DNA of 48,501 nucleotides from Acidobacteriota bacterium (lineage in GTDB: Bacteria; Acidobacteriota; Blastocatellia; Chloracidobacteriales; Chloracidobacteriaceae), in the NCBI GenBank assembly GCA_016208495.1, contig JACQXX010000074.1, positions 1 to 48,501 of the forward strand, written 5' to 3'. Position numbers and translations under genes: made by a program. The notes beneath the pieces are model-generated. The model saw only the letters and a program-made list of their open reading frames with translations, ran no database searches and was not told the origin of the DNA. Below are positions 1 through 48,501 of the stretch, piece after piece. Every line of letters starts with the position of its first letter. Positions within the stretch are counted from its first letter, which is position 1.

Positions 1-57
1 CCGATGGTGGCCTCAGCGGTCGTCGGGCTGATTCAATTTGGGCGGATCGTCGGATGA
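1..57 (+). CDS. Possible 3' end of an upstream gene (partial)
   Basis: From base 1 the first plus frame reads 18 codons (Pro-Met-Val-Ala-Ser...Gly-Arg-Ile-Val-Gly) and then TGA at 55-57. The stretch is hydrophobic, as in the last segment of a membrane protein or a C-terminal helix, and its stop lies inside a strong hairpin, as at many gene ends. It is too short to assign to any family and could be chance. Confidence 0.25.
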   Translation, partial: PMVASAVVGLIQFGRIVG

Positions 58-98
58 CGATCCGCAAGGGCAGACGTGTGCCTACCGACAGGTAGGCA
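42..98. repeat. Two tandem perfect hairpins
   Basis: Arms GCGGATCGTC (42-51) and GACGATCCGC (56-65) pair perfectly around loop GGAT. TGCCTACC (79-86) and GGTAGGCA (91-98) pair perfectly around loop GACA. There is no immediate T-run after either, so a simple Rho-independent terminator is not assured. They may be REP-type palindromes, or end-of-transcript structures for the gene entering from the left. Confidence 0.5.
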
Positions 99-808
99 GC
101 GGGAGCTTACCCCATTTTTACTTTATCGGATTATCTATTGGATATAAAAAGAGGGGAAATTTGAAGCACGCGGAAAGCAAATCCGTTCGAAACGAGACAA
201 AGCAAAATTTACTTTGAAGGTAAGTCAAACACCAGTCGTGAACACCGTTGGACCTGGATCGTCAGGCTTGTCTACTGATAACTCCTGCTGGTGGCTCCCC
301 TCGCGCGTGACCTCCTTCGTTCCTGGGAAAAACCCATTCTCCCTTCCCCCATAAACGCCAGGATAAGAAAAATTGAATTCCTTCCGTGGGTATCGAGCGA
401 CACAATTACCGGGGTTGGGTTTCGTCCTGACCGTGGCCGTGGGCTGGAACACCAGGGTTATTCAATGGCGACTTGCGTGCTTGAACCCTTTAGCTTGATA
501 CCTATAATGCGAATGAAGAGTTGAAATTGAGACTTCAAAATCAACAACTTACAGACAGCAGATTGAACGCCTGAAATTTGAGATTTTGATAAGCCCTTTG
601 TTTTCAACGAACAATTTTTTCAACATTGAACTGGCATCTATAGGGTGACTCCAGCACTCCAGTCACGGTTGTTCTGGTATTAATGACACTGGAAGTTCAG
701 CCTACATTTGCTGCCAAAAAACTGATATAAATTGAGAAACAGTCAGCAACTGGTTGGTGAACCAATCAAATTTCTTCGCGTGCAGAAAATCCAAAGGACT
801 CACGATTT
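99..808. other. Intergenic region without a supported gene
   Basis: About 710 bases with only short, low-complexity ORFs. It holds a degenerate copy of the small inverted-repeat element (350-472) and a short hairpin GTGACT (645-650) / AGTCAC (661-666). The rest is AT-rich, and I see no convincing promoter or RNA gene. Confidence 0.5.
350..472 (-). repeat. Degenerate copy of the 160-bp MITE-like element (family 1)
   Basis: The left end (350-367) matches the terminal repeat seen at 8363 and 28415 with one mismatch. The interior GGGTTGGGTTTCGTCCTG...CCGTGGCCGTGGGCT (from about 411) is the reverse complement of the interior of those copies. The right terminal repeat is not recognisable. It is an old, partly eroded insertion in inverted orientation. 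Confidence 0.6.
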
Positions 809-1567
809 ATGAGCCACGGCGTATTTGGTTCGCTCGGGGGAGGTTATTTGAAGGCATGTACCAGCCTTTTCCGCTATTCATCGCAGCAACGGTGGTTTAT
901 CCAGCCGTTTACGATGATGGTAGCGGTGATCTATGCTCCATTGCTCTTTATTGCCGCACTTGGATTCTACCTGTTTTTGATTTTTGATCTGCTTGGAACC
1001 CTGCTGGATCAGATTCGATCAAAACTGCTCAACCTCATCACCAGAATGGCTGACCGCACCGGGCACACCTTCAAGTACTTTTTCTGGGGGCCAATCGTGA
1101 TATGTCTGGTGGCCCCACTGTTTTTATTGAGCTTGTTTATCCCGAAGTTCTCTTCCGAAGTCACGGTCGGGGTTTTAGCTGAATTTACTGATTTAACCGG
1201 AAACGGTGCCTTCAAAACCATGAATCAAGCCTGCTGGAAAGCCTCAGGTGAATTGTTCCGGTACATTGCACGCAAGCCATTTTATGTGATGCCGGTTTTG
1301 GCCATCATTGCCACGCTCTATTCATTCACCTTGCTGGGCATTGGATTGTGTTTTGTAATTCTGATTCCACTCGACTGGATCAGTGCCGTGATTGAAATGA
1401 CCCGCCAACGGATTGTGGCCATCACCAATCGTTTTGGAAGCGAGATTGATCAAAGCCTGGGCCAGTTTCTTTATGTGCCTGTGGTACTGATATTTCTGGC
1501 ACCGATTTTTCTCGCGGTATTGTTGATCCCAAAATTTGCCAGCAACTTTGACCCGGATTTTTTGTAA
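809..1567 (+). CDS. Multi-pass membrane protein of unknown function
   Basis: A 252-residue protein with several strongly hydrophobic segments: about residues 33-60 (PFTMMVAVIYAPLLFIAALG and on), 92-112 (PIVICLVAPLFLLSLFIP), 164-192 and 224-243. The pattern PxxLxxLLIPKF occurs twice, after the second and the last membrane segments, which suggests an internal duplication of a two-helix unit. The ATG at 809 has a weak AAAGGA about 10 bases upstream. No enzymatic motif is visible and I do not recognise the family. It lies alone, convergent with the minus-strand gene at 1706-2209. Confidence 0.7.
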   Translation: MSHGVFGSLGGGYLKACTSLFRYSSQQRWFIQPFTMMVAVIYAPLLFIAALGFYLFLIFDLLGTLLDQIRSKLLNLITRMADRTGHTFKYFFWGPIVICLVAPLFLLSLFIPKFSSEVTVGVLAEFTDLTGNGAFKTMNQACWKASGELFRYIARKPFYVMPVLAIIATLYSFTLLGIGLCFVILIPLDWISAVIEMTRQRIVAITNRFGSEIDQSLGQFLYVPVVLIFLAPIFLAVLLIPKFASNFDPDFL

Positions 1568-1705
1568 GACCGGATTGTGTGATGCCAGTTAGGGTTCAGG
1601 GTTCAAGAAAATACAATTCTTTCAATGGTTTAGCTTTCCTCTCTGTGTGCTGCGTATATTCCGGGGTTTCTCATTCTGAAAATCTGTGGCGCGGGGAAGC
1701 CAGCA

Positions 1706-2209
1706 TTAGAAATTCCATATTTGATCAAGCGGTGTGCCACAAACAACACATTCAAACCACTTATCTTTGACGATATTTTTAGTGTGGCATTTGGTGCATA
1801 AACGAAAGACAAATTCGGTTGTGAACCCAGGTGGATGGGAAATCCCAGCCCGGTTCAGTGCTTCATCCACCGCTGGCCAGGAATCAGGTTCCGGGCAATA
1901 TCCGAGCGATTGATTGCTGACTTCTGAAACAAAGATTTCTGTTTGGGAACAGTCGAAGGTTATTTCCCCGGCTGAACGCACATCCCTCCCGGCGGCACAG
2001 GCAAGGTGTTCGGAGTGACGATCTGCAATCCAGAACCATCCGTCTGTATCAATCACGAACGTAACGATGATTATTTGGCCCCAATCTGGCTTTTGTCTGG
2101 TTTGGCGAAGCCAGTTCCGCACATCTGAACTGGATGTAATCCGTATCCGCGTCGAATGCTCTGGATGGGCTTCGATGGCCTCTGGGTTCAGATGGCGGTA
2201 AATACGCAT
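1706..2209 (-). CDS. Hypothetical protein with C-terminal zinc ribbon
   Basis: A 167-residue soluble protein. The last 35 residues hold CTKC...CVVC, a CxxC-x(n)-CxxC zinc-ribbon knuckle (about residues 137-158). The middle (VTFVIDTDGWFWIADRHSEH) looks like a beta-rich domain with an Asp/His-containing strand. I recognise it only as a type of uncharacterised zinc-ribbon protein. It starts 11 bases after the stop of the diguanylate cyclase gene on the same strand, so the two are probably co-transcribed. There is no clear Shine-Dalgarno sequence at its ATG, so translational coupling is possible. Confidence 0.65.
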   Translation of the reverse strand: MRIYRHLNPEAIEAHPEHSTRIRITSSSDVRNWLRQTRQKPDWGQIIIVTFVIDTDGWFWIADRHSEHLACAAGRDVRSAGEITFDCSQTEIFVSEVSNQSLGYCPEPDSWPAVDEALNRAGISHPPGFTTEFVFRLCTKCHTKNIVKDKWFECVVCGTPLDQIWNF

Positions 2210-2220
2210 AAATAAAACGA

Positions 2221-3111
2221 TTATTGCAAAAGTTGCCCTTGTTCGACCTGACCCGGTTGGGCAAACAGAACATGATTCTTGCCTTCAGTTTTGACCTGAT
2301 ACATCAAATTATCAGCCTGGTGGAGCATCACTTCGGGAGAATCCGGCGGACAGATAAACGAAACGACACCAATACTGAGGGTGACGATTGAATACTGCTC
2401 GGGGATTTGATTGAGAATGACTTCCCGAACCTTCAATATTGCTGTTTCGGCTGCGAGGTGGTCAGTTTCCGGGAGCAAAATCGCAAACTCATCTCCGCCC
2501 AGCCGCGCCAGGGTGTCTACTTTTCGGAGCGATTGGCGAATGGTACTGGCAATAAACTGCAACACTTCATCTCCGGCTTGATGGCCAAACTGGTCATTGA
2601 TTGTTTTGAAGTTATCCAGGTCAAGGTAGGCCAGTGAAATCGGATGATGGTAGCGTTGCGAGCGGATGATTTCAGCCTGGAGAATATGGTGAAATTCGCG
2701 GGAGTTGGTCGCACCGGTCAAATAATCAGTTCGTGAAAGCTGACGTTCCCGGTCAAGCGTCGCTTTGACAATCTGGAGTAAGTTGATCGTCAAGGCAAAA
2801 AAGGCCAGTCGGAAAATGGCATTCCAGATTCGGATGACTTCGGATGAATACTGTTGACCCGCCAGCCGGTTGGAGATAACCCAAACGACAATGGTGAGGA
2901 GTGCCATAAACAAACCTGACCGACGGCTGGCATACCAGGTGACAAGAAAGACTGGTATCAAATAAAAGAAGGAAAACGAGATTTCGTAACCGGTAGCATA
3001 GTCAAACCAGCCCAGCCCCAAGGTTGCCAGCATTGAATATATCCAAATGCTTGCCGGGCGCATGGCGGTCATTTTTTGATCGAACTGGGCAAGGAAACGG
3101 TCCATGGGCAT
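2221..3111 (-). CDS. Membrane-anchored GGDEF diguanylate cyclase
   Basis: This 296-residue protein should make cyclic di-GMP from two GTP at the inner membrane. Residues about 20-130 are four to five hydrophobic segments. Residues about 125-290 form a GGDEF domain with the DYLTGATNSREF start, the metal-binding DLDNFKTINDQFGH segment, an intact GGDEF signature at residues 205-209 and an RxxD inhibitory site (RKVD, 196-199) exactly five residues before it. Both catalysis and product feedback inhibition are therefore predicted to be intact. The N-terminal membrane region resembles the small integral-membrane sensors often joined to GGDEF domains, but the signal is unknown. It is followed at 11 bases by the zinc-ribbon gene. 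Starts at 3111 and 3105 are both possible. Confidence 0.92.
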   Translation of the reverse strand: MPMDRFLAQFDQKMTAMRPASIWIYSMLATLGLGWFDYATGYEISFSFFYLIPVFLVTWYASRRSGLFMALLTIVVWVISNRLAGQQYSSEVIRIWNAIFRLAFFALTINLLQIVKATLDRERQLSRTDYLTGATNSREFHHILQAEIIRSQRYHHPISLAYLDLDNFKTINDQFGHQAGDEVLQFIASTIRQSLRKVDTLARLGGDEFAILLPETDHLAAETAILKVREVILNQIPEQYSIVTLSIGVVSFICPPDSPEVMLHQADNLMYQVKTEGKNHVLFAQPGQVEQGQLLQ

Positions 3112-3284
3112 TATCTGTCGAGAAGGTCTGATCGGGTTGGCAGGAACATCGAAACTGGATCAAGATGAAGCAGCAGGATATGAAGCTATGGTAGGCGAGT
3201 GAGATAATGAAAGCAAATTCAACTGTTCTCGGGCCACTCTCCGGTTGAGTCGGTTGATTAACTCAAGTGAAGTCCTGTTCCAGG

Positions 3285-3382
3285 AGTTTATTGAGCTATT
3301 GAATTTGATAAGTGTTTGATTTTTTCCGTGTTTTCTGTGTTTTCCGTGGTTACAATGTCTGGAAACTTTCGGTGAGGTCCTT
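3285..3382 (+). repeat. Diverged copy of the ~115-bp repeat (family 2)
   Basis: The run TTTGATAAGTGTTTGATTTT followed by repeated TTTTCCGTG-like units and ATGTCTGGAAACTTTCGGTGA matches, in the same orientation, the copies at 22263 and 46011. The left terminal repeat has decayed. It lies just upstream of the gene starting at 3430. The remainder of the gap (3112-3284) shows nothing I can support. Confidence 0.65.
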
Positions 3383-3429
3383 CAACTGGTTTGTGGAAAC
3401 AGGCAGGTTGTTTTGATGGGAGGTTCCAA

Positions 3430-4002
3430 ATGGCACCAACCTTGATCATTCGCCAGGATCATCCGGCCAGACGCTGCGAAGTCTGCCACCAGACCGATCA
3501 ATTTGACCCGGACACCGGCCTCTGCACGCGATGTGCTGGGCTTTCGCTGGCGAATCTTTCCACACATGCTGATTCAGGGACGAAAAAGAACCCCAAATTT
3601 TTATATAAGAATGTTGATGACTGCCGAATGAGGGACCTGATGGGGTTGTGTTTTCTGATTTTGCTTTTTGGCGGTGCCGCAGTCCTGGCGTTCTCATCAC
3701 AATACTGGATCACGGGTGCTTGTTTCGTGGTGTGGTTGATTGCCGTTCTTTTTACTTACCGGCAAAGCATTGAAGAAGTTGTCAGCCCAGATGGTCAAAA
3801 TGTTGAAATCAAACGGTACTTCTCACGTGAATTCATTGAAACTGCCTCGATTGTGCGGATCCGACAGTTTCTATGGGGATATGGTGGCATAGAGCTTGAA
3901 CTGAAATCCGGGAAGATCATTGCTCTTGACCTGGACCGGGCGGATCAGCAAAAACTGATTGAAGGTCTCAGACAAATCAACCCAGAACTGGAAATCCGAT
4001 AA
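3430..4002 (+). CDS. Zinc-ribbon membrane protein with PH-like C-terminal region
   Basis: I chose the ATG at 3430 because GGGAGG lies seven bases upstream. An in-frame ATG 39 bases earlier sits in repeat DNA. The 190-residue product begins with a cytoplasmic zinc-ribbon-like segment (CEVC...CTRC, about residues 16-37). Two membrane helices follow (about 66-88 and 91-108: GLCFLILLFGGAAVLAFS and ITGACFVVWLIAVLFTY). The C-terminal 80 residues are strand-rich (EEVVSPDGQNVEIKRYF..., GGIELELKSGKIIAL), resembling the bacterial PH-like domains placed after membrane helices. The exact role is unknown. No operon partner is apparent. Confidence 0.7.
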   Translation: MAPTLIIRQDHPARRCEVCHQTDQFDPDTGLCTRCAGLSLANLSTHADSGTKKNPKFLYKNVDDCRMRDLMGLCFLILLFGGAAVLAFSSQYWITGACFVVWLIAVLFTYRQSIEEVVSPDGQNVEIKRYFSREFIETASIVRIRQFLWGYGGIELELKSGKIIALDLDRADQQKLIEGLRQINPELEIR

Positions 4003-4024
4003 ATCGGACCAATGAGGGGTCAGG

Positions 4025-4043
4025 ACCATATGCGCCAGGATAC
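4025..4043. repeat. Solo terminal repeat of family-1 element
   Basis: CCATATGCGCCAGGATACC matches the 19-bp terminal repeat of the MITE-like element at 8363-8522 with three differences. No second end or interior is present, so this is a relic or a chance partial match. Confidence 0.35.
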
Positions 4044-4102
4044 CACAGTAAATGTACCTCGAAGAGGTCGCCAGAGGGTAGCCTGGGTGGCTTGTCACCC
4101 CC

Positions 4103-4290
4103 GTGCCATGAGAAAAAGCATTTCGGGCACTGCTTCGCGGTCGGCGTCCTCGCCAGCGCCTGACAGCGAGGGCAGGAGTTCAGATAGTGCTTTTCGTCGT
4201 TTTCCCGAATAACCCGCTCTTTGAGACCGACTCGATAAACCCTTCGTAGCCTTTTCCCACCAATGCCAACACTTCAGGGTCGTTTGAAAG
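4103..4290 (-). pseudogene. Relic of a zinc-ribbon protein gene
   Basis: On the minus strand one frame reads NDPEVLALVGKGYEGFIESV, then after a frame change RVIRENDEKHYLNSCPRC followed by ALARTPTAKQCPKCFFSWH. The CPxC...CPKC...WH pattern is a known tail of short bacterial zinc-ribbon proteins. A frameshift near 4215 and the lack of a proper start and stop mark it as a decayed gene. It lies directly downstream of the DAC-domain gene, which is also on the minus strand. Confidence 0.55.
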
Positions 4291-4307
4291 AAGCGGTGCT
4301 CTGAGAT

Positions 4308-5705
4308 TCAGAGTTTCCCACCTATACAGAGAATCTGCTCCCCGTGGTGGTAAATTGTTATTGGACCATCCTCTGAGATTTTAACTGCTATGCCAAAAAT
4401 ACTGGCATTCCATGCGGCCCTTGATCTAGCTCCAGAGAATGGCTTACTTTCGGTGTTTCCTGTGACAGCTTTTAGCTTTTCTGTGGTCGGCTGAGAGACC
4501 AAACAGCCCACATCAAGGAGTTTACCGGTTTTTGACAGAATTGTTGCGCCGTCAACTGATGCGGCGGCGGTGATAAGTTGTCGGCTCGACCACTCGTGTA
4601 TGGATAAGTTCTTGAGACTATCACGAAGTTCACCATTGGCGCGTGTTTCAGTCTCGTGATCGGACACCATTTTGCCGATCTCAGAGTCTTCATCAAGAAT
4701 GCACAAGAGTGCTCCTTTACGTTCGAACGAAAGATCGATTGCTACTCTCAGAATCTGTGTCACAATGGATTCACCAATCTGCTGTTTGGTAAGAAAGGTA
4801 TGGGCATGATGGAAACTCAGATAGAACCAGGTCCCTTGGCTCTTCACGAATAGGCTTTCATTGGCAAATAGCCATAGATCGCCAGCAGGGGACACTGTCA
4901 TGGCCACGCCATCGGAGCCAAGAAACCCCTGAAACCGGACAAGAGATTGGTGAGGTGCATAGGGTACTTTAGGGGATTCTTCTGGTAATCCTGAAAAAGC
5001 TAAAAGTCCCACGACGTATCCGCCAGGCTTGCTTGTCTCACACTCTTTGGGATTACCTATCGCAACGAGCGCGACGCGCTGGGAGTCAACGGCTTTGCGG
5101 ATCCACTTCTGATGGAGTAGAGCATCATCTATTCCTAGTGGATTTGGGAATTTGACGAATAGATTTTCATTTTCAGGCCCAAGTCTATTCATTACGTCAG
5201 TTAAGCTTGTTGCGAAGAACACAGTATAACGGACAGATGACCCCTCATATGTTAGACTCATTGAGCTTTCGAGAAGGCGTAACCATTGTGATACATCACG
5301 GCTTGAGAATTGATGAACTGAGCGTGATATTGCTCTTGCGGTCCTTGACTCGGAGAGTATCTCCCAAAGCTCATCGCCTTCGGAACAGTTACAACGCACC
5401 AGATCCAGATTAAAAACGTCAGCAAGCTTAGTACAGAAATTCACGTCATTCTTGAGATCATCAGGTAACAAGTTGATCTGAGGAAAATTGACGCTTAGTC
5501 TTTGAACTACCTGCTTAGTCTCAGGGTTACGCACAAATACCACTATAGAATGCCCATCCAGGATGGCATTCTGATTATCATCAGGATAACTTATCTGCTG
5601 GATATCAGCCTTGTCGCTCTTGAGAACTTCTACGGTTGCACCCGTGGAGTGACTAAGCTCTTTACGAAGTGTGTCAGTTGCTTCTTTCATACAGTGATTT
5701 TCCAT
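4308..5705 (-). CDS. DAC (DisA_N) domain protein, putative diadenylate cyclase
   Basis: A 465-residue soluble protein. The C-terminal ~140 residues match the diadenylate cyclase fold of DisA/CdaA: a start strand RKGALLCILDED, the DGA motif at residues 385-387, and GARSRAA (425-431) in the place of GTRHRAA, followed by IAVKISEDGPITIYHHGEQI. In DisA-type enzymes the DGA and RHR motifs bind ATP and catalyse c-di-AMP formation. Here the histidine of RHR is serine (R427-S428-R429), so activity may be altered or lost. The N-terminal ~320 residues are probably a sensory region of the kind found fused in front of DAC domains, but I cannot name it. The ATG at 5705 has GGAGAGG about eight bases upstream. 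The gene is divergent from the GNAT gene. Confidence 0.8.
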   Translation of the reverse strand: MENHCMKEATDTLRKELSHSTGATVEVLKSDKADIQQISYPDDNQNAILDGHSIVVFVRNPETKQVVQRLSVNFPQINLLPDDLKNDVNFCTKLADVFNLDLVRCNCSEGDELWEILSESRTARAISRSVHQFSSRDVSQWLRLLESSMSLTYEGSSVRYTVFFATSLTDVMNRLGPENENLFVKFPNPLGIDDALLHQKWIRKAVDSQRVALVAIGNPKECETSKPGGYVVGLLAFSGLPEESPKVPYAPHQSLVRFQGFLGSDGVAMTVSPAGDLWLFANESLFVKSQGTWFYLSFHHAHTFLTKQQIGESIVTQILRVAIDLSFERKGALLCILDEDSEIGKMVSDHETETRANGELRDSLKNLSIHEWSSRQLITAAASVDGATILSKTGKLLDVGCLVSQPTTEKLKAVTGNTESKPFSGARSRAAWNASIFGIAVKISEDGPITIYHHGEQILCIGGKL

Positions 5706-5831
5706 GTAATAGCCTCTCCGATTGGTTGTTTAACTTTTCCAAGATACATCCTTCACCTTTGTTATTGTTATATAATGAGTTACAAGGTTAAGAATGTATC
5801 ACACCCCTCTCCCAAAAAAGCAACCCCCAGT

Positions 5832-5861
5832 CAACCCTGAACCCTGAACCCTAAACCCTAA
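5832..5861 (+). repeat. Heptamer run (CCCTGAA type)
   Basis: Four tandem ~7-bp units of CCCTGAA/CCCTAAA lie immediately before the start codon of the acetyltransferase gene, where a ribosome-binding site would be expected. Confidence 0.7.
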
Positions 5862-5867
5862 TGCCTT

Positions 5868-6356
5868 ATGCTTGAAATTCGCCGAGCCGTTGAAACTGAT
5901 TTTGATCAAATTTGGGAAATTTTCCATCCGGTCGCCAAGCGTGGCGATACCTATATGTATGCTCCCGACATTTCAAAAGACGATGCCCGTCGAATCTGGA
6001 TGTCAAAAGATATGGCGACCTATGTGGCCTGTGACGGAGCGGAAATCGTCGGCACCTACATTTTAAGGCCCAACCAGCCGGTGCTTGGCGCCCACGTAGC
6101 CAATGCGGGCTATATGGTTAAGCCCAACACCCAAGGCAAGGGAATTGGGCGGGCAATGTGTGAACATTCGCTCCAGGAAGCTCGCCAAGCTGGTTTTCTA
6201 GCGATGCAGTTCAATGCCGTTGTGAGCACCAATGAAAACGCGGTCGCGTTGTGGAAAAAAATGGGATTCTCAATTGTCGGTACCGTCCCTAAAGCCTTTC
6301 AGCATAAAGAGTTGGGGCTGGTGGACATTTTCATCATGCATCGGTTTTTAGATTGA
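5868..6356 (+). CDS. GNAT-family N-acetyltransferase
   Basis: A 162-residue single-domain acetyltransferase using acetyl-CoA. The acetyl-CoA pyrophosphate-binding loop (motif A) is QGKGIGRAM at about residues 89-97, preceded by strand AGYMVKPN. The C-terminal STNENAVALWKKMGFSIVGT segment is the standard motif B with conserved Asn and GF. It resembles the broad class of GNATs annotated as acetylating small molecules or peptide N-termini. The substrate cannot be deduced. The ATG lies directly behind the heptamer run, with no Shine-Dalgarno sequence. Confidence 0.9.
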   Translation: MLEIRRAVETDFDQIWEIFHPVAKRGDTYMYAPDISKDDARRIWMSKDMATYVACDGAEIVGTYILRPNQPVLGAHVANAGYMVKPNTQGKGIGRAMCEHSLQEARQAGFLAMQFNAVVSTNENAVALWKKMGFSIVGTVPKAFQHKELGLVDIFIMHRFLD

Positions 6357-6490
6357 GGGCAGGTTCAATAGTTTCCTTGGTGGTGAGTTTTGTTTTGCTG
6401 AGTCACTGTTTAATGATATAACTAAATAATAAAAATGAGTTTTGTTGTTGCTGATGAGAAAGGTCCGGCTTAACCCAGTCCCAATGTCTT

Positions 6491-6520
6491 CAGCCCCAAG
6501 CCCCAAGCCCTGAGCCCTGG
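6491..6520 (+). repeat. Heptamer run (CCCCAAG / CCCTGAG type)
   Basis: Units CCCCAAG, CCCCAAG, CCCTGAG, CCCTGG lie 16 bases upstream of the polymerase start codon. Same class as the run at 5832. Confidence 0.7.
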
Positions 6521-6535
6521 TATTCAAGCCCTGCT

Positions 6536-8323
6536 ATGAAACAAGCCGCCTTGTTCAACTTTGCGCCTATCCCCTCGGTCATCGAAGTCCGGGAAGCTGT
6601 TCCACTGCCTGAATACCGGTATGTGAATCAGGCCGCAGCGTTGATTCCATTTCTTCCTGATTTATGTGCCGCGCCAGTGCTGGCGCTTGATACTGAAACC
6701 ACGGGACTTGACCCGCTGACAGACCGGGTTCGGTTGCTCCAGGTTGCGGCGCCGGGGTTGCCGGTGCTGGTGCTGGATCTGTTTCAACTGGCGGAATTGG
6801 AGCCGGTTCGGCAGGTACTGGCGTCAAGCCACGTCAAAGTATTTCAGAATGCCAAATTTGACCTGAAATTCTTGTCCCGCGCTGGCCTGGAGGTTGGCGG
6901 GCAGCTTTTTGACACGATGCTGGCCGGACAAATCATCAGTTGTGGGTTATCCAATCAACGTCACTCGCTCGAAGCCCTGGTGGCACATTATTTAAAACAA
7001 TCACTTTCCAAAACCGAGCAGATCAGTGACTGGTCAGCCCGCGAACTTTCACCCGAACAACTTCGCTATGCGGCGCTTGATGCGGCAGTCCTGTTGCCGC
7101 TCCGGGAAGCGTTGATTTCAAAGCTCAAAGCGGCTGACGTCATCAAATGCGCCAAAATTGAATTTGACTGTGTGCGAGCCGTTGCTGAAATGGAACTGGC
7201 CGGAATCAGCCTGGATCTGGATCGGTGGGAAGCGCTCCGCACACAAATCTCAACGGTTCGTGACACCCTTGCCGTTCGATTGCGCGAAGCCTTCGGCGGC
7301 GGGTTTTTAGGAGAAATCAACCTCGATAGCCCCACCCAGGTTCAGCGGGCGCTTGCCTTGCGTGGCATCCAGGTTTCGGGTACCAGCCGCTGGGAACTCT
7401 CACGCTTTAGTGACCACCCGGAAGTCCGGTTGTTTCAGGAATATCGCAAAGCGTCAAAGCTCTGCAGCGCCTTTCTGGACACGCTGCCGAAGTTTATCCA
7501 TCCGCAAACCGGAAGGCTGCACCCGGTATATGAACAGTGTCTGGTGGTATCGGGACGGTTTAGCTGCCATTCGCCAAACTTGCAACAATTGCCGCACGAC
7601 CGGGAATTTCGGGCTTGTTTTATCCCGGCGGAAGGTCATTCGTTTGTCATTGCCGACTATTCGCAGATTGAACTCCGGGTTGCGGCGCAGTTGAGCCAGG
7701 ATGAACGGATGATGGATGCCTACCGCGCGAACCAGGATTTGCATTTGTTGACGGCGAGTTTGATTACCGGCAAACCGATAGGATCGGTGACTAAAGCCGA
7801 CCGGCAGGCAGCCAAAGCCGTGAATTTCGGGTTGCTTTACGGGCAAGGCGCGCAAGGATTGAAAAGTTACGCCAAACAGAGCTACGGCGTAGATTTGACG
7901 CTGACTGATGCCGAACGCTTCCGTGACCGGTTCTTTCTTGCCTATCAGGGCATTGCTGCCTGGCACCGGCAGACAGCACACAACCAGAAGAAAATTCGTG
8001 AAACGCGGACATTGATTGGTCGAAGACGGTTGATTGAAAAACCGCTGGAACTCCCGACGCTGCTCAACCTGCCTGTCCAGGGAACGGCAGCCGACATCAC
8101 CAAGCTGGCGCTGGCCAAAATACTGCCGCAGCTTGCACCGTTCGGATCGCGTATTGTTGGGTGTATCCACGATGAAATTTTGCTTGAAACCCCGACCGAC
8201 CGTGCCCAGGAAGTCGCCCGGTTACTCTCTGACGCAATGGAAGCCGCCGGAAATGAATCACTTGGCGAAGTTCCAGTTGTCGCCGAAGCCAGCATTGGCC
8301 AAAACTGGGCGGAGAAGGGGTGA
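6536..8323 (+). CDS. Family A DNA polymerase with 3'-5' exonuclease, no 5' nuclease domain
   Basis: A 595-residue polymerase I-type enzyme. Residues about 40-220 form a DEDDy-type 3'-5' exonuclease: LALDTETTGLDP (Exo I), VFQNAKFDLKFL (Exo II), YAALDAAVLLPL (Exo III). Residues about 250-590 are the family A palm, fingers and thumb with motif A (VIADYSQIELRVAAQLS), motif B (KAVNFGLLYGQGAQGL) and motif C (GCIHDEILLE); all catalytic acidic residues are present. A standard PolA is about 900 residues because of its N-terminal 5' nuclease, which is absent here. Such short bifunctional enzymes occur in several bacterial phyla and in phages, and may be a repair polymerase beside a full-length PolA elsewhere. 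There is no Shine-Dalgarno sequence before the ATG, which follows a heptamer run. Confidence 0.95.
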   Translation: MKQAALFNFAPIPSVIEVREAVPLPEYRYVNQAAALIPFLPDLCAAPVLALDTETTGLDPLTDRVRLLQVAAPGLPVLVLDLFQLAELEPVRQVLASSHVKVFQNAKFDLKFLSRAGLEVGGQLFDTMLAGQIISCGLSNQRHSLEALVAHYLKQSLSKTEQISDWSARELSPEQLRYAALDAAVLLPLREALISKLKAADVIKCAKIEFDCVRAVAEMELAGISLDLDRWEALRTQISTVRDTLAVRLREAFGGGFLGEINLDSPTQVQRALALRGIQVSGTSRWELSRFSDHPEVRLFQEYRKASKLCSAFLDTLPKFIHPQTGRLHPVYEQCLVVSGRFSCHSPNLQQLPHDREFRACFIPAEGHSFVIADYSQIELRVAAQLSQDERMMDAYRANQDLHLLTASLITGKPIGSVTKADRQAAKAVNFGLLYGQGAQGLKSYAKQSYGVDLTLTDAERFRDRFFLAYQGIAAWHRQTAHNQKKIRETRTLIGRRRLIEKPLELPTLLNLPVQGTAADITKLALAKILPQLAPFGSRIVGCIHDEILLETPTDRAQEVARLLSDAMEAAGNESLGEVPVVAEASIGQNWAEKG

Positions 8324-8362
8324 GAAAACCAGGGCTGAGGAAAGCGGGCTCAGGGCTCAGGG

Positions 8363-8522
8363 CCATAAGCGCCAGGATAAGGATTTCAGGCCCGGAGGGT
8401 CGTCGTGTAATAGCCGTGGTGCGAAGCCCACGGTCACGGCCAGGACGAGACCCAAACCCAACAAGAACATCGTTCAACACCAACGGAAAGGACACAGGGT
8501 TTCTTATCCTGGCGCTTATGGG
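8363..8522. mobile_element. 160-bp MITE-like element, family 1, intact copy
   Basis: The left end CCATAAGCGCCAGGATAAG (8363-8381) and the right end CTTATCCTGGCGCTTATGG (8504-8522) are perfect 19-bp inverted repeats. The interior has no credible ORF but is about 90 percent identical by eye to the copy at 28415-28570. Small size, terminal inverted repeats and dispersed copies fit a non-autonomous miniature transposable element. I did not find a clear target-site duplication. Confidence 0.8.
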
Positions 8523-8665
8523 GCTCAGGGCTCAGGGCTGAAGAATTGGTTTTCTTTCATCCCTTCTCCTTCATCCCTCATCCCTTCGATTGCTCCGAGC
8601 TTGCGAGTCTTTCTGCCCCAAGCCCTGAGCCCTGGTATTTTCAGCCCCAAGCCCGCTTTCTTCAG
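8521..8665 (+). repeat. Cluster of heptamer units (GGGCTCA, CCCTCAT, CCCCAAG types)
   Basis: GGGCTCAGGGCTCAGGGCTGA flanks the right end of the MITE-like element (matching units also lie at 8347-8362), then CTTCATCCCTCATCCCTTCG, then CCCCAAGCCCTGAGCCCTGG and CAGCCCCAAGCCC. The region has no gene. Confidence 0.65.
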
Positions 8666-8676
8666 CCCCAATCACA

Positions 8677-9495
8677 TCAGGTACAGGGTCCCGAAAACCG
8701 AAGAATTGAAACCTGCTTGCCGTGTTTGAATTTTAAAAATGACAGGAATTCATTTTCAGCGTCAGTCGGCGGGTTTTCCAAGCCTTGACCTGGAGTCAGT
8801 TTGACCGAACTCTTTAACCGAAACGCAATACCCGATTCTGAGAGTTCAAGCAACAGGTTGTCGACTTCGCATTCCAGATACACTTTGGTTTGATCAGGGG
8901 AAATACCAACTGGAACTGCCTGGAAGGGCATCACCCAGGTTCGCTGCACCTTTTTCAACGTCGGGTCAAGCAATGCCACCTCTTCAAAGAAAAAGTCCTG
9001 ATTGCGTTTGATTGTGTAAGTTTGGCCCTGGTGAAGCAGATGGATTTCCTGTTTCGTAACGTTTGAACAGGAGATGGGAAAGAATTGCTCATCACACAAG
9101 CTGGTGGTTGGATCAGGGTCAAACTTCATCTCCAGTTTTATTGGTGCTCCGCTCTTTTGGGTTGCTTGATAGGTGACCAGTTTCTTTGAACTGCCTTTGA
9201 TTGAGGTCACACTGCTCTTTTTGTTTTGATTCTCAACCATTCGCCAGCCGTCAAATTCGTAGGTAAACCCTTCGGTTTGAATGAGGGTATTGGCATACTC
9301 AACCAGATCTGCCGGGTTGAGTTTATTTTTCCCGGTTGCTTTTGCCTGAACCAGATCCATCGTGGATCGTGGCGCAACCTTGAGTTTGGTGATTTGGAGC
9401 GTCCCGGAAAACGTTGGTTGGATCCCGAATCCAAAATAGGCCAGCCCCAAAATGATAATCACACCAGTGATAATTCCAAAAGTTTTCGTCTTCAT
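8677..9495 (-). CDS. Membrane-anchored hypothetical protein
   Basis: A 272-residue protein with an uncleaved-looking N-terminal membrane anchor (residues about 6-27, FGIITGVIIILGLAYFGFG) followed by a soluble, strand-rich periplasmic domain. Two cysteines in LCDEQFFPISCSN (about residues 133-144) could form a disulphide. I do not recognise the family. It lies on the same strand as the M23 peptidase gene, 154 bases downstream of it. The last ~20 codons run into repeat-rich DNA, so the original C-terminus may have been altered. Confidence 0.65.
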   Translation of the reverse strand: MKTKTFGIITGVIIILGLAYFGFGIQPTFSGTLQITKLKVAPRSTMDLVQAKATGKNKLNPADLVEYANTLIQTEGFTYEFDGWRMVENQNKKSSVTSIKGSSKKLVTYQATQKSGAPIKLEMKFDPDPTTSLCDEQFFPISCSNVTKQEIHLLHQGQTYTIKRNQDFFFEEVALLDPTLKKVQRTWVMPFQAVPVGISPDQTKVYLECEVDNLLLELSESGIAFRLKSSVKLTPGQGLENPPTDAENEFLSFLKFKHGKQVSILRFSGPCT

Positions 9496-9649
9496 CGAAG
9501 TTCCTCTGTAAAGTTAAATGAGTTCATGGGGATTAAATTGCTTATACCAATTTGCACTGAAATCTTTGTATTAAAAAACAGTCAAGTGATTCAACCAAAT
9601 AAACTTAGTGAACTACTGATTCCTGACTACAAACTGGTATTCGTTAAAT

Positions 9650-10561
9650 TCAAATTGAATTGCATTTGGCTGGAGCCACACCATTCAGGTATTGAGCCGG
9701 GTCAATCGCGCGGCCTTTGTAGAAAACTCCAAAGTGCAAGTGAGGCGGCGTATGTTTGGCGTTTCCCGTATCACCAATCGTCGCAATCTGTTGCCCTTGT
9801 TTGACTTGTTGTCCGGATTTAACCCATTTCCTGAAATCGGTATTGCTGCAGTGGCAATACACCGTCGAGACATCTCCATGATCAATTGTAATCTGATTCC
9901 CACCTTTGCCTTTCGCTCCATGAAAGACAACTTTGCCGTCACGATGGGCATAGATGGGCGACTGGTTCAGCACACCACGGATGTCCAGCCCTCTATGGGG
10001 TCGTCCACCCATACGTGGTGCTTTAAACTCACCCCGCCCATTGTTTGATTCTCTCAAGTGACCTGTTTTCCCAGCGGGATGAGGGTTAAATCCTGGAGTT
10101 CCCGTAATTGGGTTGATTCCAGCCCCCGTCGCTGGCTGAGAAGCCGAAGTCGTTTCTTGACTGGCCTGGGTTGGGCTGGCTGGTGCAACGGTTGCGTCCT
10201 TTCCCGAATACTGGCGGACTTTGTGCGCAGCCAGAGCGGCATCCACCTGGGTTTGAAACTGACGGGCAGCTTCACATAATGAAAAGAATGTCCGTCCTTG
10301 TGGGTCAACGCGTCCATCTGGGGCTGGAAATCGCAACACATTTTTTTGATAGGCACGAATCGCGGCCCTGGTGTCATCATTGATCGAGCCGGTGGCAAGA
10401 ATTGGCCGGGAATAAAAGCTGAAATTTGCGCCAGCCATTGAGAAGAGTTTTTGGGCACTTTGGAGCAAATGTTGAATTTTTTTGACATCGTCAGATTTAT
10501 TTCCAGTTTGATTGGGTAAAAGCGTGCCAACTGGAAAGCGGATTGCATAACTGATGCTCAT
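9650..10561 (-). CDS. M23-family metallopeptidase with peptidoglycan-binding-like N-terminus
   Basis: A 303-residue protein. Residues about 20-95 resemble a peptidoglycan-binding domain (VKKIQHLLQSA...TGSINDDTRAAIRAYQKNV). A Ser/Thr/Ala/Pro-rich linker follows (about 120-165). Residues about 185-295 are a LytM/M23 endopeptidase with zinc ligands in HRGLD (HxxxD) and HLHFG (HxH), and the typical GDTGNAKHTPPHLHFGV signature. The family cleaves peptide cross-links in peptidoglycan. No signal peptide is visible at the N-terminus, so export may depend on another route, or it may serve inside a secretion or phage-like particle. Confidence 0.88.
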   Translation of the reverse strand: MSISYAIRFPVGTLLPNQTGNKSDDVKKIQHLLQSAQKLFSMAGANFSFYSRPILATGSINDDTRAAIRAYQKNVLRFPAPDGRVDPQGRTFFSLCEAARQFQTQVDAALAAHKVRQYSGKDATVAPASPTQASQETTSASQPATGAGINPITGTPGFNPHPAGKTGHLRESNNGRGEFKAPRMGGRPHRGLDIRGVLNQSPIYAHRDGKVVFHGAKGKGGNQITIDHGDVSTVYCHCSNTDFRKWVKSGQQVKQGQQIATIGDTGNAKHTPPHLHFGVFYKGRAIDPAQYLNGVAPAKCNSI

Positions 10562-10904
10562 GAATACTCCTTCAAAATTAAATTAAATTTGTTGGAGTAC
10601 CCTCAGGCAATCACAATGCCAGTCGTTAACTCTGGCGAAAAAGAAAGAGGTTTGACCAATCAAGTGAAAGCATTTCCACCTCATCCCGTATTCGATGAGT
10701 TTGACACTGGAAAGTCCTGAAAATCATCTGGAAAATTGTGAGCAAAGGAGTGGTTTTGGGCCAAATTGGGGGCAATTGGAGGACACCCTACCTACTCAGG
10801 TAGTTGTGCCCTCGGTATTCCTCAGTACTATAGCCGCGTGTCTGATACCTTTTTTCAAACACAACTTATAAAAATTATTTATTGCAACACCCCAAGGAGA
10901 TTCT
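10562..10904. other. Intergenic region, presumed divergent promoters
   Basis: 343 bases between divergent genes. CCAAATTG and CAATTGG (10761-10778) form an imperfect palindrome, and an AT-rich tract with TTATAAAAATTATTTATT precedes the lipoprotein gene. No promoter can be assigned with confidence. Confidence 0.4.
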
Positions 10905-11507
10905 ATGTCACGATTGCTGATGTGCACGATACTTGCCCTGTTCCTGACCGCCTGTAGCGGAGGAGAAGCCCCAAAAACTGGAACTGAACCTGGCAAGTCC
11001 GAAACCAAAACCGAAGCTCCAAAAACGGAAAAGAAAGCCGATGCGGTGCATCCGTGGGCAAAATTTAATGTTGGATCGTCTTCAAAAATGAAAACCTCGG
11101 TCACAACCACCGTGGCTGGAAAACCAGTGTCAACTTCGACCACGATGAAACAGACGCTGCTTGAAAAAACAGCGGATAAAGCCATTGTGGAAATTGAAAC
11201 CAGCGTGATGGGGACTTCGACCAAAACCAAAACCGAAATCCCGCTCACCACAACGGGAAATCCAGCTCTTGGCAATGTTACAAACCCTGCGAACCTGAAA
11301 GAAGGTTCGGAAGATGTAACAGTCGGCGGCAAAACGCTCAAGTGCAAATGGGTCGAATTTGAATCGTCCCAAAATGGCGGCACGGTGTCATCCAAAGTCT
11401 GGACATCGGAAGATGTCCCTGGAATGGTCGTCAAGTCAGTCACCAAAGTCACGGGCAGCGTCCCCACCGAAACCACGACCGAACTGGTTGAATTTGAAGT
11501 GAAGTAA
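10905..11507 (+). CDS. Putative lipoprotein
   Basis: A 200-residue protein with a lipoprotein signal peptide: MSRLL...LALFLTAC, with the lipobox LTAC giving Cys17 as the lipidated residue. The next 30 residues are a Lys/Glu/Pro/Thr-rich linker. The remainder is rich in Thr, Lys and Val, with alternating polar residues as in beta strands (TKTKTEIPLTTTG, TVGGKTLKCKWVEFE). AAGGAG lies about seven bases before the ATG. It is probably anchored in a membrane facing the periplasm. The function is unknown and I see no neighbour that explains it. Confidence 0.8.
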   Translation: MSRLLMCTILALFLTACSGGEAPKTGTEPGKSETKTEAPKTEKKADAVHPWAKFNVGSSSKMKTSVTTTVAGKPVSTSTTMKQTLLEKTADKAIVEIETSVMGTSTKTKTEIPLTTTGNPALGNVTNPANLKEGSEDVTVGGKTLKCKWVEFESSQNGGTVSSKVWTSEDVPGMVVKSVTKVTGSVPTETTTELVEFEVK

Positions 11508-11514
11508 TACCGTT

Positions 11515-11547
11515 TAGGGTTCAGGGTATCGGGTTCAGGGTTCAGGG
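11515..11547 (+). repeat. Heptamer run (GGGTTCA type)
   Basis: Units AGGGTTC, AGGGTATC, GGGTTCA, GGGTTCA lie eight bases after the stop of the lipoprotein gene. Confidence 0.65.
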
Positions 11548-11700
11548 AAAAACAGTTATTTCAATAACTTAACTTGTGATAAATCGAAAGTGAGTCGCCT
11601 GAAAGACCCCCCCAATGATTTCAACCTGCCACTCTGTTGAACATCCATCTGGTACTTGAAAAAATAAGCCCTCTCTCTTTTTGGTAACCCTCCAAATGTC

Positions 11701-11746
11701 AGGTTGCCGAATGCTGGTTGAAGACCACATTCGGCAACCTTTTTTT
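11701..11746 (+). terminator. Strong Rho-independent terminator
   Basis: AGGTTGCCGAATG (11701-11713) pairs perfectly with CATTCGGCAACCT (11728-11740). The stem extends by TGGT/ACCA after one bulged C, leaving a five-base loop, and is followed by seven T residues (11740-11746). It works on the plus strand. It lies about 190 bases after the lipoprotein stop, with no ORF in between, so it may end either that transcript or a separate small RNA starting after about 11550. Confidence 0.88.
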
Positions 11747-11835
11747 GTTGTTCAATGCTCACGTCTTGCTGTTTTCTAAAAAGCAAGGCACACTTGGGCA
11801 GTGTGAGACCATTTCCTACCTGGAAAAACCGGTCA

Positions 11836-12144
11836 ATGCCTCAAGACGATTTTTTAGGGTTGCCACCAGAACTATTGGAACGACTGCACTTGGTGCCGGA
11901 GCTTCCACTCAACTACCTGAAGCGTACCAGCGAACTCGACGCATTGAAAAAGCTGGTGCTGGCGGGCAAGGATTCGTCCGTTGTGATCGCCGGGAAATCG
12001 CAGCCGGTCACTTCGCGGATTGGCCTCTACGGAATGGGAGGCATCGGCAAATCGGTGCTGGCAGCGGCGGTCGTTCGCGAACGCGACCTCCTGGAGCACT
12101 TCCCGGACGGGCATCCTCTGGTTGAACTGCGGGCTACAGCCTGA
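11836..12144 (+). pseudogene. Truncated NB-ARC (STAND NTPase) gene
   Basis: From the ATG at 11836 the frame encodes 102 residues: an N-terminal lead (PPELLERLHLVPELPLNYLKR) typical of the segment before NB-ARC domains, then a Walker A loop GMGGIGKS (residues 66-73) and AAAVVRERDLLEHFPDG. It stops at TGA after VELRATA, where an NB-ARC domain would continue for more than 200 residues with Walker B and winged-helix parts. Nothing NB-ARC-like is visible in other frames downstream. I read it as the 5' remnant of a large STAND ATPase gene cut by a deletion. It sits just upstream of two further ATPase genes of the same general class. Confidence 0.7.
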
Positions 12145-12217
12145 GTTGTCGGAATTTAGGGCAATGGGATAGGATACAGGGCAATCAGCACACTTATTTT
12201 CTCAGGAATCAATTGCC

Positions 12218-13540
12218 ATGCCTCAGACAAATTGGAAGGAAATCAGAAATGCATTTTCGCCGTTTGATTCGATACCACCGGGTAAACTAGATAAGTGGTT
12301 TGTGACAAGGCCCGATAGCCGGGTTGAATTTTTGGCACGCCAGCTTTCATTGGAAGAACTCCCCGCTCGTCGCATTCTGGTTGGACAACCAGCCAGTGGC
12401 AAAAGTTCGGAGTTAACCAAACTGGCCTCTGAACTCAAACGACGCTACGACGCGATGGTGGTACGCTTTGACCTGAGTGATAACCTGGATGTTGAGCGAG
12501 CCAATCCGGTCGAAGTCATTTTCTTAATGGGCACGGCTATTTTCAAAGTTGCCATGGCTGAGATGCCTGTTGATTTGCGACCTGACAAAAGTTTGCTGGA
12601 AAAACTCAAAAAAGGGTTGGAAACCGTTGTCCATACCGAAAAAGAAAATAAGCAGTTTACGATTGACCTGGAAAAAATACTTTCGGGATTGATTGTGTTT
12701 GGTGGGTATGCACTGGCAGGGCCACCCGGCGGAGCTGCCACACTGGCTGCCAGCCCGTTCATTGAAAAACTCAACCCATTTCGGTTTGCATCTGGAACAA
12801 GCGTGGAACTGGTCAGGCAATTGAAAGTGGAGCCGAAAATCGAAGAGTTGCTTGGGTCGCTCAATGCCATTATTGACGATGTGCATTCGAAAACCGGTCG
12901 CCGCTTGATTTTGCTGGTGGATGGATTGGACAAGCTTCGTGATACGGATGTCATCAGCCTCAATTTCCTGGAAAAGAAATTTTTAAATGGGCCGAAATGT
13001 AATGTGGTTTATACGGGACCGCTTGATTTGTACTATTCAACCAAATTTGGCGGAGTTCGCTCCCTGTTTGAGATGGTTCCCTTCACCCACGTCAAACTTT
13101 ATGATCCTGTCGCCCAAAATACTTCAACTCAGGGGTATGACTTTATGCGCGACGTTGCCCGTCGCCGGATGATATCTCTCAATTTGACCCCCGATGATGT
13201 GATCAAATCTGATGCGCTTGATTTGCTTATTCAAGGAAGCGGCGGGGTCATGCGTGATTTTATTCGACTGGTAAAGGCAGCGGCTCTGTATGCAGATATC
13301 AGCAATAAAAATCAAATTGAAGTTCCGGAAGCAACTGATGCGTTGAATGAACTTCGCCGGCAACTGAAAGCGCAACTCACACCGGAATTTGACACTGTTC
13401 TGGAACAAGTGAAAATCAGTAGGAAGCGAATTGATGGTGAACAATGTGATTTGTTGCTGCGAAACGATATTGTTTTGAGTTATTTCAACAAAGATGTCTG
13501 GTTTGACAAACATGCGGCGTTGACTGACCAACCCTGGTAA
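12218..13540 (+). CDS. P-loop ATPase, first gene of a STAND-like pair
   Basis: A 440-residue AAA-type NTPase. Walker A is GQPASGKSSE at about residues 56-65; Walker B is LILLVDGLDKL at about 230-240. A hydrophobic Gly/Ala-rich stretch (LIVFGGYALAGPPGGAATLAA, about residues 158-178) sits between them and may be membrane-associated. The opening (FDSIPPGKLDKWFVTRPDSR) and layout are like ATPases that are encoded in front of larger NTPase or repeat proteins in defence-like loci. The stop is 16 bases before the start of the 1099-residue NACHT gene, so the two are surely one operon. A role in abortive infection or signalling is inference. Confidence 0.8.
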   Translation: MPQTNWKEIRNAFSPFDSIPPGKLDKWFVTRPDSRVEFLARQLSLEELPARRILVGQPASGKSSELTKLASELKRRYDAMVVRFDLSDNLDVERANPVEVIFLMGTAIFKVAMAEMPVDLRPDKSLLEKLKKGLETVVHTEKENKQFTIDLEKILSGLIVFGGYALAGPPGGAATLAASPFIEKLNPFRFASGTSVELVRQLKVEPKIEELLGSLNAIIDDVHSKTGRRLILLVDGLDKLRDTDVISLNFLEKKFLNGPKCNVVYTGPLDLYYSTKFGGVRSLFEMVPFTHVKLYDPVAQNTSTQGYDFMRDVARRRMISLNLTPDDVIKSDALDLLIQGSGGVMRDFIRLVKAAALYADISNKNQIEVPEATDALNELRRQLKAQLTPEFDTVLEQVKISRKRIDGEQCDLLLRNDIVLSYFNKDVWFDKHAALTDQPW

Positions 13541-13556
13541 CAACTGGCGAGCTACG

Positions 13557-16500
13557 ATGACTCCTGATGTACCCGTGCGGGCACCTGAAACTCAACTCAA
13601 GATGATGGCGCTCCAGTTGCGCACAGATAGTCCCAGTCTGCTTTTTGTAACAACGCCTGATTCCCAGGCTGAAACGAGTCTTGTCAATGAGCTTCGCACC
13701 TGGCTTGGCCAGGGAGTCACGATTGTAGAAGCGACTCTGAGTCCTGAACCCATCGAGCACCTGAGTATTTCCCGATATCTGACAGCTCTCCCAAAATCAT
13801 CAGGCCAGGCGGTGTTATTTGTTTTTGGATTGGATGATCTTTCGGAACCTTCCCGAACCATTGCCATCAACGCGATGAATAAAGGCCGTGACCAGTTACG
13901 GTGGAGTGACTATTCGGTCGTGGTTTGGGTCCGTCCTGGCACTCCGCCTGAAATCGGAAACCGTGCCCCAGATTTCTACTCCTGGCGAAGTGACGTCTTT
14001 GATTTCGAGGTTCCAAAAGATGATGCCGAACGACAAAAATATCTGTCCCGGCTTCGGTTGTTTGCGCCGACTTCATTGGATGAACTACGGCAGCACTATT
14101 GTGAATATGTCGTACAAACGTACCGTTGGCTTGATTTCCGAGGGCTATTGCAAGTGCGCAATGTGGTTCGGCTACCGCTTGAGGACGTGTTTGTTCCACC
14201 AAAATTGATTGTGCCTGATATGTGGAGAAAAGACGATCAGCTTTTCAAAGGTCAAGATTTTCTTAAAACACATTCTGAAGAATCCCCCAATCCTCCAGTT
14301 CCAGTTGAGAATGCTGTCAGCCTTAAAGATGCGCTACGCTCACAGTTACGATTTGTGGTGTTAGGTGACCCTGGCGCAGGGAAATCCACACTGTTGCGGT
14401 TTCTGGCTCTGGTTTTTGCCCAGGGAAAAGAACAGGTTCAAAAAGTGTTTGGACTTGATGAGGCAAGATTGCCAATTTTGGTTCCGTTGTCCGTATTTGC
14501 TGAAAAACGCAAAACCCAACCTGAATATCAACTGGTTGATTTCTTCTCGCAGTATTTCAAAGAGCAAACATTGCCGGATTTTTCAGCCTTGTTTCAGGAT
14601 GCTTTGCAAAGTGGTCAGGTGATTGTCTTGCTGGATGGGCTGGATAAAATGTCGGCACCATCTGAAAGGGCCGATTGTGTGCAGGCCATTACCGAATTTT
14701 CCAGGATTTATCCAACTGCACAAATCATTGTAACTAACCGGGTTGCAGGATATGTTTTTGATATGTCGTCTGCCTCATTTGAGACTTTTACTTTGGCTCC
14801 ATTTGATCGGGATGATCTGAAACGTTTTACGGTCGCTTGGTCACAAGCACTTGAAGTCATTGGGGGAATTGAGCATGTGTTAGGACCTGGAGCAGCCATT
14901 GGGGGAATTATTGGGCATATGTCAGCAGATGCTGCAACTCAGCGGAGGGTGGAGTTACGTGCGAAAAATCTCTTTTCAGCCATAACCGAACATCCTGGAG
15001 TCAAGCAACTGGCTACCAATCCGCTTCTGTTGACGCTCCTCGCATTGATATATCATCAGGGCACCCGGCTCCTGAACAATCAGATTGAACTTTATCGCCT
15101 TTGTATTGAAGTTCTAACTGAGACATGGAATTTGGCTCGAAGTTTAACCGGGAGCCCAATTGATCTCTACCTTGGCGAACGACGACTGACTGAACAGTTT
15201 GTCGTGCGAATGCTGGCACCGGTCGCCTATTGGATGCACCAGCATAAGCCCGGCGGGGTGATTGACCGCCAGGAATTAGAAACATTGATTGCTCGAAACT
15301 TTGAAGAAGAAGGGAAATCGAAGGGAGAATCCCTGGTTCTTGCCCGTGATATTGTGAGGGTGGTCCAGGAACAACCCGGTTTGCTTCTTGAACGTGCGCC
15401 AGATCAGTTTAGCTTTAACCATCTTTCTTTTCAGGAATTTTTTGCTGCTCTTGCAATAAGTAGAAAAACAGAGACCGAGATTTTTAATTTTGTTTGCCAA
15501 TTTGTACAAAACCCTCGGTACTTTGAAGTATTGAAATTTCTTGTTAGCATTCTTCCTTTTCCTGAGCAAGAGGTAATTCTAAAATATATTGAAGAAAACA
15601 ACCTTTATTTGCTAAATCAGTGCCTTAGAGCGGGCGGCGATGAAATTAGTAACGTTTCTGGAGGAGTGGAGCCAATTGATGAGTTTCGTGACCTCCATCG
15701 TTTTCGTGAAAGTTATTTGAGAATTATTAATACTCATTTCAGGTCAGTCAAAGGCATTTTTAAACCTTGGAATGTATTAGGAGATGCATATGCGGAAGTA
15801 CAAGGTGTCCAAATCTCAGAATTTGAAGCTGTGCTTTATGGAGCAATAGTTGGTAAAACACCAATAGCATCAATGTATTATAGCTGGGTTCCAGTAGAGC
15901 AATCCCTGAAACCTACACAATTTGTTATCCACAAAACCCCCAAAGAATTAAATGAAATGCGAGAAATAGGTCAGTTGTTTTACTTCGAGATGTGTAATGT
16001 AGAATGTTCTTCTCCGCTTTGGCCACACAAAAAAGCCTTGAATGACATTAAGAAAAATTTATCTGAAGGGTTAGCTTCACGGGATTTTTATATGGCTGAG
16101 GATCATCACCTTGCAACAGAATATCTATATCACTATTTTGGTAGCATTAAGGAAACAGTTGAAAATTTATTAAAGATCCTTGACTCATACAAAAGAGATA
16201 ATGAATTTTTTTTCCCAGAAGGTGATGTTGATGAATCTTCCGCAAAAGCTTATTTTTTCCTTTTGCGATTTCAACAGGAGGGACTACATCCTCTTGAGTT
16301 TCTGTTACCTCAACGTGATCGAGATTTGGCTGATCTTGCTCCTGGTGAGCCTCGAAATTCTTGGAATTTATGGACTGACAAGCAAGTGTGCTTGAGGGTG
16401 AAGCATCTTTATGACGCTTATCAAAAATCATACCGATGGATGGTTGAACATGCCTTCCCAACACTCAAAGACCACCTTGCTTTTTACCGGCTTGGGCCAG

Positions 16501-16856
16501 TTCAGTTCAATATCCAGGTTTGTATCAAAAGAAAGGCGCTTGAGCACTTCAAGGGCTTACTTTCAGGTGGTAGCGTTAGTATCGAGTGGAAACCCGTTGC
16601 AACCATGGCAGAAGCCTCTACAAGCGTGGAACTGATTCAAGAAGAACAGCTTGAAAAAGAAAGCGACATAAGGACTACCTTTTCAAGGTTAAGAACTCAA
16701 CTTCAGGCACAAGGGCGAAATCCAGATTGGATAAGCAAAGGTTTTTGGGGGAGACACTTCGCAATCATAGACACTGTTCTTGAAGATAATCTCTTGCATA
16801 AAATGGTCTATGAACAATTGAAAAATGACCTTTCTAAAATCTTGGGGGATTTTTAA
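13557..16856 (+). CDS. Large NACHT-domain NTPase, candidate anti-phage STAND protein
   Basis: A 1099-residue protein. Residues about 1-170 form a degenerate P-loop-like domain ending in RAPDFYSWRSDVFDFEVP, a signature I know from paired NTPase proteins. Residues about 255-640 are a NACHT module: Walker A GDPGAGKST at about 269-277, Walker B VIVLLDGLDKM at about 354-364, the TNRVAGY sensor region, and the winged-helix tail FSFNHLSFQEFFAALAIS. The remaining ~460 residues have no repeats I recognise; after a short helical stretch they become distinctly AT-rich. In bacterial NACHT/Avs-type defence proteins the C-terminus is the ligand sensor and the N-terminus the effector. No nuclease, TIR or protease motif is visible here. 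It is downstream of and probably works with the 440-residue ATPase. Confidence 0.85.
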   Translation: MTPDVPVRAPETQLKMMALQLRTDSPSLLFVTTPDSQAETSLVNELRTWLGQGVTIVEATLSPEPIEHLSISRYLTALPKSSGQAVLFVFGLDDLSEPSRTIAINAMNKGRDQLRWSDYSVVVWVRPGTPPEIGNRAPDFYSWRSDVFDFEVPKDDAERQKYLSRLRLFAPTSLDELRQHYCEYVVQTYRWLDFRGLLQVRNVVRLPLEDVFVPPKLIVPDMWRKDDQLFKGQDFLKTHSEESPNPPVPVENAVSLKDALRSQLRFVVLGDPGAGKSTLLRFLALVFAQGKEQVQKVFGLDEARLPILVPLSVFAEKRKTQPEYQLVDFFSQYFKEQTLPDFSALFQDALQSGQVIVLLDGLDKMSAPSERADCVQAITEFSRIYPTAQIIVTNRVAGYVFDMSSASFETFTLAPFDRDDLKRFTVAWSQALEVIGGIEHVLGPGAAIGGIIGHMSADAATQRRVELRAKNLFSAITEHPGVKQLATNPLLLTLLALIYHQGTRLLNNQIELYRLCIEVLTETWNLARSLTGSPIDLYLGERRLTEQFVVRMLAPVAYWMHQHKPGGVIDRQELETLIARNFEEEGKSKGESLVLARDIVRVVQEQPGLLLERAPDQFSFNHLSFQEFFAALAISRKTETEIFNFVCQFVQNPRYFEVLKFLVSILPFPEQEVILKYIEENNLYLLNQCLRAGGDEISNVSGGVEPIDEFRDLHRFRESYLRIINTHFRSVKGIFKPWNVLGDAYAEVQGVQISEFEAVLYGAIVGKTPIASMYYSWVPVEQSLKPTQFVIHKTPKELNEMREIGQLFYFEMCNVECSSPLWPHKKALNDIKKNLSEGLASRDFYMAEDHHLATEYLYHYFGSIKETVENLLKILDSYKRDNEFFFPEGDVDESSAKAYFFLLRFQQEGLHPLEFLLPQRDRDLADLAPGEPRNSWNLWTDKQVCLRVKHLYDAYQKSYRWMVEHAFPTLKDHLAFYRLGPVQFNIQVCIKRKALEHFKGLLSGGSVSIEWKPVATMAEASTSVELIQEEQLEKESDIRTTFSRLRTQLQAQGRNPDWISKGFWGRHFAIIDTVLEDNLLHKMVYEQLKNDLSKILGDF

Positions 16857-16975
16857 AGTAGGGTTAACAATGAGCTGAACCCGCTTCCTGAAATTGGAAG
16901 AGCATTAGCCTCCGTTTCCCATTGAAAAACCTGAGTTTATTGCAAAATTCATAAATCCGAATTCCAGGTTTGGTT

Positions 16976-17520
16976 TTCCGCCCGGATGGGCGATGGAGAG
17001 TAGCCGGTGTGGCAGCCTGCTTTGAGGCGCACCCACCGGAAACCGTGTTCCACCCCAGGTTCGCGCCCGGATGGGCGCTGGAGAACACACCATGTCATCA
17101 ACCCATTTTAGTTTGCATTACCACATTGTATTCAGCACCAAACACCGCCAGCCGGTCATTGCCCAGGATTGGCGGCCTCGACTTCATGCATTCATCGGTG
17201 GCGCAGTACGAACTTTGGGTGGCATTCCGGAAATGGTTGGAGGAACTGCTGACCACTTTCATCTTCGGTCAGCCCGACCACCATAGACAAGGTAAAAAGC
17301 TACATTGCCAACCAGGAAGACCACCACCGAAAACGGACATTCCGCGAAGAGTATCTGGATTTGCTGAGAATGAGTGGTATTGAGTTTGACGAAACCTTCA
17401 TTGAATAATCTGGTTCCAGCGCCCTACCGGGCGCAAATCGCAGACGGCCTGATTGTTCCGGTGGGTGCGCCTCAAAGCAGGCTTCCACACCGGCTACTCT
17501 CCGGCGCCCTCCGGGCGGAA
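16976..17520. mobile_element. IS200-like/RAYT element relic bounded by long inverted repeats
   Basis: About 65 bases at 16976-17042 (beginning TTCCGCCCGGATGGGCG) recur in reverse complement at 17456-17520. A second nested pair is GCGCCCGGATGGGCGCTGG (17062-17080) against CCAGCGCCCTACCGGGCGC (17416-17434). Between them lies a decayed Y1 transposase gene. REP-like palindromes around a tyrosine transposase are the layout of REP-associated transposases. Confidence 0.75.
17092..17408 (+). pseudogene. Decayed IS200-like (Y1/HUH) transposase
   Basis: The ATG at 17092 opens a frame reading MSSTHFSLHYHIVFSTKHR and on to GTADHFHL, the start of the Y1 transposase family including the HUH-type HFH metal site. 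It ends early at 17286. A second frame (17283-17408) reads IDKVKSYIANQEDHHRKRTF and ends in a normal-looking GIEFDETFIE stop, the C-terminal part of the same family with the Tyr-containing helix. About 50-60 central residues and the frame between the two parts are missing, so the enzyme cannot be active. Confidence 0.85.
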
Positions 17521-17682
17521 GCCAGGTATAGCATTTCAGAAAATGATTTCAGTTCAGAGTAACGCCTTCAGGCGTGAGACGTAATGCGTGGGACAAAAGA
17601 AAAACGATCTCGTCTAAAGACGATACTCTGAACCTTTTTCTGAAAATCTATAGCTTCCGGTTTTCGCCGAAATACCAAATCT

Positions 17683-19860
17683 TTACAAAGAAGTTGCTTC
17701 TTCAACTTCTCGTGGGAGCATCATGGCTGACCAGAATGCCTGATACTTGCCCTGGTTTTCGATCAATTCAGTGTGCGTGCCTTGTTCGACGATTCGGCCC
17801 TGGTCGAGCACCACGATGGAGTCGGCGTTCATGACCGTCGTTAGCCGGTGGGTAATCAAAAAGATCGTTTTCCCAGGGCAATGCGTGCGGATGTTCTCCA
17901 TGACTTTGCGTTCGGTCTGGCTGTCGAGGTTGCTGGTCGCTTCGTCCAGGATCAACAACGCCGGGTCGCGCAGCAGCGCCCGGGCAATCGCAATCCGCTG
18001 GCGTTGACCACTTGAAAGCGCAACGCCCCGGTCTCCGATCTCATAGGTGTACTGTTTGGGCAAACTCATGATGAAATCGTGCACTTCGGCCAGTTTGGCG
18101 GCGGTTTGCACGTCTTCAAGCGAAGCCCCAGGCCGTCCAAGCGTGATGTTGTCAAAAATTGTGCCGCTCGTCAGGCTTGGATCCTGAAACACAACACCGA
18201 TTTGGCGCCGGATGGCCGTTCGTTCCAGTTCGCGAAGATCAAACCCATCAACCAGAATTCGCCCTTCCGAAACGTCATACAGCCGGGTCAGCAGATTTGC
18301 CAGCGAGGTTTTCCCGGAACCGGTGGCACCTAGCACCGCAGTGGTTTTCCCAGCCGGAATCGAGAGCGTGAGGTTGGTCACCACGGGCGTGCCTTCGCGA
18401 TACCAGAACGAGACGTTGTCAAAGTGAATGTCCCCGCTGAGGTGGATTCCCTGGAACGTTTGCCCGGTGTGCGCATCTTCGGGCGTGGCTTCATAGGCAT
18501 CGTTGAGGCGTTCGATTCCGATGAGCGCTTCCTGAATCGCCGTAATCGAAGGCGCCAGCCGATCAACCGGCGACAGGAACATCCCCAGGAGCGACGAAAA
18601 AAACATCATTTGACCCACCGTCAACTCTGATGTCATCACCAGACGGGCGCCTACCCACAGCAGCACAATCGAGACAAAACCGGTCAGCAGGGAAGACGCC
18701 GTGGCAATCGTTGCCGCCAGCAGGCCACGGCGAAACTGTGCGGCTTCAAGCAATTGATATTGCTGGAGTATTCGTTCGTAAGCCAGCGGTTCAGCCGTAA
18801 ACACTTTCAGGATGCGGATGCTTTCCAGGGCTTCGATAAACCGGTTTGACACCGTTCCAAAGTAATGCCGGACCGCCCATTGCTGGCGGACAAACGGAGC
18901 ATGCAGCGCCCAGGTCACACCGGCCAGAATCGGGACAAAACACAGCGTCAGCAGTGTCAACTTGAGGTTAAACCAGGCCATCAATGCCGCCATTACCAGC
19001 AGCAAGGCCAGATCAATACAGACCGAAAGCACTCCGTTGGTGATCGCCGACTGCACCGAGGTCACATCTGTGGTTCGCGAATAGATATCGCCGGTCTGGC
19101 GCTGGTCAAAGAACTTGATCGGCAATCGGAGCACCCGGTTGACGTAGCCCGGCCCCAGCAACAGCCCGTACTGCATTCCAAGGTAGGCCAGCAGGTACTG
19201 CCGTAGCCAGCCAACCAGTGACCGGATGCCAAGCAGCGCCAGGACGCCAAGCACCAGCAACCACAACAAATCCCGGCTGGCGGATGGAATCACCCGGTCA
19301 ATCACCATCTGGACAAAAAACGATTGCGCCAGACCCAGGACCGTGACCACTCCGGCACAGGCAACGGATTGCAGCAGGAGCTTTCGTTCACGGAAGGCAA
19401 GGAGAAATAGCTTGTGAAGCGGGGATTTCTCGTCTTGATTGGGTCTGAAGTCAGCGCCCGGAGTGAGCAGCAAAATCGCATTGCTCCAGCGGCGGGAAAA
19501 TTCATCGCGTGAAAGCGTCACAATTCCGCCTGCCGGGTCGGCAACCACAACTGACTGGGAATCAACCTGATGCAGCACGACGAAATGGCCGGCAGGTGTG
19601 TCGTGGAAATGGACAATCGCCGGCAAGGGAATCTGGCCCAGGACTCCGGGCCTGGCTTTGCCGGCTGAAGCGCGAAATCCCAGCTTTTCGGCGCCTTCGC
19701 GCAGGCTGGTCAGGCTGGTACCCTGAGTGCCGGTTTCAAGGACATCCAAAACCCGCTGCAGGCTCATTCGGAGTCCGTGATGGCGTGCGACCGTCGCCAG
19801 GGCTGCCGGTCCGCAATCATTTGAATTCTGTCCACGAACGCAGGCAAATCGTTGGCGCAT
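17683..19860 (-). CDS. C39 peptidase-containing ABC exporter of the graspetide cluster
   Basis: A peptidase-containing ABC transporter that should cut a leader peptide and export the product across the inner membrane. Counted from my preferred ATG at 19860 it has 725 residues, the usual size. Residues 1-135 are a C39 peptidase with catalytic Cys16 in NSNDCGPAAL and His in HFVVLHQV. Residues about 150-440 contain six membrane helices. Residues about 470-715 are the ATPase with Walker A GATGSGKTS, signature LSSGQRQRIAIARAL, Walker B LLILDEATSN and the TH-RLTT switch. An earlier ATG at 19908 adds 16 residues encoded by a heptamer repeat; the shorter form puts the catalytic Cys where the family has it. 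It lies downstream of the ATP-grasp ligase and the precursor gene on the same strand. Confidence 0.93.
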   Translation of the reverse strand: MRQRFACVRGQNSNDCGPAALATVARHHGLRMSLQRVLDVLETGTQGTSLTSLREGAEKLGFRASAGKARPGVLGQIPLPAIVHFHDTPAGHFVVLHQVDSQSVVVADPAGGIVTLSRDEFSRRWSNAILLLTPGADFRPNQDEKSPLHKLFLLAFRERKLLLQSVACAGVVTVLGLAQSFFVQMVIDRVIPSASRDLLWLLVLGVLALLGIRSLVGWLRQYLLAYLGMQYGLLLGPGYVNRVLRLPIKFFDQRQTGDIYSRTTDVTSVQSAITNGVLSVCIDLALLLVMAALMAWFNLKLTLLTLCFVPILAGVTWALHAPFVRQQWAVRHYFGTVSNRFIEALESIRILKVFTAEPLAYERILQQYQLLEAAQFRRGLLAATIATASSLLTGFVSIVLLWVGARLVMTSELTVGQMMFFSSLLGMFLSPVDRLAPSITAIQEALIGIERLNDAYEATPEDAHTGQTFQGIHLSGDIHFDNVSFWYREGTPVVTNLTLSIPAGKTTAVLGATGSGKTSLANLLTRLYDVSEGRILVDGFDLRELERTAIRRQIGVVFQDPSLTSGTIFDNITLGRPGASLEDVQTAAKLAEVHDFIMSLPKQYTYEIGDRGVALSSGQRQRIAIARALLRDPALLILDEATSNLDSQTERKVMENIRTHCPGKTIFLITHRLTTVMNADSIVVLDQGRIVEQGTHTELIENQGKYQAFWSAMMLPREVEEATSL

Positions 19861-19868
19861 ATGGAATG

Positions 19869-19893
19869 AGGGTTCAGGGTTCAGGGTTTGGGG
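19869..19893 (+). repeat. Heptamer run (GGGTTCA type) before the exporter start
   Basis: GAGGGTTCAGGGTTCAGGG and TTTGGGG lie just upstream of the exporter ATG at 19860 (minus strand). In the extended frame they would encode Leu-Asn-Pro-Glu-Pro, which argues against the longer N-terminus. Confidence 0.65.
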
Positions 19894-19973
19894 AAATATC
19901 AGATTCAATACAAATTCATTGTGGACGGGATGGTTTTCACCCGGCTGGGGGAACGCTGAACTCTTTTCGAAAT

Positions 19974-20981
19974 TTACGCCGAGAGCGCCACCGGATCGGT
20001 ATACAGCGCCGTTCCCTGGATCAACATTTCAGCCAGGTTCTCACAGATCGGCAGTTGGGTCAGTTCTTCGATCCAGCCCCACTGACCATTGGGATTAATT
20101 TCAAGAAATACATAGCGGTTATCGGGAGTGATAATCATATCAATACAACCGAAAACCAGCCCGAGTTCACGCACCAGTTGCTGGCATTTGATTTTGATCG
20201 CTTCCGGGAGTCGGTGCCTGAGATAGGGTGTGTTGGCAATATCGTAGCGCCGCCAGTCATCTTTGGAGCGCTGGCTTTGTTGCGAGTGAATTTCGGCGGC
20301 AAAGATTTTTCGTCCGACGACTGTAATCCGCAATTCCACCTTTTTGGGGATATATTCCTGAAATAAACAAGGCGCATGGGCGACCGCTTTGAGGCGTTCC
20401 AGGTCTTTTTCCTGAACTCGATTGGTATAAATGCCTTGATTGCGAATCCCGGCTTGCGGATTTCCCCGCCGCAGGTACTGAGAAACCGATTTATAGATCA
20501 TGTTTTTGCCGGTCTGGCAGTAAAACTTCTGGACTTCATCCGGATCATTGGTAATCAGAGTGGGTGGAATTTCGAAGCCAACCGCCTGGGCAAGTTCCAA
20601 CTGGTAGGGTTTATATTCGGCCAGACGGACATTTGCATGTGGATTGACCCAAAACCGATCCTGGAGGGTTTGTAAGATACCGTGGAAAATAAGGTCGGTT
20701 TCGCGTTTGGCAAATTCCCGATCTTCGGGGGCCATGGCGTCGGTCACCAGCGGTGGCTCCATCGAGCGATACCAGACTGCATAAACATCATTGAAATCAA
20801 TGCGTTCCCCGTCAATTTCAAGCTCATTTCGGGAGATACCATTTCGTTTGTAAAACCGATGAATCGCTTTTTGGGGAAAATCCTGTGAATTATACCGAAC
20901 ATAACGGACGTTTCTTTGATGAAGATGTTGAATCAGGTCATCGGCGGTTGTGTCATCGGGGCGAGTAAGAATGAGGATCAT
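19974..20981 (-). CDS. MvdD-like ATP-grasp ligase (graspetide synthetase)
   Basis: A 335-residue ATP-grasp enzyme of the microviridin-ligase type, which joins Ser/Thr or Lys side chains to Asp/Glu side chains of a precursor peptide. Visible family marks are MILILTRPDD at the start, VWYRSMEPP (about residues 69-77), the nucleotide-binding core with KSVSQYLRRG and FQEYIPKKVELRITVVG, and the metal-binding C-terminal FGCIDMI...YVFLEINPNGQWGWIEE. An upstream in-frame ATG at 21050 would add 23 residues, but these cover a perfect hairpin and family members begin at MILI, so I start at 20981. It lies 234 bases after the precursor gene. Only one ligase is present, whereas microviridin clusters have two. 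Confidence 0.92.
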   Translation of the reverse strand: MILILTRPDDTTADDLIQHLHQRNVRYVRYNSQDFPQKAIHRFYKRNGISRNELEIDGERIDFNDVYAVWYRSMEPPLVTDAMAPEDREFAKRETDLIFHGILQTLQDRFWVNPHANVRLAEYKPYQLELAQAVGFEIPPTLITNDPDEVQKFYCQTGKNMIYKSVSQYLRRGNPQAGIRNQGIYTNRVQEKDLERLKAVAHAPCLFQEYIPKKVELRITVVGRKIFAAEIHSQQSQRSKDDWRRYDIANTPYLRHRLPEAIKIKCQQLVRELGLVFGCIDMIITPDNRYVFLEINPNGQWGWIEELTQLPICENLAEMLIQGTALYTDPVALSA

Positions 20982-21006
20982 GACGATTGGGAGAGTTTCT
21001 GAGGAA

Positions 21007-21054
21007 GTGATTGACTGGCCTGAATGAACTAGCCTCACCCGGCCAGTCAATCAC
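21007..21054 (-). promoter_or_regulatory. Hairpin between precursor and ligase genes
   Basis: GTGATTGACTGGCC (21007-21020) and GGCCAGTCAATCAC (21041-21054) are perfect 14-bp inverted repeats with a 20-base loop. No T-run follows on the minus strand. The position fits a processing or attenuation structure that lets the precursor be made in excess over the ligase. Confidence 0.6.
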
Positions 21055-21215
21055 CTGTTTTAAAGAAAGAAAGACATGCTTTCAATTTTTTATAAATCAC
21101 TGGCTGGGTTGAAAAAGCGTTTCCAGCCACCCTTTGCCCTGATGAAACCAGCAAAAACCTCAACCTTCTGATTGGAGGCTCGTGGGTGGTTCACCAGCCA
21201 CAGGGAAATTGATCA

Positions 21216-21359
21216 TTAGCTTGTGAAGTCAATAAACAAACCATCGGAATCAAAGGTTGGTCGCTTGCGGGTCAATTCAGAGGTCATTCCCCAGGCTTCG
21301 TCAGCCTGCATTTCTTCTAAAAATTCGATTCCAAATGGTTTTACTGTTTCCTGAGACAT
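21216..21359 (-). CDS. Graspetide (microviridin-like) precursor peptide
   Basis: A 47-residue peptide starting at the ATG at 21359, with GGAGAAG seven bases upstream. Upstream in-frame Mets at 21446 and 21413 lack such a site and add unrelated residues. Residues 8-16 (PFGIEFLEE) match the microviridin leader helix motif PFFARFLE that the ATP-grasp ligase recognises. The C-terminal third (TRKRPTFDSDG, then LFIDFTS; residues 30-47) resembles the TxKxPSD core, with Thr30, Thr35, Ser38, Thr46, Ser47 and Lys32 as possible donors and Asp37, Asp39, Asp44 as acceptors. No GG site is present for the C39 peptidase; Gly24 after Trp23 is the only glycine near the expected cut. The ligase and exporter follow on the same strand. 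Confidence 0.82.
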   Translation of the reverse strand: MSQETVKPFGIEFLEEMQADEAWGMTSELTRKRPTFDSDGLFIDFTS

Positions 21360-21530
21360 TATTCTTCTCCAAATGACGGTTGGTAGTGAAAAAAGGTGGG
21401 AGTATTTCTGAGCCATCCCAATCGGAAGCCGTTTTCGAATCGTCACCGTCTCTGCGATGAAAGTGGCTTGCCGATTTGATTTTGGGAAAAAGGATAGGCG
21501 GTGTGTTTACTGATCTTCGTCTGGAAATAC

Positions 21531-21558
21531 CTCAAGAAAAGCTCAAGTTTTTCTCAAG
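21531..21558 (-). promoter_or_regulatory. Three direct repeats with 11-bp period upstream of the precursor gene
   Basis: On the minus strand CTTGAG-N5-CTTGAG-N5-CTTGAG reads toward the precursor gene, whose ATG is about 170 bases downstream. Exact 11-bp spacing of hexamers is the arrangement bound by OmpR/PhoB-type response regulators. TATCCT about 35 bases downstream could be a -10 element. No response-regulator gene is in the window. Confidence 0.5.
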
Positions 21559-21785
21559 ATTTCATGAGCGAAAGTATAGTGATCAATAGCCAATAGTTAG
21601 TGGTTAGTAGATTACTAAAATCAATTTTTTGAATGAGCTAGTGTTATTTCCATATGAGAAAATTTGATCAATTTGAGGTGAAAGACAGCCTGAAGGAAAA
21701 GCCGCTGGATTGGAACATTTGATCTGGGAGAGGTGTCAAAATCGAGGGATCGAATTTTGGCTGACCAGCCGTGAGGAACTTCAGT

Positions 21786-22229
21786 ATGCAAAAGAGCCAG
21801 TTCGTACCGTGGGTTCATCTGACAAACTTTTTCCTGATGGTGAGCACGCTGGGGAGTTTTCTGCTGCTGAGTTATATTGCCATTCAGCCGATTCACTGCG
21901 GAGGCCCACCGATTGAGTATCGTGTCGCCGCATTTGTATCGCGCAAAGACAAACGCTGTTCTTTTAAGGTCAACCTGGAAGGGAAGTTCGTTCAATTGAA
22001 TGATGGGCCGGCTGTTTGCCTTGAATCCCTGATTGCCCACATCAGACCGGCGTTGATCACCCACCCAAAACCCGAGCGAAACGTAGTGATTGTGACCAGT
22101 CGCGAAACCGCCTATCAGCAAGTGATTGATCTGGTTGACCAGTTGAAAAAGGCGGGGGCGACAACCATTGATTTGGCACTGGCGGAAAATCAGGTAGAGT
22201 CCAGGCGACAGGTAAAATCTTGTTGGTGA
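21786..22229 (+). CDS. ExbD/TolR-family protein
   Basis: I start at the ATG at 21786 because GAGGAAC lies about six bases upstream. The 147-residue product has one N-terminal membrane helix (about residues 11-31, TNFFLMVSTLGSFLLLSYIA) and a periplasmic domain ending in NVVIVTSRETAYQQVIDLVD and AGATTIDLALAEN, the typical ExbD fold end. In TonB-linked systems ExbD works with ExbB to use the proton gradient. However, the conserved Asp expected in the ExbD membrane helix is not visible here, and no ExbB gene lies beside it, so it may be a specialised or non-coupled member. A longer overlapping frame on the minus strand has no family features. Confidence 0.72.
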   Translation: MQKSQFVPWVHLTNFFLMVSTLGSFLLLSYIAIQPIHCGGPPIEYRVAAFVSRKDKRCSFKVNLEGKFVQLNDGPAVCLESLIAHIRPALITHPKPERNVVIVTSRETAYQQVIDLVDQLKKAGATTIDLALAENQVESRRQVKSCW

Positions 22230-22262
22230 TGATATTTCGCGAAGAGCAAAAGCGATAAAGGA

Positions 22263-22378
22263 TAAGTACCTTGTCATAAATTTCCTGAGATATTGGATTT
22301 GGTAAGTGTTTGATTCTTTTCGTCTATTTCGTGTATTTCGTGGTTCAAAATGTCTTGGAATTTTCAGTAAGGCACGTA
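22263..22378 (+). mobile_element. ~115-bp MITE-like repeat, family 2, copy B
   Basis: Begins TAAGTACCTTGTCATAAATT and ends near TTTTCAGTAAGGCACGTAAG, so the ends are imperfect inverted repeats. The interior (GATATTGGATTTGGTAAGTG, then TTTCGTG units) matches copies at 3285, 28568 (inverted) and 46011. It lies between the ExbD gene and the CHAT gene. Confidence 0.75.
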
Positions 22379-22524
22379 AGAGTTCAATGTATTTGGTACC
22401 CTGTCATTTTGCTCCATTGTGGATAGCCACATTTTCGCTATGATGCAATTCACTGAGTCTTCTGCGTTTGGCAACCCCGCTGGATCAACGCTGAAATTGG
22501 ATAGAAGGAAAGAGCAATACGTTC

Positions 22525-25500
22525 GTGATACAAAAACAAACCTCCGTTCGTCTGGTCCAGGTAATTTTTTTCTTTACCTGTTTTCAACTCAATGTGTTTC
22601 TGGCTGCCGGACAAACTCCGGGAGCCTCTCAGGCTCAATCTTCGGAAACACTTGAAAAAGCCAGAAAATTTCGTCAAAACAATAATTTAGCTGATCTCCA
22701 CGCCTCACTGGCGTGTTATGAAACGGCGATTGCTGACGCCCGCCAGAGCCACAATTCGACTAATTTGGGGCGATTGTATTTTGAAGCCGGTCAAGTCTAT
22801 TTCCAGTGTGGCAAGGTTGATTCAGCGCTTGAACGGCTGGGACTGGCGCTTGAGCAATATCAGGCTGTGAATGACAAAACCACTCAGGCCAGGATTTTAA
22901 ATTATCTTGGGTCAATTCACATCTTTCGCGGGGAATTTCAACCTGGGATCGAGAACTTCAATCAAGGGTTGAAGTTGTGTCGCGAACTCAATGAAACGGT
23001 TGGGATTGCCTATGTTCTGGTCAACCTTGCAACTGCTCACCAGGGAGTGGGGAATTATCAGGTTGCGATTGATTGCCTGGCCGAGGCACTGATGATCAGA
23101 AAACAAGTGGGTGATCTGCGCGGTCAGGCGATTGTGCTGTATAGCCTTGGGACACTTCGTTTAGAACAGGATGAAACTGCCATCGCGATTGAATATTTTT
23201 CCCAGGCGCTTGACCTGCATCGGGCAGACCTCAAGGACCCAGGCGGGAAAGCCATTGTTTTAACTGGGCTCAGCACGGCGTTTTGGAAAGCTGAGCGATA
23301 CGAAGCGTCTTTAAAATATGCTGAAGAGGCCCTGGCCATCTTTCAACAAATCGGCGACCAAAAAGGGAAGATCCAGTTACTGATTACGATGGGGAGTGTG
23401 GCCCTCAAGTATGGCGAATACCAGAAAGCCTTTAACCTGGCAAATCAGGCACTTGAACTGGCCGAACAGACCAGTGATGTTCAGTCACTGATGTATTTAT
23501 ATCAGCTCCTGGGAAACTATTATGTCAGTGTGGCCGACCTTGAAAAATCAATTCAGTATTACCAGGATTCATTGCGGTATGCTCAAAAGTTAAACAATGT
23601 TGTTCAGCAAGGCATTTTGATGAGTTCAATCGGCTCGGTCTATTTTCGCCAACAACAGTACCCGGCGGCTCAACGTGCTCACCAGCAAGCGGTTGAGCTG
23701 CTTCGAAAAACTGGCAACCGGTTGAATTTGGGGCAGACGCTTCAAAATTTGGGCGCCGCCCTGCATCAGCAAGGCCGCCTGGATGAGGCACTGGTTGCCC
23801 TGGACGAGGCCAGGTCGCTTTTACAGGCGATTGAGTATAATTCAGGGCTGTCTGGGGTGTATGTAGAAATTGGGCAGGTCAAGCTTGCGGCTCACAAATC
23901 AGATGAAGCCTATGCTGCATTTCAAGCTGCCCTCCACATTGCGCGCAAGGCAAACGACAATTATTTAGAGGCCCATGTTTGTTTTTGTTTAGCCAAACTC
24001 GAACGATCACGGCAAAATTTTGATGAAGCGGTCCACCTGATTGAAGAAGCGATTGCGAAAGCCGAATATGCACGGGGAAATATCAACGACCCATTTCAGC
24101 GAGCCACATTCTTTTCTCAGGTTCAGGAGTTCTTTGACGTATACCTCCTGATTTTGATAGACCAGTATCACCAGCACCCGAGTCCAGCCGTGCTTGTGAA
24201 AGCATTTCAGGTTCACGAACAAGGGCATTCGCGAAGTTTGCTGGATAGTCTGTCAAATCAAAAAGGTTCCGACCGGTTGGCAGATTCATCACTTCTTGGT
24301 CAGGATATCAACCTGCGAAATCAGATTGCGTTCAAATGCGCCCGGTTGACCGAACTTTTGAACCAAACACACACGGCTGACCAGGAACGTCAACTGAAAT
24401 CTGAACTTGAGGAACTCCTCACCCGACACCAACAATTGAAAGAAGACCTCCGACAGTCACGCGATGTAAAAACGGCAGCTATCGCCCCAGTGCCTCTGGA
24501 CTTAAAAGACCTCCAGGCACGGCTCGATTCTGAAACTGTTCTGGTCAAATATGCGATGACCAGGGAAAAAACATTTGTTTGGGTTGTAGACCGTGAGTCG
24601 TTCCGGATGGTTGAACTGGCTGACCGGGCCACACTGACGCCGTTGATTGAACGGGTCCATCTGGCTTACTCGCAGAGTGACCAAAGCCGCAATTTGACAA
24701 AGCTGAACCAAAAAAGCGTGCTTGAAAGCCAGTCGCCAGTCTGGAATCTCAGTCGCCAGCTTCTTGACCCGATCCGACCGTTCCTTCGTCAAAAACTGTT
24801 GATCATCCCGGCAGATTCCATGTTTTCCATTCCATTTGGAATCCTGCCTGTTTCGGATGCAACGAACCCAAACCAGACACACTATTTCATTGAACTTCAG
24901 GAAATCAGCATTCTTCCCTCGACCTCACTGATGAAATATTTTAAGCCAACTCCCTTGAATGCTGATTCCATTGAACACATTGCCGTGTTTGCCGATCCAG
25001 TGTTTAGTTTGAACGATACCCGAATGAAGGCCATTTCACGCAACATCAACCAGAAACATGGATCCAGCCAGCGGACGCTGATTCTTGGACGTGATGACTC
25101 GACGAAACCCATTCAAACTACAGAGCCTCTGACTATCAATCGGTTACCCTGGACAGAGAAAGAAGCACAACGGATTCAACGATTTGCTCGCAATAGGAAA
25201 GTACTGGTTAAATCTGGAGCAGACGCCACTTTGTCGGCGTTGCAGGCACTCGATCTGGAGGAACTGCAAATTCTCCATTTTGCCACTCACGGGCTGGTTG
25301 ACCAAAATCACCCTGATTTGTCAGCCCTGATTTTGTCGCTGGTGGATAAAGATGGGAATTCGATGGATGGGTTTCTGCGCGGGGCCGATATTGTAAATCT
25401 GCGGCTCAAAACAGAACTGGTTGTGTTATCGGCCTGCCACACTGGCACCGGAAAAGAGATTCCTGGCGAAGGAATTCTCAGCCTGACCCGAAATTTTCTG

Positions 25501-25713
25501 ATGGCCGGGTCACAGCGGGTGGTTTATACCTTGTGGGCGGTCAATGATCAGGCAACGACCCACCTGATGGAGCGATTTTATTTTCATCTATTAAAAGAGA
25601 AGCGTACTCCGGCAGATGCGCTGAGAAAAGCCCAACTTGATATGCTCCGCACCGAGCGCTGGAAAGACCCATACTACTGGGCTGCCTTTCAGATCCAGGG
25701 GGCGATGAACTGA
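22525..25713 (+). CDS. Secreted TPR-CHAT protein (caspase-like peptidase domain)
   Basis: A 1062-residue protein starting at a GTG with a GGAAAGAG-like site upstream. Residues 1-30 form a signal peptide (RLVQVIFFFTCFQLNVFLAAG). Residues about 40-520 are tandem tetratricopeptide repeats, many of the Kinesin-light-chain type (ALxxxRxxGD, YxxALxxxxQAL). After a helical linker with coiled-coil character (about 590-650), residues about 720-1062 are a CHAT domain, with the catalytic His922 in HFATHG and Cys971 in LSACHTGTG both intact, and the usual RKAQLDML...YYWAAFQIQG end. CHAT domains are caspase-like proteases, and TPRs recognise partners. The signal peptide places this one in the periplasm or outside, unlike Craspase-type CHAT proteins. 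The partner is unknown. Confidence 0.92.
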   Translation: MIQKQTSVRLVQVIFFFTCFQLNVFLAAGQTPGASQAQSSETLEKARKFRQNNNLADLHASLACYETAIADARQSHNSTNLGRLYFEAGQVYFQCGKVDSALERLGLALEQYQAVNDKTTQARILNYLGSIHIFRGEFQPGIENFNQGLKLCRELNETVGIAYVLVNLATAHQGVGNYQVAIDCLAEALMIRKQVGDLRGQAIVLYSLGTLRLEQDETAIAIEYFSQALDLHRADLKDPGGKAIVLTGLSTAFWKAERYEASLKYAEEALAIFQQIGDQKGKIQLLITMGSVALKYGEYQKAFNLANQALELAEQTSDVQSLMYLYQLLGNYYVSVADLEKSIQYYQDSLRYAQKLNNVVQQGILMSSIGSVYFRQQQYPAAQRAHQQAVELLRKTGNRLNLGQTLQNLGAALHQQGRLDEALVALDEARSLLQAIEYNSGLSGVYVEIGQVKLAAHKSDEAYAAFQAALHIARKANDNYLEAHVCFCLAKLERSRQNFDEAVHLIEEAIAKAEYARGNINDPFQRATFFSQVQEFFDVYLLILIDQYHQHPSPAVLVKAFQVHEQGHSRSLLDSLSNQKGSDRLADSSLLGQDINLRNQIAFKCARLTELLNQTHTADQERQLKSELEELLTRHQQLKEDLRQSRDVKTAAIAPVPLDLKDLQARLDSETVLVKYAMTREKTFVWVVDRESFRMVELADRATLTPLIERVHLAYSQSDQSRNLTKLNQKSVLESQSPVWNLSRQLLDPIRPFLRQKLLIIPADSMFSIPFGILPVSDATNPNQTHYFIELQEISILPSTSLMKYFKPTPLNADSIEHIAVFADPVFSLNDTRMKAISRNINQKHGSSQRTLILGRDDSTKPIQTTEPLTINRLPWTEKEAQRIQRFARNRKVLVKSGADATLSALQALDLEELQILHFATHGLVDQNHPDLSALILSLVDKDGNSMDGFLRGADIVNLRLKTELVVLSACHTGTGKEIPGEGILSLTRNFLMAGSQRVVYTLWAVNDQATTHLMERFYFHLLKEKRTPADALRKAQLDMLRTERWKDPYYWAAFQIQGAMN

Positions 25714-27534
25714 TTGTAACGCGAAAGATTTGGAGTGCGGTGGCTTGACATAAGGTTGGAGCGAGATTCTCTGGCAGACGGGTGTCAGATAACCCGCAAT
25801 GACTGGAATGGTTGAGATAAACACAGGTCGGTACCCGGCCACCTGGATATTGAGTGAATACAATCCCGGCTGAAGGTCCACAAACTGAAATTTACCCTCC
25901 ACATCAGTCCTGGCTTTGATCCCTTCTTTCCACGAATCCATTCGAAGTTCAACTGATTCTTCGGCCAGGGCGGCTCCAGTTTTATTGGTGAGGATTCCGA
26001 CTATCAATCCAGCTTTCCGTGGTTGATGGTCACTCAGCCGACGATTTAACTTTGAGTGAAGTTTGACACTGGGAAGGATCGGCTCTTCATATTTCAAAGC
26101 GATGAAATCATCAGCCGTTCCAGGCCGCCGATCTGGTCCACTCGACGAAAACGAAACCACAGCTTTCCGAATGGACATTGTCCCGGTTGGAATCAACGGC
26201 CAGTGAAACGACGCAAGATATTCGGAATGTCCAGGTTGAGCGTGGGGAATCTGGAACACTCGATCTGGTTTGACTTCAAATTTTGGTGAAAAGGGGCGTC
26301 CCAGGGATCAGTCAGATTTTTCGGCCTGCGAGGTAGTTGAAGCGCCTGATTCCATTCAGCACGGTTTCTTGGAAAGTGCTTATGCTGATGGCGATACGCC
26401 CAGCCGATATCATCTACTGGATCAGCCAGTTGGTCGAGTTGCTCAACTGACTCGGCCCAAACTATGAAATCATCGCTCGTAAGATCGCCTGGCGATTCAA
26501 ACCGACCATTTGGCCCGGCGCTTTTGACGATTTTGGAGTTGATCGGATGTGACTCGAATTTCATAGTTGCCCAGAGGGTCCGCCACCGGAATTTCCCAAT
26601 CAAACGCAATAATTCCATTTGCCGAAGCCGTGAGTGAGTGTTCCACAACCTGTTCCTGCTTTGGGTTTGTAATAACCAGTGTCACTTTTTCATTGGGCAA
26701 CGCATGATTGGTGAGATCAAAAAGCTGAGCCCGGATGTGCATTGTCTGGCCAAGCTGATACAGTGGTTTATCAGTGTGCAGCAAAAATTGGGCTGGGGTC
26801 TCGACCGAGATATGTAAGGTCGTTTCGGTTTGATACAATCCATCGTCAGCTTCCAGGTCCAGTTGGGAGTCATAGTCAATTGACTTTTCAAATCGAAAGG
26901 TCAGCATTGCCAGACCATTTTGATCAGAAATAGCTTCCTGCCGGAGTTGACGATCAATCGAGTTGTCAGGTGTTTCTTCCTGATATTGAATTGTTCCTGA
27001 AATTCGTACTCCGACGATGGGTGACAAAGTCGTTGGATTGAGAACTTTAACGGGTAAATGAAAGTCAGTGCCGGTGCAGGCTGTATCCGGGCTTATGAAC
27101 GAGATGACAAACGGCTCCGGATCAGGTCGGGCAAGTTCAATCAAACCACTTTGGAACTGATTGCTGTTTGGAAGATGAACCCGATAGGAAATTTCCTGCA
27201 AGAACGGTTTTTTCCATGTGAACCCCTGGGCCGGCAACTGGTCCTGGTCAAATTCATAGGAGAGTTTCTGCAGTCCCGGTTTGAGTTCAACGAGTTGTGT
27301 GGAGGCCGGCTGGGAGTGATTATTTTCATCGTCGAGTTCATAAAAAACCTCGATGGTCAGCGGTTCAGCCGAATGATTTACCGCTATCACAGAAAATTTC
27401 GAGAGATTTTGTTCCCGGTAAAATCTGGCGGAATAGTTTTGGATTTCAAAGAGTGGTTTAGGTGATTGGGCCAATGCTGGCACACCCATCCCAAGACAGA
27501 CCACGACCAGCAGGTTTGCGAGAAACTTCGGCAT
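25591..27534 (-). pseudogene. Frameshifted and truncated alpha-2-macroglobulin-like gene
   Basis: The 5' part (27534-26497) encodes 345 residues: a signal peptide (LANLLVVVCLGMGVPALAQ) and macroglobulin-type beta domains including TDKPLYQLGQTMHIRAQLFD, the signature of the MG2 region. Near 26520 the meaningful frame changes (KSAGPNGRFESPGDLTSDDF, then LTDPWDAPF). Near 26290 it changes again (SPKFEVKPDRVFQIPH, then SGPDRRPGTADDFIA) and continues through a carboxypeptidase-regulatory-like domain (VEGKFQFVDLQPGLYSLNI). The thioester domain is absent, and the frame ends at 25591, overlapping the CHAT gene end antisense. Both shifts lie near short homopolymers (CCCCTTTT, AAAA), so sequencing error is possible for them but not for the truncation. 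Confidence 0.72.
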
Positions 27535-27695
27535 ATCAGTTCCCCTGAAATTAAGTGATCGTTGCGGATAAAAACCGTTTGGGACACGCTCTCAGATTTG
27601 AACTGATCAACCCACGAGCGCAAGGCTAGAACCAGTTTAGGCTTGAACGGGAACTGATGGCAATGGCGGAGAAAGACAAATACCCTGCTCGACGG

Positions 27696-28259
27696 CTACG
27701 GCAATTTAAAAAACTGTCGGGCTGGAACCTCAAAACCAGGAAACAATGGAGATTTCAAGGTATCCTCGTCTTTCAAATGTGAAACAAGATGCAGGCTCTT
27801 TCTTTTGAGCCGGTAAACTTCAATGGATTGGGTCTCAGGGTCAAAAATCCAGTACTCAGGAACATGGTATTTGGCATACAACTGACGCTTAATTTCACGA
27901 TCACGCAGTGCATTGTCAGCTCCAGGAGAGATGATTTCAATGACCAGATTAGGACTTCCCGTGATCTTTTCACCCGTTGCGATTTCTTTTCGTCGGTCGT
28001 GTGTCAGATAAACCAGGCCAGGAATAACACCACTGAAGTTACTCAACAACACTCCTGGCCCAGGAACTAAAATCCCTGATGGAGTGTCTTCCAAAAACTT
28101 TTCAATGATCACAATAATCCGAGAGACAATTTGCTGGTGCTTGAGTCCAGGAGCACGAGACACAGTTAATTCTCCATCAATGAGTTCATAGATGTTACCG
28201 TCATCGGGCATGAGGTCGAGAACTTCGACCGTCAGCAGCGGTTCGAATCGTGCGACCAT
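27696..28259 (-). CDS. Uma2-family (DUF820) putative endonuclease
   Basis: A 187-residue protein of the Uma2/DUF820 family, which has a PD-(D/E)XK nuclease-like fold. The core reads YELIDGELTVSRAP at the start, PNLVIEIISPGADNALRD (the acidic strand) and REIKRQLYAKYHVPEYWIFDPE (the Lys-containing helix and last strand). Family members are numerous in cyanobacteria, Chloroflexi and Acidobacteria and often multicopy. Their biological role is unproven. It stands alone on the minus strand, beside a repeat-rich stretch. Confidence 0.88.
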   Translation of the reverse strand: MVARFEPLLTVEVLDLMPDDGNIYELIDGELTVSRAPGLKHQQIVSRIIVIIEKFLEDTPSGILVPGPGVLLSNFSGVIPGLVYLTHDRRKEIATGEKITGSPNLVIEIISPGADNALRDREIKRQLYAKYHVPEYWIFDPETQSIEVYRLKRKSLHLVSHLKDEDTLKSPLFPGFEVPARQFFKLP

Positions 28260-28333
28260 ACCAGCCTCTCAATAAAAAAGATAAACAATGGTCAAGGATA
28301 ATCAGTGGAAAGTCAAACTGCATTGATGGCAAG

Positions 28334-28413
28334 GTGACAGGGTGACAAAGTGACAAAATGACAAGATGACAAGGTGACAAGGTGACAAGGTGACAAGGTG
28401 GCAAGGTGACAGG
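28334..28413 (+). repeat. Octamer array (GTGACAAG)10
   Basis: Ten tandem 8-bp units, each GTGACAAG or one to two changes from it (GTGACAGG, GTGACAAA, ATGACAAG, GTGGCAAG). A second, shorter set of units lies at about 28702-28730. The array directly abuts the left end of the family-1 element. Confidence 0.85.
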
Positions 28414-28414
28414 G

Positions 28415-28570
28415 CATAAGCGCCAGGATAAGGGTTTTAGGCCCGGAGGGTCGTCGTTTAATAGCCGTGGTGCGAAGCCCACGGTCACGGCCAGGACGAG
28501 ACCCAAACCCAACAAGAACGTCATTCAATACCAACGGAAAGGGCACGGGCTTTCTTATCCTGGCGCTTAA
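28415..28570. mobile_element. MITE-like element, family 1, second full copy
   Basis: The left end CATAAGCGCCAGGATAAG (28415-28432) and the right end CTTATCCTGGCGCTTA (28554-28569) are inverted repeats. The interior matches the 8363-8522 copy base for base over long stretches (from CCCGGAGGGTCGTCG through the CCAACGGAAAGG region). Confidence 0.82.
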
Positions 28571-28683
28571 GTACCTTACCGAAAATTTCCAGACATTTTA
28601 ACCACGAAACACACGAACTACACGAAAAGAATCAAACACTTACCAAACCCAATATCTCAGGAAACTTATGACAAGGTACTTAT
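28568..28683 (-). mobile_element. ~115-bp MITE-like repeat, family 2, copy C (inverted)
   Basis: Starts TAAGTACCTTACCGAAAATT and ends GACAAGGTACTTATG; it is the reverse complement of the copy at 46011-46122. It overlaps the last bases of the family-1 copy, so one element inserted at the edge of the other. Confidence 0.78.
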
Positions 28684-28735
28684 GACCCTAAATCCTGACC
28701 AGATGACCAACTGACAAGGTGACAAGGTGATTTCT

Positions 28736-28793
28736 TTCATCCCTCATCCCTCATCCCTCACCCCTTCCGAAAACCCTGAACCCTGAACCCTGG
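28736..28793 (+). repeat. Heptamer runs (CCCTCAT and CCCTGAA types)
   Basis: CATCCCTCATCCCTCATCCC followed by TCACCCC, then AACCCTGAACCCTGAACCCT, lie a few bases past the stop codon of the 1050-residue BNR protein gene (minus strand). Confidence 0.75.
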
Positions 28794-28800
28794 ATTTCCG

Positions 28801-31800
28801 TCACTTCACCCCGATATAGGGCAAATCCATATCTTTGGCCAATTTATTGATGGCGGCCAGGTCGGTTTCAACCAGTGATTTCATTTCACCCCGGTACTGG
28901 GCGAGTTCGGCTGAAAGACCCGCGTAGACTTCACGCATCCCTTGAGTCGGTACGCCGTCGCTGTCTTTGACCCATTCAAGCAACGGACTCAACTGAGAAT
29001 ACAATTTTGCTCCGCCTTTTTGTGCCAGAATGTCATAGGTGACCTGGGCTTTCGGGTTATGGAGTTTGGCTTCGAGGGCGTCGAGTTTTTCAGTCAATGC
29101 TTTGGCCGCCTTGACCAGTTCGGCGGCTTTTTCATTGTCTTTCAAAAGCTGAGTTCGAGCCGCGAGTTGTTGTTTGAGAGAGCGCAGTTGCTCGACGGTT
29201 TCGGTTAGCGTTGAAATATCATCTCGAATTTTAAGGGCAAACTGAAGCTGTTCAACGAGTTGAGCCTGAGTGAGTTGAACGCGTGGATCGGGCTTGATCA
29301 CCAGTGGCGTCGTTATGGCCTTTCCATCAACCAGAAGGCGGAGCGTGTAGGTGCCAGGCACGGCAGTTGGACCAACTTTCGGCGTTCCCGCGTCAACTTT
29401 AGCACCTTTGATCAATTTGGCACCGGTGTGGGCTAAATCCCATTCTACACTTTGCAAGCCCGGTTCAGTTGAAAGCACATCTTTGGGCTCGTCTTCATCG
29501 CCTTCAGAATATTCAGCTTGGTCGGCTTCTTTGGGTTCCGGAACACTGCTCAAAGTGCGAATTACCGTTCCTTTGTCATCCAGAATTTCAAGTTTGAGTT
29601 CTTTGGCTTTTTGCTTGAGGTGGTAAAAGATAACCGCCCCGGTTGCCGGATTGTCGCCCGCGTATTTGTCTGGAGTTGAGTAATGATACCGCCAGCGGTG
29701 AACATCAGATGTCGCGAAGAGAAATACATCCTGACTTGTTATCTTGTCGCTCATTTCGCGAATCGGTGTCAAATCATCCAGAATCCACAGCGAACGTCCA
29801 ATTGTACCTACGACCAGGCTGTTGTCTTTAACGGCCAGATCACACACGGCTACGGTTGGAAGATTGAATTTGAGCGGTTTCCAGTCGGCGCCGTCGTTGG
29901 TCGAATAGACGACACCACATTCAGTTCCGACATAGAGCATACCTTTACGTTTGGGATCTTCGCGAACGGCATGCAGGTACACATCTTGTGGTAGCTTGTC
30001 GGTCAGGCGTTTCCAGGTTTGGCCGAAATCTGAAGTTTTGTACAAATAAGGCCGCATATTATCGAGCCGGTGGGCTTCGACGACCACGTAGGCGGTGCCG
30101 GCATCATGTGGAGAAGCTTCAATACATTTCACCGTGCCCCATTCAGGGAAATCCGGCATCTTCCCGGTGATATTGGTCCAGTTTTTGCCGCCGTCACGCG
30201 ACACGTGAACCAGTCCGTCATCCGAACCTGCCCAGAGCAGGTCTTTTTGTTTCGGAGACTCCGCCACGGCAAAAATCGTGCAGTAAAACTCAACCCCGGT
30301 ATTATCGCCAGTGATCGGTCCACCCGACCATTTCTGTTTGGTTTTGTCATTGCGGGTCAAATCCGAACTGATGGGCGTCCAGCTTTGGCCGCCATCAGTG
30401 GTTCGAAAAAGCACATTGGAAGCGTGATAGATAGTTTTTGGGTCATGCGAAGAGATCAAAATCGGGGAGGTCCACTGAAACCGGTATTTTAGATCTTCGG
30501 CGCCGTGGCCGGAAGGATTGGTTGGGTAAATCGAGACATTTCGGGCCTGACGGGTGCGATGGTCATAGCGCGAAATGTAGCCGCCATATTCACCAGCATA
30601 CACAATATTTGGGTCAGTTGGGTCGCTGGCGGTGTGGCCAGCTTCGCCGCCACCAACCGTGTACCAGTAATCGCGGGTAATGCCACTGCTGCTCAGACTG
30701 TTGCTTGGCACCAGTGCCGTGCCGATGTCCTGCATGGCGCCTGAAACCGCAAATGGCACCGCATTGTTGACATTGACGCGGTAAAACTGGGCGATAGGGA
30801 GCATCGGGGCATACCAGGTTTCACCGCCATTGGTGGTAATGTCTACGCCACCGTCATTGGCGGAAATCAATCGTTTCGGATCCGCCGGGTCAATCCAGAT
30901 ATCATGGTGGTCGCCGTGATGTGGACCTTTGACGGCTTTGTAGGTCTTCCCGCCATCAATGCTTTTCAGAAGCGACACTTGCGGACAGTAAATAATGTCG
31001 GCATTGGTCGGATCAACTGTAAAGGTGCTGAAATACCAGGCTCGTTGCCGGATACCCTTATAATCGCTGGCATAGGTCCAGTTTTCGCCGCCGTCATCTG
31101 AACGGTACATCCCGCCTTTTTCAGCTTCGATAATGGCATACAGTCGCCGACTGTCAGAAGGAGCCACGGCCACACAAACCTTGCCCCAGATGCCTTCCGG
31201 CAAGCCATTTCCAGTCAGTTGTTTCCAGGTTTCACCGCCGTTTCGTGAGACATAGAGCCCGCTTCCTGGGCCCGCCGTGGTTAACTCCCAGGGCTGGCGA
31301 CGAGCCTGCCAGAGTCCAGCAAAGAGAACGTTGGGATTTGATGGATCAAAACACACATCCGAAGCGCCGGTGTCGGCATTTTTCTTGAGCACCTGCTTCC
31401 AGATTTTTCCTCCGTCGGTGGTTCGGAAGACACCGCGTTCGTCATTGGGCCCAAAGGCATGTCCGAGCACCGCCGCGAAGGCCACATCCGGGTTTTTCGG
31501 ATGGACGATCATGGTTCCGATTTGGCCTTCCTGTTTCCAGACGTGCGACCAGCTCTTTCCAGCATCGGTAGATTTGTAGATTCCATTGCCAGCCGCCACA
31601 TTGCCACGGATGTTGGCCTCGCCAGAGCCGACATAGATGACATTTGGATCAGACGGCGCCACCGCAATTGAACCAATCGAAGAAATCGGCTGATCGTCAA
31701 AAACAGGTTTCCACGTGAGGCCACCGTCAACCGTTTTCCAGACGCCGCTCGCGGCCCCGGCAGCATAATAAATGGAAGGATCGCCAGGAATGCCAGCCAC

Positions 31801-31953
31801 ACGGGCGACACGGCCTCCGGCAGCCGGACCAATGGAGCGAAACTGGAGGACTTTGGATTCTTTTTTTTCGGTTGATTCTGATTGAGCACTGACTGGGAAG
31901 GGCTGAAAAACGATAAGAAGCAATAAACTGCACAAAAGGCGGTACAGGGGCAT
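28801..31953 (-). CDS. Secreted BNR/sortilin-like beta-propeller protein
   Basis: A 1050-residue protein with a signal peptide (residues 1-23, ...LLLLIVFQPFPVSAQ). Residues about 45-720 carry many BNR/Asp-box repeats of the form S-x-D-x-G-x-T-W: VDGGLTW, TDAGKSW, TDGGKIW, RNGGETW, DDGGENW, TDGGQSW, RDGGKNW, SDFGQTW. They form one or two VPS10/sialidase-like propellers. The last 200 residues are helical, with heptad-like Leu spacing (about 930-1000), preceded by a short beta domain (PGTYTLRLLVDGKAI). Proteins of this build are abundant in Acidobacteria and Bacteroidetes and are usually annotated as glycosyl hydrolase or sortilin-like. I see no proof of an enzymatic activity. The gene stands alone. 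Confidence 0.88.
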   Translation of the reverse strand: MPLYRLLCSLLLLIVFQPFPVSAQSESTEKKESKVLQFRSIGPAAGGRVARVAGIPGDPSIYYAAGAASGVWKTVDGGLTWKPVFDDQPISSIGSIAVAPSDPNVIYVGSGEANIRGNVAAGNGIYKSTDAGKSWSHVWKQEGQIGTMIVHPKNPDVAFAAVLGHAFGPNDERGVFRTTDGGKIWKQVLKKNADTGASDVCFDPSNPNVLFAGLWQARRQPWELTTAGPGSGLYVSRNGGETWKQLTGNGLPEGIWGKVCVAVAPSDSRRLYAIIEAEKGGMYRSDDGGENWTYASDYKGIRQRAWYFSTFTVDPTNADIIYCPQVSLLKSIDGGKTYKAVKGPHHGDHHDIWIDPADPKRLISANDGGVDITTNGGETWYAPMLPIAQFYRVNVNNAVPFAVSGAMQDIGTALVPSNSLSSSGITRDYWYTVGGGEAGHTASDPTDPNIVYAGEYGGYISRYDHRTRQARNVSIYPTNPSGHGAEDLKYRFQWTSPILISSHDPKTIYHASNVLFRTTDGGQSWTPISSDLTRNDKTKQKWSGGPITGDNTGVEFYCTIFAVAESPKQKDLLWAGSDDGLVHVSRDGGKNWTNITGKMPDFPEWGTVKCIEASPHDAGTAYVVVEAHRLDNMRPYLYKTSDFGQTWKRLTDKLPQDVYLHAVREDPKRKGMLYVGTECGVVYSTNDGADWKPLKFNLPTVAVCDLAVKDNSLVVGTIGRSLWILDDLTPIREMSDKITSQDVFLFATSDVHRWRYHYSTPDKYAGDNPATGAVIFYHLKQKAKELKLEILDDKGTVIRTLSSVPEPKEADQAEYSEGDEDEPKDVLSTEPGLQSVEWDLAHTGAKLIKGAKVDAGTPKVGPTAVPGTYTLRLLVDGKAITTPLVIKPDPRVQLTQAQLVEQLQFALKIRDDISTLTETVEQLRSLKQQLAARTQLLKDNEKAAELVKAAKALTEKLDALEAKLHNPKAQVTYDILAQKGGAKLYSQLSPLLEWVKDSDGVPTQGMREVYAGLSAELAQYRGEMKSLVETDLAAINKLAKDMDLPYIGVK

Positions 31954-32045
31954 TGATGAATTCTCCTGCTGAGTGAGAGATGTGAAATGCGACGGGAAGG
32001 AATGGGGTAAGGTAAAGGGAAAGCAGGCGAGAGTGCAAGCAATTT

Positions 32046-32078
32046 AGGGCTTGGGGCTTGGGGCTTGGGGCTTGGGGA
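32046..32078 (+). repeat. Heptamer run (GGGCTTG)4
   Basis: Four perfect tandem GGGCTTG units plus a partial. They lie between the BNR gene start and the antitoxin-like gene. Confidence 0.85.
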
Positions 32079-32180
32079 AATACAAATTCAGCAATGGTTT
32101 AGCTGGTACTCAACCAGGGCTTGAGGATGAAGGTAAGGATGTGGTTTGATTGAGGTAGGTCTCAATGAAAGGAGATGAAG

Positions 32181-32495
32181 ATGCCCGAAGTCCAATTGAA
32201 TCAAGTTTTATATCAAGCGCAACAACTTTCTCCCCAGGACCAGCTTGAACTGATCAAGCGCATAGCTGCGAGTTTAAGTGAGGTGATGGGTGCAAAAGAG
32301 AATGTGGAAAACCTTGAAGGGAACCTCAGAATGTGTGATTCAACCGCTGGCAATGAATTCCTTTCTTCACCTCGCATTCCTGGCTTACACGCAGGAGAAG
32401 TCTGGATGAGCGAAGACTTTAATGAGCCACTTCCCGATACGTTACTGAGATTAGAGTTAAGAGTTCCGCCTTCAGGCGGCTCCCGCGTTCATTGA
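32181..32495 (+). CDS. Orphan antitoxin-like protein (DUF2281 type) with altered C-terminus
   Basis: I start at the ATG at 32181, which has AAGGAG with good spacing; an ATG at 32175 overlaps that site. The 104-residue product has an N-terminal helical segment QLSPQDQLELIKRIAASL and the segment SPRIPGLHAGEVWMSEDFNEPLPD, which are hallmarks of VapB-like antitoxins paired with PIN toxins. In those proteins the sequence continues with a few residues (typically DEFW...) and stops. Here the reading frame instead runs into an 86-bp inverted-repeat element (from 32456), so the last ~14 residues are encoded by the repeat. No PIN-domain toxin gene follows, so it is an orphan and perhaps no longer functional. 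Confidence 0.7.
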   Translation: MPEVQLNQVLYQAQQLSPQDQLELIKRIAASLSEVMGAKENVENLEGNLRMCDSTAGNEFLSSPRIPGLHAGEVWMSEDFNEPLPDTLLRLELRVPPSGGSRVH

Positions 32496-32541
32496 GACCA
32501 TCTTTGGGATACCAAACCCGCCTGAAGGCGGAACTCTTAAC
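32456..32541. mobile_element. 86-bp fold-back element (family 3), copy 1
   Basis: The ends GTTAAGAGTTCCGCCTTCAG and CTGAAGGCGGAACTCTTAAC are perfect inverted repeats (about 24 bp with the adjoining GCGG/CCGC). The interior (TTTGGGATACCAAACCCG) matches, in reverse orientation, the element at 44738-44826. It is inserted at the 3' end of the antitoxin-like gene. Confidence 0.8.
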
Positions 32542-32646
32542 TTTTTCCTGCTTGATTGAAGACAGGTATGCAGTTAAGTAACTCAATCAAATAAGCTTGG
32601 TGAACTACTGACTACGGACTACTGACTAAAAACTCATTCTGGCTCC

Positions 32647-35475
32647 CTATCCAAAAAGACTGAGCGTAAAACTCAACAATCCCCACAGCAGCAACACGAA
32701 CGCGCCGTGGACCAGCGTATGTGCCGAAATGGTAATTGCTTGATAGAGACGTGGTTGAAGTTTGAGGTTGGCTGGTTCTTCCTGGATATTCATCTGGTCC
32801 AGAAAACGCTGTTTCCTCTGATTGACCAGCATCCAGAGTAAAACAGTGAAGGGGATCAGATAGAGGCACGATGTCACACTCCAGAACCATTCCGACCATC
32901 TCCGGCTAAACTCAGGCAGGTTCAACACATAGCCTTTGTACCATTGCCAGAGGCTTGAGCCAAAACCAATGACGGGTTCGCTCCAAACAGCCAGTTTTTC
33001 AAAGGCCCGTTCACCTCGTGATTTGCGTGGTAAGGGTTTGGGTTTGGGGGCAAATCCGGGGCCGCCGTTGACTGTTCGGGTTGACGGCTCCCATCCAAAT
33101 GTTCCGCACGGCAATTGATAAAGTGGATATTGACGCCGAACATCATCATAGGTGACCCATCGGTTCCCGGCGTGACGGCCTGTCTGGGACATTGCCCGCC
33201 AGTACGGGCTGAAGTTGATCAGTCGTTCGTCACACACCGCCGCTGTATAGAGTGCATCTGGTGCCGCCGGGCTCCTGGGATAGGCGTCAACGATGGCCAG
33301 AAACATGGTTTTGGCCTGCGCAACGGCTTCGTGGTTGAGGTGATAGTCCCAGAGTTGTTGTTCTTCGTTCGGAAGCGAGAAGTCATTTTTGACGGCAATG
33401 CTCGAATACCGCATCCCCTTCCACGCCGCCGGGTTGTACAACAGAAACGAACCGCCTTGATACACGTAGCTCGCAAACTGGTACATCGCCTCAGCCCGCT
33501 GGGTGTCATCCTGGGCGGAATCAATTCGGGATTGCAAAAACTCAAGATCATCAATGGTTTGCAAATCCCGATGGAGCCAGCGGCTGCGGATTCCTTTCAC
33601 CTTCCAATCAATATCGATTTCGGTACTTTTTGGACTCGGCTTCAACTGGGTTTCAAGATTCTGGTAATCGTACTCAGTCATGATGTTCCAGTGATATTGT
33701 TCATCAATGTAATCGCTAATGGTTCTGACGTTGGCAAAGGCTTCGCGAGCCTCTGCCCACTGGTGGTTGCGAAGATACCGAATACCCAGCCCGTACCAGA
33801 GTTCGTTCAGTTCAGTACTTTGAGGATGGGTAGTGATGAACTTGTGCAGTTCCTCCGGGGTCATCATGACATCAATCAGGTAGGCCACATCAAGCTGATA
33901 ATCGAGAGCGAGGTATTGTTCAAGCGCGACATCCCGACGGCCAAGTTCTTCGGCCAGCATTGCCAGATGGCGGCGAGTGCCTTCGACGAGGTTTCCGGTG
34001 GGAAACTCCTGGATCAGTTGGGTGAATGCTTTGGCGGCAGCATCCAACTGGTGATGGCGGTATTGAGCAACCCCAAGCACCCACAGCCCGCGTGCCCGCT
34101 CCATTCCATTTAATCCCAGCCGCAACGCCTGACTTGCCAGTTTGATAGCGGCTGTGTGATCACCGCTTTCCAGATTTGCCATGGCTGCTCGCAACGCAAA
34201 CCCGCCAGACAGTTTGGATTGCGGGAATTTGTCCATCATCCTGGCTGAAAAGCCAGCAATGCGCTGGTACTGGTTTTGGGCCCAGGAATCGTCAATGTCA
34301 CCTTCACTGCAGCCGCAGTCTCCTTCAATAGAATCAATTGTTTGCGTGTAGTTGTACAGCTCGTGATAGGTATAGGTCAGGGCGATTTCAGGATCAGTTG
34401 AAAGCAATTGCTGCAACCGGTACATTTCGACTTCGGTGGTGTCCTGACGAGTGAGTGCGAGTGACCGCACCGCCTGCCGCTGGATGATCGGATCATCAAT
34501 TGAAAGTTGTTTGTAATAATAAACCAGGGCTTGCGGACGATTCCCAAATTGCAAATTCATAAAGCCCAGCCAGCCGAGCACATCGCCTTTGTAACGACCG
34601 TTTGGGTATTCGTTCACTACGCGCTGAAAAGCCCGGCGAAGGTCGGCCCAGTCTTCATCAGGCGTTGGTGAATCGGTTTCAGGATCGGAGGTCCAAAAGG
34701 CAACCGTACATTTGGCTTCGGAAAGAGCCGCAAGGTAGAGTGCGGCTTCGCGTTTTTCACTGGTTGGATACCGCCTGGCCAGCTTACGAAAGGCGGTGGC
34801 CGCTGCCACGTAATCTTGCTGGGCATACAGGACCGCCGCCGACAGGAACGCGACATTATCGCGCAAATTGTGATCCAGTTTTTTCAATTTTGGTTCTTCT
34901 TTTTGATCCTCCGGCTGGGTATCAAAAGCCTGCCGGGCCTCAATGTAGTTCCAAACAGCCTCACTGGATGATCCCTGTGTGCGAGCGGTCAACGCGTCCA
35001 GTTGGTCAATCGCCGAATTACGTCGGGTCTGGACATCGGTTGTTTCCTGGTAATCGCTGAAAAAATCAACTTCGGTCAGTTCAAGGTAGCGCTCTAAAAT
35101 TCGCTGATAGGTTATTTCGTTACGGGTTTCAAAGGCTTCATCAAGCTCGGCCCACGTGGTATCGGCTTCGCCTGCAAGCTGGCTGAGATCATCGGAATCG
35201 TCTTGATTGGGCCAACTTCGACCGGGGTGTGCTTTTCTGGTTTCTGACAGTACACCCGGTTTTTGAGCCTGAATTCTGGGGAGCAAGCCGAATTCACGAA
35301 CGCTTGAATAATTAAACCTGACCGAATGCTCGTCTCCGCCAAACCATCCGCAGCCAATTGCCGCTATTGAGGTTACTGACAGAATACTAAGCAGGGTGAA
35401 AAACAAGCGGGCTGATACTTTGGATAAAATCTGAGCAATGAAGTAACTAAAGATAGAATCAAATCGGTGTTTCAT
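32647..35475 (-). CDS. Large TPR-type lipoprotein with C-terminal membrane helices
   Basis: From the ATG at 35475 the protein has 942 residues. The longer ATG at 35571 would overlap the upstream gene and adds residues without signal features. Residues 1-43 look like a lipoprotein or signal segment (ARLFFTLLSILSVTSIAAIGC, with AIGC as a possible lipobox). The bulk is alpha-helical with scattered tetratricopeptide-like pairs (DYVAAATAFRKLARRYPTSEKREAALYL-type units, QLDAAAKAFTQLIQEFPTG), as in outer-membrane assembly TPR proteins such as BamD/YbgF. Two hydrophobic segments near the C-terminus (SCLYLIPFTVLLWMLV, HTLVHGAFVLLLWGLLSF) are unusual. It follows the DUF3142 gene after 34 bases on the same strand, and both probably act in the envelope. 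Confidence 0.8.
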   Translation of the reverse strand: MKHRFDSIFSYFIAQILSKVSARLFFTLLSILSVTSIAAIGCGWFGGDEHSVRFNYSSVREFGLLPRIQAQKPGVLSETRKAHPGRSWPNQDDSDDLSQLAGEADTTWAELDEAFETRNEITYQRILERYLELTEVDFFSDYQETTDVQTRRNSAIDQLDALTARTQGSSSEAVWNYIEARQAFDTQPEDQKEEPKLKKLDHNLRDNVAFLSAAVLYAQQDYVAAATAFRKLARRYPTSEKREAALYLAALSEAKCTVAFWTSDPETDSPTPDEDWADLRRAFQRVVNEYPNGRYKGDVLGWLGFMNLQFGNRPQALVYYYKQLSIDDPIIQRQAVRSLALTRQDTTEVEMYRLQQLLSTDPEIALTYTYHELYNYTQTIDSIEGDCGCSEGDIDDSWAQNQYQRIAGFSARMMDKFPQSKLSGGFALRAAMANLESGDHTAAIKLASQALRLGLNGMERARGLWVLGVAQYRHHQLDAAAKAFTQLIQEFPTGNLVEGTRRHLAMLAEELGRRDVALEQYLALDYQLDVAYLIDVMMTPEELHKFITTHPQSTELNELWYGLGIRYLRNHQWAEAREAFANVRTISDYIDEQYHWNIMTEYDYQNLETQLKPSPKSTEIDIDWKVKGIRSRWLHRDLQTIDDLEFLQSRIDSAQDDTQRAEAMYQFASYVYQGGSFLLYNPAAWKGMRYSSIAVKNDFSLPNEEQQLWDYHLNHEAVAQAKTMFLAIVDAYPRSPAAPDALYTAAVCDERLINFSPYWRAMSQTGRHAGNRWVTYDDVRRQYPLYQLPCGTFGWEPSTRTVNGGPGFAPKPKPLPRKSRGERAFEKLAVWSEPVIGFGSSLWQWYKGYVLNLPEFSRRWSEWFWSVTSCLYLIPFTVLLWMLVNQRKQRFLDQMNIQEEPANLKLQPRLYQAITISAHTLVHGAFVLLLWGLLSFTLSLFG

Positions 35476-35509
35476 AAAAACTCGATAAGAATGGAACAAT
35501 AATGAGTTG

Positions 35510-37078
35510 TTACGGGGTGGAAGTAATAGAGGTGTTCGTCTCAAATCGGCTCCCATCGCTGGTTCGGGCAATCAGGCGGACAGGCAAGGAAGGCAGGGCA
35601 TTTGAAAACTCAATCTGGACGGAGGCGGTTTCACCTGGGCGCAAAATACCTCGAGTCAATCGCACCAGATTGGACCGTCCTTTGGAGCCTGGCACCAGGG
35701 CTGGCGGCGGGCCAGGTGTTGCCATTTGAATGACGTGCAGGAATCGAAACTGTGGAAAATCAGAGTTTGTCAGGTTTTCCAACTGGCCTTCCGGGTAGGC
35801 AATTTCAAGTTCGAGGGCATTTGGGTCAGCCAGTAAACTTATGTTTCCAGTATTTTGAACTGTGACTATAACTGATTTTCTCCCAACGGTTTGCATGGTA
35901 ACTGTGAAATGTGGGTGTGAAGGCAAATCAGAAAGCGCCGGGTTGAGTTCTTCGCCCGGCAGCATTGTTGTATCCAGTTGGCCTGGAAACCGAAACAGGC
36001 ATATTCCTAACAATTGATCTCCGGCATACTGACGAACCAGCCGGGCAGATTCGCGCAAAACCTGGCTGTTGGGAATTTCAAGCACCAGAGAATCGCCGGA
36101 ATACAGCGTGATGCCATCAATGGTGCAATCGGTTCGGGGGCGGAATTCATAGCGCCAGTTGGAAGATGTTTTGACGCTGTAGGTTTCGCGGTTGACCAGT
36201 TCCAGATTCGAGTTGGAAATGATCTGTGTCGGGTCAAGATCGCCGTACAAACCTTGCAGGTTTCCTCTGGAATTGTAATGAAGCGCATACCCGTACGCGG
36301 CCAGTCCAGCCCAAAATGGATGCCCAATGGACCGCGCTTGCTGGATGGCTCGGGCCACGGATGCCGGAGAGCAAATCGGAATTCTTTCCGTTCGTTTTTG
36401 AGGGATTTTGCCGCCGTAACACTGTGGAATCCAGAAATCGGTTTCGTTGAGCAGTTTGCGCAACTGAGCCGGCGAATTCATCCACGTCGGAAGCCCCGTG
36501 ACTGAAAAAAATGTGCCGTGCGGAAGTGTGGACCGCACGGCACGTACCAGAGACCCGTAGTGAGGGAGTAACCGGGTTGGAGCATCAAGATCGAGTTGGA
36601 TTCCGACCACCTGCGCTCCATCGGATTGAGCGCGACGGCAATCGGTTTCAAAGGTTGACTGAACTGCACGGGCAAAATCGGTTTCGGAAAGTGTTTCAAA
36701 TGTGTTGAGGAGCGCCGGCGTCGCGTTATAAACCAGATGAAGGTTGAGGTCTGATGGAAATTGACCGACCGCCGGGCGAATACGTTCGATTCGATTCTGG
36801 TTCAGGTCAAACTGTCCGGCGCGAAGAAAAACCGTTCGGGTGTGAAACGGTTGAAGTGTTTCGTGGACTTCAGTGGCTGGTGGCAGGTTGGTTTGCCAGA
36901 ACCAGAACGCAATTTCGACTTCGGCTGGCTGCCAGACCTTGTGGCTGGCGGTGTGCCACCCGAATGCCACAAAACCTGTGAGCACGATCAAGCACAAGAC
37001 CACAAAGGGGTTTCTAAGCCACCTTATGGCGCCAACAGCCGGGACTTGTGTTTCCTTTGTGACATTCAGGGTGTTCAT
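35510..37078 (-). CDS. DUF3142-domain protein
   Basis: A 522-residue protein with an N-terminal membrane anchor (about residues 25-43, PFVVLCLIVLTGFVAFGW). The DUF3142 hallmarks are AFWFWQTNLPPA near residue 57 and GIQLDLDAPTRLLPHY near 160, followed by WIPQCYGG and HPFWAGLAAYG. The fold looks like a TIM-barrel glycosidase-like domain, with the DLD segment as a possible acidic site. The last ~120 residues are a beta-sandwich (VTVQNTGNISLLADPNALEL, RPGETASVQIEFS). The function is not established. It is directly upstream of the TPR lipoprotein gene. Confidence 0.85.
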   Translation of the reverse strand: MNTLNVTKETQVPAVGAIRWLRNPFVVLCLIVLTGFVAFGWHTASHKVWQPAEVEIAFWFWQTNLPPATEVHETLQPFHTRTVFLRAGQFDLNQNRIERIRPAVGQFPSDLNLHLVYNATPALLNTFETLSETDFARAVQSTFETDCRRAQSDGAQVVGIQLDLDAPTRLLPHYGSLVRAVRSTLPHGTFFSVTGLPTWMNSPAQLRKLLNETDFWIPQCYGGKIPQKRTERIPICSPASVARAIQQARSIGHPFWAGLAAYGYALHYNSRGNLQGLYGDLDPTQIISNSNLELVNRETYSVKTSSNWRYEFRPRTDCTIDGITLYSGDSLVLEIPNSQVLRESARLVRQYAGDQLLGICLFRFPGQLDTTMLPGEELNPALSDLPSHPHFTVTMQTVGRKSVIVTVQNTGNISLLADPNALELEIAYPEGQLENLTNSDFPQFRFLHVIQMATPGPPPALVPGSKGRSNLVRLTRGILRPGETASVQIEFSNALPSLPVRLIARTSDGSRFETNTSITSTP

Positions 37079-37386
37079 GCTGGCCAGTTTCGGCCAGTTT
37101 TACAAATGAAAACACCCGACGTTCAACAGTCGCTTTGGCAGGAAAATACAACCTGCCGTGAGAGGAAATGACACCCGTTGGCTGTGGGAATCCCCCTGGA
37201 AAAGAATTGAGGAATTGATTGATTACTTGCGCGAAGTTGATTGGATTCAAAGCTTTATGTACGCATCTTGAAGCTGTTTTGACGAAAAAAAACTTGAATA
37301 TTTGCGCAAATTCCTTTCAACTGAACATTCTTGCATGTCGCAGCCTGCCCGCTTGCATTTCAATTCCCACCGACGGTTAGTGGACC

Positions 37387-37492
37387 GTAGCGTAAGTTTT
37401 TGAACAAATTGCCCTCATTCTGAATTTCCTGCTCCATTGGGTGTGGTAAGACGTTGTCAAGTGATCTCAGTTCATTCAAAAACTTACGCTAC
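37387..37492. repeat. Inverted repeat pair, possible small element
   Basis: GTAGCGTAAGTTTTTGAA (37387-37404) and TTCAAAAACTTACGCTAC (37475-37492) are perfect 18-bp inverted repeats, 70 bases apart. There is no ORF between them. They could be the ends of a further ~106-bp miniature element. Confidence 0.65.
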
Positions 37493-37674
37493 AGCCCACG
37501 GTGCTCCGGGCGAGCATTTCCCCAAGCGTGTCTTTTTCAGCCATCCCAAAAAATCGGGAACCCCAAGCAGGGAACAGAATGACCGGAGCCGGTCGGGCTC
37601 TTCAACCATCAAACTGGCATACCAGGTCGCGAAGCCGGTCGTTTCGCCACGGGGTCGTTGACGAGCATCCACTG

Positions 37675-37836
37675 GTCATCACGATTTCTCACGCCCAAAT
37701 AGCTGGAGGGGTACCGCCGATTCACAATGATCCGTTTGATCGTCTGTTCATTGCCCAAGCACCGGTCGAGAGATTCACCCTGGTCACGCGGGATAAAAAC
37801 ATAAAACTATATTCAGTGAACATCCTTGAAGCCTGA
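37675..37836 (+). pseudogene. 3' relic of a PIN-domain (VapC) toxin gene
   Basis: The frame reads HPLVITISHAQIAGG, then PPIHNDPFDRLFIAQA, ERFTLVTRDKNIKLYSVN and ends in a normal stop. HxDPFDRxLIAQA followed by LVTxD is the C-terminal signature of PIN-domain toxins with their last acidic residues. The first 70 or so residues, including the initial catalytic Asp, are missing; upstream DNA in this frame is unrelated. No antitoxin gene is adjacent. Confidence 0.72.
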
Positions 37837-38391
37837 TTGGTGGTTGCTGGATTGACATTGCTTCAATGTGTCATAATTTTTTCAAGCTGATCTCTTGCGG
37901 CTTGACAAACCGGAAGCAGAAGAAATTTCCTCTAAATCTATCTCTTTTTTTCTTGAAACGGACCTGTATTTGTGAAACAGTAGACACACTCAAAACTTTT
38001 ACCCATTTTTCCAAATCATCTTGCTTATCTTTTGAACAAGAATGAGTTGTATTCCACTGATCAAATAGTTCCGTTGCTGTAATCAATACTGTTTGTGGTT
38101 GTTGGCGTGCCAGCCGTTATTGAATATTCACGGTTTCCCGTTTGAAAAGGAAGTTATGGGGTGCATCTATGTGGAAATGATCGTGTGACTTGAATTTGAT
38201 TTGCTCCCTTTCAGGATTTTTTGGTTTGGCCAGAATGGCAATATTTTTACCTGACAGGTTATCTGGACAAGGTAGTCAAAAAAAATTCAGGTCGCCCAAC
38301 TGATAGGCTATGTCTGGTTCACAAAGTCTGAACCACTCTTGAAAGTGGGGAAAATTCCAAACAGTGCTTCCTTCATTACTACGAGGTTCAA
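37837..38391. other. Gap before the CRISPR-Cas operon
   Basis: 555 bases. A 71-codon TTG-initiated frame on the minus strand (37871-38086) has no ribosome-binding site and no family features, and I do not call it. A short inverted repeat GGTTCA/TGAACC (about 38319-38337) lies some 55-70 bases before cmr1 and could be a regulatory site. I cannot identify a clear -35/-10 pair. Confidence 0.4.
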
Positions 38392-39393
38392 ATGACGCTC
38401 CCAAAACTGCAATTAACCTTGGAAACAGTCACTCCTCTTTTTTTAGGCGGGGCAACCCAACAGCCAGAACTCAGACCGGCTTCGGTTCGGGGCCAATTAC
38501 GTTTTTGGTTGCGTGCAGCCCTGGGCGGAGTAATAGGTGATCACAATTGTAATTTGCTGTCTCAATTAGAGTCTAATGTCATGGGAAAAACGGACCATGC
38601 TTCATCTGTGGTCGTAAGGATAACCTCACCTTCAATAATTCCTGGGTCCGAACCGCTTTTACCACACAAGGTTGGAAATCAGGGGGGCATCGTTCAGGCA
38701 TTTCGCCCAAATACTTCGTTTGACTTAATTCTCTCTTCCAGATTTGGTGCCTCACCAGACGCACTTGAGAGTGCTGGTTGGAGTTTGCTGCTTTGGGCTA
38801 CGTTAGGGGGATTAGGCAGACGTTCAAGACGTGGTGCAGGGAGTATCCGTATTAAAGAGATAGTATCAATCCCAACCTCATTTTCAGAGAACTTGAAACA
38901 ATGTTTGGAATCCTCGAAAGATAGATTTGATACAGGAGAAGAACTGGCTGATCATATTAGGACTGTAATTGAACAAAGTCGTATTGCTTTTGCCGCGTTT
39001 TCTTCGCCAGGCATAGTCAGCTTTTCTGAAAATCTTCCTGTGTTTTCGATTTTATTATCCCAATCCCGTGTTGTTGTTTGGACACCACTCAATACGGATC
39101 TCAGTGATTACAAAACAGTTTTAAGCAAGCTCATGAACCAGATGTCTGATCAAAAAGCGAAGCTTGGAGGATTAGAATTTGAACAAGCTTTTGGTGGGAT
39201 TTCTCCACGCCGCCGTGCATCGCCTTTAGTCATTACAGCTCACAAGTTAGAAAATGAGTGGGCACTTGTTCTGACATATTTCAAAGCTGAAATCACGAAA
39301 GGTCAACCTGGTAAATCCTGTCATGTTACTTCGTTTTTAGACTCTTTAAGCCCCAAATGGGAAGTCAACTCAACGGGAGGTGCCAAAAAATGA
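38392..39393 (+). CDS. cmr1: Cmr1, type III-B RAMP protein
   Basis: A 333-residue Cas7-like RAMP protein that caps the guide 3' end of the Cmr effector complex. The opening TLPKLQLTLETVTPLFLGGA plus SVRGQLRFWLRAALGG is the Cmr1 signature, and GGLGRRSRRGAGSI (about residues 141-154) is the Gly-rich RAMP loop. GAGGT lies six bases before the ATG. The stop codon overlaps the cmr2 start (ATGA at 39390-39393). It opens the six-gene cmr operon and is preceded by a 555-base gap that should hold the operon promoter. Confidence 0.95.
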   Translation: MTLPKLQLTLETVTPLFLGGATQQPELRPASVRGQLRFWLRAALGGVIGDHNCNLLSQLESNVMGKTDHASSVVVRITSPSIIPGSEPLLPHKVGNQGGIVQAFRPNTSFDLILSSRFGASPDALESAGWSLLLWATLGGLGRRSRRGAGSIRIKEIVSIPTSFSENLKQCLESSKDRFDTGEELADHIRTVIEQSRIAFAAFSSPGIVSFSENLPVFSILLSQSRVVVWTPLNTDLSDYKTVLSKLMNQMSDQKAKLGGLEFEQAFGGISPRRRASPLVITAHKLENEWALVLTYFKAEITKGQPGKSCHVTSFLDSLSPKWEVNSTGGAKK

Positions 39394-41366
39394 AATCTTC
39401 ACTATTGGCTTTTCACCTTGGCCCCATCCAGGATTTCATCTCAACAGCCAGACGAACTCAAGATTTGTGGATTGGAAGCTGGTTGCTATCACATTTGAGT
39501 CGAACTGCCATTAAGACAGCCCAAGGCAACCAGGCCATCCTGATTTTGCCGAAGCCGAAAATGTCATCGAAGTTTGGTGATCCAACTGAAGCCGATACCC
39601 CCAATCATTTTTTGGTGGAATTTGAAAGTGATGAACCATCAAAAGTTGCTGAGAACATTGAGGCAGCCGTCCGAAGTGAATGGAAACGAATTGCAACTCA
39701 GGTGAAAACAGAGTTCTTTAAAGAAGTTACGGATGGATTATGGGACCGGCAAATCAATACATTCCTGGAAATTTATTGGGTAATTCTCACAGGTCCCGAT
39801 TTATCTCGAAATGATGCACTGGCAGCATTAGACGCCCGAAAAAGACTGCGTGATTTCCAACCAACGGAAGAGCCCCATATCAAATGCACGTTGTGTGGGA
39901 CTCGCCAGGAACTCAGCGGGAAATCATCAGTCTATGACGCCCGAAAGTGGTGGTTTGAAAAAATAAACCAGGATCCGGGTCGTTTACGACTTCGAGAAGA
40001 TGGTTCGGAACGACTCTGCGCCGTGTGTGTCGTGAAACGAACTGCCCTGGTAGCCAAAGCAGTGAACTTGGACAAACAAGACGGTTCTTTCCCGTCAACC
40101 AGCGGTGTTGCTGCCGCACCATTCAAAGCGAAACTATTAAAAGAAGGTGAGGCAGAACCCCTGTTGAAACTTCATTTTCAGGCTTTGGAAGATGTTTTTC
40201 TCCCTGCTCAAGTGGATGAAGAGTGTCTTCCGGAACTGGTTCGAATTCACACGGGGTTTTCACAAGCAATTCGGAGGAAACTTCTTACCTACGACGGAGA
40301 TGTGTTCTATCCAGAACAGTTTGTTGAAGAGAAATTTAAGAAGGAATTTCCTAAATCCTTCAATGATCTGACAGCTCTCACTCAGCAAAAAGCAGATGAA
40401 CTTACTTTTTCGAAAGACGATTTAATGGAATATGAACAATCTTATGACGACGAAGAACTCTTCAAAGAAGAAGTTTATACTCTACAGGCTCGGCTTCGTA
40501 AAGTTCATATTCAGCTTCGGAATCTCGTGAAAAAACTGGAAGTAAGTCCTTCAAAGTATTTTGCGGCCCTGATGATGGACGGCGACCACATGGGAGCTTT
40601 TTTTGGCAATGCCAGCACCGAACAAGCCCAGGAACTCAGTGAGTGTGTTTCCACCTTTGCCCGTGAAAAGTCCAAAACTATCGTTGAGGAACATTTCGGG
40701 CGGTTGGTGTATGCCGGGGGGGATGATGTGCTGGCGTTGTTACCACTGGAAACAGTCCTCCCTTGTGCCAGAAAGTTGCAGGAAGAATTCAAATCATCCA
40801 TCAAAGATATTTCCTTACCTGAAGGAGTGGCTCATTACCCAACCCCGAGTGCCGGGGTTGTGATTGCGCATCATCTTTCACCGTTGGACCGGGTGTTGTC
40901 TTCTCTGCGAGGTGCTGAGAAAACCGCCAAAAATCGCTACGGACGGGATGCTCTCTGCGTGTATTTACTCAAGAGGTCCGGAGAGGAAATCCAGGTTGGA
41001 ACCCATTGGAAATATGACAATCCAGGTCCGGTTGATGCGGTAGCCATTATGGCCCAGGTTATCAAGGCGCTTCGAGATGAGACGTTATCTATGAAGTTTC
41101 CCTATGCGGTTTCAGAAGAAGTTCGGGGGCTTTGTGCCACGACTTTACCGGCTGAAGCGAGGGGTGCTGCACTCAAAAGACTGGCCAAACGCCATAGCGA
41201 GCAGGGTGATGAGAACAAAACGAAGGCAAAGGAGATTGCCACTTTGTTGGCTGCCTGGTGCGAAGGAAAAAATCCTGATGATTCCAGGTCTTTAGGATTT
41301 GAAGAAATAAGCCGATGGATCCTGGTCGCCCGCTTTATTGCTGCTGGAGGGAGGGATGAACGATGA
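39390..41366 (+). CDS. cmr2: Cas10/Cmr2, cyclic oligoadenylate synthase subunit
   Basis: The start at 39390 has GGGAGGTG upstream and an ATGA overlap with cmr1; an in-frame ATG at 39357 lies inside cmr1. The 658-residue product starts LLAFHLGPIQDFISTARRTQ, the usual Cmr2 N-terminus without an HD nuclease domain. A zinc-binding CTLC...CAVC pair lies at about residues 166-169 and 209-212. The first palm motif MMDGDHMGAFFG is near 395, and the catalytic palm motif GGDD at residues 443-446 is intact (LVYAGGDDVLALLP). It should therefore make cyclic oligoadenylates from ATP when the complex binds target RNA, but not cut DNA through an HD site. Confidence 0.96.
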   Translation: MKSSLLAFHLGPIQDFISTARRTQDLWIGSWLLSHLSRTAIKTAQGNQAILILPKPKMSSKFGDPTEADTPNHFLVEFESDEPSKVAENIEAAVRSEWKRIATQVKTEFFKEVTDGLWDRQINTFLEIYWVILTGPDLSRNDALAALDARKRLRDFQPTEEPHIKCTLCGTRQELSGKSSVYDARKWWFEKINQDPGRLRLREDGSERLCAVCVVKRTALVAKAVNLDKQDGSFPSTSGVAAAPFKAKLLKEGEAEPLLKLHFQALEDVFLPAQVDEECLPELVRIHTGFSQAIRRKLLTYDGDVFYPEQFVEEKFKKEFPKSFNDLTALTQQKADELTFSKDDLMEYEQSYDDEELFKEEVYTLQARLRKVHIQLRNLVKKLEVSPSKYFAALMMDGDHMGAFFGNASTEQAQELSECVSTFAREKSKTIVEEHFGRLVYAGGDDVLALLPLETVLPCARKLQEEFKSSIKDISLPEGVAHYPTPSAGVVIAHHLSPLDRVLSSLRGAEKTAKNRYGRDALCVYLLKRSGEEIQVGTHWKYDNPGPVDAVAIMAQVIKALRDETLSMKFPYAVSEEVRGLCATTLPAEARGAALKRLAKRHSEQGDENKTKAKEIATLLAAWCEGKNPDDSRSLGFEEISRWILVARFIAAGGRDER

Positions 41367-42466
41367 GCCCGAAAACAATTTTTATTGAACCTTCTGATGT
41401 GTGGTTGTTTCGTGATGGACGTCCCTTTGCTCCAAATGATCGAGCCCAGGCGGCCAGTGTATTTCCTCCAACCCCGCAAACTATGCAGGGTGTGATTCGA
41501 TCAGCCCGATTGTCAGAAAGTGGAGAACCGTTTGATTACAAACAATGGTCGCCAGCACTCGTGGCTGAAATTGGTCAACCTGATAATTTTGGGGCTATTC
41601 GGTTGCGTGGCCCAATCCTGGCCAAACGCGACGGAAACCAGATTCAACCCTATTTTCCCTGGCCACAGGACGTCACCAGGCTCAAAAGTGGCTGGCATGT
41701 ACTTTCTCCGGCTGAACAGCAATTCAAAACCAACTGGAATGAAAACTTGAAACCATTGCTCCCACCCAAAGGAAGCGAGCCCGAAAAATTTGAGTCTGGC
41801 TGGTTAAGCCGGGAAGGGGTGCAAGCTTATCTTTCAGGTCAAATATCAAATGACCACATTCAAGAGACCCATAAAATTTATGCTCGGGAAGCCCGCAATG
41901 GTGTGCAGCTTGAAAGTCATCCCAAACGCCCGGCAGAGGGCATGCTCTATCAGGTTGAATATGTTCGAGTACAGACAGATGTCGGGCTTTTGCTTGAAGT
42001 GGATGGTGTGAACCTCAAAGATTCAGGGTTGTTACAGCTTGGGGGCGAAGCACGAGCCGGACGGTATTCAACTATTACTGGAACAGTGGATCTGGCACGA
42101 AATGAACGGCTCAAGGAGACAACGCCGCTCCGGTTTAAATTGTACCTTGCCACGCCTGCCTTTTTTCAGCAGGGCTGGCTCCCCAGAGACATTGATGCCC
42201 AAACACTGAAGGGAAACTGGTGTGGGGTTCACGTCACACTTATTTCGGCGGCACTCGGGAAACCACAACCGATTGGAGGCCGCAATATTGCTCACGGTGA
42301 TGTGCAACGGGCGATCCGCCGGGCGGTTCCTGCCGGGAGCGTTTATTTCTTTGAAACCAATCAGTCGGTTGATGATGTGTTGCGGGCATTTGACGGAAAG
42401 TGTGTTGCGGATTCCACTGCCGATGCCCAAATTGGGTTTGGACTTTCCTACATAGGAGGCTGGTAA
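41363..42466 (+). CDS. cmr3: Cmr3, Cas5-like subunit
   Basis: A 367-residue Cas5-group RAMP protein that holds the 5' tag of the guide RNA beside Cas10. The N-terminus IFIEPSDVWLFRDGRPFAPND, followed by FPPTPQTMQGVIRSARL, is diagnostic of Cmr3. The late Gly-rich segment (SLPGGRNI-like: PIGGRNIAHGD) and C-terminal QIGFGLSYIGGW are also as expected. The start overlaps the cmr2 stop by ATGA. Confidence 0.95.
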   Translation: MSPKTIFIEPSDVWLFRDGRPFAPNDRAQAASVFPPTPQTMQGVIRSARLSESGEPFDYKQWSPALVAEIGQPDNFGAIRLRGPILAKRDGNQIQPYFPWPQDVTRLKSGWHVLSPAEQQFKTNWNENLKPLLPPKGSEPEKFESGWLSREGVQAYLSGQISNDHIQETHKIYAREARNGVQLESHPKRPAEGMLYQVEYVRVQTDVGLLLEVDGVNLKDSGLLQLGGEARAGRYSTITGTVDLARNERLKETTPLRFKLYLATPAFFQQGWLPRDIDAQTLKGNWCGVHVTLISAALGKPQPIGGRNIAHGDVQRAIRRAVPAGSVYFFETNQSVDDVLRAFDGKCVADSTADAQIGFGLSYIGGW

Positions 42467-42467
42467 A

Positions 42468-43403
42468 ATGTTTGAGAAATCTGAAATGCTCTATCTGTAT
42501 GTTGAAACTCCGCTTCACGCCGGAAGTGGCAGCAGCGTCGGAGTGATTGATTTACCGATTCAACGCGAACGAGTCACCGGGTATCCTCTGGTGCAGTCAT
42601 CTGGGGTCAAAGGAAAATTGAGGGCTGAGGCACGAGAGGCCCTCAAGAACAAAGAAGAAACCGACATTGATGAAAAAATTGCTCTTGTTTTCGGTCCCGA
42701 AAGTGATAGCGCGCAGGAACATGCCGGTGCCCTTTCGCCGGGTGATGCCCGGTTGCTGCTGTTTCCAGTCCGTTCCCTGGTTGGTGTTTTTGCCTGGACC
42801 ACCAGCCGTAATGTCCTGGCCAGATTCAAACGCGATTTGGAAGCTGCCGGGAAAAAAGTTGACTGGGATCTCACAAACCTTCCTGATAATGGAAACGCCT
42901 GGACCGTTGACCAGATAAGTGCTGTGGCTGGTGGAAAAGTGGTTTTGGAGGAGTTCGCGTTTACCGCAGCGACGCACGCAGATGTAAAGATAATTTCTGA
43001 CTGGATTGCCGAAAACGTCTTCCCTGGGTCAGCGGAGTACACCTACTTTCAAGAGAAGGTCAGGACCAATCTGGTGATCTTACCTGAAGATGCCTTCCGA
43101 GATTTCGCTCAGTTTGCCACTGAAGTCATCACCCGAATTAAAATTGACCAGGAAACCAAAACCGTCGCCCGAGGGGCGTTGTGGACGGAAGAACATCTTC
43201 CTTCCGACACGGTTTTATATTCGCCATTGCATACAACTCGGCCTCGAAAAATCAAAGAAAACAAAATCAGGACGCTTCAATCCGCAGGCGATGTGTTGCA
43301 ATTCGTTCGTGATTTAGGGCTGGAGCGCATTCAACTCGGCGGAGATGAAACGGTTGGCCGTGGAATTGTCAGGCTTAACTTGAGTGGAGGTAACGAATTA
43401 TGA
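42468..43403 (+). CDS. cmr4: Cmr4, backbone Cas7 subunit with target-RNA nuclease Asp
   Basis: A 311-residue Cas7-family protein that forms the repeated backbone of the complex and cleaves target RNA at 6-nt intervals. LYVETPLHAGSGSSVGVIDL followed by PIQRE places the conserved Asp at residue 28, equivalent to the catalytic Asp of Cmr4 in other species. VQSSGVKGKLRAEA and the C-terminal GGDETVGRGIVRL are family marks. AGGAGG precedes the ATG, which is one base after the cmr3 stop. Confidence 0.95.
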   Translation: MFEKSEMLYLYVETPLHAGSGSSVGVIDLPIQRERVTGYPLVQSSGVKGKLRAEAREALKNKEETDIDEKIALVFGPESDSAQEHAGALSPGDARLLLFPVRSLVGVFAWTTSRNVLARFKRDLEAAGKKVDWDLTNLPDNGNAWTVDQISAVAGGKVVLEEFAFTAATHADVKIISDWIAENVFPGSAEYTYFQEKVRTNLVILPEDAFRDFAQFATEVITRIKIDQETKTVARGALWTEEHLPSDTVLYSPLHTTRPRKIKENKIRTLQSAGDVLQFVRDLGLERIQLGGDETVGRGIVRLNLSGGNEL

Positions 43404-43807
43404 CTCCAGAAAATAACATTTCCCGGCAACGAACGATTGAACAGGCACGAGCAACCGCAGCCTGGAACAATATTCAAGAAGTGAAAGGTCAGGATTTTGA
43501 GGCGAAATACAGTTCCTGGGCAAAGAAATTTCCAGCTCTGGTTTTGAACAACGGGCTTGGACAGGCACTGGCCTTTTTACGAGCCAAAAATAAAGATGAA
43601 CATCAGGCTCTTTACAGCCATTTCTCAAGATGGGTCACCAGCCAGATTTATCGCACCAGTGATAATGAATTACTTGAACGTCTGATTGGGTCTCACAGCA
43701 ACAGTTTGGATTACCGACACGCAACCACCGAAACCCTCGCCTTTGCCGGCTGGCTCAAACGGTTTGCAGAAGCTGAATTGAAATCTGAGGAGGATCAATC
43801 CCAATGA
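43400..43807 (+). CDS. cmr5: Cmr5, small subunit
   Basis: A 135-residue all-helical protein, the small subunit lining the inner side of the Cmr complex. RQRTIEQARATAAWNNIQEV, KKFPALVLNNGLGQALAFLR and the C-terminal DYRHATTETLAFAGWLKRFA match Cmr5. The start overlaps the cmr4 stop by ATGA; the stop overlaps the cmr6 start. Confidence 0.94.
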   Translation: MTPENNISRQRTIEQARATAAWNNIQEVKGQDFEAKYSSWAKKFPALVLNNGLGQALAFLRAKNKDEHQALYSHFSRWVTSQIYRTSDNELLERLIGSHSNSLDYRHATTETLAFAGWLKRFAEAELKSEEDQSQ

Positions 43808-44736
43808 GGTATCCACTTCCTAAAGATACAGCAAGTGTTTTAACCATCCACAATCACCCAGGTCTGGAGTTGGATCGGTATTTGCAGATTTCTGATGACG
43901 GATGGGACCTCACGCTTGCGACCAAGAAAAAATCGCTTCCTCAGTGTAACTCCCCATTACTCAAGGCAGTGAATGCGCGATACACAGCCATGATCGAAAG
44001 TTACAAAAAAACGGGCCATCACCCAGGCCAGTTCACGGCTGTCACTGATTATCGCCTGGTCGTAGGATTTGGGGTTGAACACGTCCTGGAAACCAGTCTA
44101 AACCTGCATCGGATTTATGGAATTCCACTGATTCCCGGTAGTGCCTTGAAAGGTGTTGCCCGCGCCTGGGCATTTTGGGAAATCGCCCAGAAATTGAAAA
44201 TTCCAGCAACTACCCCGGAAGAAAGGGCACAGCGGACGCAGGACCATAAGAGAACCCCCCTGCAACAATTAGACGACCTGCTTTCAACCGGTGAAACGCA
44301 AGAACAGCAACGACTTCTCGACCGCCTGAAACACGATGAACTTTGCAGGGAAGTTGAATCCATTCAGTCATTAAGCTTAGAACTGTGGCTGGAAACAGCC
44401 GGTCTGTTCAGTCAAGTTTTTGGAACAACGCGTCACCAGGGCGAGGTGATCTTCTTTGATGCTTACCCTAAACAGGCACCCAGGATTGAACTCGATATTC
44501 TCAACCCGCACTATGGTAAGTACTACAACTCACACAACCCACCCGCAGATTATGACAAGCCAATCCCCACCTTTTTTAGAGCTATTGGTGAAAATACTGC
44601 TTTCCATTTCGCCGTTTCAGCTAAAAACATAAACCTGGTGGAGACAGCAAAATACTGGCTGGTCCAGGCGGTGACTGATTTAGGTGTAGGTGGAAAAACG
44701 TCTGCTGGATATGGGTTTATGAAGAACATCCAGTGA
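43804..44736 (+). CDS. cmr6: Cmr6, Cas7-like subunit
   Basis: A 310-residue RAMP protein at the guide 3' side of the complex, next to Cmr1. LVVGFGVEHVLETSLNLHRI followed by GIPLIPGSALKGVARAWAF is the Cmr6 signature, and DLGVGGKTSAGYGFM is the terminal Gly-rich loop. It ends the overlapping cmr gene chain. A fold-back element follows directly, separating it from the CARF genes. Confidence 0.95.
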   Translation: MRYPLPKDTASVLTIHNHPGLELDRYLQISDDGWDLTLATKKKSLPQCNSPLLKAVNARYTAMIESYKKTGHHPGQFTAVTDYRLVVGFGVEHVLETSLNLHRIYGIPLIPGSALKGVARAWAFWEIAQKLKIPATTPEERAQRTQDHKRTPLQQLDDLLSTGETQEQQRLLDRLKHDELCREVESIQSLSLELWLETAGLFSQVFGTTRHQGEVIFFDAYPKQAPRIELDILNPHYGKYYNSHNPPADYDKPIPTFFRAIGENTAFHFAVSAKNINLVETAKYWLVQAVTDLGVGGKTSAGYGFMKNIQ

Positions 44737-44737
44737 T

Positions 44738-44826
44738 TTAGTTCAGAGTTCCGCCTTCAGACGGGTTTCGTATCCCAAAGTTGATCTGAAGGAACACGGA
44801 GGCCGCCTAAAGGCGGAACTCTAAAC
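44738..44826. mobile_element. ~89-bp fold-back element (family 3), copy 2
   Basis: GTTCAGAGTTCCGCCTTCAG and its counterpart AGGCGGAACTCTAAAC form near-perfect terminal inverted repeats. The interior (ACGGGTTTCGTATCCCAAAG) is the reverse complement of the copy at 32456-32541. It starts two bases after the cmr6 stop. As RNA it would fold into a long hairpin, possibly dampening readthrough into the toxin gene. Confidence 0.8.
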
Positions 44827-44881
44827 TTTTTCCCGAAGAAAATGGCTGAAATCAAACAAATGGATTCAAAGGAGTCAGAGT

Positions 44882-46000
44882 ATGCACCGAAAGCCATATT
44901 TTGTGTTGTCACCTTGTGGGACGAGCCTTTTCACAAACGTGGTCAGCAATGAAGAACGTCCGCTGGTCGCCAAATATGCCAATACAAAATCTTTTGACCA
45001 GATTCCTGAAGCTGATGCGGCTGTTTTGTCAAAGATTTTAGCCAGGGCGAACGATAAGCTGGCGGCTGCCGATGTGGCGGCTGTCGTACGGATTTCTGCT
45101 GAGTTAAACAGTATTGTTCGGCTGTATGGATCAATCATCAAGGGTCCCCAGGATGTTCACGTGCTGTTATGTACGGACACCTGGTTGGGGAATCAATCGG
45201 CTGAACTGGTAAAAGCCTGGCTTGAAAAGCACGAATTGCAAAACGTGCAGGTCAGACGCCAGACTGATTTGCAGACGGCCAGCCTTCAGGCATTTCAATG
45301 CGCACTTTCAGGGCTGGTGGAGTGGTGTGAGGAAACGGTGACCGGCTATCAACTGGCAAACTACCACGTGGTGTTTAATTTGACTGGTGGGTTTAAAAGC
45401 GTCCAGGGGTTTTTGCAAACCCTGGCCATGTTCTATGCCGATGAAACAATCTATGTATTTGAAACTGGAAATGAGTTGTTACGGATTCCACGACTCCCTA
45501 TAAAGATGGATTTTGAAGCAACGATTTTGGGTCATCTGAATGTATTCCGAAGACTGAGTCAGGGGCTCAAAGTTACGGATTCTGAACATATTCCCGAAAC
45601 GTTGTTGATGCAACTTGATGGAGACTTGACCCTTTCAGCCTGGGGAGATCTGGTTTGGAAACGATCCAAAAAGGACATTTATGAAAAGACACTGCACCCT
45701 TCCCCGTCTGAAAAGATTGTTTTTTCTCCCCAGTTTGAAAAAAGCATTGAGAATCTTCCCACAGATCGGCTTCTTCTCATCAATGAAAGAATTGACCAGC
45801 TTGCCAGATATCTGGAAATTGACCGGCCTCAAGGGCGACCTTCCCTCCGTGGTCTTGACTTCAAAGACGTGCAGAGAAACCCAAAACCACCCTCAACCCA
45901 CGAACTAGACGCCTGGTCAGATAAAGACGCCAGGCGGATTTTCGGTCATTTTGAAGGACCAGTTTTTCACCTGGATAAATTGGATAAAGGACTCCATTAG
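44882..46000 (+). CDS. cami1: CARF-RelE protein (Cami1-like mRNA interferase)
   Basis: A 372-residue ancillary effector. Residues 1-~200 are a CARF domain of the APE2256 type (TIGR02619): LSPCGTSLFTNVV near the start and NLTGGFKSVQGFLQTLAMFY with its ligand-binding Gly-Gly-Phe-Lys-Ser (about residues 165-172). Residues about 277-372 resemble a RelE/HigB-type toxin: KIVFSPQFEKSIENLPTDRL, NPKPPSTHELDAWSDKDARR, IFGHFEG and HLDKLDKGLH. The known CARF-RelE protein Cami1 binds the ribosomal stalk when activated by cyclic tetra-adenylate and cuts mRNA in the ribosome; that role is inferred here. AAGGAG stands eight bases before the ATG. It is downstream of cmr6 and followed by a second CARF gene. 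Confidence 0.88.
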   Translation: MHRKPYFVLSPCGTSLFTNVVSNEERPLVAKYANTKSFDQIPEADAAVLSKILARANDKLAAADVAAVVRISAELNSIVRLYGSIIKGPQDVHVLLCTDTWLGNQSAELVKAWLEKHELQNVQVRRQTDLQTASLQAFQCALSGLVEWCEETVTGYQLANYHVVFNLTGGFKSVQGFLQTLAMFYADETIYVFETGNELLRIPRLPIKMDFEATILGHLNVFRRLSQGLKVTDSEHIPETLLMQLDGDLTLSAWGDLVWKRSKKDIYEKTLHPSPSEKIVFSPQFEKSIENLPTDRLLLINERIDQLARYLEIDRPQGRPSLRGLDFKDVQRNPKPPSTHELDAWSDKDARRIFGHFEGPVFHLDKLDKGLH

Positions 46001-46010
46001 AGGTTATAGA

Positions 46011-46122
46011 TACCTTGTCATAAGTTTCCTGAGATATTGGATTTGGTAAGTGCTTGATTTTTTTCCGTGTTTTCCGTGTTTTCCGTGGTGAAAATGTCTG
46101 GAAATTTTCGGTAAGGTACTTA
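46011..46122 (+). mobile_element. ~112-bp MITE-like repeat, family 2, copy A
   Basis: Begins TACCTTGTCATAAGTTTCCT and ends TTTTCGGTAAGGTACTTAC; the ends are imperfect inverted repeats. The interior has three TTTTCCGTG units. It starts 11 bases after the CARF-RelE stop and ends about 105 bases before the next gene. Confidence 0.8.
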
Positions 46123-46226
46123 CCATTTCGGAATAAGCACAGCGTATTACGAAAAAGCTAAGTTATTGAAAAAATTGAATTTTTCTGACCTCCAACCCCT
46201 GGCCACTGACCCCAAAATGGTATCAT

Positions 46227-47435
46227 ATGAAACACATCCTGCTTTGTGTGGCGGGGTTGACACCCCAAATCGTAACCGAAACCCTCTATGCTCTCACCCA
46301 GCAACGTGGCGAACCGGTTGACGAAATCCGCATCATCACAACCCTTGATGGGCGAGACAGGGTAATGTCTACCCTGTTGACCAATCCGGCACAACAGGAA
46401 GGCAAATTCTTTGACTTCTGCCGGGATTTTGGAATTGCTCCGGAACGCATTGCCTTTTCTGAAAGCCATATCACGCTGCTCCAGGCCGCCGATAAAACCC
46501 ATTTGACGGATATCCGTTCGCTCGAAGACAACGAATCCGCCGCCAACCAGATTTGCGAAGTGGTCCGAGAATTGACCAAAGATGCCAGCACCCAATTACA
46601 CGCCTCAGCAGCGGGTGGCCGAAAAACGCTGAGCATTTACCTGACGGCAGCAATGCAATTGTTTGGCCGCCAGCAGGATCGCCTCTCTCATGTCCTGGTC
46701 AGCCCCGATGAACTGGAAACCACGTTTGGTCGCAGCTTTTACTACATTGCCCCAGGTGAGTTTATGGATTTGGAGGACCGTGCCGGCAAACTCCATCGTG
46801 TTGAAACCAGTAAACTGCGAATTGATCTGGCTGATATTCCCTTCATCCGGCTCCGGGGGCTGGTTGAAGGGTGGAAAACTGGCGTTCAGGGGAATCATTC
46901 CAGCCTGGTAGATCAAGGACAGGAAAATTTAAACCTGCTTGAATCGGCCAACGATCTGGTCATTGATTTGAAAAAAAGGACAGTCCAGGTGGGAAGGCAT
47001 ACCGTAAAATTAACCGAACGTGAGTTTTTTGGGTATTTGCTGTTTCTCCGAAAATATTGTGCCGGGCAAGCTTCCATCCGGTTGGAGGACATGACACCTG
47101 AGTATCTCGAATCAACACGCGAGCACTGGGAAACAATTTTGGGGAAAAGCGAAGGTGAAATTTCCATTGATCTGTTTTCTTCGCGGTTCAATGATTTTTT
47201 CAAAATGTTGCTTTCTGAAAGCAAAAGCACCAGTCTCAGCGCCAAAGAATCGTACCGAAATTCGTTCATTGAAATGCTGTCCAAAATCAAAAGACAGTTT
47301 TTGAAGAAAGGGATTCCTGACCGATATTTGTTCATTGCCGACCACACCACCTCTACCGCTCGTGAATACAAAATTGGGATTTCCCTGGACCAGATTATTG
47401 TGTTTCCGGCAGGTGTTTCCTTGCTGGACCGATAA
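46227..47435 (+). CDS. NE0113-family CARF protein with C-terminal winged-helix-like region
   Basis: A 402-residue protein. KHILLCVAGLTPQIVTETLY at the start, and LHASAAGGRKTLSIYLTAAM at about residues 126-145, are the marks of the NE0113 (TIGR02584) CARF family; members are regarded as cyclic-oligoadenylate binders, and some as ring nucleases. The region from about 240 (VIDLKKRTVQVGRHTVKLTE, EREFFGYLLFLRKY) looks like a response-regulator-type winged helix, so DNA binding is possible. It could therefore turn the signal off, regulate the locus, or both. No good Shine-Dalgarno is visible before the ATG. It lies between the toxin gene and the CRISPR leader. Confidence 0.85.
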   Translation: MKHILLCVAGLTPQIVTETLYALTQQRGEPVDEIRIITTLDGRDRVMSTLLTNPAQQEGKFFDFCRDFGIAPERIAFSESHITLLQAADKTHLTDIRSLEDNESAANQICEVVRELTKDASTQLHASAAGGRKTLSIYLTAAMQLFGRQQDRLSHVLVSPDELETTFGRSFYYIAPGEFMDLEDRAGKLHRVETSKLRIDLADIPFIRLRGLVEGWKTGVQGNHSSLVDQGQENLNLLESANDLVIDLKKRTVQVGRHTVKLTEREFFGYLLFLRKYCAGQASIRLEDMTPEYLESTREHWETILGKSEGEISIDLFSSRFNDFFKMLLSESKSTSLSAKESYRNSFIEMLSKIKRQFLKKGIPDRYLFIADHTTSTAREYKIGISLDQIIVFPAGVSLLDR

Positions 47436-47615
47436 AGGGGTTGTTGTGTGAAGGGACAAATTGGACGAAGGAAACCCAAGGGACAAAAAAGGCAGAGTAC
47501 CCTTTGGGGATTGGTATTCAAAAGGGGGTGGAAAGACACTTTCACAGAAGCATTACAGGTGAATTAAAGTATTGATAGGCATAAGTTTAATCAATAGAAT
47601 GATTTTAAAAAATTA

Positions 47616-47644
47616 TTGACTTTCCGCTTCCATCAGGGTACTGT
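47616..47644 (+). promoter_or_regulatory. Putative CRISPR array leader promoter
   Basis: TTGACT (47616-47621), a 17-base spacer, then TACTGT (47639-47644) fits a sigma-70 promoter with a near-consensus -35 and a moderate -10. The direction is toward the array, and the transcript would start about 200 bases before the first repeat. The upstream flank is AT-rich, as in leaders. Confidence 0.65.
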
Positions 47645-47656
47645 GACCAGGTCACA
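47642..47656. promoter_or_regulatory. Perfect 15-bp palindrome overlapping the leader -10
   Basis: TGTGACCAGGTCACA is a perfect dyad (7+1+7) covering the end of the -10 and the probable start site. It resembles a dimeric-repressor operator. The half-site TGTGA/TCACA recalls CRP-family sites, but the spacing is five instead of six. Confidence 0.6.
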
Positions 47657-47668
47657 CACTCGCTTTTC

Positions 47669-47805
47669 GGGCTAACCTCAAAATTCCTCAAAATGGCCCA
47701 GGTTAGCCCAAACCTGTAACTCTAACTCAATCAACCAGTTTCCTTGAAAATTGAGGATTTTGAACCAGTCGAAACCCCGCCAGGAAAACCTGCGGAAGGC
47801 AGGTT
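47669..47805 (+). repeat. Leader inverted repeats
   Basis: GGGCTAACCT (47669-47678) pairs with AGGTTAGCCC (47700-47709). Further on AACCTGC (47787-47793) pairs with GCAGGTT (47799-47805). The motif AGGTTAGCC appears at 47700 and 47801. These lie between the promoter and the first CRISPR repeat and could form leader-RNA structures or integration-factor sites. Confidence 0.55.
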
Positions 47806-47857
47806 AGCCGAACGGGTAGTTTAAGTAGTAGTTTTTAAAGGGGTTAAGACTGCCAGA

Positions 47858-48500
47858 GTCCTGAACACCTTTAGACCTGGCCGGGGATTGAAACGGCAGG
47901 GTCATTCTGCTCTGAGGAATATCCCCAGACCGGAAGGTCCTGAACACCTTTAGACCTGGCCGGGGATTGAAACTCGGTGGCGTCGTGAACCAGGCGGTAA
48001 AGTCTGAAACCAGGTCCTGAACACCTTTAGACCTGGCCGGGGATTGAAACGTCGACGGAGCCGACGGACAGAACGAAGTTGACGGACTGTCCTGAACACC
48101 TTTAGACCTGGCCGGGGATTGAAACTTACATTAACAATCGCGTAACAAAGAACGGCTAGCCCGTCCTGAACACCTTTAGACCTGGCCGGGGATTGAAACT
48201 CCAACTTTTTGAGTCAGGCATCAATGCAAAAAAAAAGTCCTGAACACCTTTAGACCTGGCCGGGGATTGAAACCAGGTGTTATTTCCTGAAAAAAACTGT
48301 ATATCTGTGGGTCCTGAACACCTTTAGACCTGGCCGGGGATTGAAACACCAAGATCAGAAACCTCACTCGGCTCTTTATTTGTGAGACAGTCCTGAACAC
48401 CTTTAGACCTGGCCGGGGATTGAAACCAAGGGTTGTGGCGCTCCGCCCGTGATGGTTACCGATGTCCTGAACACCTTTAGACCTGGCCGGGGATTGAAAC
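47858..48500 (+). CRISPR. CRISPR array, nine 37-bp repeats, continuing past the window
   Basis: Nine identical 37-bp repeats begin GTCCTGAACACCTTTAGACC and end CCGGGGATTGAAAC, at 47858, 47937, 48014, 48089, 48163, 48237, 48311, 48390 and 48464. The eight spacers are 42, 40, 38, 37, 37, 37, 37 and 42 bp and all differ. The 3' end ATTGAAAC is the usual 8-nt crRNA 5' tag of type III systems, so transcription runs left to right, as for the cmr genes. The leader lies at the left, making spacer 1 the newest. One base of a next spacer is visible at 48501. The array is 422 bases after the NE0113-family gene. Confidence 0.98.
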
Positions 48501-48501
48501 A

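Follow-up and report, generated by a model that had tools for sequence, protein, structure and literature searches.

The locus described here lies in a window of 48,501 nt (the whole stretch of DNA that was analysed) from an Acidobacteriota bacterium; it is a small new branch of the known graspetide class and probably not a microviridin cluster. We read it, with a probability of about 0.82, as a graspetide cluster belonging to a small lineage of Acidobacteriota in which the leader docks on a single ligase and the cores have diverged. According to PMC13097080, 21,584 graspetides have been predicted and 19 groups of at least 20 members have joined 24 earlier groups. The earlier note on this DNA had proposed a precursor, one MvdD-like ligase and a C39 ABC exporter on one strand, and all of them were found by means of ORFs and domain profiles. 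Their order along the minus strand is the 47-aa precursor, then the MvdD-like ATP-grasp ligase, then the C39-peptidase ABC exporter. The assignment to graspetides also stood, on the combination of an MvdD/RimK-like ligase with an adjacent precursor that has a conserved leader and a core containing Thr/Ser/Lys and Asp/Glu. The features are as follows:

21364..21370, minus strand: Shine-Dalgarno-like GGAGAAG, 5' of the precursor ATG, read from the sequence
21216..21359, minus strand: precursor peptide gene, 47 aa, an ORF with the sequence MSQETVKPFGIEFLEEMQADEAWGMTSELTRKRPTFDSDGLFIDFTS
21288..21359, minus strand: leader, residues 1-24 (PFGIEFLEE ... AWG), whose Gly24 is kept in 7/7 precursors
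21219..21287, minus strand: core, residues 25-47, MTSELTRKRPTFDSDGLFIDFTS, with 7 Thr/Ser, 4 Asp/Glu and 1 Lys
21007..21054, minus strand: hairpin between precursor and ligase, with two perfect 14-nt arms
19974..20981, minus strand: ATP-grasp graspetide synthetase, 335 aa (domain, tree, fold match)
20394..20408, minus strand: ligase K192-D193-L194-E195-R196, aligned with MdnC Glu191 to Asn195, the binder of leader Arg17
17683..19860, minus strand: C39-peptidase ABC exporter, 725 aa, counted from the ATG at 19860

The ligase, which starts at the ATG at 20981, matched the MvdD pre-ATP-grasp domain (PF21068) with 65.3 bits for a cut-off of 27. Its best NCBIfam match was TIGR04187, with 291.7 bits under a cut-off of 350, and it also scored below the equivalog cut-offs of MvdC (261.5 of 425 bits) and MvdD (238.5 of 475 bits). 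The AlphaFold model of the enzyme (pLDDT 93.4) was closest in fold to MdnC with its bound precursor (5ig9; TM-score 0.82 by query and 0.86 by target, 32% identity), followed by CdnC, AMdnB, PruB, MdnB and PsnB. Residues K124, K164 and R218 were identical in 27/27 ligases, and D281, E294 and N296 in at least 90% of them. The genome itself contains one such ligase at E 0.001. This single ligase, which the earlier note had set against the two of classical microviridin clusters, proved to be ordinary, since 11 of the 21 regions fetched around related ligases at E 1e-10 carry just one, nine carry two and one carries three (some of these regions lie at contig ends). The C39-ABC exporter stands at the top of the frequent partners of graspetide ligases, with 433 occurrences, in Table 1 of PMC8939145.

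A scan of named genomes returned 37 loci. The closest relative, Blastocatellia bacterium SSF51 (L002, also G001), possesses five precursors, three ligases and one exporter in one array, with identities to the window of 61-66% for the ligases and 69% for the exporter; two of its three ligases have an identical 429-nt block, which holds the predicted leader contacts and may stem from gene conversion or from an assembly artefact. A more distant acidobacterium from another family of the phylum (G256) repeats the window's gene order of precursor, ligase and C39 exporter, and also carries a second, convergent ligase. Ligase matches were obtained in 18/162 genomes of the class at 1e-40 and in 4/396 genomes of the phylum sample at 1e-55.

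No Pfam or NCBIfam model matched the window precursor, rightly called unusual in the earlier note, at E up to 1, and all seven precursors were without NCBIfam match at E up to 10 (the Pfam scan covered the window precursor alone). This lack of a family model, together with the 234-nt gap between the small ORF and the ligase, would fit a chance ORF, the true precursor being located elsewhere, an explanation that we find hardly credible. The ATG is preceded by a good ribosome-binding site (GGAGAAG at 21370-21364), and a whole-genome search returned a single match to the leader pattern. When the leader pattern was searched at the DNA level in 396 genomes of the phylum, seven matches were found in three genomes: one in the window, five in SSF51 and one in G256. 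All seven are precursors beside ligases, against two matches of the reversed control pattern by our own count from the listing, and the precursor is therefore more than a chance occurrence. With a slightly wider leader pattern, the G256 family (398 genomes searched) gave five matches and, again by our own count, four control matches; G256 itself was the only one to have a ligase in its 3-kb locus. The chance ORF was rejected on the conservation of the leader in six more precursors adjoining ligases.

The leader motif PFG[ILV]E[FY][FL]E is common to all seven precursors, as is a Gly ahead of the core. M1, P8, F9, G10, E12, E15 and G24 are invariant in the six aligned precursors of the window and SSF51, and the G256 precursor has identical letters in the motif and the Gly ahead of its core. 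All 21 leader pairs scored better than each of 1000 shuffles, with a mean z of 10.3. For the core pairs the mean z was 0.33; about one pair of the 21 would be expected to be equalled by fewer than 50 of 1000 shuffles, and two were (the window with s2, and s1 with s2). Given this difference between core and leader scores, the cores of the seven precursors in the three genomes are effectively unrelated while the leader is kept; each core contains 5-10 Thr/Ser and 3-6 acids. The earlier note had said that its reading would fall if related clusters did not conserve the precursor; this test thus had a split outcome, because the leader is conserved in 7/7 precursors and the core is not. This pattern fits the account in section 5 of PMC8939145, where leaders track the ligase tree while cores vary. 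The description of the leader as microviridin-like holds for its position, which is that of the microviridin leader, but not for its letters, which read PFGIEFL and not PFFARFL.

By homology with MdnC, the leader helix KPFGIEFLEE would dock on the single ATP-grasp ligase. The enzyme would then phosphorylate Asp/Glu residues of the core and close esters, possibly an amide, with Thr/Ser/Lys; phosphorylation of Asp/Glu followed by closure is the general graspetide chemistry as given in the introduction of PMC13097080. Ligase specificity would reside mainly in the leader, so that the cores would be free to diverge. The exporter frame opens at TTG 19908, but its alignment to the sister protein, whose own start was set at an ATG, begins at ATG 19860. 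The C39 domain of the exporter (112 bits) is fused to an ABC transporter, with a membrane domain of 135 bits and an ATPase domain of 108 bits. C39 ABC exporters cut after GG, GA or GS according to PMC10885120. The Gly ahead of the core is found in 7/7 precursors and is followed by Met in the window, by Ser in four others and by Asn and Ala in one each; the candidate C39 site of the window is weak, being Gly-Met rather than GG, GA or GS. Judging from the alignment, the Gly24 region is the likely C39 cutting region, and cleavage near Gly24 by the C39 domain of the exporter would export a peptide of about 22-23 residues. The calculated monoisotopic mass of the unmodified core after Gly24 is 2663.29 Da, which two rings would lower to 2627.27 Da.

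Microviridin clusters (group 1) are characterized by two ligases, a PFFARFL leader and a TxK[YF]PSDx[DE] core. The window resembles the microviridin (MdnC/MdnB) and marinostatin systems in the ligase fold, the place of the leader motif and the core order T.K.P[ST]..D.D, and the locus could be read as a cluster of this type with one ligase, whose lengthened TxKxPSD core would yield a bicyclic serine protease inhibitor. The relaxed pattern T.K.P[ST].?D.[DE] fits the window core; when the letters of this core were shuffled 200,000 times, the pattern turned up with a frequency of 9e-5, a figure that is optimistic since the pattern was shaped to the core after the likeness had already been noticed. 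However, the strict pattern TxK[YF]PSDx[DE] is absent from the window core, which has one extra Phe, and the relaxed pattern is absent from all six related precursors with the same leader. The two strings that the earlier note took as the defining trait of the core, TRKRPTFDSDG and LFIDFTS, are both present in the window precursor but occur in 0/6 related precursors; the motif is private to this genome, because the seven cores are unrelated. By analogy with the ring pattern of marinostatin, a marinostatin/microviridin-like double lactone might form through rings Thr30-Asp37 and Thr35-Asp39, each one residue larger, a proposal that we find rather doubtful, and that the product inhibits a protease is a guess.

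The ligase bears on the same alternative. MdnC is its best fold match, and the class holds a one-ligase region with a PFFARFL/TLKYPSD precursor (L042/L082). In a tree of 67 ligases (73 rows less six, leaving out four partial copies of the sister ligases and two of L038), the window and SSF51 enzymes formed one clade (100/100), and the class's 17 microviridin-type ligases grouped apart from them (100/99). AU tests rejected none of the partners proposed for the window clade, whether the 17 microviridin-type ligases (p 0.29), 11 actinobacterial ligases (p 0.32) or the first G256 ligase (p 0.50). Joining the window clade with the microviridin-type ligases is thus not rejected by the AU test, but the ligase is placed outside their clade, it is far under the MvdC and MvdD equivalog cut-offs, it is the only one genome-wide at E 0.001 against two in microviridin clusters, and the leader reads PFGIEFL where microviridin and marinostatin have PFFARFL (for marinostatin, see PMC7823629). 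On balance, a group 1 cluster seems improbable. Even less likely is a lineage akin to the graspimiditides (group 13, mostly actinobacterial), with an aspartimide and leaders that also open with PFG. Like ThfA/ThfB, the window has a single ligase and PFG in its leader, the latter common to the RPFG recognition motif of ThfA (PMC13003496, section 7); TIGR04187 is the best NCBIfam match, the AU test does not reject a joint clade with the 11 actinobacterial ligases, and a review (PMC13001092) assigns a few clusters of group 13 to Acidobacteriota. Yet the TIGR04187 score is under its cut-off, Glu follows PFGx where two actinobacterial leaders have Arg (L022, L014) and three have Thr (L015, L019, L023), the window has a C39 exporter, its ligase lies outside the actinobacterial clades of the tree, and an isoaspartyl methyltransferase, the mark of graspimiditide clusters, was not found among the neighbouring ORFs scanned. 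The nearest ligases outside the private clade are 43-44% identical (G033, L040/L078) and also occur with a C39 ABC exporter; from its partner gene, we infer that G033 is a member of group 21, the rosaritide type, for which PMC13097080 gives a PpiC-type partner. In the G033 cluster the leaders are of the LSDE[HQ]LRLVAG type and a PpiC-like partner is present; the window has neither.

Within the separate acidobacterial lineage that we favour, the residue at the place of the microviridin leader Arg17 is Glu in 7/7 precursors. According to the review PMC7823629, a helix of MdnC holds the microviridin leader in place, and Arg17 of PFFARFL contacts Glu191, Asp192 and Asn195 of the enzyme. The triple aligned with MdnC 191/192/195 reads K-D-R in the window, S-H-Q, S-D-R and S-D-R in SSF51, and E-D-G and D-R-R in the first and second G256 ligases. 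Its net charge is at least 0 in 7/8 ligases with a Glu leader versus 1/16 with an Arg leader. The Glu-leader set comprises the window ligase, the three of SSF51, the first of G256 and L010, L045 and L064 (the last three with KPL-type leaders), and the Arg-leader set 14 microviridin-type ligases, L022 and L014; the second G256 ligase was aligned and excluded from the count. These 24 of the 67 tree rows were assigned by hand, the rest being without a leader found, at contig ends, or with Q, S, N or T at this position. The charge difference of the contact triple ranked first of 320 triples of equal spacing, and that of column 195 was the largest of 324 single columns. The match is not phylogenetically independent, because the Glu/Arg switch occurs once on the ligase tree, and independent pairs lend no support. 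There are two exceptions: the first G256 ligase combines E-D-G with a Glu leader, in a stretch where a one-residue insertion makes the alignment unsure, and one microviridin-type ligase (L059) departs in the opposite direction with A-D-K. The KPLIFEFLE-type (L045, L064) and KPLILEFAE (L010) leaders also have Glu at the Arg17 place but belong to clusters with longer precursors, repeated cores and a separate ligase clade.

At the aligned residues, the ligase pocket is less acidic than in microviridin ligases in 4/5 ligases of the lineage, which suggests a mutual recognition by charge. We tentatively propose, at somewhat less than even odds, a charge-reversed lock in which the Glu-anchored PFGxEFLE leader would fit a pocket that is basic or neutral. 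Such a pair would be orthogonal to the Arg-anchored one of microviridin, and its ligases would accept very different cores, three such ligases serving five unrelated cores in SSF51. The charge-swapped interface is a lead and not a result. Graspetide synthetases are useful as peptide cyclases, and a ligase family with a kept leader and all-different natural cores is a candidate core-tolerant catalyst; if the leader is truly charge-swapped, two orthogonal leader-ligase pairs would be possible in one cell. The locus also adds to the sparse literature on graspetides of Acidobacteriota. A full-text search for graspetides of this phylum returned two papers, and no graspetide paper naming Blastocatellia was among the matches listed by a second one; the family may nevertheless have been described before, most subscription papers lying outside the coverage of these searches.

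The adjacent TPR-CHAT gene (22525-25713) was considered as a protease that the graspetide might inhibit. Such a link was not supported, because the genome contains 60 CHAT domains and only the G033 cluster, which is adjoined by a CHAT gene, matched two CHAT queries at 1e-6 among the 21 regions. The spacer between precursor and ligase measures 234 nt, and none of 200 shuffles folded as well as the 244-nt stretch 20975-21218 (z -4.45). The hairpin at 21007-21054 was rejected as a repeated element, a genome search having found no other copy, and no Rfam family matched positions 17000-22600. Since no U-run follows it, the hairpin is not a typical intrinsic terminator; it is possibly an attenuator or an RNA-processing element. 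No perfect 14-nt arms were found in the sister cluster. Imperfect inverted repeats are present there, the largest (18 nt at 89%) being located between the first two precursors (L002 5033-5105).

A TPR-CHAT protein gene adjoins the graspetide cluster; it and other genes of the window are listed here.

13557-16856, plus strand: NACHT-domain protein (1099 aa), flanking the cluster on the side where the exporter lies
17071-17286, plus strand: short fragment (71 aa) of an IS200-like Y1 transposase, near the exporter end of the cluster
21771-22229, plus strand: ExbD/TolR-like gene, upstream of the precursor and on the strand opposite to it
22525-25713, plus strand: TPR-CHAT protein gene, adjoining the cluster
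38392-41366, plus strand: type III CRISPR module with genes for RAMP and Cas10/Cmr2 proteins

CHAT domains number 60 in the window's genome. A TPR-CHAT gene (L078:3870-6995) also adjoins the cluster of genome G033, in which a pair of precursor-like ORFs (L078:7463-7914, plus strand), whose leaders are of the double-glycine type (LSDE[HQ]LRLVAG), lies next to a ligase 44% identical to that of the window and a PpiC-like partner. This arrangement resembles that of the published group 21.

The more distant acidobacterium G256 carries, besides a first ligase 37% identical to that of the window, a second, convergent one (L103:12297-13262, minus strand) with 40% identity, next to which no precursor bearing the leader motif PFG[ILV]E[FY][FL]E was seen.

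In the sister genome SSF51, two tandem ligase genes share 429 identical bases (L002:7852-8280 and 9724-10152), within which the leader-contact helix is encoded, while outside this block they are 53-77% identical in 60-nt steps. Such identity reflects either recent gene conversion or an artefact of MAG assembly. Downstream of the first sister precursor lies an imperfect inverted repeat (L002:5033-5105; 18 nt, 89%), which may be the counterpart of the window hairpin located between precursor and ligase. SSF51 also encodes a fourth, distant ligase (L055:2542-2985, minus strand, contig G001:C176), preceded upstream by a possible Gly/Thr-rich precursor beginning MARIKITDIEMNQTT.
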